Origin: Thermoleophilaceae bacterium
Lineage (GTDB): Bacteria > Actinomycetota > Thermoleophilia > Solirubrobacterales > Thermoleophilaceae
Assembly: GCA_030448005.1 (NCBI GenBank)
Contig: JAUJNT010000006.1
Coordinates: 126,698-177,536, forward strand
DNA: 50,839 nucleotides
Direction of reading: 5' to 3'
Part shown: in pieces, positions 1 through 50,839 of the stretch
Layout: every line of letters starts with the position of its first letter
Numbering within the stretch: the first letter of the stretch is position 1
Position numbers and translations under genes: made by a program
The notes under the pieces: model-generated
The model's input: the letters and a program-made list of their open reading frames with translations, nothing else
The model's database searches: none
Told to the model about the DNA's origin: nothing

Positions 1-35
1 GTGGCCAGGCAGCCCGAAGGCGAGGGCTGCTCCAC

Positions 36-1082
36 TCAACCGCCTCCGGTGCCCTCCAGGAACCGCACCACGTCGTCCGCATCGGCCTCGAGCGCAGCGT
101 CCTCCTCGCGCGTGAGACGACCAAAGGGCGCGATCACGACCTCACCGGCCGGCATGCTCCAGGTTGCCGCGGCGCGCCCGCGCACTAGCGCCAATGGGCG
201 AAACAGGCCGTTCACGGTGACCAGCGTCTGGTGTGAGCCAAGCACTGCCTCCCTTGACCTCCAGCCGAGAAGGAGCGGGTCAAAGGGCCCGAGCAGCCTC
301 GGCGGCGGGATCTCCGCGGGCGCAGGCCGCGCTCTCAGGTCAAGCAGGCCGTCGTCGCGCTCCACCAGCTCGCCGGTCACCGCCGTCAGGCCGGCGCGCG
401 CGTCTCGGAGCGGAAGGCCTGACCACTTGGCCAGGTCACGGTCGCCCGCCGGTCCGTGACCTGCGAGGTAGCGGCGCGCAAGCTCGGCGAGGGCCGCGTC
501 GCGGTCCACCGGCGCCGCCTCGCCGAGCCAGTCGCGAACGAGCGCGTAGGCGTGCCGGCGGCCGGCCATGGGGCCGCGAACGGCGATCCCTCGAAGGCAG
601 GCGAGCATGAGCGTGTGTACCAGCGCCTGGCCCTCGGTCGGCACCCCGGCCGCGGCTATGCGATCGCGGAGCTGCGCACGGGTCAGCGGTCCCTCGTCGG
701 CCAGCGAACGCTCGATCACGGCCACGCCCCGGTCCGCGGCGGCGGGCTCGACGCCCTCCTGTGCCAAGCGCCGCGCGTTGCCGGTGAAGAGGGGCGGCGT
801 GGTGAGAGCGTGCAACCAGGGGTAGTCCTCGCTGCGCACGAGGTGGAGCGTGCCTCGGTTGAGCCAGGTGATGAGCAGGGACCGCTCCTCTGTGAGGGCG
901 TGGTCAACATCGGAGGCAGACAGCCCGGTGCTGCGGGCGCGGATGGCAAGCCGGGCGCCCTTCGGATCCTGTCCCTGCACCGCCAACAGCCGCTCGGTCA
1001 CCGTGACCGGATCGGTAGCGGGCGGGCCCGAGAGCAGCTGTGCGCTGAGGCGCTCGGCGATCACGGGGTGACAGACTTGCAC
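36..1082 (-). CDS. Winged-helix DNA-binding domain protein (HTH_42 type)
   Basis: About 350 residues. The pattern of an N-terminal 'AVQGQDPKGARLAIRAR' stretch, a central 'NRGTLHLV' strand and a C-terminal 'LLGPFDPLLLGWRSR' stretch is that of the actinobacterial winged-helix DNA-binding domain family (HTH_42, PF06224). Members are related to the YcaQ/AlkX DNA glycosylases, but many have no proven activity. The open frame extends to a TTG at 1106. I prefer the GTG at 1082, and another GTG lies at 1064; no ribosome binding site decides between them. It is transcribed away from the SNF2 helicase with only a few tens of bases between them, so the two probably share a divergent promoter region. Function beyond DNA binding is inference. 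Confidence 0.8.
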   Translation of the reverse strand: MQVCHPVIAERLSAQLLSGPPATDPVTVTERLLAVQGQDPKGARLAIRARSTGLSASDVDHALTEERSLLITWLNRGTLHLVRSEDYPWLHALTTPPLFTGNARRLAQEGVEPAAADRGVAVIERSLADEGPLTRAQLRDRIAAAGVPTEGQALVHTLMLACLRGIAVRGPMAGRRHAYALVRDWLGEAAPVDRDAALAELARRYLAGHGPAGDRDLAKWSGLPLRDARAGLTAVTGELVERDDGLLDLRARPAPAEIPPPRLLGPFDPLLLGWRSREAVLGSHQTLVTVNGLFRPLALVRGRAAATWSMPAGEVVIAPFGRLTREEDAALEADADDVVRFLEGTGGG

Positions 1083-1117
1083 CTGACCAGCGGGCCGCCC
1101 CGGCAAGGGCTACCCTG

Positions 1118-3352
1118 GTGGGCTTGACCTCGAATGGCACGCCAGGTGGGGATTCGTCGCACTCGGGGCGTGTCTGGCTGCGGACGGATGACCCGCGCGG
1201 GTCCGAGCTGGTCTTCGCCTTCCCGATCGACACCGAGCTGAACGACGCGGTCAAGCGGCTCCCCGGCCGCTGGTTCGACTGGCAGCGCAAGCACTGGCGG
1301 GTGCCGGCCCGGCCGCTACTGGCGAAAGCCGTGGCCGAGCTGCTGGCCCGCTTTCCGGAGCTCGCGCCCGACCCGGACGTGCTCGCCTGGATGAGCGACT
1401 CCGATCGCTGGCGGGCCCTCGTGTCAGTCACCGCGCGGGACGCCCAGGGCGTGTTCGTGGTGCGCACCCTCTCTGGCGATGCGCCCGAGGACCTCCCCGG
1501 CGACCCCGTCGAGGGGGCCCCGGACCGCTACGTGGTTCCCTTCAGCGCAGATAACGCCTCCGAGTTGCACGGCCGCGAGGGCCTCGACCTGGACGACCTC
1601 GCGCGATTGTGCCTGCGCGAGCTGCTGCGCGACCGCATGCCCGCGCCGGCCGAGCTGTCGCTCGAGATCGACTTCGACGGCGAGCCCCAGCTCGAGCTGA
1701 GCACCGTGTGGGATCCCGCCCCGGCGCAGGCGTTCAAGCTGCTGCCCGAGGCGCGGCCGGTGGAGCGCCACGGGCGGATCTTCAGCCGCGCCGCGAGGTG
1801 GGGGCTCGGCGTGCCCGCCGACCCGGCACTGGCGCCCGCGGTCACCGGCTTCCTCGCCGAGCATCCGGCAGTCGAGGTGGAGCTACCCGCGCGCGAGCTG
1901 CTCGAGGAGCTGCGGACCGAGCACGACCGGGCCTCGGCCACCGTGGCGCTCTCCTATGCGAAGGACGCCGATCTCGAGCTCGAGCTGGGCGGGGAGCTGC
2001 ACCCCTTCCAGCGCGCCGGCGTGCGCTACGCGCTCGAGCGTCGCCGCACCTTCATCGCCGACGAGCAGGGTCTCGGCAAGACCGTGCAGGCCCTCGCCGC
2101 GCTCGAGGCAGACGGCGCCTTCCCGGCTGCCGTGGTCTGCCCGGCGAGCATGAAGCTCACCTGGGAGCGCGAGAGCCACAAGTGGCTTCCGCGGCGGACG
2201 GTGGCCGTGCTCGAGGGGCGCACCGACCCGATCTGGACCCAGGAGGCGAGGGACGCCGACATCCTCGTGCTCAACTACGACATCCTCGAGGCCCACGCCG
2301 ACAAGCTGGGCGCGTGCGGGCTGAGGGCGCTGGTCCTCGACGAGTCCCACTACGTGAAGAACCCGCGCGCGCGCCGCACCAAGGTGGCGGCCGAGCTGGC
2401 TGCGGGGCTGGCGCCCGAGGCACTGCGCCTGGCGCTCACCGGCACGCCGATCCTCAACCGCGCCGACGAGCTCGTGGCCCAGTTGCGCGTGCTCGGCCGG
2501 TTGCGCGAGTTCGGGTCCGGGGCTCGTCTGTCGCGCCGGTTTCGCGACGCCGGCAGCGACGACCGCCTGCACTGGAACCTGCGCGCACACTGCTACGTGC
2601 GCCGCACCAAGCAGCAGGTGCTGCCCCAGCTTCCCGCCAAGCGCCAGGAGACGGTCCCGGTCCTGCTCTCAAACGAGCATGACTACCGGCTCGCCGAGCA
2701 GGACGTGATCGCCTGGCTGCAGACCCTGCCGCTCGACCTTCGCACGATCGATGCCAAGGTGGCCGCCGCGCTACGCGCCGAGCAGCTCGTGCGTCTCAAC
2801 AACCTGCGACAGCTGGCCGCCCACGGCAAGCTGCCCACCGCGCTGGCGTGGATCGGGGACTTCCTGGCCTCGGGGGAGCCGCTGGTGGTATTCGCCGAGC
2901 ACATCTCGATCCAGCGGGCGCTCATGGAGCGCTTCCCCGAGGCCTGTCACATCCTCGGCGCCGACTCCGGTCGCAATCGCCAGGACGCAGTCGACGCCTT
3001 CCAGCGAGAGGACGGACCGCAGCTGATCGTGTGCTCGATCAAGGCCGCCTCCCAGGGCATCACGCTCACCCGCGCCTCGAACGTGGCCTTCCTCGAGCTC
3101 GACTGGACGCCCGCCCGCCACGACCAGGCCGAGGATCGCCTGCACCGCATCGGTCAGGAGAGCGCGGTCACCGCCTGGTACCTGCTCGCGCCCGACACGA
3201 TCGACGAGACGATGGTGACGCTCCTTCAGCGCAAGCGTGCGCTGATCGACGCCGTGACCGACGGCCAGGTGCGCGACGAGGAGCCGATGATCGCCGCCGT
3301 GGTGCGCGACCTGCGCGCCCGCCCGTTCCGGCATCTCCGGGTCGTGGCGTGA
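1118..3352 (+). CDS. SNF2-family DEAD/DEAH-box helicase (SMARCAL1-like)
   Basis: A 744-residue superfamily 2 ATPase. The helicase motifs are visible in order: motif I DEQGLGKT near residue 315, motif II DESH near 408, motif III LTGTP near 440, and the C-terminal lobe with QGITLTRASNV and the motif VI region EDRLHRIGQ near 680. About 280 residues precede the ATPase. Their start, with KRLPGRWFDWQRKHWRVP, resembles the HARP-like substrate-binding module seen in SMARCAL1-type proteins. Such enzymes remodel or reanneal DNA with ATP; a repair role is inference. The GTG start has AAGGG about ten bases upstream. It ends 40 bases before a convergent zinc-ribbon gene. Confidence 0.9.
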   Translation: MGLTSNGTPGGDSSHSGRVWLRTDDPRGSELVFAFPIDTELNDAVKRLPGRWFDWQRKHWRVPARPLLAKAVAELLARFPELAPDPDVLAWMSDSDRWRALVSVTARDAQGVFVVRTLSGDAPEDLPGDPVEGAPDRYVVPFSADNASELHGREGLDLDDLARLCLRELLRDRMPAPAELSLEIDFDGEPQLELSTVWDPAPAQAFKLLPEARPVERHGRIFSRAARWGLGVPADPALAPAVTGFLAEHPAVEVELPARELLEELRTEHDRASATVALSYAKDADLELELGGELHPFQRAGVRYALERRRTFIADEQGLGKTVQALAALEADGAFPAAVVCPASMKLTWERESHKWLPRRTVAVLEGRTDPIWTQEARDADILVLNYDILEAHADKLGACGLRALVLDESHYVKNPRARRTKVAAELAAGLAPEALRLALTGTPILNRADELVAQLRVLGRLREFGSGARLSRRFRDAGSDDRLHWNLRAHCYVRRTKQQVLPQLPAKRQETVPVLLSNEHDYRLAEQDVIAWLQTLPLDLRTIDAKVAAALRAEQLVRLNNLRQLAAHGKLPTALAWIGDFLASGEPLVVFAEHISIQRALMERFPEACHILGADSGRNRQDAVDAFQREDGPQLIVCSIKAASQGITLTRASNVAFLELDWTPARHDQAEDRLHRIGQESAVTAWYLLAPDTIDETMVTLLQRKRALIDAVTDGQVRDEEPMIAAVVRDLRARPFRHLRVVA

Positions 3353-3393
3353 CCTGCGTGCCCCTCCGCCCCGAGGGTCGCAGCGCACCCCGG

Positions 3394-3570
3394 TCAGCGC
3401 GCGCGGAGGCCCTTCATCCGCTTCTTGGGCACGTGTTGGACGAGGTAGATGCGCTTTGACTGACGCTCGGCAAGCCCCGCCTTGGCCATGCGCTTGAGCA
3501 CCACGCCACACCGCTTGCAGCGAGGCGTCGAGCCGCAGCATTTCTTCTTTGCCTTGACCTCCGTGACCAC
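3394..3570 (-). CDS. Small conserved zinc-ribbon-like protein
   Basis: About 58 residues from the preferred GTG (a TTG at 3588 would add six). It opens with a lysine run and KKKCCGSTPRCKRCGVVLKRM, a cluster of four cysteines typical of a short actinobacterial family of unknown function, and continues with a basic tail rich in Lys and Arg. The cysteines suggest zinc binding and the charge suggests nucleic acid or ribosome contact; both are inference. It follows the 81-residue gene on the same strand, with a GGTTAGG/CCTAACC inverted repeat between them. Confidence 0.7.
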   Translation of the reverse strand: MVTEVKAKKKCCGSTPRCKRCGVVLKRMAKAGLAERQSKRIYLVQHVPKKRMKGLRAR

Positions 3571-3590
3571 GTAGGCCCAAGGTAGCAAGC

Positions 3591-3608
3591 GGTTAGGGAG
3601 GCCTAACC
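3591..3608. promoter_or_regulatory. Inverted repeat GGTTAGG-N4-CCTAACC, DtxR-like operator or hairpin
   Basis: A perfect 7-bp inverted repeat with a 4-base centre, just upstream of the zinc-ribbon gene start and just downstream of the 81-residue gene stop. The half-sites resemble those of iron/manganese DtxR-family boxes (TTAGG...CCTAA), but the spacing differs from the usual 19-bp IdeR box. In RNA it would also make a short hairpin without a U-tract. Confidence 0.4.
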
Positions 3609-3627
3609 TCGTTGGCGCGGTTGCTCG

Positions 3628-3873
3628 CTATCGACGCCGCCAGGGGGCCCGCGGGCGGTCGCGCTCCTGGCGTTCGACCGAGTCGGCGACCAGCCACAGG
3701 GACGGCGGCCACAGGCCCACGAACAGTGCCCTGCGCTCGGCGTTTCCGCGCTCGTCCTCGGGCAGGGTCTTCGCGCGGATCCAGAGTCCCACGCACAGCC
3801 AGATGGACCCCAGCGACGCGAGCTGCAGGTGCCAGCTGCGTATCCCGATGCGGTGGAGGTGTTGTGTGAGCAT
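3628..3873 (-). CDS. Small conserved protein with membrane-like segments
   Basis: 81 residues with an ATG start. A hydrophobic stretch near residues 17-33 (LASLGSIWLCVGLWI) and the sequence ERRALFVGLWPPSLWLVADSVE near residues 46-67 match a type of small actinobacterial membrane-associated protein that I recognise only as conserved and hypothetical. It could sit on the inner face of the membrane with one or two short helices. It lies upstream of the zinc-ribbon gene on the same strand. No function can be given. Confidence 0.6.
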   Translation of the reverse strand: MLTQHLHRIGIRSWHLQLASLGSIWLCVGLWIRAKTLPEDERGNAERRALFVGLWPPSLWLVADSVERQERDRPRAPWRRR

Positions 3874-3968
3874 GCGGCGAAGCTTGACGGACGGAGCGCG
3901 ATGGCGTTCGCGCCGGGTGCCCGAGAGGGGGGTTTAGCGCGTGGGCGGCACGGGGCAGAGCCAGTGGG

Positions 3969-5384
3969 GTGCCACGACGACAGCCGGCCAGCAAGCGCCT
4001 CGGCACCGCTGCGCGGTGGCCGCTCGGGGTTGCGCTCACCTCCTGGCGCTACCTGTGGCGCACCACTCCCGTGGACCGGAAGGAGCTCGCCGGCGCGCTT
4101 CCCCAGGACGAGCCGCCCGCGCTGCCGGGCGGCGTGGCCCTCGACGAGGTCCAGCTACCCGAGGACGGCGCCGGGCCGCTCGTGCATCGCCTCTACCGGA
4201 CCCGGATCCAGGGTGCCCAGATTTCCCCTGAGCGGCTGATGGAGCTGCTGCAGGAGGACCTCGACTTGGTGGCGCCATCGGAGTTCGTCAGCTTCCAGAG
4301 GCTGGGGGGCGACGCCGGTCGCATGGCGGTGGGCGATGAGTACGTGGTGCGGATGCCAGGGCCCTGGGACGGGCCGGTGCGGGTCGTGGCGCTCAGCCCG
4401 ACGAGCTTCCGGCTGGTCACGCTCGACGGTCACCTCGAGGCGGGTCAGATCGAGTTCCGCGCCTCGCCCGCGCACCGCGCGCTCGACTTCGCGATCGAGT
4501 CGTGGGCCCGCAGCGGCGACCGGCTGTCCGACCTGCTCTACACCCACCTCCGCATGTCGAAGGAGGTGCAACTGCACATGTGGACCTCGGTGCTCGAGCG
4601 CGTTGTCGAGATCACGCGCGGGGAGATGGCCGGGGGAATCGTGGTTACCACCCGCAGGGTCGACTCGGATCAGGACGAGCCCGCAGACGGCCCCCGCGGG
4701 CCGGGCGGTCGCCTTGCCCGGCGCGCGCTGGCGCGACTCGAGGGGCGCCCGCTCAACTTCGATCCCGACCCGGGGATCGAGCGCGCGCCCGAGAACGGCT
4801 GGCACGTGGACGACCTGACCGAGCCGCTTCCCCACGAGCCCTCGGGTCCGCCCGAGGAGGGCGGGAGCTGGGAGGTCGCGCGCGAGCTCATGCTCAGCTA
4901 CCAGGTGGCCGATCCGGCGCTGGTGCGAGCCACCTATCGCCCCGACGCCGCCATGGCCGGCAGGGACATGCTCCTCACCGTGAGGTACATGGGGCTTCGC
5001 TTCCGCGTGGGTGTCCGGGTGGGAGAGGTCTACGACGAGGAGCGGGAGGTGGAGGGGCGCCCGGCGCGGGTGTTCGGCTGGGACTACAGCACCCTCGAAG
5101 GCCACTTCGAGCAGGGGCGGATCCACTACGAGGCGTGGAAGTGGCTCGACACCGGCGACGTGGAGTTTCGCCTGCACGCCTTCTCACGGGTAGCGGACAG
5201 CGGGCCGCCCATCCTGCGCCTCGGTTACCTGCTGGTGGGCCGGCGCCACCAGCTCGCCTTCTACCGCCAGGCGTGCAAGAGGATGAGGCGGCTCACCGAG
5301 GCGGAGCTCGAGAGCCGGCGAAACGCCGCCTACCTGTCGCGGGCGGCAGAGGCTTCCGAGGACCACGCGGGCGCCACCGCCTGA
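3969..5384 (+). CDS. Protein with two DUF1990-like domains
   Basis: 471 residues from a GTG start with only a weak upstream purine stretch, so the start is uncertain. Two halves have similar design. Residues about 65-215 and 310-460 each contain a 'YR...' strand, a 'VGDEYVVRMPGPWDGPVRVV' or 'GRDMLLTVRYMGLRFRVGVRVG' strand, a Gly-His block (GHLEAGQIEF and GHFEQGRIHYE) and an AFSR-like end. This is the DUF1990 pattern; single-domain members are usually about 170-190 residues. A proline/acid-rich linker (about 225-300) joins them. Function is unknown. The 3' end overlaps the convergent BrkB/YihY gene by about 55 bases. Confidence 0.75.
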   Translation: MPRRQPASKRLGTAARWPLGVALTSWRYLWRTTPVDRKELAGALPQDEPPALPGGVALDEVQLPEDGAGPLVHRLYRTRIQGAQISPERLMELLQEDLDLVAPSEFVSFQRLGGDAGRMAVGDEYVVRMPGPWDGPVRVVALSPTSFRLVTLDGHLEAGQIEFRASPAHRALDFAIESWARSGDRLSDLLYTHLRMSKEVQLHMWTSVLERVVEITRGEMAGGIVVTTRRVDSDQDEPADGPRGPGGRLARRALARLEGRPLNFDPDPGIERAPENGWHVDDLTEPLPHEPSGPPEEGGSWEVARELMLSYQVADPALVRATYRPDAAMAGRDMLLTVRYMGLRFRVGVRVGEVYDEEREVEGRPARVFGWDYSTLEGHFEQGRIHYEAWKWLDTGDVEFRLHAFSRVADSGPPILRLGYLLVGRRHQLAFYRQACKRMRRLTEAELESRRNAAYLSRAAEASEDHAGATA

Positions 5385-6316
5385 GAGCCCTCACCGTCGG
5401 CAGTGCGCGGCTCAGGGTGGCCCGCCCGCACGGCCTCGAGCTGCGCCGCGAACGAGAGCCCCAGCAGCAGCGCGGCAGAGGTCAGGAAGCTCCACAGCAA
5501 GACGCCGATCGTGCCCGCAAGCGGGCCGTAGGTGGCGCCGAACTGGTCTGTCGCGTTCAGGTAGAGCGCGAGCAGCGCCATGAACGCCAGCCACAGCCCC
5601 GAGGCGACCAGCGCTCCGAAGGCAAGCCATGAGGCCTCCGGCTGGCGCCGCCGCGGGGAGTGCTCGAAGAGCAGGGACACCGAGGCGATCGCGAAGGCGA
5701 GGCCCAGCGGCCACCGCGCTATCGCCCACATGGTGTTGAGGCCCTCGCTCCAGCCACTGGCGTTGCGGATGGCCGCTCCGCCCACCAGCAGCACGACCGA
5801 CACCAGCCCCAGGAGACCCGCTGACATGGCGAGCAGCAGCGCGGCCAGGTACTTGCGCAGAAGGGGTCGATCGCTCTCGACGCCGTAGATGCGGTTGGCG
5901 CCGCGCTCGACCTGCGCCATCGCCGCGGTGCCCGAGACGAGGGCTGCCACGAAGCCCGCAAAGAGCGCCGTCTCTCCCGACTCGCGGGCAGCGCTCGAGG
6001 ACCCCTGCCGCAGCGCGTCGGTGAGGATGTCCCCCACGGCGCCGGGCGCCAGTGCGTTGATCGTGTCCTGCACCACGCGGCGGAAGGTGTCCTGGTCGAG
6101 CGCGGTCGCGAGCCCGACCACGGCGATCAGTCCCGGCAGGATCGTCAGGGTGAGCTGGAAGGCGAGCGCGCGGGAGTGGCTGAAGCCATCGGCGGCTCGG
6201 AAGCGCACGAACGAGTCGCGCGCCAGCCGCCTGCGCCCGCTGCGCCGAAGCGTCTCGAGCGCCTCGTCGCCCTCGAGCTCGTCGCGGGTCTGCGGAACGG
6301 CTGCGGCGGTGGTCAA
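5330..6316 (-). CDS. YihY/BrkB family inner-membrane protein
   Basis: 328 residues. After a charged N-terminus come several hydrophobic helices: ALAFQLTLTILPGLIAVVGLATA near residue 50, a helix near 120, a long one near 165, then 210, 240 and 280. The opening 'RFRAADGFSHSRALAFQLTLTILPG' is the hallmark of the YihY/BrkB family, integral membrane proteins once misnamed ribonuclease BN, whose true role is unsettled. The start is a TTG three bases after the stop of a tiny upstream reading frame, compatible with coupled translation. The C-terminus overlaps the opposite DUF1990 gene. Confidence 0.88.
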   Translation of the reverse strand: MTTAAAVPQTRDELEGDEALETLRRSGRRRLARDSFVRFRAADGFSHSRALAFQLTLTILPGLIAVVGLATALDQDTFRRVVQDTINALAPGAVGDILTDALRQGSSSAARESGETALFAGFVAALVSGTAAMAQVERGANRIYGVESDRPLLRKYLAALLLAMSAGLLGLVSVVLLVGGAAIRNASGWSEGLNTMWAIARWPLGLAFAIASVSLLFEHSPRRRQPEASWLAFGALVASGLWLAFMALLALYLNATDQFGATYGPLAGTIGVLLWSFLTSAALLLGLSFAAQLEAVRAGHPEPRTADGEGSQAVAPAWSSEASAARDR

Positions 6317-6319
6317 CCG

Positions 6320-6394
6320 TCAGCGGCGCCGCCGCGAGCGCCAGGCATCGAACAGGCGCTTGAGCGCGAAGAGGCGAATGATTCTTCCGATCAC
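6320..6394 (-). CDS. Possible 24-residue membrane/basic leader peptide
   Basis: A very short frame from a GTG. It encodes a hydrophobic amphipathic segment (MIGRIIRLFALKRLFDAW) ending in a run of arginines. Its stop lies three bases before the TTG start of the BrkB/YihY gene, a spacing typical of translational coupling. Actinobacteria have similar tiny membrane peptides, but I cannot assign this to a family, and it could be chance in GC-rich DNA. Confidence 0.3.
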   Translation of the reverse strand: MIGRIIRLFALKRLFDAWRSRRRR

Positions 6395-6542
6395 GAGAGG
6401 GACATACCCAAGCGTGCTCGGCCTCAAGCCTCCCCGGGTCTTTGCCGCAACAGGAGTAGAGTGAGGGCAGACGCGCCACCGTCGGGTGTTCAGGCCCCTG
6501 CATCCTCCTGTGGTCAGAACGTGGGGCACGGAGGGATCTCGC

Positions 6543-6761
6543 ATGAACGATGAGCAGAAGCACACAAAGCCGGACGGGTCGGCGTGGAAGGCACACATCG
6601 AGGGCGTCGCCGAGCGCAACGCGGAGACAAAGAGGGCGGGGCGAGCCGAGCGCCAGGAGGATGACCGCGACAAGGCGGCAGCCCACCAGGCCTCGGAGCT
6701 CAGGCAGATGGTCGCTCTGAAGAAGACGACCGGGCCGGCAGCCAAGTCGCACCAGAAGTAG
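6543..6761 (+). CDS. Small hydrophilic hypothetical protein
   Basis: 72 residues, ATG start with GGAGGG about six bases upstream, which picks this start over any earlier one. The product is almost entirely charged (Lys, Glu, Arg, Asp, Gln) with no hydrophobic core, and is likely a disordered or helical cytosolic protein. I do not recognise a family. It converges on the metallophosphoesterase gene, with a GC hairpin between the two stops. Confidence 0.65.
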   Translation: MNDEQKHTKPDGSAWKAHIEGVAERNAETKRAGRAERQEDDRDKAAAHQASELRQMVALKKTTGPAAKSHQK

Positions 6762-6763
6762 GG

Positions 6764-6789
6764 CGCCGGCCGAGCCCCTCGCCGGCGCT
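6764..6789. terminator. GC hairpin between convergent genes
   Basis: A perfect 8-bp inverted repeat GCGCCGGC/GCCGGCGC with a 10-base loop sits between the stops of two convergent genes and overlaps the last bases of the minus-strand gene. There is no U-tract, so it is a candidate bidirectional terminator only by position and stem strength. Confidence 0.4.
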
Positions 6790-8528
6790 CAGCGCGTGAC
6801 GCGCACCATCCGCGAGCGGCGGATCGTGCGGCGGTCCGAGCGTACCTTTGCCTCGATCTGGTAGCGGCCGCCGCGGACGAGCCTGCCGCGGCGGCGCAGG
6901 CGGCCGTCCCAGAGGACGGTGAGCCGGCCGGCCCGCGCGCAGGCGTGCTTGAGGGTACGCACCGTGCGCCCGCGGCGCCGGACCCGGATCAGCACCTCGG
7001 CGCCCTGGGCCAGGTGTAGCCGCGCGACGCGGTGGCGCAGCCGCGGGCGCAGCCGCAGCTTGAGCATGCGACGCGCGGTCACGCGCACCGAACGGGCGAT
7101 GGGGCCCGGCCGGCTCTGAACCCTCACGTCCCTCACGGTGGTCTCGTGCCCGGATGTGACTCGCACCCGCGTCCTTCCCGGGCAGCGCCCGCGAAAGAGG
7201 CCGTTCTTGGTCTGCGTGATGGGGTTCCTGCGCACGTCGTCGCCTGCCGGAGCCTTCGGGCCGAGCACGAGCGGATTGCCTGAGGTGAACATCCGCGCCG
7301 GCGCCGGCAGGCTCTCGACGGGCGTGGTGGTGGGCACGCTCGCGGGTCGTCTGGGGTCGCGCAGCTCGAGCATCTCCACCCTGGCCGGATCGCTGAACAC
7401 CGGCTGCCTGCCAAAGGCCTCATAGCGCTCGAGCGCGCCGGGCCGCACGACATCCGCGCCGCGCAGGGTGATCCCGCCGTCCACGAAGATCGGCACGGCG
7501 TCGGTGATCACCCGGCCGCGGCTGACCTGGACCAGCCGGTAGCCGTGCCAGTACCCGTGGTCGGTGCCCACGGGGCCGGTGGTGTGGAGCTCGCCGCCCG
7601 CGCCGCCATCCACGTAGTAGGGCACGCGGCCGCGGGCGCGGTAGAGGCTCTGGCCCTTGATGTGGGCGAGGAACACGGCGTCCACGCCGGTGCGCTCGGC
7701 CACCTGCTCGAACCTCGGGTTGTCCGCGAAGGCCTCGCTCTTGCCCATCACGTGTCGGAAGGCAACGGGATCGGAGTGGCGCTGGTCGCGCGGGTCGCGG
7801 GTTGGCATGTGCATCACCACGAAGACGGTGCGCCCGGAGCGGGAGGCCTCGTCTGCGCGACGCTCGAGCCATTCGAACTGCCCCTGGTTGCCCTCGGGAT
7901 CGGCAAACGGTGGACTCTGCACCGCGTCGCAGCGGGAGATGCTCCAGCACGAGTTGTCGAGGAAGATCCACCGCACGCTCCCGTAGTCGACGACGTAGTG
8001 CGTGGACGCCCCCGGCGCCTCGCCCGCCGGGCGGGCTGCCCCAGCCAGCTGCGGGTCACCGTAGGGCGCTGCGTCGCCGAACGGATACGGCCGGTCTACG
8101 AAGACCTCGCGGTAGGGCGCAAACGAGCTGAAGCCGGCCGGGATCGCCCCCAGTCCCTGGAGCCCCGGCGCCACCCCCGGTGGGCTGAGGCGGTCGTGGT
8201 TGCCGACGGCGGGGAAGTACGGGATGCCGGCGCGGTCGTAGGGCTCCATGAACCGCTTCCAGGTGGCAAGCTCGACGCGGGTGCCGTTGCTCGCCTTGTC
8301 GCCGGACATCGTGACCATGGCCGGGCGGTAGCGCGCCGACTCCGACACCACCTTCGGCAGGATCGTGCCTCCGTCCGCGTCGTTCCAGTGCTCTTCGCCG
8401 TAGTGCACGAAGAGAGGCTCCCGCGGGGGTCGCGGTGGCCACGGGTCCTCGGCCACGGCGCCCTGGGCGGCCGGGGCGCATAGGAGCGCGCCCAGCAGCC
8501 ACACCAAGAGCAGATGGCGGGATCGCAT
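6789..8528 (-). CDS. Secreted metallophosphoesterase (calcineurin-like)
   Basis: 579 residues from an ATG that begins a clear signal peptide ([23 protein letters not shown]). The calcineurin-like signature is partly visible: SGDKASNG near residue 70, GNHD near 105, and a MHMPTRD histidine motif near 245. The first motif reads HYGEEH rather than the usual DxH, and the last GHxH motif appears as AHIKGQ, so metal ligands may be altered. The C-terminal ~130 residues are Arg-rich beta strands ending like an FlgD/Ig-type module (LTVLWDGR...GRYQIEAKV). Secreted phosphoesterase activity is inference. The open frame continues upstream, but the signal peptide decides the start. Confidence 0.82.
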
Positions 8529-8593
8529 GGCGGTGGAAGGGTGACCGAGACCGGCGCGTGGCGCAACGGGGTTCCGCGCGGTGCGGTGAGCGC

Positions 8594-9250
8594 TCAGCAG
8601 CCCGCGGTGCAGCAGCCGTCTCCCCGCCAGGCCGAGCGGCCCTCGCTCAGCGCCACCCCCGCGATCACCAGCGCGGCAAGGGGATCGAGCCACCAGAGCC
8701 CGAGAACGGCGTTTCCGAGCAGTCCCACCAGCAGGGCCGCCGCCAGGTAGCCGCAGAGCACGTTCTGCATGCCCTCCCCACGGGTGGCCAACGAGCCCAG
8801 TTGCTCGCCGACACGGCGCTTTGCAATGCCCAGCATGGGCATCCCGACGGCGCTCGTGACCGCCAGCCCGATGCCCACCCAGCTCTCCTCCGGGCGGTCG
8901 CCCGCGATCAGGGCGTGCAGGGCGCCGTAGGCCACCCACGGGGCCAGCAGGAAGAACTGGAGGGCCACGAGGCGCTGGGCGCGCCCCTCCGCGCGGTCGG
9001 AGTGCATCCGCGAGCCGGTGAAGCGCCAGATGATCACGAAGCTGGCCAGGCCCTCGATGACGCTGTCGGCGCCGAACCCGATCAGTGCCACCGACCCGGC
9101 CACGACGCCCGCGGCCACGGCCACGGCGCCCTCGATGCCGATCCAGACGAGGCTCAGCCAGGACAGAAGGCGGGCGCGCCGCATCAGCGCGGCCCGGTCC
9201 GGGCCGGTGGAGAGCGGGCGGGGGGCGGCAAGGGCCTCGGCCGGGGGCAT
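8594..9250 (-). CDS. Cation diffusion facilitator-like membrane transporter
   Basis: 218 residues from ATG 9250 (the frame is open further upstream). About five or six hydrophobic helices are visible, with [20 protein letters not shown] near residue 57 and [19 protein letters not shown] near residue 190, the typical membrane pattern of cation efflux (CDF) proteins. It lacks a long cytoplasmic C-terminal domain and instead ends in a Cys-rich tail (GDGCCTAGC), seen in some actinobacterial members. It probably moves Zn2+ or another divalent metal. The start lies about 48 bases from a Zur-like box shared with the divergent S18 gene. Confidence 0.82.
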
Positions 9251-9297
9251 GAGATCCAGCTTAGGCGCTGCCCTCGCCACTCCCAAGCACCTGCTGG

Positions 9298-9312
9298 TGA
9301 GAGTCATTCTCG
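9298..9312. promoter_or_regulatory. Putative Zur-type operator
   Basis: TGAGAGTCATTCTCG is a near-palindrome that fits the actinobacterial Zur-box pattern (TGAnAnTnATTnTCA) with one end mismatch. It lies in the 130-bp divergent region between a CDF transporter and a Cys-less S18 gene, exactly the kind of gene Zur represses in other actinobacteria. Confidence 0.6.
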
Positions 9313-9382
9313 GGCCGGGCGGACGCTCGACTTGCGGACCTGGTGGACGCTCGCGAGCCCGCTCTGTCACTCTTGGGGTGCG

Positions 9383-9703
9383 ATGGCACGACCAGCCACC
9401 AAGGAACAGGGCCGCCCCCGCAGGCCCAGCCTGCGCGGAGAGGCGCGCCGCTTCTCGAAGCTTCCCCGCGAAGAGCTCGATCGGATCGACTACAAGAACG
9501 TGGCGCTGCTCCAGCGGTTCATCACGGAGCGGGGAAAGATCCGCTCCCGGCGCGTGACCGGCCTCAGCCGGCGCGACCAGGTCCGGATGGCTCGAGCGGT
9601 GAAGCGCTCTCGCGAGCTGGGCCTCCTGCCCTACAGCGACTCCAGCCGGGCGATGGAGCGCGGCGGCGGCCGTGGCCGTGGCCGCGAGCGCGAGCGCGAG
9701 TAG
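9383..9703 (+). CDS. rpsR: 30S ribosomal protein S18, Cys-less paralogue
   Basis: 106 residues, ATG start. The S18 core is unmistakable: [20 protein letters not shown] near residues 35-54, then [11 protein letters not shown] and [13 protein letters not shown]. The zinc-binding cysteines found at the N-terminus of zinc-containing S18 are absent, making this a C-minus paralogue. The C-terminus carries an extra Gly/Arg/Glu repeat tail. It stands alone, without rpsF, ssb or rplI neighbours, which supports a second copy elsewhere in the genome. In Streptomyces and mycobacteria such copies replace the zinc form during zinc starvation under Zur control; a Zur-like box lies 70 bases upstream here. 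Confidence 0.9.
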
Positions 9704-9805
9704 CGGGCCGGCGTCACTACCCGGAGTCGGTCGCCGCGACGCCGAGGCCCTCCTGAAGGGGGATCAGCCGGGGCCGAGCCCGCTGCCGCGGCCCTTGCTT
9801 GAGCC

Positions 9806-10264
9806 TCAGCCGGCCTCTGCGCGACAGACCGGACACTCACCGTGCAGGGTCACGTCGTGCGCGAGAACGGCAAAGGAGACCCGGTCAGACAGCGAGTGGA
9901 TGGCCTGCTCGAGACCTTCGTCCTCGAACGCCTCGACGGTGCCGCAGGTGTCGCAGACGATGTGGTGGTGATGGTCCCCGCCGGGGTGGGCGGGCTCGTA
10001 GCGGGCCACTCCCTCGCCCACCTCGAACCGCTGCACCAGGCCCAACCGGTCGAGGAGGTCGAGCGCCCGGTAGATGCTTGCCAGCCCGACCCCGCTTCCC
10101 TTCTCGCGCAGAAGGTCTGCGATCTCCCGCGCGGTCACCGAGCAACCTAGCTCTGCGAGCCCGTCGATCACCTCCGCGCGGGCGCCGCTCGAGCGATATC
10201 CCGCGCCGGCGAGCGTGCGCAGCGTGTGCTCGGTCCAGGTGCCGGTGGTGGTCGTGCCGTCCAC
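9806..10264 (-). CDS. Fur/Zur-family metalloregulator
   Basis: 152 residues from a GTG. It has the usual two parts: an N-terminal winged helix (TAREIADLLREKGSGVGLASIYRALDLLDRLGLVQR, about residues 46-80) and a C-terminal dimer/metal domain starting DHHHHIVCDTC near residue 93. Two CxxC pairs (CDTC and CPVC) form the structural zinc site. Whether it senses iron or zinc cannot be settled from the motif alone. The nearby Zur-like box and Cys-less S18 favour Zur, while the adjacent superoxide dismutase would fit either. It lies downstream of the SOD gene on the same strand with a hairpin between. Confidence 0.88.
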   Translation of the reverse strand: MDGTTTTGTWTEHTLRTLAGAGYRSSGARAEVIDGLAELGCSVTAREIADLLREKGSGVGLASIYRALDLLDRLGLVQRFEVGEGVARYEPAHPGGDHHHHIVCDTCGTVEAFEDEGLEQAIHSLSDRVSFAVLAHDVTLHGECPVCRAEAG

Positions 10265-10277
10265 AGAGCAAGGGTAG

Positions 10278-10304
10278 CCGCGGCGGAAGCCGGCCCCGCC
10301 GCGG
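10278..10304 (-). terminator. GC hairpin between sod and fur-family genes
   Basis: A perfect 9-bp inverted repeat CCGCGGCGG/CCGCCGCGG with a 9-base loop lies after the SOD stop and before the Fur-family start. No U-tract follows on the minus strand. It could attenuate or end the sod transcript. Confidence 0.4.
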
Positions 10305-10320
10305 CCCCCCGGACGGCCGG

Positions 10321-10929
10321 CTAGCTGCCGGCCGCCTCGAAGCGCTCGGCCACCTTGGCCCAGTTGACCGTGCTCCACCAGGCGTCGATGTAGTCGGGGC
10401 GCTTGTTCTGGTACTTGAGGTAGTAGGCGTGCTCCCAGACGTCCACGCCGAGCAGCGGTGTCTTGCCGTCGGTCAGCGGGTTGTCCTGGTTGGGGGTGCC
10501 CACCACCGCGAGACCCGCGCCGTCGTGCACGAGCCAGGCCCACCCGGATCCGAACTGGGCGACGCCGGTATCCTTGACCTTGGCCTGGAAGTCCGAGAAG
10601 GACCCGAAGGCCGTCGCGATCGCGTCGGCCAGGCCTCCGTCGGGCTCGCCGCCCCCGTCCGGCGACATCGACTCCCAGAAGAGCGTGTGGTTGAGGTGGC
10701 CGCCACCGTTGTTCCTTACCGTCGTGCGCTTGTCGTCCGGTACGTCCGAGAGGTTGGCGATCACGTCTTCGATCGGCCTGTCGGCCAGCTCGGTGCCCTC
10801 GAGGGCGGCATTCGCCTTGTCGACGTAGGCCTGGTGGTGCTTGTCGTGGTGCACCCTCATCGTGGCCTCGTCGATGTGAGGCTCGAGCGCGGCGTAGTCG
10901 TAGGGAAGCGGAGGTACCTCGTAGGGCAT
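10321..10929 (-). CDS. sodA: Superoxide dismutase (Fe/Mn)
   Basis: 202 residues, full length for the Fe/Mn family. Metal ligands are at the expected places: His27 (MRVHHDKHH), His81 (HLNHTLFW), Asp163 and His167 ([10 protein letters not shown]). The N-terminal helical hairpin and the C-terminal alpha/beta domain are both complete. The GG/Q pattern (NNGGGHLNH) is closer to manganese forms, but the metal cannot be fixed from sequence. It converts superoxide to oxygen and hydrogen peroxide in the cytosol. The ATG has AAGGAG seven bases upstream. The Fur-family regulator follows on the same strand. Confidence 0.96.
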
Positions 10930-11033
10930 GAGCGGCTCCTTGTCGTAGTGGCGTGCGAGTGTAGGAGCTAGGGCCGCGCCGTGTACGCCGCCGGGCAGCG
11001 GTCGCGGCCCCCTCGATGGCGGCAGGCCGAAAG

Positions 11034-11117
11034 TGCGGATGAGAGGACTCGAACCTCCACGTCCCGAGGGACACAGGCACCTGAAGCCTGCGCGTCTACC
11101 AATTCCGCCACATCCGC
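11034..11117 (-). tRNA. tRNA-Leu (anticodon CAG)
   Basis: A class II tRNA of 84 bases. Acceptor strands GCGGATG/CATCCGC, the anticodon arm CAGGC-TTCAGGT-GCCTG giving anticodon CAG, a variable arm GTCCCTCGGGAC-like, and the T-loop GGTTCGAGTCC are all present. CCA is not encoded. Confidence 0.96.
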
Positions 11118-11179
11118 GTGAGGCCGTAGACGATAGCCAGACATCCGCCGCGAGCTTCTGCCCCCGCCGGTCCGGCCGG

Positions 11180-11806
11180 TTAGCGGCGGGGCGAGCGGAG
11201 CTGCGGGGTGCGAAAGACGTAGTCCCAGAACGGCGCGCTCACGCCGAAGCCGCGCGTGTCGTCCTGGAAGTGGTGGCGCATGTGCAGCTCGTAGAGCATG
11301 CGCCCGAGCCGTGTGCGGGCCTTGCGATGGTGCACGTGGTAGTGGGTCATGTCGTAGGCCAGGTAGCCCGCGAGAAAGCCGCAGGCCAGCAGGTGGGCGT
11401 GGGGCAGGCCCACGGCCAGCACGAACAGGCCGTAGAAGAGAGCCGCCAACGGAACGCTGACAGACGGCGGCATCACCAGCCGCATGGGATCGTTCGGATG
11501 GTCGTGGTGCACGCCGTGGATGATCCAGTGCAGCCGCGCGCCGATCCCTTCCTCCGGCTCGAAGTGGAACACCAGCCGGTGCATCCAGTACTCCGTGAGG
11601 GTCCAGAGCACGTAGCCACCGGCGATCCATACGGTGACCTCGAGCGCCGGCCTGCCGGCCTGCCCGAATCCGAACAGCAGGGCGATGAGCGGGGCGAAGA
11701 TGACGGGGGGCACAACCGGATGCACGCGCGACAGGCGGTCGAGCCAGTCGGACTCGAACATCCTCGGGGAGGCCTTCAGGATCTCGCTACGGCGCGCTCC
11801 CGCCAT
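11180..11806 (-). CDS. Fatty acid hydroxylase / sterol desaturase family protein
   Basis: 208 residues with ATG start. The family's iron-binding histidine boxes are all visible: HRLVFH near residue 75, HGVHHDHP near 95, HYHVHH near 155 and HMRHH near 175. Hydrophobic helices around residues 35-70 and 115-145 place the protein in the membrane. The spacing is that of fatty-acid 2-hydroxylase-like (FA2H/Scs7) enzymes, which add a hydroxyl to the acyl chain of membrane lipids using a di-iron centre. The exact lipid substrate is inference. Confidence 0.9.
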
Positions 11807-11902
11807 GCGCCTAAGTTAGCAACGGACCGCGACGGCGACGAAGCGCCCGCCAGACGGCGGCCGGCGGTCCGAGCGCTCCCGGTTCCGCCGGCCGGCGCAG
11901 GC

Positions 11903-12142
11903 TCAGGCTCCGCGTCTGGTGGTGCCGCGGGGCGTTCCGCTGTCCTGGTCGGTGTCCCCGTCGATCTCGTCCTCGTCCTGAGCCGGCCTGCGGGCAAGAG
12001 ACTCGTCGTCCCCCGTCATGTCTCCGCCGCGGCCCATGGTCGGGTACTCGTGCTCCCCCGCCTTGCCGGCGACCTCCTCCGGCGAGCGGTACGGCGCCTC
12101 CTCGCCCGTCGGCTCGACGTCCGAGCGTTCCTTGTCATTCAT
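11903..12142 (-). CDS. Small acidic hypothetical protein
   Basis: 79 residues. I chose the ATG at 12142 because AAAGGTGG lies a few bases upstream; a GTG nine bases earlier overlaps that site. The protein is hydrophilic and acidic (many Asp, Glu, Gly and Arg), ending in DQDSGTPRGTTRRGA, and is probably disordered. I recognise no family. It stands alone between the hydroxylase and a 133-residue hypothetical gene. Confidence 0.6.
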   Translation of the reverse strand: MNDKERSDVEPTGEEAPYRSPEEVAGKAGEHEYPTMGRGGDMTGDDESLARRPAQDEDEIDGDTDQDSGTPRGTTRRGA

Positions 12143-12265
12143 CCGATCCACCTTTCTTCGCGCCTTTCCGTGATCCCCTTTTCCCTACCCACCGGCTCGG
12201 CATGGAAAACGGCCGCAACCCCGGCTCGCGCACGAGTCAAGGCGTCCCGAGAGGGGGGTGGTCTC

Positions 12266-12667
12266 TCAGGCGCCGTCCTCGAAGGGCTCCGCCGGCCCAG
12301 TCGCGTAGGACTCCGTGAAGGTGGCCACGCCCTGGAACGGGTTGGCGATCAGCGGGCCCGAGCCCTGCCGCTTGGTCTTCTTCGGGGCGGCGGTCAGCTC
12401 GATCCGCACGTCAGCCACCCGCACCTCGTGGCTGGGCGGGTCGTTCGGGTCCACCGAGGCCTGGTCGAGCCCTGCGAGCCACTCCTCGGCGCTCTGGGCA
12501 ACCGCCTCCCATGCCTGCGGATCCACTTCCTCGGGTGCCGTAGTCCCTTCAGGCTCCGTCTGGCCCGGCTCGGCCTTCACCCACACCAGGAACAACCGCC
12601 CCTTCACCCGGCCCTCGAGCTCCTTGCACGTGGCGCGGTGCCACCGGTCCTGCATGTCGTCGCTCAT
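12266..12667 (-). CDS. Hypothetical protein
   Basis: 133 residues from ATG with an upstream GAAGGGAGAA purine stretch (strong Shine-Dalgarno). The N-terminus is basic and aromatic (WHRATCKELEGRVKGRLFLVWV), the middle is rich in Glu/Pro, and the C-terminus includes VRVADVRIELTAAPKKTKRQ. No membrane segment or known motif is seen. It is probably a cytosolic protein of unknown role, lying upstream of the small acidic protein on the same strand. Confidence 0.65.
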   Translation of the reverse strand: MSDDMQDRWHRATCKELEGRVKGRLFLVWVKAEPGQTEPEGTTAPEEVDPQAWEAVAQSAEEWLAGLDQASVDPNDPPSHEVRVADVRIELTAAPKKTKRQGSGPLIANPFQGVATFTESYATGPAEPFEDGA

Positions 12668-12729
12668 CGTTCTCCCTTCGGTTCAGGGCATAGGGTGAAC
12701 CATGGGACCACTGGCTGCGTGGCGGCTAC

Positions 12730-13611
12730 CTATGCGGCGTCGCGCAGAGCGGCGAGCTCGCCCGAATCGGCGAGACGGCGGAGCGCGCGGTCCTCGATCT
12801 TGCGCACCTTGTCTCCGGAGAGGCCCAGCCTGCGGCCGGTCTCGCGAAGGTCGGTGACGCTCTTGCCGCCGATCCCGTAGCGCAGGGTCAGCACATCGCG
12901 CTCGGGGCTCGGCAGCTGGCTGACCACCCGCTGGACCGTACGCTCGCCCATCTCCTGCTCCACCTGCTCGGCCGGAGTGCCGGCCTCGTCGGCGATCAGC
13001 TCCCCCAGCGCGGTGCCACCGGCGTCGTCCCCGACGCTCTTGTCGAGGCTCGCCGGCGACTGATCGGCGGCGCGGATGTCACGCACCTCCTGCACGGTCA
13101 GCTCGACCGCCGCGGCCAGCTCCTCGTCCGTGGGATCGCGTCCGAGCTGTGCGCCCAGCTCACGCTCCTTGTCACGGATCTTCCGCGCGAGGCTCGCGAT
13201 GTGCACCGGCAGCCGGACGGTCCTGCCGGAGTTGGCGAGGCCCCGCCCGATGGCCTGGCGGATCCACAGCGTGCCGTAGGTGGAGAACTTGAAGCCCTTG
13301 CGCCAGTCGAACTTCTCGACCGCGCGGATCAGGCCCAGCATGCCCTCCTGGATCAGGTCACCCAGGGGCAGCCCCTGCCCCTGGTACTTGCGCGCCACGG
13401 AGACCACGAGCCGCAGGTTCGCGTTGACCATGCGGTCCTTGGCCGCGAGGTCGCCCTTCTCGATGCGCTTGGCCAGCTCGATCTCCTCCGGGCCGGTGAG
13501 CAGCGGATAGCGCATGGCCTCGTTGAGGAAGAGCTGGACGGAATCGGTGGTTGCCTCCGGTGCCGGATTCTTCGTAGCCAGTTCGGCCCTTTCGTAAGAG
13601 TTGTCGTTCAT
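12730..13611 (-). CDS. RNA polymerase sigma factor, sigma-70 group 1/2
   Basis: About 293 residues from ATG (a GTG two codons earlier is equally possible). Region 1.2 begins at DSVQLFLNEAMRYPLLT, region 2 contains NLRLVVSVARKYQGQGLPLGDLIQEG and the -10-binding FKFSTYGTLWIRQAIGR, region 3 follows at LPVHIASLARKI, and region 4 has VLTLRYGI with a helix-turn-helix. Region 1.1 and the long non-conserved insert of the primary factor are absent, and the size suggests a group 2 (SigB/HrdB-like) factor. The promoter region carries a good -10 and an inverted repeat, and the start may be leaderless. Confidence 0.92.
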   Translation of the reverse strand: MNDNSYERAELATKNPAPEATTDSVQLFLNEAMRYPLLTGPEEIELAKRIEKGDLAAKDRMVNANLRLVVSVARKYQGQGLPLGDLIQEGMLGLIRAVEKFDWRKGFKFSTYGTLWIRQAIGRGLANSGRTVRLPVHIASLARKIRDKERELGAQLGRDPTDEELAAAVELTVQEVRDIRAADQSPASLDKSVGDDAGGTALGELIADEAGTPAEQVEQEMGERTVQRVVSQLPSPERDVLTLRYGIGGKSVTDLRETGRRLGLSGDKVRKIEDRALRRLADSGELAALRDAA

Positions 13612-13621
13612 ACCCACAGGG

Positions 13622-13650
13622 AGTATAGCTTACTTTTGGTAAGTTGACCA
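13622..13650 (-). promoter_or_regulatory. Promoter with inverted repeat upstream of the sigma-factor gene
   Basis: On the minus strand a TATACT -10 box ends four bases before GTG and ten before ATG, so the transcript probably starts at or near the start codon. A -35-like TGGTCA lies about 17 bases upstream. The spacer (13629-13643) is filled by CTTAC-N5-GTAAG, a perfect inverted repeat that could bind a regulator. Confidence 0.5.
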
Positions 13651-13882
13651 CCCCGCCGCGTGATCGGCCGGCGAGATCGGGCCGCTGAGGCCAGAGCTGA
13701 GCGGGAGCCGCCGCAGAGGGGGGGAAACGATCCTGTGCGCGGCCCCCGCCAGCCCTAAAGAGAGGTCGTCGAGGGTTTTCCTTGCCCCGATCCCTGGAGC
13801 GACAACAAGCGACCTCCACTCCATTAACGCGAGGGAGGCCGCAAGGTTCTCTAGTAGGTGCTTCTTCTCGAGAGCCCCGTGC

Positions 13883-14233
13883 CTAGCGGGAGTAACCGAA
13901 CAAGCGGCGAGGTCCGCTGCGGCTTCGACACGCTCCCGTCTTCCTGAACCTGCTCTCGGACCTGCACCTGAAGCCTCTCGGAGTACCACGCCTTCCATAG
14001 GAGGAATAGAGGGCCCTGATGGCCCTCCGGGCGCCGGTGCAGGTCACGCGGTACCTGAAGAAGGCGAACCGCTTCGAGCCCAGCGTGATCGAGCCAGGAC
14101 AAGCGGACGCCGTCGCCTCGACCGAAGCGGAGGAGGATGTCGGTGCGGCCGCGGTCGCCGTCAGCGATGGCATGGCAAGCGCGGCGCACAGAAGCGTTGT
14201 CAGAAGGGCAAAGCGAATGAGCATCATCGGCAT
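13883..14233 (-). CDS. Small secreted cysteine-containing protein
   Basis: 116 residues from the ATG before a signal peptide (MPMMLIRFALLTTLLCAALAMPSLTATAAA). The mature part has the layout of a Thermoleophilia secreted family of unknown role: a first Cys in ACPGSITLG, a YRVTCTGARRAIRALY segment, then two more Cys in an Arg/Gly-rich tail (GFRCRSES and GACRSRS). The cysteines probably form disulfides outside the cell. The open frame extends to an ATG at 14287, but the signal peptide favours the later start. Function unknown. Confidence 0.6.
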   Translation of the reverse strand: MPMMLIRFALLTTLLCAALAMPSLTATAAAPTSSSASVEATASACPGSITLGSKRFAFFRYRVTCTGARRAIRALYSSYGRRGTPRGFRCRSESRFRKTGACRSRSGPRRLFGYSR

Positions 14234-14287
14234 CCAGTCGTGATGGCGGGGAACGCGAGTCCCGGCGGTGATCAGCTCGCTCCTCAT

Positions 14288-14535
14288 GAGCGCGCTGCCT
14301 ACATTGCAAAGTCAAGCAGCTCCAACACGGAAATCCACGGAATGGATCGGTGCAGGACGGCACGGACGGGAGGAGGCGCGGGTCTTTCGGTGGCGCGCCA
14401 TCCTGCCTTGGGGCTCGCAGGCGCTAGCCGCAATAGCGAGGTGACGAAGCCATGGCGGGACTCATGAAAGCCGATGCGCTGAAGGCCCCGGCACTTCCAC
14501 GCCAAGGGTCTTCCGGCAGGTGTGCCGTCTGGTTT
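14288..14535. other. Intergenic region without a recognised feature
   Basis: About 250 bases between two secreted-protein genes. Short frames on both strands look like chance. No clear promoter, hairpin or RNA gene was found. Confidence 0.4.
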
Positions 14536-14892
14536 CTATAGATCGATTTTCCAGTCCCCGTCTTCCTTCACCAGCTTGACCTTCTGGCTCTGGCTTCCTT
14601 TGCCCTTGACCTTTGCGCTGACCTGTGCGCTTGCCTTGTCGCCGTTGACGTCGACCGACTGCACGCGAACCTCGCTTTGCTTCGGCGCTCTTCTGGCCGT
14701 CTTCACGCAACCCGCCTTGCCGCCGGCCAGCTTGAGCACGTCCTTGGTGGCGTTGTCGCAAAGCTTGACGGCGTCGTTGTTGACGTCCTTGATGAGTTTG
14801 GTGATCTCCTCCTTGTCGCTGTCTCCTCCACAAGCCCCCAGGGCAAGCGCTGGGACGATGAACAACAGGGCGACTCCACTTCGTTTCCTCAT
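14536..14892 (-). CDS. Small lipoprotein, DUF4878-like
   Basis: 118 residues with a strong AAGGAG ribosome binding site before ATG 14892. The lipobox ALGAC near residue 20 marks it for diacylglyceryl attachment and anchoring on the outer face of the membrane. The mature domain, running from EEITKLIKDVNNDAVKLCDN to the terminal KLVKEDGDWKIDL, has the 'edGdWkid' end common in DUF4878 / NTF2-like lipoproteins. Two Cys (in KLCDN and AGCVK) may pair. Function unknown. Confidence 0.8.
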   Translation of the reverse strand: MRKRSGVALLFIVPALALGACGGDSDKEEITKLIKDVNNDAVKLCDNATKDVLKLAGGKAGCVKTARRAPKQSEVRVQSVDVNGDKASAQVSAKVKGKGSQSQKVKLVKEDGDWKIDL

Positions 14893-15130
14893 TCGGCTCC
14901 TTCGTTCTCTGGGTCGGAGGGGCGCGGCGAGGTTACCCGACCTCGGGCCCCCTCCGATTTGGAGGAAGACGGCCGCGATCGCGGGACGTACCGGCAAGCC
15001 ATGCCGGGGGGACGATGTGGCAGCGCGTGCCGAGGCCCCACCGCACGGTGGCCGGGCGCTTCAGCTGGATCGAACATTCGTCCAGCGCGACCCGTGGCGC
15101 GTTCAAGCGGTAAGCCATCCCGGCCGATGG

Positions 15131-15212
15131 TCCACCACGCGAAAGGGCAAACCCGTCGAGAGACGGGGGCGCAAAACCACGGGGCCTGCAGGGGTCGGCC
15201 GGGTTGCCGCGA
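15131..15212 (+). ncRNA. Cyclic di-GMP-I (GEMM) riboswitch aptamer
   Basis: The conserved core of RF01051 is present in order: ACGCGAAAGGGCAAACC, a helix closed by a CGAGAGACG tetraloop-type arm (GNRA-like), GGCGCAAAACCACGGGGCC, and the closing GGCCGGGTTGCCG. These match the GEMM consensus blocks (AGGGCAAACC, GACGCAAAGCC, GCCGGGUUGCCG). It lies about 30 bases upstream of a 73-residue ORF on the same strand. It senses the second messenger c-di-GMP; on or off action cannot be told. Confidence 0.9.
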
Positions 15213-15240
15213 CTCGTCAAGTGGAGTCGAAAGGAACCCC

Positions 15241-15462
15241 GTGGACCGGCAGAACATCGCCCTCGCCCTAAGCATCGTCGCCCTCGCCCGTTCGCTACGT
15301 GCTTACTTGCGACGCGCACCAGTCGACCCGCCCGACTACCCGCCGCTTCCAGATTGGTCGGGTCCATACCTGGCCGCGTTTGACCGTTTCATGCGGGGTG
15401 ACGCGGACGCACCTTTCACGTTGCGTGAGATTGCGAAGCAGCATATTCCGGGGGCGCGGTAG
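15241..15462 (+). CDS. Small ORF downstream of the GEMM riboswitch
   Basis: 73 residues from a GTG with AAAGGAA five bases upstream. The N-terminus has a moderately hydrophobic helix (NIALALSIVALARSLRAYL), then a proline-rich segment (PVDPPDYPPLPDW) and a short C-terminal helix (TLREIAKQHIPG). It could be membrane-associated. I recognise no family. Its place right after the c-di-GMP riboswitch makes it the likely regulated gene, unless the original target was lost in the rearranged island that follows. Confidence 0.55.
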   Translation: MDRQNIALALSIVALARSLRAYLRRAPVDPPDYPPLPDWSGPYLAAFDRFMRGDADAPFTLREIAKQHIPGAR

Positions 15463-15493
15463 CCGTCGCGGACCGCGCTGCCGTTGTAGCCCT

Positions 15494-15513
15494 CCTACCG
15501 TCGCCAGGGTCGC
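15494..15513. repeat. 20-bp direct repeat, copy 1
   Basis: A 20-bp sequence beginning CCTACCGTCG and ending CAGGGTCGC occurs here and again, identical and in the same orientation, at 16718-16737. The 1.2 kb between them holds the alginate-lyase fragment, the Xre pseudogene and the IS481 remnant. Confidence 0.7.
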
Positions 15514-15817
15514 AGGTGACCGGGTGTGCCGGAATGGCTGCTCGTTGGAGCGTGCTCGAGCTTCCGAACGCCGGTGCCGATCGCCGACATAATCGCTGCC
15601 CGCGCCTTGTCGCGGTGAAGCGGATTTCCGGTGCGCGCGTAGACCAACGCGACGGTAAAAACGCGCGTGCCATGCATGCTGTCCTGATTAGCGACGTTCG
15701 CTGTGCCGAGGCTGCTGTCCGCGACCTGCTTGACGTTGGTCCAGGCGGTGCCGGACTTCGGCAGGTGAGCGACTTCGGCGGTCGATATCCGAATGCCCCT
15801 GTAGGGCGCTACTTGGA
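15495..15817 (-). pseudogene. Alginate lyase family fragment
   Basis: Reading the minus strand from about 15817 gives a continuous frame with PYRGIRISTAEVAHLPKSG, ADSSLGTANVANQDS and VALVYARTGNPLHRDKARA followed by AIMSAIGTG. This is the start of the helical domain of alginate lyase-like polysaccharide lyases. Homology stops after about 80 residues, and the frame ends within the 20-bp direct repeat. There is no start codon or signal peptide in a sensible place, so this is an internal fragment left by deletion. No activity is expected. Confidence 0.7.
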
Positions 15818-15845
15818 GCCGCGGCCGCCTAGGCCAACGCCATGA

Positions 15846-16071
15846 TGCGCCGGCGGCGAACGTGACCGCCTCCTCGAACTCCGCGAAGCCGCGCAGTTAT
15901 CGCAAGTGGAGCTGGCGCGCATGGCCGGCGTCTCGCTGTCGGACATATCGCTGGGAGCGCGGCCTCCGGCCGGCGGAGTGGTCGGCGAGCGCGCATCGGG
16001 TCGCGGAGTCTTTCGGGATGACCTTCGAGCAGGTTTTCGGTCCGGAGAGAGACACCCATGGCGAGTCCTGA
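15846..16071 (+). pseudogene. Xre-family HTH regulator, frameshifted
   Basis: The first part reads ERDRLLELREAAQLSQVELARMAGVSLSDIS, the start of an HTH_3 domain. The conserved continuation (WERGLRPAEWSA...VAESFGMTFEQVFGPERD) is in the next frame, starting at 15952. One extra base at 15951 (or a loss of two) explains the break. There is also no in-frame start codon: a stop lies at 15843 just before the domain, and the two nearby ATGs are out of frame, so a second lesion is likely. The intact gene would encode a ~75-residue DNA-binding repressor. Confidence 0.75.
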
Positions 16072-16231
16072 CGCCTATGCCGCCGCGGAGGCCAAACTCT
16101 GGGCGACCGCCGACCGGCTCCTAAACTCAATGGAGGCGGACACCGCACGCGTCGAAGCGGCCGCACTCCGCGAGACGGCAGCCGAAGCCGCCGCGGTCGC
16201 CGACTTCCATAAGCGCGGGTCGGGTGGCTGA
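16058..16231 (+). CDS. 57-residue alanine-rich helical protein
   Basis: ATG with GGAGAGAG about eight bases upstream, overlapping the last 14 bases of the Xre pseudogene, as in a two-gene operon. The product (MASPDAYAAAEAKLWATADR...) is Ala/Glu-rich and predicted to be a single long helix or coiled coil. It resembles small partner proteins encoded after Xre regulators on mobile elements, but I cannot name a family. Confidence 0.5.
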   Translation: MASPDAYAAAEAKLWATADRLLNSMEADTARVEAAALRETAAEAAAVADFHKRGSGG

Positions 16232-16299
16232 AACTGGAGCGCGCCGGTCGCAACGCACATACCGCGCTCGCCCGAGCCGAGCAGAAGATCGAGCGCGCC

Positions 16300-16597
16300 C
16301 CGATGCGAGCCGGCGCGGGCTCCAGCCGGTGCGCCGGCGCAGCTGGCAGATCCGCTGCTCCTCTTCCACGGGCACCTGCCGCGGGCTCGTCCTGGGCCGC
16401 GACGGGCGGTCGGCGAGGCAGGCAAGCGAGCGGCGCTGATCCGGGCTCGCCTGGCGCCAGCGCCCGACCCACAGGTGCACGGTCGACCGCGCCACGTTCG
16501 AGGCGGCCGCGGCCTCGAACGTGAGCCCTTCCTCCTCGACGAGCCGCACCATGCGCAGCCTGCCAGTCGGTGTGAGCGGGGCGTTACGGTGTTGCAT
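16300..16597 (-). mobile_element. IS481-family transposase remnant (N-terminal part)
   Basis: From ATG 16597 the frame gives MQHRNAPLTPTGRLRMVRLV, a helix-turn-helix (AAAASNVARSTVHLWVGRWR) and ADRPSRPRTSPRQVPVEEEQ, then ICQLRRRTGW. This is the N-terminal DNA-binding part of an IS481-type DDE transposase. After about 100 residues homology is spread over several frames (GRARSS here, PARIGARS in another), and no DDE catalytic domain follows. It is a truncated, frameshifted remnant. Confidence 0.75.
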
Positions 16598-16663
16598 CCG
16601 GGCCTCCGAGTCGTCGTGAGCTTTGACACCCACAGCTCTCGGCGGGCCCGGACCTACTCCCTC

Positions 16664-16676
16664 ACGTTCGGAACGT
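16664..16676. repeat. 13-bp palindrome upstream of the IS481 remnant
   Basis: ACGTTC-G-GAACGT is a perfect palindrome around one central base, 67 bases upstream of the transposase remnant start. It may be an operator or part of an old element end. Confidence 0.35.
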
Positions 16677-16717
16677 CCCTGGGCACGTCACCTTAGGGTC
16701 GGCCCGTTCTCCGGCCG

Positions 16718-16737
16718 CCTACCGTCGCCAGGGTCGC
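16718..16737. repeat. 20-bp direct repeat, copy 2
   Basis: Identical to 15494-15513 in the same orientation. The flanking bases differ on both sides, so the match is exactly 20 bp. It may be a target duplication, a recombination scar or a dispersed repeat. Confidence 0.7.
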
Positions 16738-16797
16738 TCGCAGCGCCAGGGTCCCGGAGTGCCCCCGGAGGCCCGTACAGAAAATCCCACGAGCTGA

Positions 16798-16821
16798 AAG
16801 GGGGTGGTTTCGGACCCCCTT
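16798..16821. repeat. Stem-loop upstream of a frameshifted ORF
   Basis: AAGGGGGT/ACCCCCTT makes a perfect 8-bp stem with an 8-base loop, 46 bases before the ATG of the next reading frame. There is no T-run. It could be an old terminator or a regulatory hairpin. Confidence 0.4.
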
Positions 16822-16866
16822 CTGACCTACCCCCGACCTGACCGGCGCGGGTTCTACCCTGAGTCG

Positions 16867-17159
16867 ATGGCCGCACCCAACATCGTGGACATAGAGCCGC
16901 CGCTTGCAGAGTGGCGACCTAACTCCGAAGAGTTCCTGTACATCGTCTGGGTCCGAGAGGGCGAGGGCGAACCGGACCATACAACGCCGTCGTCACGGCT
17001 ACGCAAGCCGTCAGGGACGGATTCGAGGATGCGCCTACGGTGGAGTGGGTCCGCGAGCGATTCGAGCGGGTCGCCTTCAAACGCTTGGAGAACTACCGCC
17101 CGGTCATCGAGCAGATGAACGAGTGGCAGATGCCCATCGTTGTCAGCGCCGACGACTAG
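16867..17159 (+). pseudogene. Hypothetical protein with an internal frameshift
   Basis: From ATG 16867 the frame gives MAAPNIVDIEPPLAEWRPNS, then EEFLYIVWVREGEGEPDH. Good protein-like sequence then continues in another frame: YNAVVTATQAVRDGFEDAPT, EWVRERFERVAFKRLENY and RPVIEQMNEWQMPIVVSADD to a TAG. A -1 shift near 16980 would join them into about 97 residues. I recognise no family. It could be a true frameshift mutation or a sequencing error. Confidence 0.5.
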
Positions 17160-17203
17160 CGGATCGCTCGGTGGTCCCTCTTGGCGGAATAGCCTCTCAG
17201 GCA

Positions 17204-18010
17204 GTGACACGGGAGGAACTGATTGCGGAGCTTCAAGGGCTGGCCGAACGGCTCGGCGTGGATTCCGTGCCACGGGCGAGGTTCACCCGGGAAACCGGGA
17301 TCAGCGAGTGGCGCATCCAAACGCACTTCGACAACTGGAACGAGTTCGTGGCCGCCGCCGGCCTGAAGCCGAACAACAGCTTCAAGCGGATACCCGACGA
17401 CGACCTCATGGAGGCGATGAGGGATGCGTTTAACGAAGCTGGGGGGATCGTCTCGGCGGCTCGCTTACGCAAGGTCTCCCGGTACGGACTGGCGACCTAT
17501 ACGAAACGCTTCGGTGGCTACGCGGGAGCACTGGCCCACTTCCGCGAGTGGGTGCGGCTGTTCGATCCCGAGTTTCCCTATGTGGACGATCTGCCCTCCC
17601 CGCACCCGGCCCCTCCCGCTGCGACGCCTCCTGTGGAGGCGACCGCGCCCACCGCCTGGCCGCAGGGCGACAGGGACCGCTACGGCGAGCTACTGAACTT
17701 CCGCAGCTTGCAGCACGCGCCGATCAATGAGCAAGGCGTCGTGCTCCTGTTCGGGATGGTGGCCCATGACCTGGGATTCGTGGTCGAGCGCGTCCAGACG
17801 GGCTATCCCGACTGCGAGGCAAAGCGGCGCGTTGCCGGGGGCCACCTTCAGCGGGTCCGTATCGAGTTCGAGTTCCGCAGCCGCAATTTCAACCATCCGC
17901 CCGAAGGTTGCGACCTGATCGTCTGTTGGGAGCACAACTGGCCCGACTGCATGCTCGAAGCTCTCGAACTTCGCACGGCCATCCGGTCGCTCGACGCGAC
18001 TCCGCACTAA
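17204..18010 (+). CDS. Homing-endonuclease-associated-repeat protein with putative nuclease domain
   Basis: 268 residues from a GTG; another GTG at 17171 is possible. Residues about 15-50 (DSVPRARFTRETGISEWRIQ...HFDNWNEFVAAAGLKPN) match the homing endonuclease associated repeat, a helical DNA-binding unit, and a weaker second copy follows (GGIVSAARLRKVSRYGLATYTKRFGGYAGAL). After a Pro/Ala-rich linker, the C-terminal domain contains GYPDCEAKRR, RIEFEFRSRNF and GCDLIVCWEHNWPDC. The acidic residues and strand order suggest a PD-(D/E)xK-type nuclease fold, which is inference. It sits in the decayed accessory island. Confidence 0.65.
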   Translation: MTREELIAELQGLAERLGVDSVPRARFTRETGISEWRIQTHFDNWNEFVAAAGLKPNNSFKRIPDDDLMEAMRDAFNEAGGIVSAARLRKVSRYGLATYTKRFGGYAGALAHFREWVRLFDPEFPYVDDLPSPHPAPPAATPPVEATAPTAWPQGDRDRYGELLNFRSLQHAPINEQGVVLLFGMVAHDLGFVVERVQTGYPDCEAKRRVAGGHLQRVRIEFEFRSRNFNHPPEGCDLIVCWEHNWPDCMLEALELRTAIRSLDATPH

Positions 18011-18076
18011 AGAAAGTGGTAGGCACGCGCGCGGATCGAGTTTGAGCGCCAGTGGCGGCGCGCCACCTTGGCCCGT

Positions 18077-18379
18077 TTATTCGGCGGCGCGTCGAGCCTC
18101 GCGGATCATGCGGTCGTTTGTGACCTTCACGAGCGAGTGGACCATTTCGTCGGTTGCTCCGACTTCGCACTCCCTAATCCGGCTCGCCTCGATGGTGCTC
18201 GATTGGCGCGCCAGCTCCACGCCGAACGGCGGGCGGACCTCCGCGAGCCTTGGGCCGGCGTGGAACTCGAACCACTCCCACCAGTCGGCCGAGGGCTCAG
18301 GTTCGAGCTGGTAGACCCGGACGCTCTCGTCTTCGCCAGCCCAATCGCCCGTTATCTCGACTTGCTCGGCCTCAGTCAT
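18077..18379 (-). CDS. Hypothetical protein
   Basis: 100 residues from the ATG at 18379. The acidic N-terminal half has aromatic clusters (VRVYQLEPEPSADWWEWFEF) and the C-terminal half is helical and charged (IRECEVGATDEMVHSLVKVT). No known domain is recognised. It lies at the right edge of the accessory island, 117 bases from tRNA-Glu, and converges on the nuclease-like gene. Confidence 0.5.
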   Translation of the reverse strand: MTEAEQVEITGDWAGEDESVRVYQLEPEPSADWWEWFEFHAGPRLAEVRPPFGVELARQSSTIEASRIRECEVGATDEMVHSLVKVTNDRMIREARRAAE

Positions 18380-18495
18380 TGAGCGCGAGTGTAGGCCGCA
18401 GCGCGGTCGCAACCGGGAACCCGCCTGGAGCCGTCCTGTCCCCAAGACTGTCCCCATGAACGACAAAAACCCGCTTGGAGAGCGGGTTCTCGGAG

Positions 18496-18568
18496 TACCG
18501 CCACGGGGATTCGAACCCCGGTTTCCGCCGTGAGAGGGCGGCGTCCTAGTCCCCTAGACGATGGCGGC
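18496..18568 (-). tRNA. tRNA-Glu (anticodon CTC)
   Basis: 73 bases, complete cloverleaf: acceptor GCCGCCA/TGGCGGT with one G-U pair, anticodon arm CCGCC-CTCTCAC-GGCGG giving anticodon CTC, and T-arm CGGGG-TTCGAAT-CCCCG. CCA is not encoded. The 3' end faces the accessory island, a common integration side, but I found no duplicated 3' end to prove integration there. Confidence 0.96.
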
Positions 18569-18630
18569 GCGGCAGCCGATTGTACAAGCGGTCGGCTGCT
18601 GTGGCCCGGCGCCCTCGCTAGCCTGGGCGG

Positions 18631-19509
18631 ATGACTCTGACGCCCAGAGCACTGCTCCATGGCGCCGCGATCATCGCGGCCGCGTTCGTGGCCCTTCTCG
18701 TGGTGGCCTACGGCTCTCCCGGGGCGCGCTGGCTGGACGCTTCCGCCCTCCAGGGATTCGTCGAGCTTCAGGGCCCGGTCGTCACCTCCGTGACCGAGCG
18801 GCTGGTGACCCTTGGCAACGTCGCGGAGGTCGGTCTGATCGGCGGCGCGCTCGCGCTCGGAGCCCTCGCGCGCGGGCGGCCGCGGGTAGCCATATTCGTC
18901 CTCGCGCTGCTGGCACTCACGAGCGTGTCGAGCCAGGTGCTCAAGGCCGTCCTGGCGTACCCCCGGAACGAGGGGATGATCGCCGGCGCCCATATCGAGC
19001 CGGCCGCCTTCCCGAGCGGTCACGCCACGGCGGCGATGTCGCTGGCTATCGCGCTGGTGGTCGTGGTGCCGGGGAGGCTGCGGCCGCTCGCGGCGGCCGT
19101 GGGCATGGGACTTGCCCTCGCGGTGTCGTTCTCGATCATGTCGCTCGGCTGGCACCTGCCGAGCGACGTCGCGGGCGGCTTCCTGCTGGCGACAGGCTGG
19201 GCGCTCGTCCTGCTGGCGGCGCTGCGCACCGCCACCCAGCTCGTCCCGGAGCGCAGCGGGAGAAGTCGGCTCGCGGCGGCCAGCCGGTCGGCGATCGACA
19301 GCGTGGCGGCGGTGGGCCTGGTGGCCATGACGGCGGCCGGGGCGGCGGTGGCCGTGGCCGTGACGGCGCTCGTGGTGGTGTTCCGGCTGCCGGTGTTCGT
19401 CGGCTATGCGCAGGACCACACGGCGTTCTTCGTCGTTGCGGTCGGCCTCCTCCTGAGTGCCGGGGTGCTCCTCGCCGGACTGGCGAGTCTCCTCACCCGC
19501 CGCGGCTGA
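18631..19509 (+). CDS. PAP2-family phosphatase
   Basis: 292 residues with ATG start. The three PAP2 motifs are visible: KAVLAYPRN near residue 110 (the usual KxxxxxRP form ends here in R without P), PSGHATA near 129 and SLGWHLPSDVAGG near 170, where the His is the expected nucleophile or proton donor. Six or more hydrophobic helices, including two after the catalytic part, make it an integral membrane enzyme. Such enzymes remove phosphate from phosphatidic acid, undecaprenyl diphosphate or similar lipids; the substrate is unknown here. Confidence 0.9.
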   Translation: MTLTPRALLHGAAIIAAAFVALLVVAYGSPGARWLDASALQGFVELQGPVVTSVTERLVTLGNVAEVGLIGGALALGALARGRPRVAIFVLALLALTSVSSQVLKAVLAYPRNEGMIAGAHIEPAAFPSGHATAAMSLAIALVVVVPGRLRPLAAAVGMGLALAVSFSIMSLGWHLPSDVAGGFLLATGWALVLLAALRTATQLVPERSGRSRLAAASRSAIDSVAAVGLVAMTAAGAAVAVAVTALVVVFRLPVFVGYAQDHTAFFVVAVGLLLSAGVLLAGLASLLTRRG

Positions 19510-19560
19510 ACGACCCCGCTCGCGGTGACCCGCGGCGTCTGTATCCTCGACGCGACAAAA

Positions 19561-19720
19561 CACGGTCGGTGGTGAGGAAGTTCGGTGAGAATCCGGCGCG
19601 GTCCCGCCACTGTGACCGGGCTGAGAAGGCGCCGCACGACAATGCGTAAGCCACTGGAAGGCCACCTGCCGACCGGGAAGGCGCGGCGCTGAGCCCGAAG
19701 CCAGGAGACCTACCTCCGGC
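19561..19720 (+). ncRNA. Cobalamin riboswitch
   Basis: All signature blocks are in order: GGTGAGGAAGTTCGGTGAG with AATCCGGCGCGGTCCCGCCACTG, then AGCCACTGG, GGGAAGGCGC and the B12 box AAGCCAGGAGACCTACC near 19698. It lies 37 bases before the first ORF of a B12-uptake-like operon. In this class, bound adenosyl- or other cobalamin normally shuts off expression. Confidence 0.95.
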
Positions 19721-19756
19721 CGCGATCAAACACAACCCTCGAGGAAGGGGCGATCA

Positions 19757-19972
19757 ATGCATATCTCCATCTCGCGAGGCGGGCGCGGCTACGACGACGC
19801 CGGCCGAGGGGTGGCGGTGCAGGGCGCCACCGTCTCCGCGGGCGGCACGCTTGCCACCACCGACGCGTCGGGGAACGCCCTGCTGCGCCTGGCACCGGGC
19901 CGGCACACCGTCCGGGCCAGGAAGCCCGGCCTCGTCCGGTCCTTCAGGGACCGGGCAACGGTCAGGCCGTGA
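19757..19972 (+). pseudogene. Ig-like C-terminal piece of a B12-operon surface protein
   Basis: 71 residues from an ATG with GGAAGGGG upstream. The sequence (GVAVQGATVSAGGTLATTDA, then SGNALLRLAPGRHTVRARKPGLVRS) is a carboxypeptidase-regulatory/Ig-like beta module, usually found at the C-terminus of longer surface proteins. There is no signal peptide, so the protein would not be exported as it stands. I infer that the N-terminal part was deleted and the stub kept its start region after the riboswitch. Its stop overlaps the next GTG start (GTGA). Confidence 0.55.
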
Positions 19973-20901
19973 CGCTCCGCGCCCTCGCCGTGGCCTGGCT
20001 GCTGATCCTGGCGGGCGCGCTGTCGGGCTGTGGGCTCGGGCCGGGGAAGGAGCGCGAGGGCGGGGCCGAGCTGCGGGTGACCCGCGACTTCGGGGCCCGA
20101 CTGCTGAAGGCGGACAAGGTGGCCAAGGTGCGCGAGGATCAGACGGTGATGCGCCTCCTGCGCGCCGAGAACAGGGTGACGACCCGCTACGGCGGGCGCT
20201 TCGTACAGTCGATCGGCGGCATCGAGGGCGGTGGAGAGAGCGGCTTTGCCGACTGGTTCTATTACGTGAACGGCCTGGAGGCGGACGTCGGTGCCGCGGA
20301 GTACGAGCTCTCGCCGGGCGACGTCGTGCAGTGGGACTTTCGCAACTGGCGCCACACGATGGACATCCGCGCCATCGTGGGCGCCTTCCCCGAGCCGTTC
20401 GTGAGCGGCCTCCAGGGAAAGCGGTTCCCCGTGCGCGTGGAGTGCGAGCGCGACGAGTCGCGCGCGTGCCGGACGGTGAAGTCCGCGCTCCAAGGCCAGG
20501 GCGTCCCGGCGTCGAGCGCAACGCTCGGGGTGAGCGGCAGCCGCAACGTGCTTCGCGTGGTGGTGGCCCGCTGGCAGCGCGCCCGTGAGCTGCCCTCGGC
20601 GCGGCGCATCGAGCAGGGGCCCCGCAAGAGCGGGGTCTTCGCGCGCTTCCGCGGCGGTGGCCGCTCGCTCGACCTGCTCGACGAGCGCGGCCGAGCGGTG
20701 CGCACGGCGCCCGCCGGGTATGGGCTGGTGGCCGCACTCGAGCCGGAGGAGAAGCAGTTGTTCTGGCTGGTCACGGGTGTGGACCACACCGGGGTCGAGC
20801 GGGCGGCCCGCGCGCTCAACCGGAGGTCGCTGCGCGATGCCTTCGCGGTGGCCGTGGGACCGGGTCCGCCGCTGAAGCTCCCGCTTCGGAGCGGGGCATG
20901 A
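19969..20901 (+). CDS. DUF4430 (transcobalamin-like C-terminal domain) lipoprotein
   Basis: 310 residues from a GTG overlapping the previous stop. The signal peptide ends in lipobox LSGC near residue 20, so the mature protein is lipid-anchored outside the cell. Residues about 35-130 (RLLRAENRVTTRYGGRFVQS, IGGIEGGGESGFADWFYYVN, GLEADVGAAEYELSPGDVVQ) are a DUF4430 domain, the beta domain that in intrinsic factor and transcobalamin binds cobalamin. The C-terminal half is alpha/beta with Arg-rich surface and no known name. Riboswitch control and the EcfT stub after it point to B12 capture for an ECF transporter. Confidence 0.85.
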   Translation: MTLRALAVAWLLILAGALSGCGLGPGKEREGGAELRVTRDFGARLLKADKVAKVREDQTVMRLLRAENRVTTRYGGRFVQSIGGIEGGGESGFADWFYYVNGLEADVGAAEYELSPGDVVQWDFRNWRHTMDIRAIVGAFPEPFVSGLQGKRFPVRVECERDESRACRTVKSALQGQGVPASSATLGVSGSRNVLRVVVARWQRARELPSARRIEQGPRKSGVFARFRGGGRSLDLLDERGRAVRTAPAGYGLVAALEPEEKQLFWLVTGVDHTGVERAARALNRRSLRDAFAVAVGPGPPLKLPLRSGA

Positions 20902-21050
20902 CCGGCGGCTTCGTACCCGTCTACGTGCAGCGGGCGAGCCCGCTCCATGCCGCGCGGGCCGGCGTGACCGCCGGGCTGTGCGCGGCCTTCGCCCTCGTCT
21001 GCGCGCTGTTCGAGCATCCGGCCGTGCTGTTCGCGGTGCTCGTGGGGCGG
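20898..21050 (+). pseudogene. N-terminal fragment of EcfT/CbiQ-like ECF transporter subunit
   Basis: Starts with ATGA overlapping the DUF4430 stop. About 50 residues (MTGGFVPVYVQRASPLHAAR, AGVTAGLCAAFALVCALFEH, PAVLFAVLVG) match the first helices of an ECF transporter transmembrane protein. The frame then passes abruptly into unrelated sequence near 21050, so the remaining helices and coupling motifs are missing. Confidence 0.55.
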
Positions 21051-21825
21051 CGGGTGACCCCTCGGGCTCGGGCTCGGTGCAGAAGGCGGCGAGCTACCTC
21101 GAGCGGGCACAGAACGGCGACGGGGGCTTCGGCTACGTGCCGAGCGCCGCGAGCGACGTGGACGACACGGGCGCGGCGGTGCAGGCCCTCGCGGCGGCCG
21201 GGCGCTCCAGCGCCACCGGCGCCGTGAAGAGGGCGGTGGCCTACCTGCGCGACGTGCAGAACCGCGACGGCGGCTTCGGCCAGATGGCGAGCCGCGACTC
21301 CAACGCCCAGTCGACCGCCTGGGCGGTCCAGGGTCTCGTCGCGGCGTGGGGGTGCGCCCGGAGACCGTCGGCTCGAATCCGATCCGTACCTGGTCTCACT
21401 CCAGCGCCGCGACGGCCACATCGCCTACTGCGCGCGCCTACTGCGCGCGGGAGCGACCAGACGCCGGTGTGGGTGACCGCCAGGCTCTGACCGCCCTACG
21501 GCGAAAGGCCTTCCCGCTGGCCACGGTGCCCCGGAAGCGGCCCCCGCGTGCGCGCACTGGCGCGGCGGCCGCCGGCCCCGCTCTCCAGAAGCGCTCGGCC
21601 ACGCCGGTGCAGAGGGAGAAGGAGCAGGCCGCGAAGGACTCCCCGTCCTCGCCGATCGCGCGGCGGCTCGAGCCGCCGCGCAGGGCGAGCGCCAACCCGG
21701 TGGGCTCCTCCTCGGAGGGAAGCGAGCGGGTATCCACGCCGGTGCTCGTGCGCGCCGCGCTCGCGGCCCTCCTTCTGGTCGCGCTCCTGCGCCACCGTCT
21801 TCACCGCCGCCGCGCGGCCAGCTGA
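21051..21825 (+). pseudogene. Prenyltransferase/terpene-cyclase-repeat surface protein, broken
   Basis: Pieces of one protein lie in several frames: GSVQKAASYLERAQNGDGGF and DDTGAAVQALAAAG, VKRAVAYLRDVQNRDGGFGQ, GVRPETVGSNPIR, YLVSLQRRDGHIAY, then SDQTPVWVTA, QALTALRRKAFPL, a Pro/Arg/Ser-rich stalk and a C-terminal membrane anchor (VLVRAALAALLLVALLRHRL). The repeats are alpha/alpha-barrel repeats of the prenyltransferase type, the fold of the N-terminal domain of intrinsic factor. Breaks occur near 21340, 21395, at a 13-bp tandem duplication (21423-21448) and near 21480, where a base is missing. The N-terminus and signal peptide are absent. Confidence 0.7.
21423..21448 (+). repeat. 13-bp tandem duplication inside the broken repeat protein
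   Basis: Two perfect copies of GCCTACTGCGCGC in a row. The extra 13 bp shift the frame, so this is one of the lesions of the pseudogene. Confidence 0.8.
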
Positions 21826-21870
21826 GTGCCCGGTCGCGGGACCGCACGGCTGCTCACACCGCTTCGGGAC

Positions 21871-22764
21871 ATGATCTACCGCGTGTCCGCTGTAGCCGCT
21901 CCTCGACGCCTTCTGTTCGCCCTCGCGACGAGCGCACGGTGGGAGCGGGCGGTATGCGTCCTTCCCCGCGCCGAATGGAGCGCCTACCGGTTGGCCAGCC
22001 GCTATGTCGCCGGGACGCGATTGGAGGACGCCCTCGCCTGCGCGCACCGCCTCGCCGCACAGGGGCTCGCGAGCTCGATCGACTTCTTCGGGGAGAGCAT
22101 CTCCGACCCGACCCAGGCCGACCGAGTTGCCGACGACTATGTCGCCCTCGCGCGCACCCTGGATCAGGCACCGGAGAACACCTTCCTGTCGATCGATCTC
22201 TCCCACATTGGGCTCGATCAACCCGGCGAGGCTGTGCAGCAGCGCCTCGATCGGATCGCCGCAGCGCTTCCGAAGGGCCGACGCATCCAGGTCGGCGCAG
22301 AGGAGGAGCGCCGCGCCGAGCGGATCTTGGCGGCGGTCTTGGCGGTGGCGCGCATGGACGGCGCGGTGTCGGCAACGATCCAAGCGAATCTCAAGCGCAG
22401 CCGGTCGGATGCGCACGCGCTCGCCGAGGAAGGCGTGCCGATCAGACTCGTCAAGGGCGCGTACGTGGAGGATCGTCGGTTCGCACGGCCCTGGGGGGAA
22501 TCGACCGACCTCGCCTTTCTGGACCTCGCCCACGAGCTGCATGCGAACGGTGCGGAGATCGCGCTCGGCACGCACGACCCGATCCTCCGCGAGGCGCTCC
22601 TGCGGGCCCTGCCGAGAGTGGGCGTCGAGATGCTGCTCGGCGTGCGCAGCGCGGACGCGAGCGCCCTCGCCGGCCGCGGCCTACCCGTCAGGATCTACGT
22701 CCCCTATGGCGACGGCTGGTTCCGCTACGCCATGCGCCGCTGGGCGGAATCATGGGGTGGATGA
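21871..22764 (+). CDS. Proline dehydrogenase
   Basis: 297 residues from ATG 21871, normal length for monofunctional enzymes. Family motifs of the FAD-binding (beta/alpha)8 barrel are visible: SSIDFFGES near residue 68, SIDLSHIGLD near 108, IRLVKGAYVED near 190, GTHDP near 232 and the C-terminal substrate-binding RIYVPYGDGWFRYAMRR. It oxidises L-proline to pyrroline-5-carboxylate and passes electrons to quinones at the membrane. No P5C dehydrogenase is next to it. It converges with the SDR gene. Confidence 0.93.
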   Translation: MIYRVSAVAAPRRLLFALATSARWERAVCVLPRAEWSAYRLASRYVAGTRLEDALACAHRLAAQGLASSIDFFGESISDPTQADRVADDYVALARTLDQAPENTFLSIDLSHIGLDQPGEAVQQRLDRIAAALPKGRRIQVGAEEERRAERILAAVLAVARMDGAVSATIQANLKRSRSDAHALAEEGVPIRLVKGAYVEDRRFARPWGESTDLAFLDLAHELHANGAEIALGTHDPILREALLRALPRVGVEMLLGVRSADASALAGRGLPVRIYVPYGDGWFRYAMRRWAESWGG

Positions 22765-22811
22765 AGGCCGTGCCCGCAGAAACCAGTCCGAGCCAAAGAC
22801 CGGCGAGTTTA

Positions 22812-23669
22812 CTAGAGCCCGAGCGCCCGGTAGACCAGCCAGTCGAACACCCGGTCGGGAACGAGCCTGGCGGCCACGGCACGCAGCCTGGCGTCGCGGC
22901 CCACCAGGTAGCGAGTCCGGGGTCGGGCGGCCGTGAGAGCGGTGCCCACCACCTCCGCCACAGCGCTCGGCGGCAGCCCCGTGTCGGTTGCGATCCTGGC
23001 GGACCCCCGGCGCATCCCCTCGATCAGCTTTCCGTAGAGCGGCTCGACCTCCGGCGGCGAGCCGGCGGCGATGCGGCCGGCGATGGCGGTGCCCTTCTCC
23101 CAGATCGGCGTCTTTATGCCGCCCGGCTCGATCACCATCACCTCGATGCCCTGGTCGCGAACCTCGCGGCGCAGCGTGTCCGTGATCGCCTCGAGGGCGA
23201 ACTTGGAGGCCGCGTAGGGGCCCACGAGCGGGAGGGCCACCCGCCCGCCGATCGAGCCCATGTTCACGACCCTTCCCTGCGCCACGCGCAGCAGCGGCAA
23301 TAAGGACTGCGTGACCGCCACCTGGCCGATCACGTTCACCTCGAGCTGTCTGCGCAAGTCTTCGATCGGCACGAACTCGAGCGGGGCCGAGACGGCGATC
23401 CCGGCGTTGTTCACTAGACCGGCCAGACCATCCGCTCCCAGCTCGTCCTCGACCTGGTCGGCGGCCGCGGCGATCGATGCGGGATCCGTGACGTCGAGCG
23501 GGAGGGGGCTCATGCGCTCGAGCCCGCGGGCCGCCACGCGCCCGGCGTCCTCGGGGCTGCGCACGCCGGCTAGGACGGAGAAGCCCAGGGAATGCAGATG
23601 GTCGGCGGTCGCCTCTCCGATGCCGGTCGAGGCGCCGGTCACGATGACGGTCCCGCTCGGCATCTCCAC
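22812..23669 (-). CDS. SDR-family oxidoreductase
   Basis: 285 residues, a classical short-chain dehydrogenase. The nucleotide-binding TGASTGIG is near residue 11, the NNAG motif near 88, catalytic Ser in NMGSIGGR near 138, and YAASK near 151. LAGVRSPEDA in the second strand suggests NADP preference. IEPGGIKTPIWEKG follows the active site. The C-terminal helices are basic (ARLVPDRVFDW), like members acting on lipids or retinoids. Substrate unknown. Confidence 0.92.
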   Translation of the reverse strand: MEMPSGTVIVTGASTGIGEATADHLHSLGFSVLAGVRSPEDAGRVAARGLERMSPLPLDVTDPASIAAAADQVEDELGADGLAGLVNNAGIAVSAPLEFVPIEDLRRQLEVNVIGQVAVTQSLLPLLRVAQGRVVNMGSIGGRVALPLVGPYAASKFALEAITDTLRREVRDQGIEVMVIEPGGIKTPIWEKGTAIAGRIAAGSPPEVEPLYGKLIEGMRRGSARIATDTGLPPSAVAEVVGTALTAARPRTRYLVGRDARLRAVAARLVPDRVFDWLVYRALGL

Positions 23670-23754
23670 CCAACCTATCCGGTCGTCGATTCGGGTTCGC
23701 AGCGGCCCGATCGCTTGGCACGTCCGCCCGTCTGGCCGCGCTCGAGCTCGGGGC

Positions 23755-24240
23755 TTACGTCGGTGCCGCGGCGTCAGCTACTGCGGGGAGCCCGTCGATC
23801 TCGATCTTGCAGCCCGCCGTATAGGGGTCGCGCGGGGTGAAGCCGGCGAGCCTGGCGCCCGGGTCGAGCACACTGAGCATGCCCTGCGTGATGCCGCGGT
23901 GAAGAGTGCAGACGACTTCCTGGTTGTCTCTGACGCAGTCGCGGTAGGGACAGTTGCGAAGGCGGCAGCTGAGCCCGCCTGAGTGATGGCGCTCGACGAG
24001 CGGCTGGAAGCCAAGCCCGGTGAGCGTGTCTTGCGGCGCGGCCTGTAGCGAGACGGCGCCGGTCGGCGCGATCTCCCGCCCGGCACGCTCTACATCGCGC
24101 AGGCGGCTCGACTGCGGCGGGATCGCCCGGGCCAGCGAACCGTCGAGACATGGCCGGGCGCGCAAGCGCAGGCGAAAGCACGGGCGTCGCCGCTGATCCG
24201 CGCCACGGGTCGATGCGCACGCTTGGCCCGTGGCCCGCAA
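23755..24240 (-). pseudogene. C-terminal part of an ArsR-type regulator
   Basis: From about residue 48 (RDVERAGREIAPTGAVSL) the frame matches the C-terminal domain of a large ArsR-like regulator family: LTGLGFQPLVERHH, GLSCRLRNCPYRDCVRDNQE, VVCTLHRGITQGML and PYTAGCKIEID, with the conserved cysteines thought to hold an iron-sulfur cluster or metal. The winged-helix DNA-binding half is missing, and the sequence upstream in this frame is low-quality Arg-rich filler. No likely start codon has a binding site. I call it a truncated gene. Confidence 0.6.
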
Positions 24241-24389
24241 TAGCCCTCGACCCCGAGCACGAGGTGGGGTCGGCCGTCCGGCGCTTTGCCCGTGGGTGCC
24301 ACGACGCGGACGGCCTCGGCCGCGGTGACACTGGCCGGGTCGGGAAGCAAGCGCTGAAAGAACGCTGGCCCTCTGTACCTGGCGGTCAT
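24090..24389 (-). CDS. Hypothetical protein coupled to flavin reductase
   Basis: 99 residues. Its ATG overlaps the flavin reductase stop as ATGA, which is the main reason to list it. The first half (MTARYRGPAFFQRLLPDPAS, VTAAEAVRVVAPTGKAPDGR) looks like real protein, but the second half is Arg/Ala-rich and may be out of frame. It overlaps the ArsR fragment. No family recognised; it may itself be broken. Confidence 0.35.
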   Translation of the reverse strand: MTARYRGPAFFQRLLPDPASVTAAEAVRVVAPTGKAPDGRPHLVLGVEGYCGPRAKRAHRPVARISGDARAFACACAPGHVSTVRWPGRSRRSRAACAM

Positions 24390-24898
24390 GCCTCGTGTCC
24401 CGGCTCGATGCGCCGCGCGCGGTGGAAGGTGAACTCCGCCTGAGGAACCTCGTGCTGCACCTCTACCGGATCGAGCACGAAGCCGACATGATCCCCGAGA
24501 GGGAGCCGCTCGATCACAGAGCCGACAAACCAGTTACGGCACTCGCAGAGGATTGGCACTCCCGCCGGGCCCTCCCGCCACTCACAGCACGCGAACTTAT
24601 CGACCTCGTCTCCGGTCCTGCCCCCGAAGAGCTCGACGAGCGCGGTGGCTGTGGAGGGCACGAAGTGGACCCCCAGCGCCTGCGCGGCGCTCGCGGCGCG
24701 GTACGTCCGGTTGGCCTTCGAGATGCACACGAGCATGCGCGGAGGGTCGATGCTGCACTGGGTGACAAACCCCACGAGGCATCCGGCACGCTCCCCTGCT
24801 TCGGAGCGGGTCGTGACGATGAACATCGGGTAGTCGAGGTCGCCGACCAGGCTGTTGAACTGGGTACGGACGTCGGCGTCAGCGCTCATGACATGCAT
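24386..24898 (-). CDS. Flavin reductase family protein
   Basis: 170 residues, the size of FMN-binding split-barrel flavin reductases. LDYPMFIVTTRSEAGERAGC near residue 21, LVGFVTQCSIDPPRMLVCIS near 41, and VELFGGRTGDEVDKFA near 88 are the usual strands and FMN contacts. The C-terminal VGFVLDPVEVQHE is the dimer strand. It probably reduces FMN or FAD with NAD(P)H for a partner oxygenase, but none is encoded nearby. ATG at 24898 or 24889. Confidence 0.88.
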   Translation of the reverse strand: MHVMSADADVRTQFNSLVGDLDYPMFIVTTRSEAGERAGCLVGFVTQCSIDPPRMLVCISKANRTYRAASAAQALGVHFVPSTATALVELFGGRTGDEVDKFACCEWREGPAGVPILCECRNWFVGSVIERLPLGDHVGFVLDPVEVQHEVPQAEFTFHRARRIEPGHEA

Positions 24899-25553
24899 TC
24901 CACGCTTCCCGCCGGACGTGACGGCAGCGCGACGAGCGGGTCGCCAGTGAGCTTGAAACTTCGCGGCTCCGTGCAGTCTGTCGTTGAGGGGGGTTCATCG
25001 TTTCTCCTTTCGAATAGCCGGTCCGCGCGACGCCCAAATGCCCGAGGCCCCGCGCGCCAGCTTCGCACCCTGAGGGTGTGGCGGCCGAGCGCAACGGGCC
25101 CCGCACAGGTTGCTTCCTGTCAAGTTGTGGTGCCAGACGGAAGGAAGCTCAGAGAACCGCTAGGCGACGAGTGCCGTCCCCCGGCACGATCGAACGATCA
25201 GCGAGCAGCAGACTGCCGCGGATCCGCCAGCGCTCGTGCGGGAGAACCGAGATGAGCGTCCCGTTGAATGGTCCGTCCCCGGTCGGTACCTGTGCAACTG
25301 GACCTCCGAGGCGTCCTCAATGCTGCCGTGATGCTGAGCGTCGAGGGTTGCCGGTAGGAGTTCTTCCACGTCCGGGGAACTTCCTCAGGCAGCTGGATGT
25401 CGATGACAACATCTGCCCTGCCCGCCTCCGCCCGCCAGTCCTCGCTGGCTAGGGTCACGTAGCTCGGCGCGAATTCAGCGATCCACTCGTCGACCACGCC
25501 GGCGCCGGGCACCCCCGGATCTCTGCTAGCTCGGGCCTGAGCCCGGATGGCAC
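24899..25553. other. Region without a confident gene
   Basis: About 650 bases. One minus-strand frame near 25365-25500 looks protein-like (VVDEWIAEFAPSYVTLASED, WRAEAGRADVVIDIQLPEE) but then loses quality, with possible continuation in another frame (LLPATLDAQHHGSIEDASEV). It may be the remnant of a ~100-residue gene. I recognise no family and found no RNA. Confidence 0.4.
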
Positions 25554-25579
25554 GAGGGGCAGCTCGCTGGCTGCCCCTC
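25554..25579. terminator. Strong hairpin downstream of the secreted Ig-like gene
   Basis: GAGGGGCAGC/GCTGCCCCTC, a perfect 10-bp stem with a 6-base loop, lies about 40 bases after the stop of the minus-strand gene. No U-tract follows, so it may act as a factor-assisted terminator or 3' stabiliser. Confidence 0.5.
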
Positions 25580-25619
25580 GGGTGCTTTCAGGTTGGTCCG
25601 CTTCCGCGGTGAGCTGAGC

Positions 25620-26300
25620 TCAACCGGGAAACGCGGATGAGCTCGGTGCCCTCACGACGAGCCTCTTCGTGTGGGTCTTCGACTTCAGGCGGTACGTCAC
25701 CCGGCACACGGCGGTCGTGCGGCTGCGGGGGACACATTTGGCCCGGATCCTCTTGGCACTGGGCCTGCTGAGCTTGACGCGGGCGTTGGCCAGGCGTCGA
25801 GCGGTTGCCATGGTGAGGGTCGCCAGCGGCGGGGTGACCAGCGGGATCCCGGGCCCGGGCTGGCTGCCGCCGCCGGTGGGAGCGGGGGCAGGAGCGGGCA
25901 GCACCTTGAACGCCTGCCGAGCGGGCGTGCCGTAGACGGGCGTGCCGGTCGCCGAGAGTTGCGTGGCGCTGAGGAAGCTGTCCCCGGCCGGGGTTCCCGC
26001 GGGCACCGTGATGTTCACCGTGAACTCCCGCTCGTTCCCGGTCGGGCTCGCGCTTCCGAGGACGGGACCCGTCACGCTCCCCAGTCGAAGCTGAACGGGT
26101 GAGTTGCTGTTGATGTCCTCCGGATTATGGGTCCCGAAGTACTTGCCGGTCACCGTCACCGTGTCGCCTGCGACAGCCGCTGTGGAAGCGGGCGACAGGG
26201 TCGCCGCCGCGGTGCAGCCGTATGCCACCGCCGCCGCCGAGAGCGGCACGCAGAGCGCTCCAAGACTCACCAGGCACGTCCGCCTTCGAAGACCTCTCAT
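25620..26300 (-). CDS. Secreted IPT/TIG (Ig-like) domain protein
   Basis: 226 residues. ATG 26300 has GGGGAGG five bases upstream and begins a signal peptide (MRGLRRRTCLVSLGALCVPLSAAAVAYGC). The mature part starts with an Ig-like/TIG module (LSPASTAAVAGDTVTVTGKY, then FTVNITVPAGTPAG), followed by a Pro/Gly linker and a basic C-terminal segment (RRLANARVKLSRPSAKRIRA) with two cysteines. A cell-surface or secreted structural role is inferred. It has a good promoter and lies after the sialidase-fold gene on the same strand. Confidence 0.8.
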   Translation of the reverse strand: MRGLRRRTCLVSLGALCVPLSAAAVAYGCTAAATLSPASTAAVAGDTVTVTGKYFGTHNPEDINSNSPVQLRLGSVTGPVLGSASPTGNEREFTVNITVPAGTPAGDSFLSATQLSATGTPVYGTPARQAFKVLPAPAPAPTGGGSQPGPGIPLVTPPLATLTMATARRLANARVKLSRPSAKRIRAKCVPRSRTTAVCRVTYRLKSKTHTKRLVVRAPSSSAFPG

Positions 26301-26358
26301 CACAACCTCCCCTTCGGCCCGCTCGGACCAGTACGTGTCAGCTCGCTGGTTACGGCCT

Positions 26359-26387
26359 AGTTTAGGCAGGAATTGACAATGTGTCAC
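26359..26387 (-). promoter_or_regulatory. Sigma-70-type promoter for the secreted Ig-like gene
   Basis: On the minus strand, GTGACA (5/6 match to TTGACA) and TAAACT are separated by exactly 17 bases, about 60 bases before the start codon at 26300. Confidence 0.55.
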
Positions 26388-26430
26388 GCGGAGCACTTGA
26401 CAGCGCCTCCAGCCATCGGATACGGGGGAG

Positions 26431-27912
26431 TCAGGGACGTGCTGTCCGGGTCCGCCGCCTCCGCGCCGAAAGCGCTCCGAACACGAGCGCAAGGACGACG
26501 AGGACGGCGATGACCGGCAGGCGCGAGAGCCCGCCGGGGGGCTCGTCGACTTCATAGGTGGCCGCGAAGATGTCCTGGCGGCCGGTCTCCCGGTTCGCGA
26601 GCGAAGTGTCGGTCCACGCCGCCACGGAAGGACGGTCGTCGCTGCTGACGAGCCCGAGGCGCGAGCCGAAGTCGACGGGCAGCTGAGGGGTCGGCTTCGT
26701 GCCGATGCGGGAGTCGAATGGCCGGCTGGACAGCCTCTCGTTGTGAAATGACTCCCCGTCGTCATGAGAGGACGCGAGCGTGACGTCGGTCATCACGTCC
26801 CTCTCGTCCCGGCGGCGGTCCAAGAACAGCACGTCGACGCGGCCCTCCGGAGAGACGTCCACGCGGGGCAAGGACTGCGAGGTGCCGTCGTCCTTCGGGT
26901 TGTCGTTCACCCGCTTGGCGGCGGACCACGTTCGTCCGTCGTCCTCGGAGCGGCGCAGGAACACGTCCTCGTCTCCGTTGCGGCCGTCGGCCCAGGCAGC
27001 GTAGAGGGTGTCTCCGGGCCCCGCGGCAAGCGACGGGAACTCCGGCACAAAGACGAGAAAGCGGCGTGTGGGACGGATTCCTTTCTCGAATTCGACCCCC
27101 TTCGAGAAGGCTCGGCCGCCCTCGACGGGGCGAGTCACCACCAACGAAAACGGGTCCGGCCATGCCGGACCTTCGAGGTTCTGGAAGTCGCGCCGATCCT
27201 CCTTGAAGTCCTCATAGAGCACGACGAGCCGGCCATCCGAATCGATCACAGGGGAGGCGGCGCCCACGAGCTCCCGATCCCGGTCGCTCACGCGCGTCGG
27301 CCGGGAGAACGTGCGCCCACCATCGCCCGAGCGGGCGGCCACGATCGGGCTCGGGGGACCCACCAGCTGGAAGGGGGCGACCTCGCTTCCCTGCAGCCAC
27401 GTCACGTGCACGGTGCCCGCCGGGTCGACGGCGAGCCGTGCCTGAAAGGCGAGCTTGCCCGCGATGCGCACCGGTCGGGAAAGCGTGCGCCCGCCGTCCG
27501 ATGACCTCGACAGCCACAGGTTGGCGGGCACGTTGCCGCCGCCCTCCAAGTTGACGTAGGTGACATAGAGCATGCCGTCGGGTCCAAAGGCGACGTCCGG
27601 TGCGAAGGGACGGTCGAGGCCGCGAGGCAGGGGCAGCGCCGTGCTGCTCCACGTGTCGCCCCCGTCCCGGCTCCAGTTGACGAACGCGGAGAACGCGGGC
27701 CGGTCGACGCGGTGGCTCGCAACCACCCACTCCGGCTCCTTGGGGTTGCGCGCCAAGGAGGGTGAGTTGTGGGCGTCGACCACCCCTGGTTTGTTGACGA
27801 TCTCACCCGCGGTCGCCTTTACCTCTTCGGCGGCCGTGGCTCTGAGGGCCAACCCGAGGACGGCCGCGGCGGCCGACGCGATGGCGAGAATGGTGAAGCC
27901 GGTTCGTTTCAT
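26431..27912 (-). CDS. Membrane-anchored sialidase-fold (BNR/Asp-box) protein
   Basis: 493 residues: signal peptide (MKRTGFTILAIASAAAAVLGLALRATA-like), a six-bladed beta-propeller with at least five Asp-boxes (SRDGGDTW, SSDGGRTL, SGDGGRTF, SEDDGRTW, SHDDGESF), and a C-terminal helix (LPVIAVLVVLALVFGAL) followed by Arg residues that would hold it in the membrane facing out. Asp-boxes define the fold but not activity; the Arg triad of true sialidases is not obvious, so a sugar-binding or other propeller role is possible. A divergent gene at 28137 encodes a related propeller. Confidence 0.82.
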   Translation of the reverse strand: MKRTGFTILAIASAAAAVLGLALRATAAEEVKATAGEIVNKPGVVDAHNSPSLARNPKEPEWVVASHRVDRPAFSAFVNWSRDGGDTWSSTALPLPRGLDRPFAPDVAFGPDGMLYVTYVNLEGGGNVPANLWLSRSSDGGRTLSRPVRIAGKLAFQARLAVDPAGTVHVTWLQGSEVAPFQLVGPPSPIVAARSGDGGRTFSRPTRVSDRDRELVGAASPVIDSDGRLVVLYEDFKEDRRDFQNLEGPAWPDPFSLVVTRPVEGGRAFSKGVEFEKGIRPTRRFLVFVPEFPSLAAGPGDTLYAAWADGRNGDEDVFLRRSEDDGRTWSAAKRVNDNPKDDGTSQSLPRVDVSPEGRVDVLFLDRRRDERDVMTDVTLASSHDDGESFHNERLSSRPFDSRIGTKPTPQLPVDFGSRLGLVSSDDRPSVAAWTDTSLANRETGRQDIFAATYEVDEPPGGLSRLPVIAVLVVLALVFGALSARRRRTRTARP

Positions 27913-28037
27913 CTGTGCGGAGGAAGCTGGGTCCCGTGTTCAGCTCAGGTCGGCGGCCGGGCGACGTGACAGAGGCGATCCAACGCCGGAAGTTGACAAC
28001 GGTAGTTTGGTGTAGCCGAGACTGGACAGTTGTGGGG

Positions 28038-28066
28038 TAGACACACGCGGGAACACGCCCTACGCT
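28038..28066 (+). promoter_or_regulatory. Sigma-70-type promoter for the sialidase-CWB2-RTX gene
   Basis: TAGACA (5/6 to TTGACA) and TACGCT (TAnnnT) with a 17-base spacer, about 70 bases before ATG 28137. Confidence 0.5.
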
Positions 28067-28136
28067 GTCCACCTTAACGGCGAGGGTGGAACCCGTTCGG
28101 GAGGGCGGGCTGCCCCAGAGGGAGTCTTCTCACACG

Positions 28137-31100
28137 ATGCGAATCCAAAAGCCAGGGATCCTCACCGTCGGCGTGCTGGCGCTCGTCCTCACCTCGCTTG
28201 GGGTGGTTCCCGGCGCCGCTGCACAGGCGCCCCAGGGTCCCCGCTTCGGCGAGAACTACCTCTTGCCACCCCTCACCTCGGCGCGGGCGCGTGACGTTCC
28301 GGGGCTCGCGGTCAACCCGGAGAACCAGAACCACATCGTCGAGGCGGAGTCAGACCCGCTCAACCTCCAGTGCGACTACAACGTGAGCTTTGACGGTGGC
28401 CGCACCTGGAGCGGAGGCCACCTGACGCTCGCCAGAGCCGGAGAGGACCCTCCGATGCCTGCCCCGGCCTGTAACCAGAACTTCGACTCCGGCGGCTATC
28501 ACCACTTCAACACCGGCATCGTCTTCGGCTCGGGTCAGAACGTCTACATCACGTTCTCCATCCATCGCGGGCCCTTCAACCGCCCGGAGTCCAATCTCAG
28601 GGGAGGCGCAGGGGACGACGCCGTGGTGGCGCGTTCTACCGACGGCGGCCGCACCTTCCAGCCGGCGGTCATCGCCGTGCCGGGCGGCGGCCCAGTTGAT
28701 CTCAAGCTCGACGAGCCGGGTCTCGCGGGCCGAGGCATGCGCCCGCAGATCGCCGTGGAGCGCGGGGCGGGCACTGGTGGACAGGACCGCCTCTACGTCA
28801 ACTCGTGGGAGTGCGTCAGGTCCTCCGGCGGATGCTCGGGAGGCGGGGGGGAACGCCGGTTCCTCGTGGCCCGCTCGGACGATGGGGGAGCGAACTGGAA
28901 CGCCCCGGTCCTCGCCAGCCGGGGGAACGTCCGCAGCGGCGCGGCTGCTGTCACTGCCGGCAGCGCTGACGAGCAAGCTCGCGAGCCCTCGCAGCCGGTG
29001 GTCGGCCCGGACGGCGCCATCTACTTTGCCGGTCGCAACCGCGACACGAATGGGGGGACGACGTGCGCCCCCCTGCCGGCCAACTGCATTGCGATCTACA
29101 GGTCGACCGACGGGGGCGAAAGCTGGGAGCAGTTCGGCACCGGGTTTGTCGGCAGCCATCCGCGGCTGGCGATCGATCCGAGCACGCCCGACGGCGTCGG
29201 AACCCTTTACGTCGCCTACCAGCGGTCCGTGACCGGGCCACCCCCTGACGCAAATGACATAGCCCTTCAGGAGTCGACCGACCGCGGGCAGACGTGGTCC
29301 CAGCCCGTCCGGGTCAACGACGATCGGCCGGGCACCAATCAAACGAACGCCTGGCCGAGCGTGGGCCCGAACGGGCGCGTCGACGTCACCTGGCGGGATT
29401 CGCGCCACGTCTACCCCGGTTTCGAGCCCCCCGCTTTCCGCGGCATGGCCGACATCTACATGGCGAGCTCGACCAGCGGCGGCGCCACGTTCGGTCCCAA
29501 CCGGCGCGTGACCGACCGCCACATCAATTTGGCCACCGGACGGTTTGGCGACTTCGGCACGTACACGTGGTACGGCCCGGTGTCTTTGCCGTTGGCGGAT
29601 GGGAGTGTGTTGAGCGCGTGGCCTGACTCGCGGCTTGGGAACTTCGAGACCGGCTACCAGGATGTCTTGCTGGCGCGGTCAGACCCCTCGGCTCCGGTCG
29701 GGCGTAGGACGATCGCGACGGCGACGCCGGCGGGGCTCTCGGTGCGCCTGTCGCAGTTGACCTGGCCGGGGGGCAACGAGGCTGTTGGAGCGCTCGATCC
29801 CGCCACGCGCGTGGTCGTGGCAGCCGAGGACGACCTTCCCGCGGCGCTCGCCGGTGCCCCGCTTGCGCGCGCGAACTTCGGGCCGCTGCTGCTCTCGCCC
29901 CCGGGCGGGCTGCCGGCGTTCGTGAAGAGCGAGTCGGCGCGGATGAGGCCGGAGGGTGCCTTCGTGCTTGGCGACACCGCGCGCCTCTCGCCGGGGGTGT
30001 CGGGCGCTTTGAGCGATACGACGCGCGACCGCGAGAATGTGCAGCGGGTCGCTGAGCCGGCGAGCACCTCGAACGCGAACCGCCCGGCCGAGCTGGCCCG
30101 GCGGGTTGCCGAGTTGATGCGTCCGCTGCCGGGTGCAAACCCGGAGGCGGTGATCGTCAACCCGGACTCGCAGGAGGCGGCCGCGGCTTCGGCGCTTGCG
30201 GCGGCGCTCAAGCTGCCGATGCTCTTTGTCGCCGACGCCGGCGCGGTGCCGGGGCCGACCTCGATCGCGATCAGAGAGCTCGGCATCAAGCGGCTCTTGA
30301 TCGTCGGCGGCTCATCTGTCAACCGGAACGTTGAGGGGGCCCTAGCGACGGCCGTCGGTGGGCCGGCGAACGTCAAGCGCCTCGGCGGCGCCAATCCGGA
30401 GGAGGTCTCCGAGGCGGTGATCGGCGAGTCGCGCCTGCGCGGGCTGCCGGCAAACGTGGTGTATGTCGCAGACCCGGCCCGCCCGGTCGAGGCCGCGGCG
30501 CTCGGCGCCGCGGTCGGGCGTCTCGGCGGGCTGATGCTGCTGCGTGCGGGGGCTGACACTGATGCTGCTGAGCAGGCGATCGCCGCGCCGCTTCCGGGCC
30601 TTGACCCGGCGCTTGTCGATCGGATCGTCGGGGCGATCGGGACGGGTGGCAGTGACCCGCCCGTCGCCGAGGCGCCGCGCCAGACACCGATCGGTTTCCC
30701 GCTGCCGCCGGCCAGGGTCACGATCGCGGGCTGCCCGCCGGCGCGGGCGGCCAGGAGCGTGATCTCGCTCTCAAACGCAAGCGACCGGAGAAACGGCACG
30801 CCGCTCGGTGATCTGATCTTCGCGGGCGCGGGCGACGACATCGTCGACGCGCTCGCGGGCGATGACTGCGTCGACCTCGGCCCTGGCACAGACCGCGGCG
30901 AGGGCGGCTCCGGTCGCGACTTCCTCGTCGGCGGGCTCGGCAACGATCTGCTCTCGGGCTCGGCTGGCAACGATCGGCTGCGCGGCGACCCCGGCAACGA
31001 CCGGATCGTCGGCGGCACCGGCAACGACAGCGTGCTCGGCGGCACGGGGATCGACCGGATCTTCGGCGGGTTCGGCAACGATCGCCTGCACGGACAGTCG

Positions 31101-31445
31101 GGCAGCGACAGGATCTCGGCCTCGCGCGGTCGTGACCGCGTCAACGGCGGCTCCGGGCCCGACCGGATAACCGGCGGCAGCTCTCCCGACCGCATCTCAG
31201 GCGACGCGGACTCAGACCGCATCGACGGCGGCAGCTCAAGCGACGTGCTCAAGGGCAACTCCGGCAACGACCGCATCACCGGCCGCACCGGCAACGACCG
31301 CATCTCGGGCGGCTCAGGCAACGACCGCATCTCCGCGCGCGACGGCACACGCGACCGCATCGACTGCGGCCTCGGACGCGACAGCGTCACCGCCGACCGC
31401 AAGGACCGCGTCGCACGCAACTGCGAGAGGGTGCGCCGGCGCTAG
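28137..31445 (+). CDS. Large secreted protein: sialidase-fold propeller, CWB2 repeats, RTX repeats
   Basis: 1,102 residues from ATG 28137 after GAGGGAG; a signal peptide ends near residue 32. Residues ~60-510 form an Asp-box beta-propeller (FDGGRTW, STDGGRTF, SDDGGANW, STDGGESW, STDRGQTW). Residues ~530-850 resemble three cell-wall-binding repeat 2 (CWB2) modules, clearest at LPMLFVADAGAVPGPTSIAI, then LGIKRLLIVGGSSVN. Residues ~877-1085 are RTX-type calcium-binding repeats (GGLGNDLLSGSAGNDRL, GGSGNDRISA), ending in a Cys/Arg tail (VARNCERVRRR) typical of Thermoleophilia. It is likely exported and wall-bound through CWB2, with the RTX part folding in calcium. The substrate is unknown. Confidence 0.87.
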   Translation: MRIQKPGILTVGVLALVLTSLGVVPGAAAQAPQGPRFGENYLLPPLTSARARDVPGLAVNPENQNHIVEAESDPLNLQCDYNVSFDGGRTWSGGHLTLARAGEDPPMPAPACNQNFDSGGYHHFNTGIVFGSGQNVYITFSIHRGPFNRPESNLRGGAGDDAVVARSTDGGRTFQPAVIAVPGGGPVDLKLDEPGLAGRGMRPQIAVERGAGTGGQDRLYVNSWECVRSSGGCSGGGGERRFLVARSDDGGANWNAPVLASRGNVRSGAAAVTAGSADEQAREPSQPVVGPDGAIYFAGRNRDTNGGTTCAPLPANCIAIYRSTDGGESWEQFGTGFVGSHPRLAIDPSTPDGVGTLYVAYQRSVTGPPPDANDIALQESTDRGQTWSQPVRVNDDRPGTNQTNAWPSVGPNGRVDVTWRDSRHVYPGFEPPAFRGMADIYMASSTSGGATFGPNRRVTDRHINLATGRFGDFGTYTWYGPVSLPLADGSVLSAWPDSRLGNFETGYQDVLLARSDPSAPVGRRTIATATPAGLSVRLSQLTWPGGNEAVGALDPATRVVVAAEDDLPAALAGAPLARANFGPLLLSPPGGLPAFVKSESARMRPEGAFVLGDTARLSPGVSGALSDTTRDRENVQRVAEPASTSNANRPAELARRVAELMRPLPGANPEAVIVNPDSQEAAAASALAAALKLPMLFVADAGAVPGPTSIAIRELGIKRLLIVGGSSVNRNVEGALATAVGGPANVKRLGGANPEEVSEAVIGESRLRGLPANVVYVADPARPVEAAALGAAVGRLGGLMLLRAGADTDAAEQAIAAPLPGLDPALVDRIVGAIGTGGSDPPVAEAPRQTPIGFPLPPARVTIAGCPPARAARSVISLSNASDRRNGTPLGDLIFAGAGDDIVDALAGDDCVDLGPGTDRGEGGSGRDFLVGGLGNDLLSGSAGNDRLRGDPGNDRIVGGTGNDSVLGGTGIDRIFGGFGNDRLHGQSGSDRISASRGRDRVNGGSGPDRITGGSSPDRISGDADSDRIDGGSSSDVLKGNSGNDRITGRTGNDRISGGSGNDRISARDGTRDRIDCGLGRDSVTADRKDRVARNCERVRRR

Positions 31446-31515
31446 CTGACGGCTCTTCCCGTGCCGCGCTCGAGCCGGCGCTCTCCTGGGCACCGCGTCC
31501 GCTAGCGTCGAGTCG

Positions 31516-32025
31516 GTGGAGCTCGAAGAGGCGATCCGGGGGCGGCGGACCCACAAGGCCTACGCCCGCGAGCCGGTGGACCGCGAGACGCTCGATGAGC
31601 TGTTCGAGTTGGCCCGCTGGGCGCCCAATCACCATCTGACGAACCCCTGGCGCTTCCGTGTGCTCGGCCCCGAGTCGCTCGAGAAGCTGAAGCGCTCCGC
31701 CGCACCGGAGGCCGCCGCCAAGCTCGATCGTGCGCCGACGCTCGTGTGCGCGTCGGTCAAGCTGACCGGCGATCCCGTGCAGGACGAGGAGGATCTCTGC
31801 GCCACGGCGTGCGCGGTCTACATCGTGCTGGTGGCCGCACACGCCCGCGGGCTGGCCGGGTACTGGCGCACACCGGGAGTGCTGCGCACGCCCGACGGCC
31901 GCGCGGCGGCTGGGATGGGCGAGGACGAGCTGTTCGTGGCCCTGATCCACCTCGGCCACGCGCGCGGAGAGAAGGGCCCACCCGAGCGTCTGGCGCCGCC
32001 GGACTTCGTACGGTACCTCCCGTGA
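31516..32025 (+). CDS. Nitroreductase family protein
   Basis: 169 residues from a GTG. It has the FMN-contacting RRTHKAYAREPVDRETLDEL start near residue 10, ARWAPNHHLTNPWRF near 33, and GYWRTPG near 115, all standard for nitroreductases. A minimal, compact member. It reduces nitro compounds, quinones or flavins with NAD(P)H; the natural substrate is unknown. Its stop overlaps the glycerol-3-phosphate dehydrogenase GTG by four bases, so it leads the operon. Confidence 0.9.
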   Translation: MELEEAIRGRRTHKAYAREPVDRETLDELFELARWAPNHHLTNPWRFRVLGPESLEKLKRSAAPEAAAKLDRAPTLVCASVKLTGDPVQDEEDLCATACAVYIVLVAAHARGLAGYWRTPGVLRTPDGRAAAGMGEDELFVALIHLGHARGEKGPPERLAPPDFVRYLP

Positions 32026-33722
32026 TCCCGCGCGCCGACGCGCTGAGTGCGTTCGAGTCGGAGGAGTTCGACGTCGTGGTGATCGGCGGGGGCATCACGG
32101 GGGCGGGGGTTGCCCTCGACGCCGCGTCGCGGGGATACAGCGTGGCGCTGGTCGAGAAGGCCGACTACGCCTCGGGCACCTCCTCGCGCTCCTCCAAGCT
32201 CGTGCACGGAGGGCTGCGCTACCTCCAGAACTTCGATCTCGGCCTGGTGCGCGAGGCGCTGCTCGAGCGCCAGCTGATGGTGAACCTTGCGCCGCACCTC
32301 GTCAGGCCGCTCCCGCTGCTGATCCCAGCGTTCGAGGGAAAGCGGCCGGACCGGCTGGCGGGCGTGGGCCTGAACATGTACGACGTGATGGCCTCTGACC
32401 GCATCCGCCGCCGGCGGGGCGGGGAGGAGGAGTGGAGCCCCGAGCGCCACCGCACGATCGATGCCGAGGAGACAAAGGAGCTGGTGCCGGCGCTGGCATC
32501 GCGGGAGCCCACCTCCGCGCACCTCTTCTACGACTGCCAGACCGACGACGCCCGGCTCGTGCTCACCGTGCTCGGCGAGGCCGAGCGCTTCGGCGCGGTG
32601 TGCTGCAACTCCGTCGAGGCTACCGGGCTGATCGAGCGCGACGGGCGTGCGGCCGGCGTCCTCTGCCGGGACGCGATCGGCGGCGGGGAGTTCGAGCTGG
32701 CCGGTCAGCACGTGGTCAACGCGACCGGCGTCTGGGCAGACCGTATCCGGCCGGACGAGCTCCACCACGAGGCGGAGGTGCCGCGCATCCGCCCGAGCCG
32801 CGGCACCCACCTCACCTTGGCTAGCGAGAGCCTTCCCGTTGTGGCCGGGGCCGTCGTGCCGGCCGGCTCGGGGCGCTCTATCTTCGTGCTGCCGTGGCTC
32901 GGGCGCACGCTCATCGGCACCACCGACAACGATTACGAGGGCGCGCTCGACCACGTGCCACCCTCCGGCGAGGACATCGAGTACCTGCTCGATGCCACCA
33001 ACAGCTTCTTCGGGACCGAACTGAGCGGCAGTGACCTGACGGGCGCCTACGCTGGGGTGCGCCCGCTGATCTCGACCGGCGACCCGAAGAAGTCGGTGGA
33101 CATCTCGCGCAAGGCGGAGCTCTACGAGACGAGCTCCGGGCTCGTGACGATCACGGGCGGCAAGCTCACCACCTGGCGCCGGATGGCGAAGCTCGCCGTG
33201 GACCGGATCGTGGAGCGCGAGGGCCGCGAGGCGCCCTGTCGCACGCAGGAGATCCCGCTCGGGATGCCCGCAGCCGCGGGGGAGCTGCCGCTCGTGGAAG
33301 GGGTCGACGAGGCATCGCGTGAGGCGCTCGCCGCCCGCTACGGTCACGCGGCGGGGGACGTCCTGAAGATCGCGGCCGCCTCCCCCGAGCTCGCGAGTCG
33401 GGTGAGCCCCGACCTTCCGGACCTGGTGGCCGAGGCCGCCTTCGCCGCCCGCCGCGAGCAGACGCGATCGGTGGGCGACGTGCTCCTGCGCCGAACCCGC
33501 CTCGGCCTGCTCGACGCCCCCCGGCTCACCGCCCCCGGCTCGGAGGGCGCGCGGGCGGTGGCTCGTGCCATGGGTGGAGCGCTTGGCTGGGACGATCAAC
33601 GGATCGCGGTCGAGCTCGACGCCTGGCGTGAGGTTGCCCGCGTCGAAGGCCTCGTGCATGACGGCGCCGCCGTGCCTGGTGCCTCATCGCCTGCGCTCGA
33701 GCCGGAGCCCGAGAGCGCATGA
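32022..33722 (+). CDS. glpD: Glycerol-3-phosphate dehydrogenase (FAD)
   Basis: 566 residues from GTG 32022 (GTGA overlap with the upstream stop). The FAD-binding VVVIGGGITGAGVALDAASR is near residue 20, then SGTSSRSSKLVHGGLRYLQ near 48, where the GGLRYL motif is family-specific. TGVWADRIR and the GVRPLIS / TITGGKLTTWRRMA segments complete the FAD and substrate sites. The C-terminal helical domain (about residues 430-550) is present. It oxidises sn-glycerol-3-phosphate to dihydroxyacetone phosphate at the membrane. It is translationally coupled to nitroreductase before and folP after. Confidence 0.94.
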   Translation: MIPRADALSAFESEEFDVVVIGGGITGAGVALDAASRGYSVALVEKADYASGTSSRSSKLVHGGLRYLQNFDLGLVREALLERQLMVNLAPHLVRPLPLLIPAFEGKRPDRLAGVGLNMYDVMASDRIRRRRGGEEEWSPERHRTIDAEETKELVPALASREPTSAHLFYDCQTDDARLVLTVLGEAERFGAVCCNSVEATGLIERDGRAAGVLCRDAIGGGEFELAGQHVVNATGVWADRIRPDELHHEAEVPRIRPSRGTHLTLASESLPVVAGAVVPAGSGRSIFVLPWLGRTLIGTTDNDYEGALDHVPPSGEDIEYLLDATNSFFGTELSGSDLTGAYAGVRPLISTGDPKKSVDISRKAELYETSSGLVTITGGKLTTWRRMAKLAVDRIVEREGREAPCRTQEIPLGMPAAAGELPLVEGVDEASREALAARYGHAAGDVLKIAAASPELASRVSPDLPDLVAEAAFAARREQTRSVGDVLLRRTRLGLLDAPRLTAPGSEGARAVARAMGGALGWDDQRIAVELDAWREVARVEGLVHDGAAVPGASSPALEPEPESA

Positions 33723-34603
33723 GGCTGCGGCTGCGGGAGACGGTGCTCGTGATCGAGCGCGGCAGGCCGCTCGTGATGGGGATCGTGAACGCCACCCCCG
33801 ACTCGTTCTCCGACGCGCCGGGCGTCGTCAAGGACATCGGAGAGCTGGCGGAGCGCGCGCACGCGCTGGTGGCCGCCGGCGCGGCGATCGTGGACGTGGG
33901 CGGCGAGTCCGGCCGCACCGACTCGAGCGCGATCACGACCGAGGAGGAGACCGCGCGCGTGGTCCCGCTGATCGAGCGCCTGACAGCCGAGGGGGTGGCG
34001 GTGTCCGTGGACACCTGGCGGGCCGAGCCGGCCCTAGCCGCACTCCACGCGGGGGCGGTGATGGTCAACGACGTGAGCGGCCTCTCCGACCCCGTGCTCG
34101 CCGACCTGTGCGCCGAGGCGGGCGCCGCGCTGGCGGTCACCCACACCCGCGCGGCGCCGAAGACGAAGGCGTTCCCCGGCTACTCCGATGTGGTGAGGGA
34201 CGTGCTCGCGGGACTGCGGGAGCGCTGCGTGCTCGCGGCCCGGCGAGGCCTGCCCGAGGAGCAGCTTCTGCTCGACCCCGGCATCGACCTGGCAAAGACG
34301 CCCGCCCAGTCGGTCGAGTTGCTGCGTCGCCTCGCGGAGCTCGAGGCGCTCGGGCGCCCACTGCTGCTTGCGGTCTCGCGCAAGGACTTCGTGGGGGCGC
34401 TGACCGGCCGGCTTCCCGCCGAGCGGGACGCGGGCACGCTGGCGGCTCTCGAGCCGGCGCTCGACGTGTCCGGCGCCGTGGTGCGCGTGCACGACGTGGC
34501 GGGGGCGGTCGACTTCCTGCGGGTGCGATCGGCACTGCGCGGAGAGCTCGAGCCGCCCGCCGGTCCGCTCGCGGGGTCGCTGCGGCGGGAGGTCGTGGCA
34601 TGA
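33719..34603 (+). CDS. folP: Dihydropteroate synthase
   Basis: 294 residues, ATGA overlap with glpD. The pterin-binding motifs are all present: GIVNATPDSFSD near residue 21, IVDVGGESGRTDS near 58, SVDTWRAEPA near 96, MVNDVSGL near 116, LLDPGIDLAKT near 175 and SRKDFVGALTGRL near 218; the C-terminal R-H pair is VRVHDV. It joins p-aminobenzoate to dihydropterin diphosphate in folate synthesis. No other folate gene lies nearby, and its position after glpD is unusual. The stop overlaps the first micro-ORF. Confidence 0.94.
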   Translation: MRLRLRETVLVIERGRPLVMGIVNATPDSFSDAPGVVKDIGELAERAHALVAAGAAIVDVGGESGRTDSSAITTEEETARVVPLIERLTAEGVAVSVDTWRAEPALAALHAGAVMVNDVSGLSDPVLADLCAEAGAALAVTHTRAAPKTKAFPGYSDVVRDVLAGLRERCVLAARRGLPEEQLLLDPGIDLAKTPAQSVELLRRLAELEALGRPLLLAVSRKDFVGALTGRLPAERDAGTLAALEPALDVSGAVVRVHDVAGAVDFLRVRSALRGELEPPAGPLAGSLRREVVA

Positions 34604-34665
34604 GAGGCTCCCCTGCGGCGAAAGGTGGTGGCATGAGACGCTCCGAGACCGAGGCTGCCTTGTGA
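34600..34665 (+). CDS. 21-residue micro-ORF coupled to folP
   Basis: ATG overlaps the folP stop (ATGA). The product is MRGSPAAKGGGMRRSETEAAL, whose second half is encoded by the first copy of a 29-bp tandem repeat. GAAAGGTGG lies before an internal ATG at 34633. It ends with TTGTGA, where GTG starts the next micro-ORF. It may exist only to pass ribosomes along. Confidence 0.35.
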   Translation: MRGSPAAKGGGMRRSETEAAL

Positions 34666-34691
34666 GAGGCTCCGAGACCGAGGCCGCCCTG
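34634..34691 (+). repeat. 29-bp tandem repeat carrying overlapping stop/start codons
   Basis: Units 34634-34662 and 34663-34691 differ at three positions and each contains TGAGASGCTCCGAGACCGAGG. Each unit ends so that a stop (TGA) overlaps a GTG start, giving a staircase of frames between folP and the phosphoesterase. Confidence 0.7.
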
Positions 34692-34694
34692 TGA
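34662..34694 (+). CDS. 10-residue micro-ORF
   Basis: GTG overlaps the previous stop, product MRGSETEAAL, and its own stop overlaps the GTG of the metallophosphoesterase. It is the second step of the repeat staircase. A functional peptide is unlikely. Confidence 0.25.
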   Translation: MRGSETEAAL

Positions 34695-35479
34695 GCACGT
34701 TCACCATCGCCCAGATCTCGGACCTTCACTGCGGTTCCCCTCACTTCGTCCCCACCCTGCTCGACAGGGCGCTCGTGGAGATCAACGACCTCGCGCCGGA
34801 TCTCGTGATCGTGTCCGGCGACCTCACCGGCGACGGTTTGCGGGAGGAGTACGAGCTGGCGCGGAGGTACCTGGACCGCGTTGAATGCGAGCGGATGCTC
34901 GTGATCCCCGGCAACCACGACTCGCGCAACGTGGGCTACGTTCACTTCGAGGAGCTGTTCGGCGAGCGCCGCTCCGAGCTTCACTCCAGCGGCGTCTCGG
35001 TGGTGGCCGTGGACTCCACCGAGCCCGACCTCGACCACGGCGTGATCGGCCGCGGGCGCTACGGGTGGATCGCGGAGCGCTTCGGTGCGAGCCAGGCCTA
35101 CCTGCGCATCTTCGTCCTTCACCACCACCTGCTGCCCGTGCCGGGGACCGGCCGCGAGCGCAACGTGGTCCACGACGCCGGCGACACCCTCGAATGCCTT
35201 CAGCGCGCTGACGTACATCTCGTGCTCTCAGGTCACAAGCACGTGCCCTATGCGTGGCGCCTCGAGAACCTCTTCGTGGTGAACGCGGGAACGGTGTCCA
35301 CCACCCGCCTTCGCGGCAAGACGAAGCCCTGCTACAACGTGATCGAGGCTTCCCGTGAGCGTGTCACGGTGTTCCGGAAGTTCCCGTCCCACGACCGCGA
35401 GCCGCTCCTGAGCTTCGACCCGCGCACGTTCGAGTTCGAGAAGGATCCGTGGCTCCTGGGGGAGACCACGCACGGGTAG
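34691..35479 (+). CDS. Metallophosphoesterase (calcineurin-like)
   Basis: 262 residues from a GTG overlapping the micro-ORF stop. All metal-binding motifs are intact: DLHCG near residue 11, SGDLTGDG near 42, IPGNHD near 72, LHHHLLPVPG near 145 and SGHKH near 180. No signal peptide, so it is cytosolic. The fold and length resemble cyclic-nucleotide or lipid-linked phosphoesterases (UDP-diacylglucosamine or CpdA-like), but the substrate cannot be told. Last gene of the nitroreductase-glpD-folP operon. Confidence 0.9.
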   Translation: MSTFTIAQISDLHCGSPHFVPTLLDRALVEINDLAPDLVIVSGDLTGDGLREEYELARRYLDRVECERMLVIPGNHDSRNVGYVHFEELFGERRSELHSSGVSVVAVDSTEPDLDHGVIGRGRYGWIAERFGASQAYLRIFVLHHHLLPVPGTGRERNVVHDAGDTLECLQRADVHLVLSGHKHVPYAWRLENLFVVNAGTVSTTRLRGKTKPCYNVIEASRERVTVFRKFPSHDREPLLSFDPRTFEFEKDPWLLGETTHG

Positions 35480-35525
35480 CTGAGCTCGTGTAGTCGCGGC
35501 CGGGCTCAAACGCCACGCGGGTCGC

Positions 35526-35636
35526 AGTTGTCACAGGCTCGGTGTACGAGCGCCGGCCGCGACCTCGATCGCCCAGCCAGGGCGTGCGAGTCGTCACAGG
35601 CTCAGGTGCCACACGCGTCCGAGTTGTCACAGGCGC
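35526..35636 (+). repeat. Three copies of a ~15-bp TTGTCACAGGC motif
   Basis: AGTTGTCACAGGCTC (35526-35540), AGTCGTCACAGGCTC (35589-35603) and AGTTGTCACAGGCGC (35622-35636), all in the same orientation, upstream of the AbiEi/DUF559 gene. Spacing is 63 and 33 bases. They could be binding sites for one regulator. Confidence 0.6.
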
Positions 35637-35675
35637 GTGTAGTGTCGAAACGCCCGGAGTCCGAGAATTACCGCC

Positions 35676-36719
35676 ATGTCGGGGGTGTGGCTTTCCAGTA
35701 CGCGAGGAGTCAACAAATCAGCCACACCCCCTCGGGATCGGGCGCCCGGTGCGGATCGGGCGCCTCGTGTGGATCGGGCCCCCGGTGCGGATCGGGCACC
35801 TCGTGTGGATCGGGCGCTTGCCGAGCTCGCCGGACGCCAGCACGGGCGTGTGGCGCTGTGGCAGATGCAGGAGCTCGGCCTGAAGCGCAGCGCCGTCACG
35901 CGGCGCGTGGACAGCGGACGGCTACAGCGCGTCCACCGGGGCGTCTACGCGGTGGGACACCATGTGCAGACACCCGAGAGCGCCTACATGAGCGCCGTGC
36001 TCGCCTGTGGGCCCGGGGCGGTGCTCTCCCATCGATCGGCGGCGGACCACTGGGGCCTGCGGGTCTCCTCGCGGGCGCGTGTCGAGGTCTCGGCTCCGGC
36101 CAGACGCGGGCGCTACCTGCCCGGCATCGATGCCCACTGTTCCCGCATGCTCTGCCCTGCCGAGGTGACGATGGTCCGAGACATTCCCTGCACGACGGTG
36201 GCGCGCACCCTGCTCGACCTCGCGGAGGTGGTCGACCGTCGAGCACTCGAGCGCGCCATCGAGGGGGCTGAGCGCCTCCGCGTCTTCGACGGTTGCCAGC
36301 TCCACGACGTCCTCGAGCGGGCGGTCGGCCGCCGGGGAGCGTCCGTGCTGAAGGCCATCCTCGCGACGTATGAAGAGCCACCCTTCACCCAGCGGGAGCT
36401 GGAGCGGCGCTTCTTCGAGCTCTGCGAACGCGCCGACATCGACCGGCCGAGGACCCAGGTGCAGGTGGAGCTCGCGGACGGCGACACCGTCTTTGCCGAC
36501 TTCCTCTGGCCCGATGCCAAGCTCATCGTCGAAACCGACGGGCGGGAAACCCACGGCACTCGCCGGGCATTCGAGCGTGACCGCCGCCGCGACCGCCGGC
36601 TGATGATGCTCGGCTACCGCGTAGCCCGCTTCACCTGGCTCGACGTGGAGCAGCGTCCGGGGGAGGTGGCTCGGACGATATCGGCTCTGCTGTCTCGGAC
36701 GAATATCGGCCTTGGATGA
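35676..36719 (+). CDS. AbiEi-type antitoxin domain protein with DUF559 nuclease-like domain
   Basis: 347 residues from ATG 35676; the conserved domain really begins at GTG 35805 (VDRALAELAGRQHGRVALWQ), which may be the true start. The N-terminal winged helix (QMQELGLKRSAVTRRVDSGR, then LQRVHRGVYAVGH) is the AbiEi-antitoxin-like domain. The C-terminal ~100 residues (DTVFADFLWPDAKLIVETDG, RRRDRRLMMLGYRVARFTWL) are DUF559, a Vsr-like PD-(D/E)xK fold with Asp and Glu in place. Such two-domain proteins are abundant in actinobacteria without a known toxin partner; none is seen here. The extra N-terminus contains (DRAPGA/DRAPRV) repeats. Confidence 0.8.
   Translation: MSGVWLSSTRGVNKSATPPRDRAPGADRAPRVDRAPGADRAPRVDRALAELAGRQHGRVALWQMQELGLKRSAVTRRVDSGRLQRVHRGVYAVGHHVQTPESAYMSAVLACGPGAVLSHRSAADHWGLRVSSRARVEVSAPARRGRYLPGIDAHCSRMLCPAEVTMVRDIPCTTVARTLLDLAEVVDRRALERAIEGAERLRVFDGCQLHDVLERAVGRRGASVLKAILATYEEPPFTQRELERRFFELCERADIDRPRTQVQVELADGDTVFADFLWPDAKLIVETDGRETHGTRRAFERDRRRDRRLMMLGYRVARFTWLDVEQRPGEVARTISALLSRTNIGLG
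35681..35731. repeat. Perfect 12-bp inverted repeat around a 27-base loop
   Basis: GGGGGTGTGGCT (35681-35692) and AGCCACACCCCC (35720-35731). It begins five bases after ATG 35676. If the true start is downstream, this is an untranslated operator or RNA hairpin. Confidence 0.75.
35735..35824 (+). repeat. 18-bp tandem repeat, five units
   Basis: GGATCGGGC-starting units at 35735, 35753, 35771, 35789 and 35807, with two alternating versions (36-bp higher period). In frame they encode alternating DRAPGA and DRAPRV, and every second unit brings an in-frame GTG. Confidence 0.85.
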
Positions 36720-36837
36720 GGGCTTGTCCGAAGGCGCCTCGGGTTGGCGGCTCCGGCCCTGCAGTCGACTCCCCATCGCGCACCCTGAGCGGGAGGACGT
36801 TCAGGCTAACCCGGAAGCTTCGTAAAGAGCCCGCTTG

Positions 36838-37290
36838 TCAGGCGCCGGATGAGCGAGGGCGCCATTCAAGCGTTACGTGCGTTTCAGTGTCGCTGGTTTC
36901 CTCGAAGCCAAGCTTTCGGTACATCTGGAGCGCGCGATTCTTGCGCAACACGCCAAGCCTGATTGGGACGTTTCGCTCAGCGGCCCTTTCCATGGCACCT
37001 TGCAGAATTGAGGTTCCGATCCCTTTGCCCTGGAAGCGCGGCAGCAGCGCAAGCTCACGCACATGGATGTCCTGCTCGCGGTCCTCGACGCACGTGTATC
37101 CACATGCAACCCCTTCGTACGTGATGACCTCGAAGCCCGGCGTACTCCAGTCAGACTCAAAGAGGCGATCCTGCACCGTTTCGTTCCAATCACCGAATTG
37201 CGCGACCACGATGTCGTGGTAGGCCCGATGATGCACTCGCCGGGCAAACTCCGTGTCCGATTGAGTCGCTGGTCGCAAAGACACCGTCAT
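36838..37290 (-). CDS. GNAT-family N-acetyltransferase
   Basis: 150 residues, full GNAT length. IHVRELALLPRFQGKGIGTSIL near residue 75 is motif A, with the acetyl-CoA pyrophosphate loop QGKGIG; MYRKLGFEETSDTETHVTLEW at the end is motif B. It transfers an acetyl group from acetyl-CoA to an unknown amine. Base composition is clearly less GC-rich than its neighbours, suggesting recent transfer, next to a damaged methyltransferase gene. Confidence 0.9.
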   Translation of the reverse strand: MTVSLRPATQSDTEFARRVHHRAYHDIVVAQFGDWNETVQDRLFESDWSTPGFEVITYEGVACGYTCVEDREQDIHVRELALLPRFQGKGIGTSILQGAMERAAERNVPIRLGVLRKNRALQMYRKLGFEETSDTETHVTLEWRPRSSGA

Positions 37291-37327
37291 AGCTACAGCC
37301 TGGAGGGCCTATACGATCGCACTTAGC

Positions 37328-38060
37328 TCACTTGAGAACTGCGACGTAGAGGCTGCCGGAGGAGGGGATCGTGCGCTCGGGCGACCAGCCCGTGTCCTCG
37401 ATAAGGGCCTAGAGCTCCGCTGGCGAGACGAATAGGTAGTCAAACCAGGGTGTCGTGTAGTGGCGGTGGCGAATCCGGAGGCGTGCTTGCCCCGGCAGTC
37501 TTCCACGCTGCCGATTGCGCTCGTGGTAGGAGAGGTGATCGGGGTCGTCGGTCGTGTAGGGGTCGAGCACCTCGGCGACGATGCGCTTGCGATCCGAGCC
37601 GATCAGGTCGAAGCGGTGCAGCAGGCGCTTGGCCCGCCGCGCGCTGCCGAACAGGCCAAAGTTGTTGCCCATCATCATGATCGTGTCAATCGGCCTGACC
37701 CGCTTGTCGACGTCGGCGATCGAGAGCACCCGTGCGTCCTGCACTCCCCGTCGTCGCGAGACCTCGGCGGCGAGCGGTGAGACATCGATCGCCACCACTT
37801 CCTGACCGTGTTGCTGAAGATGGAGCGCCACGCGTCCCGCGCCGCAGCCGACGTCGAGCACGCGCCCCCGCACCAACCGCATCGCCTTACGCTGGGTGGG
37901 CAGGCCAGCTCCGAAACGGGGCGAGGTAATTGGTGGGGGCACCGGCTGCGCTCGCCATGGCAAAGCCATCGTCGCGCTCGACGACCTCGATCGCCGGGCG
38001 CCCCTCGAAGGCGTCGAGGAGGAGCTGGCCATAGGCGTCCTGCTCATCCTTGAGAACCAT
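37328..38060 (-). pseudogene. SAM-dependent methyltransferase with frameshift and amber codon
   Basis: ATG 38060 starts MVLKDEQDAYGQLLLDAFEG, then APTNYLAPFRSWPAH. Near 37895 an extra C in a CCC run shifts the frame; the conserved QRKAMRLVRGRVLDVGCGAG (SAM-binding motif I) follows in the next frame through AIDVSPLAAEVSRRRGVQDA and GNNFGLFG. At 37409-37411 an in-frame TAG interrupts the C-terminus, after which 27 codons (ALIEDTGWSPERTIPSSG...) run on to TGA at 37328. The intact gene would encode about 244 residues. Two different lesions argue for a decayed gene rather than one read error. Confidence 0.75.
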
Positions 38061-38170
38061 CGAACGACACCATAGAGCTGCCACTGACGTCGAGGAGAGG
38101 CAGCGCGGGTCAGCTCTGGCGAGAGTTGGTGCGCGAGCACCATCAGCCCGGCAAGCGCGAGAATGGCCGG

Positions 38171-39403
38171 GTGGCCCACGGCCCGGTCATCGCGCTGATC
38201 GACGGGGAGCACCATCCGCCGGCGGTTCGAGACGCGCTCGATCGCCTGCACGCCGCGCGGGGGGTCGCGGGGGTGGTGTTCTGCGGAGGAGAGGAGAAGG
38301 TGTCCCCGCGCGCGCTCGGGGACGCGCCCGTCCACTACGGCCATGAGGTCCTGAGCGGCATGGCGCCCGAGGACGGGATCCGTGAGCTGGTGACGGGCAC
38401 GGGCGCGGCCGGCGCTCGCGCGGTGGTGGACCTGGCCGACGAGCCGGTGCTCGATCCCATCGCCCGGCTCCGCCTGGCCGCGCTGACCCTTCACCTGGGT
38501 CTCTCCTACGAGGCGCCGGGCATGCGGCTGAGTCCGCCGCCATATGCGTCGGTGCCCTTCGACGGGCCCACCCTCGCCGTCATAGGCACCGGGAAGCGCA
38601 GCGGAAAGACCGCGGTGGCGGGACACTGGGCCGGGCTGTTGCGCGCCGGGGGCGCCGATCCGGCGATCGTGTGCATGGGTCGGGGCGGACCGGCTGAGCC
38701 CCAGGTCGCGCATGCCGGCATTGGGGTCGAGGAGCTGATCGCGATCTCCGACCGCGGCGGCCATGCCGCATCCGACTACCTCGAGGGCGCAGCCCTGGCG
38801 GGGGTCACGACGGTTGGGTGCCGTCGAGTGGGAGGCGGGCTCGCGGGGGAGCCCGGCCAGTCGAACATGGTCGAGGCCACGGCGGTGGCCGCCGGAATCG
38901 CCTCGGGCGCGCTCATCCTCGAGGGCTCGGGATCCTGCATCCCGCCGGTGGCGGCCGACCGGACGGTCTGCGTGATCGGCCACCAGTCGATCGACGGGCT
39001 CGACCGCTATCGCGTTCTGCGGGCGGACCTCTGTCTGACCTGGCACACGGTTGACTCTCCGTGTCCCACCGTCCGCTTCGAGCTGAGGCCCGAGCCAGCC
39101 GAGCCGCTGCCGGAGAACGCTCGGGTGGCCGTCTTCACGACCGGAGCAGAACGTTGCGAGGGCGTCGAGCCGGTGGTATCGAGCCGCAACCTGTCGCGCC
39201 GGGCACCCCTCTGCCAGGATCTCGACCGGGCCGCGGCTGAGGGCTGCGACGTCTATCTCACCGAGCTGAAGGCAGCGGCGGTGGACACCGTGGTTCCCCG
39301 GGCGCGACGCGAGGGCGCGCGGGTCATCTTCCTCCGCAACCGGCCCGTGGGACTCGACGGGGACCTCGACGCCGAGCTGGTCAGGCTGTGGCGCGATGCC
39401 TGA
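38171..39403 (+). CDS. Cyclic 2,3-diphosphoglycerate synthetase
   Basis: 410 residues from GTG 38171, the first start that fits the conserved opening AHGPVIALIDGEHHPPAVRD. The P-loop GTGKRSGKTAVAGHWA is near residue 139, followed by the family's IVCMGRGGPAEPQV and LEGSGSCIPPVAADRTVCV segments. The pattern is that of archaeal cyclic 2,3-diphosphoglycerate synthetase (Methanothermus type), which uses ATP to close 2,3-diphosphoglycerate into its cyclic trianhydride. The next gene, overlapping by eight bases, encodes the enzyme for the preceding step, which strongly supports the assignment. Confidence 0.85.
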   Translation: MAHGPVIALIDGEHHPPAVRDALDRLHAARGVAGVVFCGGEEKVSPRALGDAPVHYGHEVLSGMAPEDGIRELVTGTGAAGARAVVDLADEPVLDPIARLRLAALTLHLGLSYEAPGMRLSPPPYASVPFDGPTLAVIGTGKRSGKTAVAGHWAGLLRAGGADPAIVCMGRGGPAEPQVAHAGIGVEELIAISDRGGHAASDYLEGAALAGVTTVGCRRVGGGLAGEPGQSNMVEATAVAAGIASGALILEGSGSCIPPVAADRTVCVIGHQSIDGLDRYRVLRADLCLTWHTVDSPCPTVRFELRPEPAEPLPENARVAVFTTGAERCEGVEPVVSSRNLSRRAPLCQDLDRAAAEGCDVYLTELKAAAVDTVVPRARREGARVIFLRNRPVGLDGDLDAELVRLWRDA

Positions 39404-40244
39404 GACGATCGTGCTTCACCGCGGCTACGGCCTTCCTTACTCGAAGGGGCTGATGGCCCAGGCTCTGTCGGCCACCGGACTGACGCCCCAGCGGGCCTTC
39501 GATCTCGCGCGGCAGGTGGAGCGCCGGTTGGGTGAGAGGGGCACCGATACGATCGACCTGGCCTCGCTGCGTTCGCTGGCGGAGGAAGTGCTCCTGGCCC
39601 AGGAGGGCGAGGACGCCGTGCGCCGCTACCGCCACTGGCACCGGCTCGACCGGCTGGATCGCCCCCTGATCGTGATGCTGGGCGGCGCGGCCGGAGTGGG
39701 AAAGTCCACCCTCGCCACGATGCTGGCTCACCGGCTTGGCATCACGCGGGTGATCGCCACGGACGTCATCCGCCAGGTGCTGCGGGCCTTCTTCACCCCC
39801 GAGGCGATGCCGACGGTCCACCACTCCGCCTTCGAGGTGGACATCGGCGGGTTTGGCGAGCAGGCCGAGCACGTGGGCACCGGCGTGTCGGCGATCGTCG
39901 AACGGGCGTGCGCGGAGGGAACCCCCGTGGTGGTGGAGGGAGTTCACGTGGTGCCCGGAGCGCTCCCCGACGAGCTGCGAGGCCAGTGCGTGGCGGTCGA
40001 GGCGCTGCTCGTGGTACAGGACGAGGGCCTTCACCGCGGCCACTTCTCGCTGCGCGGCGCGGACCGTCCGGCGGAGCGCTACCACGCGCGCTTTGGCGAG
40101 ATCCGGGAGCTGCAGGAGCACCTGGCCATCGGGGCGCGGGCCGCCGGCACCCCGGTGATCGACAACGTGAAGGTGGAGGACACGCTCGGCCTGCTGATGG
40201 CGCGGGTGCTGGACGCGGTGGGAAGCGTCGGGGAGCGTCGGTGA
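39396..40244 (+). CDS. 2-phosphoglycerate kinase
   Basis: 282 residues, ATG inside the last codons of the synthetase gene. The N-terminal ~80 residues (GLPYSKGLMAQALSATGLTP, AFDLARQVERRLGERG) resemble the ATP-cone-like regulatory part of archaeal 2-phosphoglycerate kinase. The P-loop LGGAAGVGKSTLATMLA is at residues 95-111, then TDVIRQVLRAFFTPEAMP and VEGVHVVPG. It would phosphorylate 2-phosphoglycerate to 2,3-diphosphoglycerate with ATP, feeding the upstream cyclase. Together they form a two-gene cDPG pathway in the cytosol. Confidence 0.88.
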   Translation: MPETIVLHRGYGLPYSKGLMAQALSATGLTPQRAFDLARQVERRLGERGTDTIDLASLRSLAEEVLLAQEGEDAVRRYRHWHRLDRLDRPLIVMLGGAAGVGKSTLATMLAHRLGITRVIATDVIRQVLRAFFTPEAMPTVHHSAFEVDIGGFGEQAEHVGTGVSAIVERACAEGTPVVVEGVHVVPGALPDELRGQCVAVEALLVVQDEGLHRGHFSLRGADRPAERYHARFGEIRELQEHLAIGARAAGTPVIDNVKVEDTLGLLMARVLDAVGSVGERR

Positions 40245-40330
40245 TCCCCCACCTGTGGCGATTCCGCCGCCGCGCCCGGCAGGCTCTAGCCTTTCCCACT
40301 CGCTATCCACCCGAAGGAGCCTCAACCACC

Positions 40331-41473
40331 GTGTCAGTCCTCCAACGCCGCGAGCTCGAAGACAGCCCACTCGCCGACCTCCACGCCATCGCCTCGGAGC
40401 TTGGTATCGAGGGCTACCGCGCGCTGCGACGCGAGGACCTGGTGGCGGCCATCCTCTCGGCCCAGGGCGGCGAGGAGCAGGAAGCGGAGCCCGTGGACAT
40501 CGACGCGGGGGTAGAGGAGGGAGGCCCCGACGGAGCACCGGCGCTCTCGCCCGACCCGGAAGAGGTTGCCCCCGCCGAGCACGAGCCCGAGCTGGAGCCG
40601 TTGGCCGCCGCTCCGGAGGGGGAAGGGCCCGATGAGGTGGCCCAAGGCGAGACGGCCACGGGAACCCTCGACATCCTGGCGAACGGCAGCGGGTTCATCC
40701 GCGTGGGCGCCGCGGGCCAGTCAAACGACGACGTGTACGTGTCTCCGGCCCAGATCCGCCGCTGCGAGCTGCGCGCGGGCGACGAGGTGAGCGGTCCCGT
40801 GCGTCCGGCGCGGCGAAGCGAGCGCCATCCCTCGCTCGTGAGGGTGTCCAGCGTGAACGGTGGGGATGCGGAGCCGCCGGAGGAGCGCCCGGACTTCACC
40901 GACCTCACCCCGGTGCATCCCACGGAGCGCCTCCATGCACCTCTGGCGCTCGACGCCCTGCCGATCGGCAAGGGCTCGCGTGTGGCCGTTGCGGGCGTGC
41001 CGGGCGCCGGAGCCACGCGCCTCCTGCGCGCGATCGCGCGCACGATCGCCGACGGCGGTGACGACATCCTGCTGACGGTCGTGCTCGTGGGGGCACGCCC
41101 CGAGGAGGTCACCGAATGGGAGCGCGAGGAAGGGGTCGCCGTGGCCGGCGGCTCCTTCGATCGCTCGCTCGAGGCCCAGACCCAGGCCGCGGAGCTGGCG
41201 ATCGAGCGTGCCAAGCGCGCCGTCGAGCGCGGACGCGACGCGGTCGTGGTGATCGACTCGCTCGAGACGCTTCCCCCCGGTCCCGCCCGCCGCCTCTTCG
41301 GCGCCGCGCGCAAGGTCGAGGAGGGTGGCTCGCTCACGGTGGTCGCAGCGGTGGGCAGCTCGCCGGAGCCGCTGCGCCAGGCGAGCACCCGCGTCAGGCT
41401 CGACGGCGCCGCGGACGAGCCCACCGTGATCCCGGCGCTGTCGGGCACGCAGCGGGCCGACCTCCTCGCTTGA
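40331..41473 (+). CDS. Rho-like protein lacking catalytic ATPase residues
   Basis: 380 residues from GTG with AAGGAG upstream. Residues 11-45 are a Rho_N (SAP-like) helical domain, 46-110 an acidic insert, and 111-177 a cold-shock-type RNA-binding domain (GTLDILANGSGFIRV, DDVYVSPAQIRRCELRAGDE). The ATPase domain (182-380) is shortened. The Walker A lysine is Ala228 (GVPGAGAT), the DERPEE catalytic Glu is replaced (VGARPEEV), and the region of the arginine finger and the Q/R loops is missing or changed; the Walker B Asp (VVVIDS) remains. RNA binding without ATP-driven translocation is inferred. A true Rho is expected elsewhere. It is coupled to the next gene by TTGA. Confidence 0.85.
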   Translation: MSVLQRRELEDSPLADLHAIASELGIEGYRALRREDLVAAILSAQGGEEQEAEPVDIDAGVEEGGPDGAPALSPDPEEVAPAEHEPELEPLAAAPEGEGPDEVAQGETATGTLDILANGSGFIRVGAAGQSNDDVYVSPAQIRRCELRAGDEVSGPVRPARRSERHPSLVRVSSVNGGDAEPPEERPDFTDLTPVHPTERLHAPLALDALPIGKGSRVAVAGVPGAGATRLLRAIARTIADGGDDILLTVVLVGARPEEVTEWEREEGVAVAGGSFDRSLEAQTQAAELAIERAKRAVERGRDAVVVIDSLETLPPGPARRLFGAARKVEEGGSLTVVAAVGSSPEPLRQASTRVRLDGAADEPTVIPALSGTQRADLLA

Positions 41474-42183
41474 CCGAGCCGCGCGGCCCGACCAGCCCCG
41501 ACGAGGAGCTGCTCGAGGCCGAGACGCTCACGATCCTCTCAACGCTCGACGACGCCACCCGCGTCGAGCGCATCACGGGGGAGCTCGAAGACGGCTTCCG
41601 CGCGCTGGCGGGTGTCGGGAAGGCCGTCTCCTTCTTCGGGTCGGCCCGAACCGGGGCCGACGACCCTTTCCATGCACAGGCCCGGGACCTGGCAAGGCGG
41701 CTGGGCGAGGAGGGCTTCGCGATCGTGACCGGCGGCGGGCCGGGCATCATGCATGCGGCCAACCAGGGCGCCCGGGACGCCGGCGTACTGTCGATCGGCC
41801 TGGGGATCGACCTCCCACACGAGCAGGCGATGAACGACTCGGTGGACCTCCCTCTCGAGTTCCACTACTTCTTCACGAGAAAGGTCATGTTCGTGCGCTA
41901 CGCGAGCGCGTTCGTCGTCTTTCCCGGCGGCTTCGGCACGCTCGACGAGCTCTTCGAGGCGGCCACGCTGCGCCAGACCGAGAAGATCCGCCACTTCCCG
42001 ATCGTGCTCTTCGGGAGCGCCTACTGGGGAGGGCTGGTGGAGTGGCTCCGCGACCCGATGCTCGCCGAGGGGAAGATCTCGCCAGCCGATGTCGAGATGC
42101 TCGAGGTAACCGACGACCCGGACCGCGTGCTCGCCGTGGTGCGAGCGGTCGAGCACCGCCGCCCGCGAAGCGGCCGGGCGTAG
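41470..42183 (+). CDS. LOG-family nucleoside 5'-monophosphate phosphoribohydrolase (TIGR00730)
   Basis: 237 residues from TTG overlapping the Rho-like stop. Rossmann-like lysine-decarboxylase-like fold with AVSFFGSARTGADDP near residue 55, VTGGGPGIMHAANQGARDAG near 85 and the family signature VVFPGGFGTLDELFEA near 152. The RK of FTRKVMFVRYASAF precedes it. Members split nucleotide monophosphates (for example cytokinin riboside phosphates or AMP) into base and ribose phosphate. The link to a Rho-like gene is unexplained. Confidence 0.9.
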   Translation: MTEPRGPTSPDEELLEAETLTILSTLDDATRVERITGELEDGFRALAGVGKAVSFFGSARTGADDPFHAQARDLARRLGEEGFAIVTGGGPGIMHAANQGARDAGVLSIGLGIDLPHEQAMNDSVDLPLEFHYFFTRKVMFVRYASAFVVFPGGFGTLDELFEAATLRQTEKIRHFPIVLFGSAYWGGLVEWLRDPMLAEGKISPADVEMLEVTDDPDRVLAVVRAVEHRRPRSGRA

Positions 42184-42259
42184 GCGATTTCCCGCCCCGC
42201 CGTGGCTCCCCCGCCCGGCGCGCCAGAACCCTCGCCCGCGCGCCAGCTAATCTGTGTGT

Positions 42260-42454
42260 ATGGGCGGCCTATCCCGCAGAGAGCGCGAGAAGCGTGCGTA
42301 CTCGCTGACGCTGGTCGGTGGCGGCGCCGCGGTGGCGACCGTCGCGCTCCTGGTCCTGTGGGTGATCGGCGTGGTGGGCTTCGGCCTGGTGTTCCTCGCC
42401 GCGCTCATAGCGGCGGGTGCCGGCTTCATGCTGCGCTCGACGATGCGCCGCTAG
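42260..42454 (+). CDS. Small two-helix membrane protein
   Basis: 64 residues from ATG (a GTG two codons earlier is possible). A basic N-terminus (SRREREKRAY) is followed by two hydrophobic helices (VATVALLVLWVIGVVGFGLV and FLAALIAAGAGFML) and a short basic end. A TAATCT -10-like box ends six bases before the ATG, so the mRNA may be leaderless. Its stop is part of a bidirectional hairpin. Confidence 0.65.
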   Translation: MGGLSRREREKRAYSLTLVGGGAAVATVALLVLWVIGVVGFGLVFLAALIAAGAGFMLRSTMRR

Positions 42455-42470
42455 CAGACTCCTAGCGGCG
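42446..42470. terminator. Bidirectional hairpin containing both stop codons
   Basis: CGCCGCTAG and CTAGCGGCG form a perfect 9-bp stem with a 7-base loop. The TAG in the left arm is the stop of the plus-strand gene, and the CTA in the right arm is the stop of the minus-strand gene. The symmetry makes a compact bidirectional terminator, although no U-tract is present. Confidence 0.6.
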
Positions 42471-42923
42471 GTAGGCCACGCGCTTCCAGGACGGCTCGGG
42501 TGAGAGCTCGATCAGCTCGTGGTCACGGTCGGGCTGGGCGTAGCCGAAGGTGGCGGTCTCCTCGTCGAATACCACCTCTAGCTCACCCTCCTTCACGCGC
42601 TGGTCGAGCCATGCGCCGCGGAACACGAGCCGGCGCAGCCAGTGTACGAGCGAGCGCTCCGAGGGGCCATGCAGGTCCCCCCAGCGATCGACGATGTGCT
42701 CGCCAAGGGATGAGTGGGCGTCGGTGACCTCGCCGTTCACCGCCAGGTTCACGAGATCCTCCCGCTCCTCGTCTCCGAGCAGGCCGCCCACGAAGCCGAG
42801 CTTCACGGCCGCCTGCTCGATGCGCTCGGTGAAGTCGCGCTCATTGAAGGTGAAGCGAAGTTCGCCGTACTCGAGTACGTAGTCGGCTCCAGATTCGTAG
42901 TTTCCGCGGGTTGTGCTGTCCAT
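42462..42923 (-). CDS. Hypothetical protein
   Basis: 153 residues from ATG 42923. Mixed alpha/beta sequence (DYVLEYGELRFTFNERDFTE, FVGGLLGDEEREDLVNLAVN, SLVHWLRRLVFRGAWLDQRV) with acidic character and aromatic strands. No signal peptide or membrane segment. I do not recognise the family; it looks like a well-conserved cytosolic protein. It converges on the small membrane protein. Confidence 0.65.
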   Translation of the reverse strand: MDSTTRGNYESGADYVLEYGELRFTFNERDFTERIEQAAVKLGFVGGLLGDEEREDLVNLAVNGEVTDAHSSLGEHIVDRWGDLHGPSERSLVHWLRRLVFRGAWLDQRVKEGELEVVFDEETATFGYAQPDRDHELIELSPEPSWKRVAYRR

Positions 42924-43040
42924 GAATGGCAAGCGACCCGGGTTGGGAGGGACTCCCGAGCGAGCGCGTCGGCATCCTAGCCCCGATCCCTTCCTCCGCG
43001 GACGCTTTGCAACGGGTCTTGCAGGGCGTAGGATCAGCTC

Positions 43041-43688
43041 GTGCCGTGGCCCTTCAAGCGTGAGGAGACCGACGCCACCGAGGCCTTGGCGAAGCAGATC
43101 TTCGCTACGCACGAGGCGTGGGAGCGGCGGATCGACTCCGCCGCCCGGAGCGAGCCGACCCGCGTGGTGCTCTTGAGCGCGGCGGCGGGTGCGACCGTGG
43201 CCTTCGGCGCTCACGCGGCGATGCTCCAGGAGGAGATATCAGGGGCCGGAGGGGCGAGCGGCTACTCCGACCCCGTGGCCCGGTTCGTTCGCACGCTCCG
43301 GGACCGGCGCGCGATCGAAGCCGCCTACCGCGTCGTCACCTGGGCTCTCGTGAGCGAGTACGCCGCCCACTTCTGGCCCGAGGACCACGAGCAGGAGATC
43401 GGCAAGTGCGAGATCGTCTTCGGCTTCCAAAACCTGTACGAGGAGAGCGCGGTGGCCTACGGACAGCCCGCGCCGCCGACCGCGAGCGACGACGAGAAGC
43501 TCGAGAGGATGTACGACCTCCTGAAGGCCACCCTCTACGGAATGATCAGTGCGGCGCTCGACGAGCCGGTCGAGCCTGAGGATGACGCGATCAACGATCA
43601 CATGGACGAATGGGTCGAGCAGTTCGAGGCGGGCATCGAGGCAGGTGCCGAGCGGATGGAGGATCTGGCGCCGGAGGGGATGGATTAG
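43041..43688 (+). CDS. Hypothetical helical protein
   Basis: 215 residues from a GTG after AGGATC. Largely helical and acidic. A small-residue stretch (VVLLSAAAGATVAFGAHAAM, residues ~42-61) may be a membrane or packing helix. The C-terminal half (EQEIGKCEIVFGFQNLYEES, LERMYDLLKATLYGMISAAL) is charged. No family recognised. Confidence 0.6.
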   Translation: MPWPFKREETDATEALAKQIFATHEAWERRIDSAARSEPTRVVLLSAAAGATVAFGAHAAMLQEEISGAGGASGYSDPVARFVRTLRDRRAIEAAYRVVTWALVSEYAAHFWPEDHEQEIGKCEIVFGFQNLYEESAVAYGQPAPPTASDDEKLERMYDLLKATLYGMISAALDEPVEPEDDAINDHMDEWVEQFEAGIEAGAERMEDLAPEGMD

Positions 43689-43992
43689 GCCGGGGGATTT
43701 GGCCGGGGGCTCCCGCCCCCGGAGCCCCCGGCCGCTCTCGCCCTACGGCTTCCGGTGCGGGTCCGAGGTTATGGCTCCGGCTGCCGCTGCGACTCCGGGC
43801 CCACTGCAGGGCCCAGGGTCGCCCCGCGTTTGGGTCGAGGTGGCTCTGGCCGGTTGCTTGGGCTGTCCTGGATAGGTGTTGCTGTGCGCCGGCCCTTATC
43901 CAGGACGGCGCCCAGGCTCCCGCGCCGGGCCCCAACGGGCCGACCGCCCCCGCTGAAGAATCGGCGGCCGCGGGGGCGAGTCTTGCCAAGCG
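43689..43992. other. Intergenic region with a stem-loop
   Basis: About 300 bases before the two-component operon. It contains a perfect inverted repeat GTCCTGGATA (43865-43874) / TATCCAGGAC (43897-43906) with a 22-base loop, and a GGGCCC-N6-GGGCCC palindrome near 43798. No gene is supported. Confidence 0.5.
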
Positions 43993-44709
43993 GTGACTTC
44001 ACCGGACATGAGACACTCGCTGCTGATCGTCGAGGATGACGCGGCCACTGCGGCGTTCCTCGCGGACAACCTCGCCGCCGACGGCTTCAAGGTGGCCACC
44101 GCGGGTGGCGCGGGGGAGGGACTGCGGGCGATCGAGGTTCGCCATCCCTCGCTCGTGCTGCTGGACCTGGCGCTCGCAGACGGCAACGGCCTCGATCTGC
44201 TCGACAGGGTCCGCGGCGCCGACGGCATGGCCTCGCGCCTCGACCCCGACGTGCCCGTGATCGTGCTCACCGGCCGCGGCAGCGAGGCGGATCGCGTGCG
44301 CGGCTTCGCGCGGGGTGCTGATGACTACCTGGTGAAGCCCTTTCACTACGGGGAGTTGCTCGGGCGCATTCGCGCGGTGATCAGACGCGCGGAGGGTAGG
44401 CCTCAGCGAGGTGTGGTGCGTGTTGGAGAGCTCACGCTCGATCCCGTGACCCGGGCGGTCCGTCTTGCAGGACGGCCGGTGCACCTCTCCGTGAAGGAGT
44501 TCGCGCTGCTCCAGGCCCTGGCGGAGGAGCCGACGCGAGTGCGCTCGAAGAACGAGCTCCTGCGGGACGTGTGGGGTTACCTGTCGGCCGGCCAGACGCG
44601 CACGGTCGACGCCCACGCATGTCGGCTTCGCAAGAAGCTCAGCGGGTCCGCACGCCCCTGGGTGGTGAACGTGCGGGGTGTGGGCTACCGGCTGACCGAG
44701 GCGCTGTGA
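43993..44709 (+). CDS. OmpR-family response regulator
   Basis: 238 residues from a GTG (ATG at 44008 is the alternative). Receiver domain: acidic pair in LIVEDDAAT, phospho-acceptor Asp in LLDLALADG near residue 58, Thr in VIVLTGRGSEADR and Lys in DYLVKPFH. A winged-helix Trans_Reg_C domain follows (VHLSVKEFALLQALAEEPTR, SAGQTRTVDAHACRLRKKL, VRGVGYRL). It binds DNA when phosphorylated by the kinase encoded next, with which it overlaps by GTGA. Confidence 0.94.
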   Translation: MTSPDMRHSLLIVEDDAATAAFLADNLAADGFKVATAGGAGEGLRAIEVRHPSLVLLDLALADGNGLDLLDRVRGADGMASRLDPDVPVIVLTGRGSEADRVRGFARGADDYLVKPFHYGELLGRIRAVIRRAEGRPQRGVVRVGELTLDPVTRAVRLAGRPVHLSVKEFALLQALAEEPTRVRSKNELLRDVWGYLSAGQTRTVDAHACRLRKKLSGSARPWVVNVRGVGYRLTEAL

Positions 44710-45410
44710 GCACCGCGCTGGCCTGCGTCGGCTGGGGCGTGTCGGCGGTGCTCGCTGTCGCGGTGGTGCGTCTCCGCCACCGGCTCGAGTTGGCCAGGCA
44801 GGCCTGTCACGAGCTTCGCGGCCCCGCGACCGCCATAGGTCTCGCTGCGGCCGCTCTGCGTCGCGAGCCCGGCGGACTGCGGCGCGCCCTGCCCTTCGAG
44901 GCCCAACTCGACCGGCTCCGCGCGGGCCTTGACGATCTCGAGGTCGCTCGTGCGGGTCGGCGCGCGCGCTGCAGGCCGGCCGACATCCCGGTGGAGCGGC
45001 TGCTGCGCGGCGCCGCCGCCGGTTGGCGTCAGGCGGCGCAGGCGGAGGGACGCCGGCTCAGGATGCGATCCGCGCTTGGTGGAGCGGTCGTGCGCGCCGA
45101 CCGCGGCCGCCTGGCACAGGCGCTCGGCAACCTCCTGGCGAACGCGGTGGAGCATGGCTCTGGAACGGTGGAGCTGTGCGGCCACAAGAGGGGCGACCTC
45201 GTGGTACTCGAGGTAAGGGACGGCGGCATGCGGGACGCTCAACGGCAAGCCGGAAGATGGCGCCACCCCGGGTCCGGACGCGGGCGTGGACGCGGACGCG
45301 GGCTCGGCATAGCGGCCGCGGCCGTCGAGGAGGCAGGCGGCACGCTCACTCTGGAGCAGCGCGAGAGCGGCACGGTGGCGGCGGTCGAACTGCCGGTCGC
45401 GGAGCGGTGA
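44706..45410 (+). CDS. Compact histidine kinase
   Basis: 234 residues from GTG. One membrane helix (ALACVGWGVSAVLAVAVV), then the H-box CHELRGPATAIGLAAAALR with His near residue 36, a dimer helix, and a HATPase domain with N-box GNLLANAVEHGSG near 140. The G1 region reads VRDGGMRD and the ATP lid is replaced by a short Gly/Arg repeat ([20 protein letters not shown]). No periplasmic sensor domain exists, so the signal is unclear, and the altered lid may affect ATP use. It is coupled to the response regulator and to the CpaB-like gene. Confidence 0.85.
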   Translation: MSTALACVGWGVSAVLAVAVVRLRHRLELARQACHELRGPATAIGLAAAALRREPGGLRRALPFEAQLDRLRAGLDDLEVARAGRRARCRPADIPVERLLRGAAAGWRQAAQAEGRRLRMRSALGGAVVRADRGRLAQALGNLLANAVEHGSGTVELCGHKRGDLVVLEVRDGGMRDAQRQAGRWRHPGSGRGRGRGRGLGIAAAAVEEAGGTLTLEQRESGTVAAVELPVAER

Positions 45411-46138
45411 GCGTCGGGGCGCGCCGCCGCCGGGCCTTCCTGATGCTCTCGGTGGCGCTGGCGTGCGGAGGGCTTGCGGCCTCGGAGGTTGGAGGCCGCG
45501 TCCGCGACGTCGAGCGCCGTGTCGGTGCGCCGGTACCGATCCTCGTGGCCGCGCGGGACATCCCAGCGGACACAGCGCTCAAACGAGCCGACCTTGGCCT
45601 GCGCGAGGTGCCCGAGCGCTACGTCCCGCCCGGCGCCCTCTCCTCGCACGCGGACGTGGCAGCGGCGCGTACGGCCGTGCCGCTGGCCGCCGGCACTCCC
45701 GTCACGGAGGGGCTGCTGGGAGGCGGAGATCCTCGCGGTGGCCGGCCGGCCGGAACACTCCGACGAGGGGAGCGCGCGGTGGAGGTAGCGGTGGTGGGAG
45801 GCGCGGCACTGGGAGAGGCCGCGGGGCCCGGAGCCCGCGTTGACGTGCTGGTCTCGACCGAGCCGAGAGAGGGACCGGGCCGGAGCTTTCTGGCACTCGA
45901 GGACGTCGAGCTGCTCGATCTGCGCCCGCAGGGGGCCGGTGAGGCTCCGGCGGGACGCTCCGGCGAGGACACCGCGGCGGCGGCCGCCACCGCCCTCGCC
46001 ACACTGCGCGTGACCTTGCGCCAGGCCGTCTACCTCACGGCGGCGCAGAACTTCGCCCGCGAGGTCCGTCTGCTCCCGCGCCCCAGCGGCGACTCGCGCC
46101 GGGCCGGGCGCACCGTGGTAGGCGCCACGGGCCTCTGA
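45407..46138 (+). CDS. CpaB/RcpC-like SAF-domain protein
   Basis: 243 residues from GTG overlapping the kinase stop. An N-terminal hydrophobic helix (RAFLMLSVALACGGLAASEV) is followed by a SAF domain (PILVAARDIPADTALKRADL, GLREVPERYVPPGALSSHAD, PLAAGTPVTEGLL) and an RcpC-like C-terminal part (VEVAVVGGAALGEAAGPGAR, VDVLVSTEPR). This is the layout of CpaB, the Flp/Tad pilus assembly protein. No other tad genes are in the window. Its position suggests that the two-component pair controls pilus or surface assembly. Confidence 0.8.
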   Translation: MSVGARRRRAFLMLSVALACGGLAASEVGGRVRDVERRVGAPVPILVAARDIPADTALKRADLGLREVPERYVPPGALSSHADVAAARTAVPLAAGTPVTEGLLGGGDPRGGRPAGTLRRGERAVEVAVVGGAALGEAAGPGARVDVLVSTEPREGPGRSFLALEDVELLDLRPQGAGEAPAGRSGEDTAAAAATALATLRVTLRQAVYLTAAQNFAREVRLLPRPSGDSRRAGRTVVGATGL

Positions 46139-46157
46139 GGACCGGCCGCTTCGGGAG

Positions 46158-46239
46158 CCCGACAAGGCCGCTCCGGGTACCCGCTCCTGGCGCCCGACAA
46201 GGCCGCTCCGGGTACCCGCTCCTGGCGCCGGACACGACC
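46158..46239. repeat. 35-bp tandem repeat (2.3 copies)
   Basis: Two identical 35-bp units beginning CCCGACAAGGCCGCTCCGGG at 46158 and 46193, and a degenerate third start at 46228. They lie between the CpaB-like gene and rpiA, which converge; they may be terminator-related or simply slippage products. Confidence 0.75.
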
Positions 46240-46310
46240 GCCCCACGCGAGGCGCTTCCCCGGCCCGCTACGGCTCGCCCCCGCCGGCTGCACCTCAGGG
46301 GGCAGGCCCG

Positions 46311-47012
46311 CTACGAGCGCTCGATCACCTCGACCTCGCCCTCCGGCGTGCCCAGCAGGGCACGCTCGGCGATGCCGAGGAAGAGGCCGTGCTCGACCAC
46401 GCCCGGGATCCTCTCGAGCGCCTCCGCCAGCTCGTGCGGATCGGTCCCCTCAGGAATGGCGCAGTCGAGGATGTGATGGAGCTGGTCGGTCATGTAGGGC
46501 TCGTCCCCCACGATGCGCAGCTCGCTCTCTGGGAACAGGTCGGCCAGTCGCCTGCGGGTGTCGCGCCAGCCGAAGCGCACGATTTCGACGGGCAGCCGGA
46601 AGCCCTGCCCGAGGCGGTCCACCTTCTTGGTGGTCTCTGCCACCACCACGAAGCGCTCGGCGGCCGCCGCCACGATCTTCTCGCGCAGCAGGGCGCCCCC
46701 ACCACCCTTGAGGAGCTGCAGATCGGGGCCTACCTCGTCGGCACCGTCGACGGCGAGGTCGAGCACGAGCGACCCGTCGAGCTGCACGATCTCCATTCCG
46801 GCGGCCTGCGCGAGTGCGAAGGTGGCCTCGGAGGCCACCACCGCCTGGATCTCGTGACCGTCGGGAAAGCGCGCACCGATCGCGTCGATCACCGCCCACA
46901 CCGCTCTGCCGGATCCGAGGCCGATGGCCATGTCGGGCCCCATCAGCTCCACGGCCGCCTCGGCGGAGGCGGTGCGGCCGGGGGAGGGCTCGGATGCGCC
47001 GGAGGTCGCCAT
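46311..47012 (-). CDS. rpiA: Ribose-5-phosphate isomerase A
   Basis: 233 residues from ATG 47012 (the frame is open upstream, but homology starts here). IGLGSGRAVWAVIDAI near residue 30 is the phosphate loop, DLAVDGADEVGPDLQLLKGG near 87 holds the catalytic Asp/Glu and the GGGGALLREKIVA motif follows. The C-terminal VVEHGLFLGIAERALLG is standard. It interconverts ribose-5-phosphate and ribulose-5-phosphate in the pentose phosphate pathway. Confidence 0.94.
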   Translation of the reverse strand: MATSGASEPSPGRTASAEAAVELMGPDMAIGLGSGRAVWAVIDAIGARFPDGHEIQAVVASEATFALAQAAGMEIVQLDGSLVLDLAVDGADEVGPDLQLLKGGGGALLREKIVAAAAERFVVVAETTKKVDRLGQGFRLPVEIVRFGWRDTRRRLADLFPESELRIVGDEPYMTDQLHHILDCAIPEGTDPHELAEALERIPGVVEHGLFLGIAERALLGTPEGEVEVIERS

Positions 47013-47255
47013 CGGATCCGAAGCATCGCAGGGAGGTGGCTGCACCGTCGGGCGCCACCCCCGCTCGGCGGCCCGGTGGCCTCGCGCGCCCCGGCTTGGC
47101 TGCGCGGCGGGGCGTCGCGCTCTCGCCCCGCGGCTGCCCGGTGGCCTCGCGCTCGCACCCCGTGGCTTGCCCGGCGGCGGCTGGGATCCCGCCTTATCCT
47201 TCGCGGTCGCGATGGAGCCCGCCGACCCACTGACCCGCGCCGGGGTGCACCGCAC

Positions 47256-47663
47256 GTGAACGTCACGATGCTCCTATGTGACGCCGCCGAGGAGGTCGGA
47301 GGGAAGCTCTACATCCTCGGTGGAGGGTGGTCGTTCCTGCACCGGCCGGACGTGCCGACGTCCATGGCGCTCGCGATCAAGGTGGCGGTTCCGTGGAACG
47401 AGACCAATCGGTCGCACACCCTGCGGGCGCACTTGCTGACCGACGACGGAGACCCCGTCGAGATAGGGGGCGAGCCGATCGAGGCCACGGGCAACTTCGA
47501 GGTCGGCCGGCCGCCGGGAATCAAGCCGGGCTCGGATCTCGATGCACCATTCGTCGTGCCGTTCCAGGTCGCGCTTCCTGCCGGCGGCTACGTATGGGTG
47601 CTCGAGATCGACTCGCAGCCCGCCGCGCGGACACCGTTTCGCGTACTCGAGTCCGCCGAGTGA
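47256..47663 (+). CDS. DUF6941-like protein
   Basis: 135 residues from a GTG. The opening VNVTMLLCDAAEEVGGKLYI, then LGGGWSFLHRPDVPTSMALA, and the all-beta remainder (FVVPFQVALPAGGYVWVLEI) match an actinobacterial family of ~130-residue beta-rich proteins named DUF6941. No function is known. No signal peptide. It is transcribed away from rpiA. Confidence 0.65.
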   Translation: MNVTMLLCDAAEEVGGKLYILGGGWSFLHRPDVPTSMALAIKVAVPWNETNRSHTLRAHLLTDDGDPVEIGGEPIEATGNFEVGRPPGIKPGSDLDAPFVVPFQVALPAGGYVWVLEIDSQPAARTPFRVLESAE

Positions 47664-47673
47664 CGATCGCGGG

Positions 47674-47934
47674 CTAGAGGTCCCAACCCTCGACGGCCAC
47701 CGTGGCGTCGTCATGATGCTCACCCGGTACCTGGAGATAGATCGTCCCGCGGCCGTGCCTGTCTGGTGCCCAGTCGGCGACCAGCGCGTTGGGGATGCCC
47801 AGCTCGGAGAGGCGCCCTGCGAAGGCGCTCGCGGTGGGAACGTCGGTGTACTCCTCGACCGTCTCCCATCCGTCGAGACGCGGGTCGTCGATGTGGACCT
47901 GCGGCTCCCTCGGCTTGCGTGAGAAGAGGCCCAC
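47674..47934 (-). CDS. Small hypothetical protein, DUF2007-like
   Basis: 86 residues with ATG. MGLFSRKPREPQ is followed by an alpha/beta unit (WETVEEYTDVPTASAFAGRL, SELGIPNALVADWAPDRHGR, IYLQVPGEHHDDA). The 'varvytd...A..l...L...GI.a.v' layout recalls DUF2007 putative signal-transducing proteins, but the match is weak. It converges with the DUF6941-like gene. Confidence 0.55.
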   Translation of the reverse strand: MGLFSRKPREPQVHIDDPRLDGWETVEEYTDVPTASAFAGRLSELGIPNALVADWAPDRHGRGTIYLQVPGEHHDDATVAVEGWDL

Positions 47935-48101
47935 GGCGGAAATCTACGTCCTGGCCGCGCCGTGTGATGGCCGGGGCCCCGGGTCACGCCCGACGCCCGC
48001 GGCGTGGCCGGCTTCCGGATCACGTCCGGCGCCCGCGGCCTGACCGGCGCCCGGCTCACGCACTGCGCCCGCAGTTGGCGGACGGCGCCCGCTAGGATGT
48101 A

Positions 48102-48120
48102 CTTACCTTTGATTAGTAAC
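48102..48120 (+). promoter_or_regulatory. CTTAC...GTAA motif upstream of lon
   Basis: CTTACCTTTGATTAGTAAC lies 15 bases before the lon ribosome-binding region. CTTAC-N9-GTAA forms an imperfect inverted repeat and shares CTTACYTTTG and GTAA with the repeat in the sigma-factor promoter (13629-13643). It may be an operator common to both. Confidence 0.4.
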
Positions 48121-48135
48121 TACGGAGAGATAACT

Positions 48136-50427
48136 ATGGAAACGCTGTTGCTCGTGCCGGTAGACGAATCCGTCGTGTTCCCGAACATGACCGTGACACT
48201 CACCGTCGACGTGGGTGACGAGGACCGCGTATTCCTCGTGCCCCGCGACGGGGACGAGTTCGCAAGTGTGGGCATCGTAGCCACCGTTCTCGATCGCGTG
48301 CGCCTCCCCGGCGGAGGCCGGGCGGTGGCGCTCGAGGGCCTGCATCGCGGTATAGCGGGCGTGGCAAGCACGGACACCCAGGGAAATCTGCGCGTGGAGG
48401 TCACGGCGAGCCCCGACGCCGAGCCCTTCGATGGGGCGACCCGTGAGCTCGAGCGCGAGTACCGCGCTGTGGTCGAGGAGATTCTCGACCTGCGGGGGGA
48501 CGACGGCCGCGTCGCCGCCTTCGTGCGCTCGATCACCACCCCCGGGGCGCTTGCCGACACGTCCGGATACTCGCCGGACCTGCCCTTCGAGCAGAAGGTG
48601 GAGCTGCTCGAGACGCTCGACGTGAGCGAGCGCCTCAGCCGGGCCCTTGACCTCCAGCGGGAACGGCTGGCCGAGCTGCAGGTGCGCACGCGCATCCGCG
48701 ACGACGTGCAGTCCGGCGCCGAGAAGCAGCAGCGCGAGTACTTCCTGCGCAAGCAGATGGAGTCGATACGCAAGGAGCTCGGCGAGGACGACGGGTCTGT
48801 GATCGACGAGTACCTCACGAAGATCGAGGAAGCCGGCATGCCTGAAGAGGTGCGAGAGCAGGCCGAGAAGGAGCTGGGCCGGCTCGAGCGCATGGGCGAG
48901 CAGTCGGGCGAGAGCTCGATGATCCGCACCTACCTCGATTGGCTGATCGCGGTGCCGTGGTCAAAGAGATCAGACGAGAAGCTCGACCCCGTGTACGCGC
49001 GCGAGGTGCTGGACGCAGACCACGCGGGGCTCGAGGACGTGAAGGACCGGATCACGGAGTACATCGCCGTGCGCAAGCTGCGCAAGGAGCGGGGGATCGA
49101 GGAGGATCGACGCTCCGGCGCGATCCTCACGCTGATCGGCCCCCCGGGAACCGGCAAGACCTCGATCGGCGAGTCGATCGCCCGTGCCACGGGCCGCGAG
49201 TTCGTGCGCATGTCGCTCGGCGGCGTGCGTGACGAGGCCGAGATCCGGGGCCACCGCCGCACGTACATCGGGGCCCTTCCGGGGCGCCTGGTGCGCGCGC
49301 TGCGCGACGCGAAGACGATGAACCCGGTGATCATGCTCGACGAGGTCGACAAGGTCGGCGCCGACTGGCGCGGCGACCCCAGCGCGGCCCTGCTCGAGGT
49401 GCTCGACCCGGCACAGAACCACTCGTTCCGCGACCACTACCTCGACGTCGAGCTGGACCTGTCGCAGGTGGTCTTCATAGCCACCGCCAACGTGGCGGAG
49501 ACGATCCCGGCGCCGCTGCTCGACCGCATGGAGGTCGTGCGCTTCGACGGCTACACCACCGACGAGAAGGCCTCGATCGCCCGTGGCTACCTGTGGCCGC
49601 GCCAGCGTGAGCGCAATGGCTTGCGCGAGGACGAGGTGAGCGTCGGGGACGACGTGCTCAGCACGATCGTGACCGAGTACACCCGCGAGGCGGGCGTGCG
49701 CCAGCTTGAAAGAGAGCTCGGCACGGTGCTTCGCAAGACCGCCACGAAGCTGGCCTCGGGCGAGTTGGAGGCCCCAGTCGTCGTGGACCTCGACGCGGTG
49801 CGCGACGCGCTCGGCCGGCAGAAGTTCTTCCAGGAGGCGGCCGAGCGCACGGCGATCCCGGGCGTGGCAACCGGCCTGGCGGTGACCGGCACCGGCGGCG
49901 ACGTGCTGTTCGTCGAGGCCACTGAGATGAAGGGCAAGGACCACCTGATGCTCACGGGCCAGCTCGGTGACGTGATGAAGGAGTCGGCGCGGATCGCCCT
50001 CTCCTACGTCCGCGGCCACGCCGAGGATCTCGGCGTGGAGGAGGACCGCTTCGACGGTCGCGAGTTCCACGTGCACGTTCCGGCCGGGGCGATCCCCAAG
50101 GACGGGCCGAGCGCCGGGATCACGATGACCACGGCGCTAGCGTCGCTGCTCTCCGGGCGACCCGTCAAGCACACGGTGGGTATGACCGGCGAGGTCACGC
50201 TACAAGGCCGGGTGCTGCCGATCGGAGGCCTCAAGCAGAAGGTGCTGGCCGCCCACGCGGCGGGCCTGACCGACGTGATCCTGCCCGAGCGCAACCGTGG
50301 CGACATCGACGAGGTGCCGGAGCATGTGCGCGAGCAGATCACCTTCCACCCGGTCATGACAATCGACGAGGTGCTCGGTCTGGCACTCGAGCCGGCGCCC
50401 TCCACGGCGGTCAACGGGGCGCTGTAA
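48136..50427 (+). CDS. lon: Lon protease (ATP-dependent, LonA type)
   Basis: 763 residues; ATG 48136 follows GGAGAG, which selects it over upstream in-frame starts. The N-terminal LON substrate domain starts [20 protein letters not shown]; a coiled region [20 protein letters not shown] follows. Walker A GPPGTGKT is near residue 335, Walker [10 protein letters not shown] near 396. The protease domain has catalytic Ser659 in [10 protein letters not shown] and Lys702 in [10 protein letters not shown]. It degrades damaged and regulatory proteins in the cytosol as a ring. Last intact gene before the low-quality end. Confidence 0.96.
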
Positions 50428-50442
50428 GCCTTTCTCCGGCGC

Positions 50443-50839
<397 letters not shown>

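What the first reader, a model, noticed from the sequence alone, without database searches (positions are those of the whole stretch)
40331..41473. Rho-like pseudoenzyme: RNA-binding parts kept, ATPase catalytic residues lost
Rho_N and the cold-shock domain are well preserved, yet the Walker A lysine (GAGAT for GAGKT), the catalytic Glu (VGARPEE for IDERPEE) and the arginine-finger / Q-loop / R-loop region are changed or deleted. The frame is long, clean and coupled to a LOG-family gene, so it is not random decay. It could be a regulator that antagonises or titrates true Rho, or an RNA-binding protein with a new role.
Basis: partly seen in the sequence, partly recalled or inferred. Interest (0 to 1): 0.75.

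Follow-up and report, generated by a model that had tools for sequence, protein, structure and literature searches.

The report
Motor-dead Rho across a bacterial order
In a whole order of actinobacteria the only copy of the transcription-stopping motor Rho has lost its motor parts but kept its RNA-gripping parts, so these bacteria appear to live without Rho-dependent termination while keeping its remains as a likely RNA-binding protein.

Summary
Window 40331-41473 (+) encodes a 380-aa protein with Rho_N, a disordered linker, the Rho RNA-binding domain and a RecA-like domain. It lacks the Walker A lysine, catalytic Glu, Q-loop, R-loop, Arg finger and everything beyond about E. coli residue 372.

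The idea that it antagonises a true Rho fails: there is no true Rho. This is the only Rho-type gene in its genome. None of 232 genomes of the order reaches the Rho cut-off. All 56 Rho genes I extracted, from four families, have lost the secondary RNA site. It is the inherited rho: the cobB-like/2-PGK/rho neighbourhood is shared with sister families that keep a canonical Rho. Four further families of the class showed no Rho at all.

The gene is under purifying selection in the RNA-binding domain and in the dead ATPase. AlphaFold predicts an intact Rho fold. One relative keeps only Rho_N and the RNA-binding domain.

Best reading: an order-wide Rho pseudoenzyme, kept as an ATP-independent RNA-binding protein, in bacteria without Rho-dependent termination. 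RNA binding and function are inferred, not shown. I found no report of it in the papers searched.

The parts
40331..41473 (+). degenerate rho gene (380 aa, GTG start, TGA stop)
   Evidence: orthologues in the order
40313..40319 (+). GAAGGAG, Shine-Dalgarno-like sequence upstream of the GTG
   Evidence: read from sequence
40352..40465 (+). Rho_N domain (aa 8-45)
   Evidence: PF07498 48.1 bits; pLDDT mostly about 97
40466..40648 (+). acidic, mostly low-confidence linker (aa 46-106)
   Evidence: pLDDT 43-77 over most of it
40658..40870 (+). Rho RNA-binding (cold-shock/OB) domain, primary RNA site (aa 110-180)
   Evidence: PF07497 81.7 bits; core and basic extended PBS residues mostly kept
40994..41017 (+). 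former Walker A, GVPGAGAT (K184 is A)
41087..41119 (+). VGARPEEVTEW: catalytic Glu 211 is A, Arg valve R212 and PEE kept
41255..41257 (+). Walker B Asp (D265 equivalent), kept
41270..41290 (+). junction where the Q-loop is deleted
41339..41380 (+). region where the R-loop and following segment are shortened
39396..40244 (+). 2-phosphoglycerate kinase-like gene, conserved upstream neighbour of rho in several families of the class
38126..39403 (+). gene labelled cobB-like in my scripts (no Pfam match), second conserved upstream neighbour of rho
41470..42183 (+). LOG-family (TIGR00730) gene; possible TTG start overlaps the rho stop

Best explanation
This is the inherited rho gene of an order of class Thermoleophilia, turned into a pseudoenzyme. 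The ring motor was dismantled in place: the secondary RNA site (Q- and R-loops) and the Arg finger went in the common ancestor or early, then the Walker A Lys, the catalytic Glu and the C-terminal domain were lost in different combinations. What is kept is the RNA-binding front end (Rho_N and OB domain, with a slightly altered primary site) on a compact RecA scaffold that cannot hydrolyse ATP in the Rho manner or thread RNA. Most likely it works as an ATP-independent RNA-binding protein on exposed, pyrimidine-containing nascent or untranslated RNA, possibly near RNA polymerase, because in canonical Rho the N-terminal domains are also what contact RNAP, NusA and NusG. The organisms therefore have no canonical Rho-dependent termination. 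Shown by computation: sole copy, orthology, losses, kept residues, selection, fold. Inferred: loss of ATPase activity, RNA binding, polymerase association and cellular role.
For: Sole Rho in its genome. 0 of 232 order genomes over the Rho cut-off, 39 of 39 high-quality relatives carry exactly one Rho_RNA_bind match. Shared synteny cobB-like/2-PGK/rho with canonical-Rho sister families. Tree: the degenerate sequences from three families (f1, f2, f3) form one clade (0.998) beside the class's canonical Rhos. Q-loop positions absent in 56 of 56; R366 retained in none; PBS F64, R66, D78, Y80, E108 kept in nearly all of 51 sequences of three families. Purifying selection, window gene versus L035: RNA-binding domain pN/pS 0.14 (p=2e-9), ATPase relic 0.20 (p=5e-14). 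Model with mean pLDDT 89, Z 32.5 and rmsd 1.6 over 272 residues to M. tuberculosis Rho. A relative (L032) encodes only Rho_N plus the OB domain, with no ATPase remnant found. Rho NTD contacts to RNAP/NusA/NusG: PMC11018626.
Against: No RNA-binding, ATPase or expression data. F62 and often Y110 of the primary site are changed, and family f4 has lost most RNA contacts yet keeps the gene, with Rho_N its most constrained part. A few genera of the order have no detectable gene, so it is not indispensable. Constraint is weaker than on canonical Rho in the same class (pN/pS about 0.00-0.08). I could not test whether it forms rings.
Confidence: 0.68

Rival explanations
1. A decaying relic on its way to loss, with only residual fold constraint and no selected RNA function.
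For: Sister families have lost rho completely; order genera g94/g95 mostly lack it; catalytic motifs differ between families; constraint is weaker than on canonical Rho.
Against: About 180 of 232 genomes keep it as an open frame; both the RNA-binding domain and the ATPase relic are under significant purifying selection in all close pairs tested, including the window gene; the changes at the primary site are shared across families (F89 to C in 51 of 51) rather than random.
Confidence: 0.17
2. It still helps stop or pause RNA polymerase without a motor, by binding the elongation complex and nascent RNA (translocation-independent inactivation).
For: Rho NTD surfaces that contact RNAP/NusA/NusG coincide with the extended PBS (PMC11018626), whose basic residues are kept; NusG is present in all 22 genomes tested.
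Against: Known Rho termination uses ATP; ring closure and the SBS cannot form as in Rho; no direct evidence. NusG is equally present in genomes without any Rho.
Confidence: 0.13
3. A regulator that antagonises or forms mixed hexamers with a true Rho.
For: Dead-motor architecture.
Against: No canonical Rho in this genome or in any of 232 order genomes.
Confidence: 0.02

Closest known systems
Transcription termination factor Rho (TIGR00767 / NF006886)
   Same: Same gene by synteny and tree; Rho_N, OB RNA-binding domain and RecA fold; primary-site residues largely kept; Walker B Asp and Arg valve kept.
   Different: Walker A Lys, catalytic Glu, Q-loop, R-loop, Arg finger and residues beyond about E. 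coli 372 are lost; scores under half the TIGR00767 cut-off.
M. tuberculosis Rho (PDB 7oqh)
   Same: Best structural match (Z 32.5, rmsd 1.6 over 272 residues); both actinobacterial with a long N-terminal insertion.
   Different: MtbRho keeps its catalytic residues and is an ATP-dependent motor (PMC4499133, PMC8828861).
Rho-lacking bacteria (Cyanobacteria, Mollicutes; from my own knowledge)
   Same: No Rho motor.
   Different: Here an edited Rho is kept order-wide instead of being absent.
Pseudoenzymes such as iRhoms (PMC3149277, abstract)
   Same: Conserved member of an enzyme family lacking key catalytic residues.
   Different: iRhoms are an unrelated family that inhibits signalling by active rhomboids; here no active family member remains in the genome.

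Membership tests
Transcription termination factor Rho (functional equivalog) | score over curated cut-off (TIGR00767, 509 bits) | tested here: not met
   217 bits; 0 of 232 order genomes
Transcription termination factor Rho (functional equivalog) | Walker A Lys and catalytic Glu | tested here: not met
   K184 to A, E211 to A
Transcription termination factor Rho (functional equivalog) | Walker B Asp | tested here: met
   D265 kept
Transcription termination factor Rho (functional equivalog) | secondary RNA site: Q-loop and R-loop | tested here: not met
   deleted in the window gene; Q-loop columns absent in 56 of 56
Transcription termination factor Rho (functional equivalog) | Arg finger R366 | tested here: not met
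Transcription termination factor Rho (functional equivalog) | primary RNA site residues in the OB domain | tested here: met
   F64, R66, D78, Y80, E108 and basic extended site kept; F62 to S, Y110 to H, F89 to C changed, so met with alterations
Rho gene lineage (orthology, not activity) | shared synteny and tree position with canonical rho of the class | tested here: met
Rho gene lineage (orthology, not activity) | Rho fold | tested here: met
   (predicted model)
Transcription termination factor Rho (functional equivalog) | hexameric ring, RNA-dependent ATPase, termination activity | not testable with these tools
   monomer prediction only; needs bench work

The most novel reading that the evidence does not exclude
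An ATP-independent Rho that rides RNA polymerase and nascent RNA and controls elongation or termination without a motor, fixed across an order that has lost canonical Rho-dependent termination.
Probability: 0.2. Interest if true: 0.9.

Novelty: new variant of a known kind. Interest (0 to 1): 0.74.

Why it matters
Rho is essential in some actinobacteria such as M. tuberculosis (PMC5379054, PMC8828861), and its catalytic residues are described as highly conserved in divergent Rho factors (PMC8828861). Here one class contains three states side by side: motor intact, motor dismantled but RNA-binding part kept under selection, and gene gone. That makes it directly testable how a lineage escapes Rho-dependent termination, what Rho's front end does without its motor, and whether these bacteria, which should not respond to bicyclomycin through Rho, control antisense transcription and R-loops in another way.

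Tried and rejected
1. Terminator usage as a test of Rho loss: 40-400 kb from each of eight genomes, crude gene calls, hairpin plus T-tract and folding energy at gene ends. No consistent difference between Rho states; samples small, G+C differs. Inconclusive.
2. NusG KOW comparison: my extraction failed; only NusG presence (22 of 22) is used.
3. Titration of a true Rho: rejected, no true Rho.
4. Assembly gap hiding a canonical Rho: rejected, 0 of 232 genomes.
5. Horizontal gain or paralogue: rejected by synteny and tree.
6. Pseudogene: disfavoured by selection tests, though the counting method (NG86-type) is crude at high G+C.
8. Error margin: of the 195 genomes with a Rho-model match, about 13 weak ones look like ATP synthase hits, hence 'about 180'.

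Full report
What is there. Window 40331-41473 (+) is an open gene of 380 codons with a GTG start and an upstream GAAGGAG. It reads Rho_N (aa 8-45), a low-confidence acidic linker, the Rho RNA-binding domain (aa 110-180) and a RecA-like domain. The full Rho models score it at 217 bits against cut-offs of 509 and 315, because the motor parts are missing: K184 to A, E211 to A, Q-loop and R-loop deleted, R353 deleted, R366 to Q, and nothing aligned beyond E. coli residue 372. Walker B Asp and the Arg valve remain.

No true Rho. Its own genome (96% complete) has a single Rho_RNA_bind match, this gene; other hits of the Rho models are weak ones over the ATPase region, the pattern expected of F1-type ATPases. 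In the order, 0 of 232 genomes reach the Rho cut-off and about 180 carry a degenerate copy. Among 39 high-quality relatives every one has exactly one Rho_RNA_bind match. Named contigs place the lineage in Thermoleophilia (Thermoleophilaceae and Solirubrobacterales MAGs, taxonomy).

Three states in one class. In a survey of 150 genomes the canonical Rho is over the cut-off in 37, all in families f6, f8 and f9. Families f5, f7, f10 and f11 showed none: there were 0 Rho_RNA_bind matches in the 44 Rho-negative genomes re-searched, a set that also included a few from f9 and f6. In a phylum survey 173 of 197 genomes are over the cut-off, and most exceptions belong to this class. The rpoB tree gives the order as one clade (100), next to the Rho-less families with moderate support, which allows one early loss of dependence followed by deletion in one branch and retention of a motorless protein in the other; this ordering is inference.

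It is the inherited rho. The order cobB-like, 2-PGK, (glpX-like), rho is shared by canonical-Rho families and by pseudo-Rho loci including the window. Rho-less f7 loci keep cobB-like and 2-PGK, with a glpX-like frame next in the one examined (L157) and no rho match. The glpX and cobB-like names are mine from reading the sequence, not from a model search. The Rho tree, which included families f1, f2 and f3, groups their degenerate sequences (0.998) beside the class's canonical ones, with f3 branching first.

How the motor was lost. In 56 extracted sequences the Q-loop positions are absent in all and R366 is retained in none. Family f3 mostly keeps the catalytic Glu and the C-terminal domain but has Arg for the Walker A Lys; f2 keeps a Walker A Lys in 11 of 13 but lost the Glu; f1, the window's family, lost both; f4 lost both and most RNA contacts too. 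So different families lost different catalytic residues, but none keeps a complete set.

What is kept. F64, R66, D78, Y80, Q85, R87, R88, R102, R105 and E108 are kept or conservatively changed in nearly all of the 51 sequences of f1-f3; F62, S84 and F89 changed in a consistent way within families. These positions form the core and extended primary RNA site (core from established knowledge of Rho; extended site from PMC11018626). Close pairs show significant purifying selection in both the RNA-binding domain and the dead ATPase; for the window gene against L035 pN/pS is 0.14 and 0.20. Canonical pairs are far more constrained (0.00-0.08). The AlphaFold model is confident (mean pLDDT 89.3) and matches M. 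tuberculosis Rho with Z 32.5, rmsd 1.6 over 272 residues; an f3 model is also confident (91.1). In one relative (L032) the gene encodes only Rho_N and the RNA-binding domain.

Mechanism. Without SBS, Arg finger or ATPase residues it should not translocate. The best-supported function is ATP-independent RNA binding by the primary site, perhaps near RNAP, since the Rho N-terminal domains contact RNAP, NusA and NusG. Sole copy, orthology, residue losses, selection and fold rest on computed results; RNA binding, polymerase contact and the cellular role are inferred. The antagonist idea is contradicted because no active Rho exists to antagonise.

Limits. Selection tests use simple counting. The terminator comparison was inconclusive. 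The literature check covers open-licence papers only.

Noticed in passing
L158:9741-10598 (+): In a Rho-less family (f11) the gene at rho's syntenic place is a Rho_N-like segment (23.5 bits, just under Pfam's 24.9) followed by an enoyl-CoA hydratase domain: a possible fusion remnant of rho.
   Followed up: partly
L032 (G055, family f3): Naturally truncated rho encoding only Rho_N and the RNA-binding domain, in the middle of a contig, with no ATPase remnant found downstream.
   Followed up: partly
window 42462-42935 (-): Convergent gene just downstream, 56-78% identical across all pseudo-Rho loci checked (L107-L117) but not found at the canonical-Rho loci; no Pfam match.
   Followed up: no
whole-class samples, L161-L240: Sampled genomes with canonical Rho are 60-66% G+C, those with degenerate or no Rho 70-76%; eight genomes only.
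   Followed up: no
L065-L069 (family f4): RNA contacts of the OB domain are largely lost while Rho_N is about 91% identical within the family and strongly constrained, suggesting a role for Rho_N alone.
   Followed up: partly
order genera g94 and g95: Most genomes of these genera show no Rho-model match at 1e-14, including one listed as 100% complete, although that same genome also gave no rpoB match, so its completeness is doubtful.
   Followed up: no
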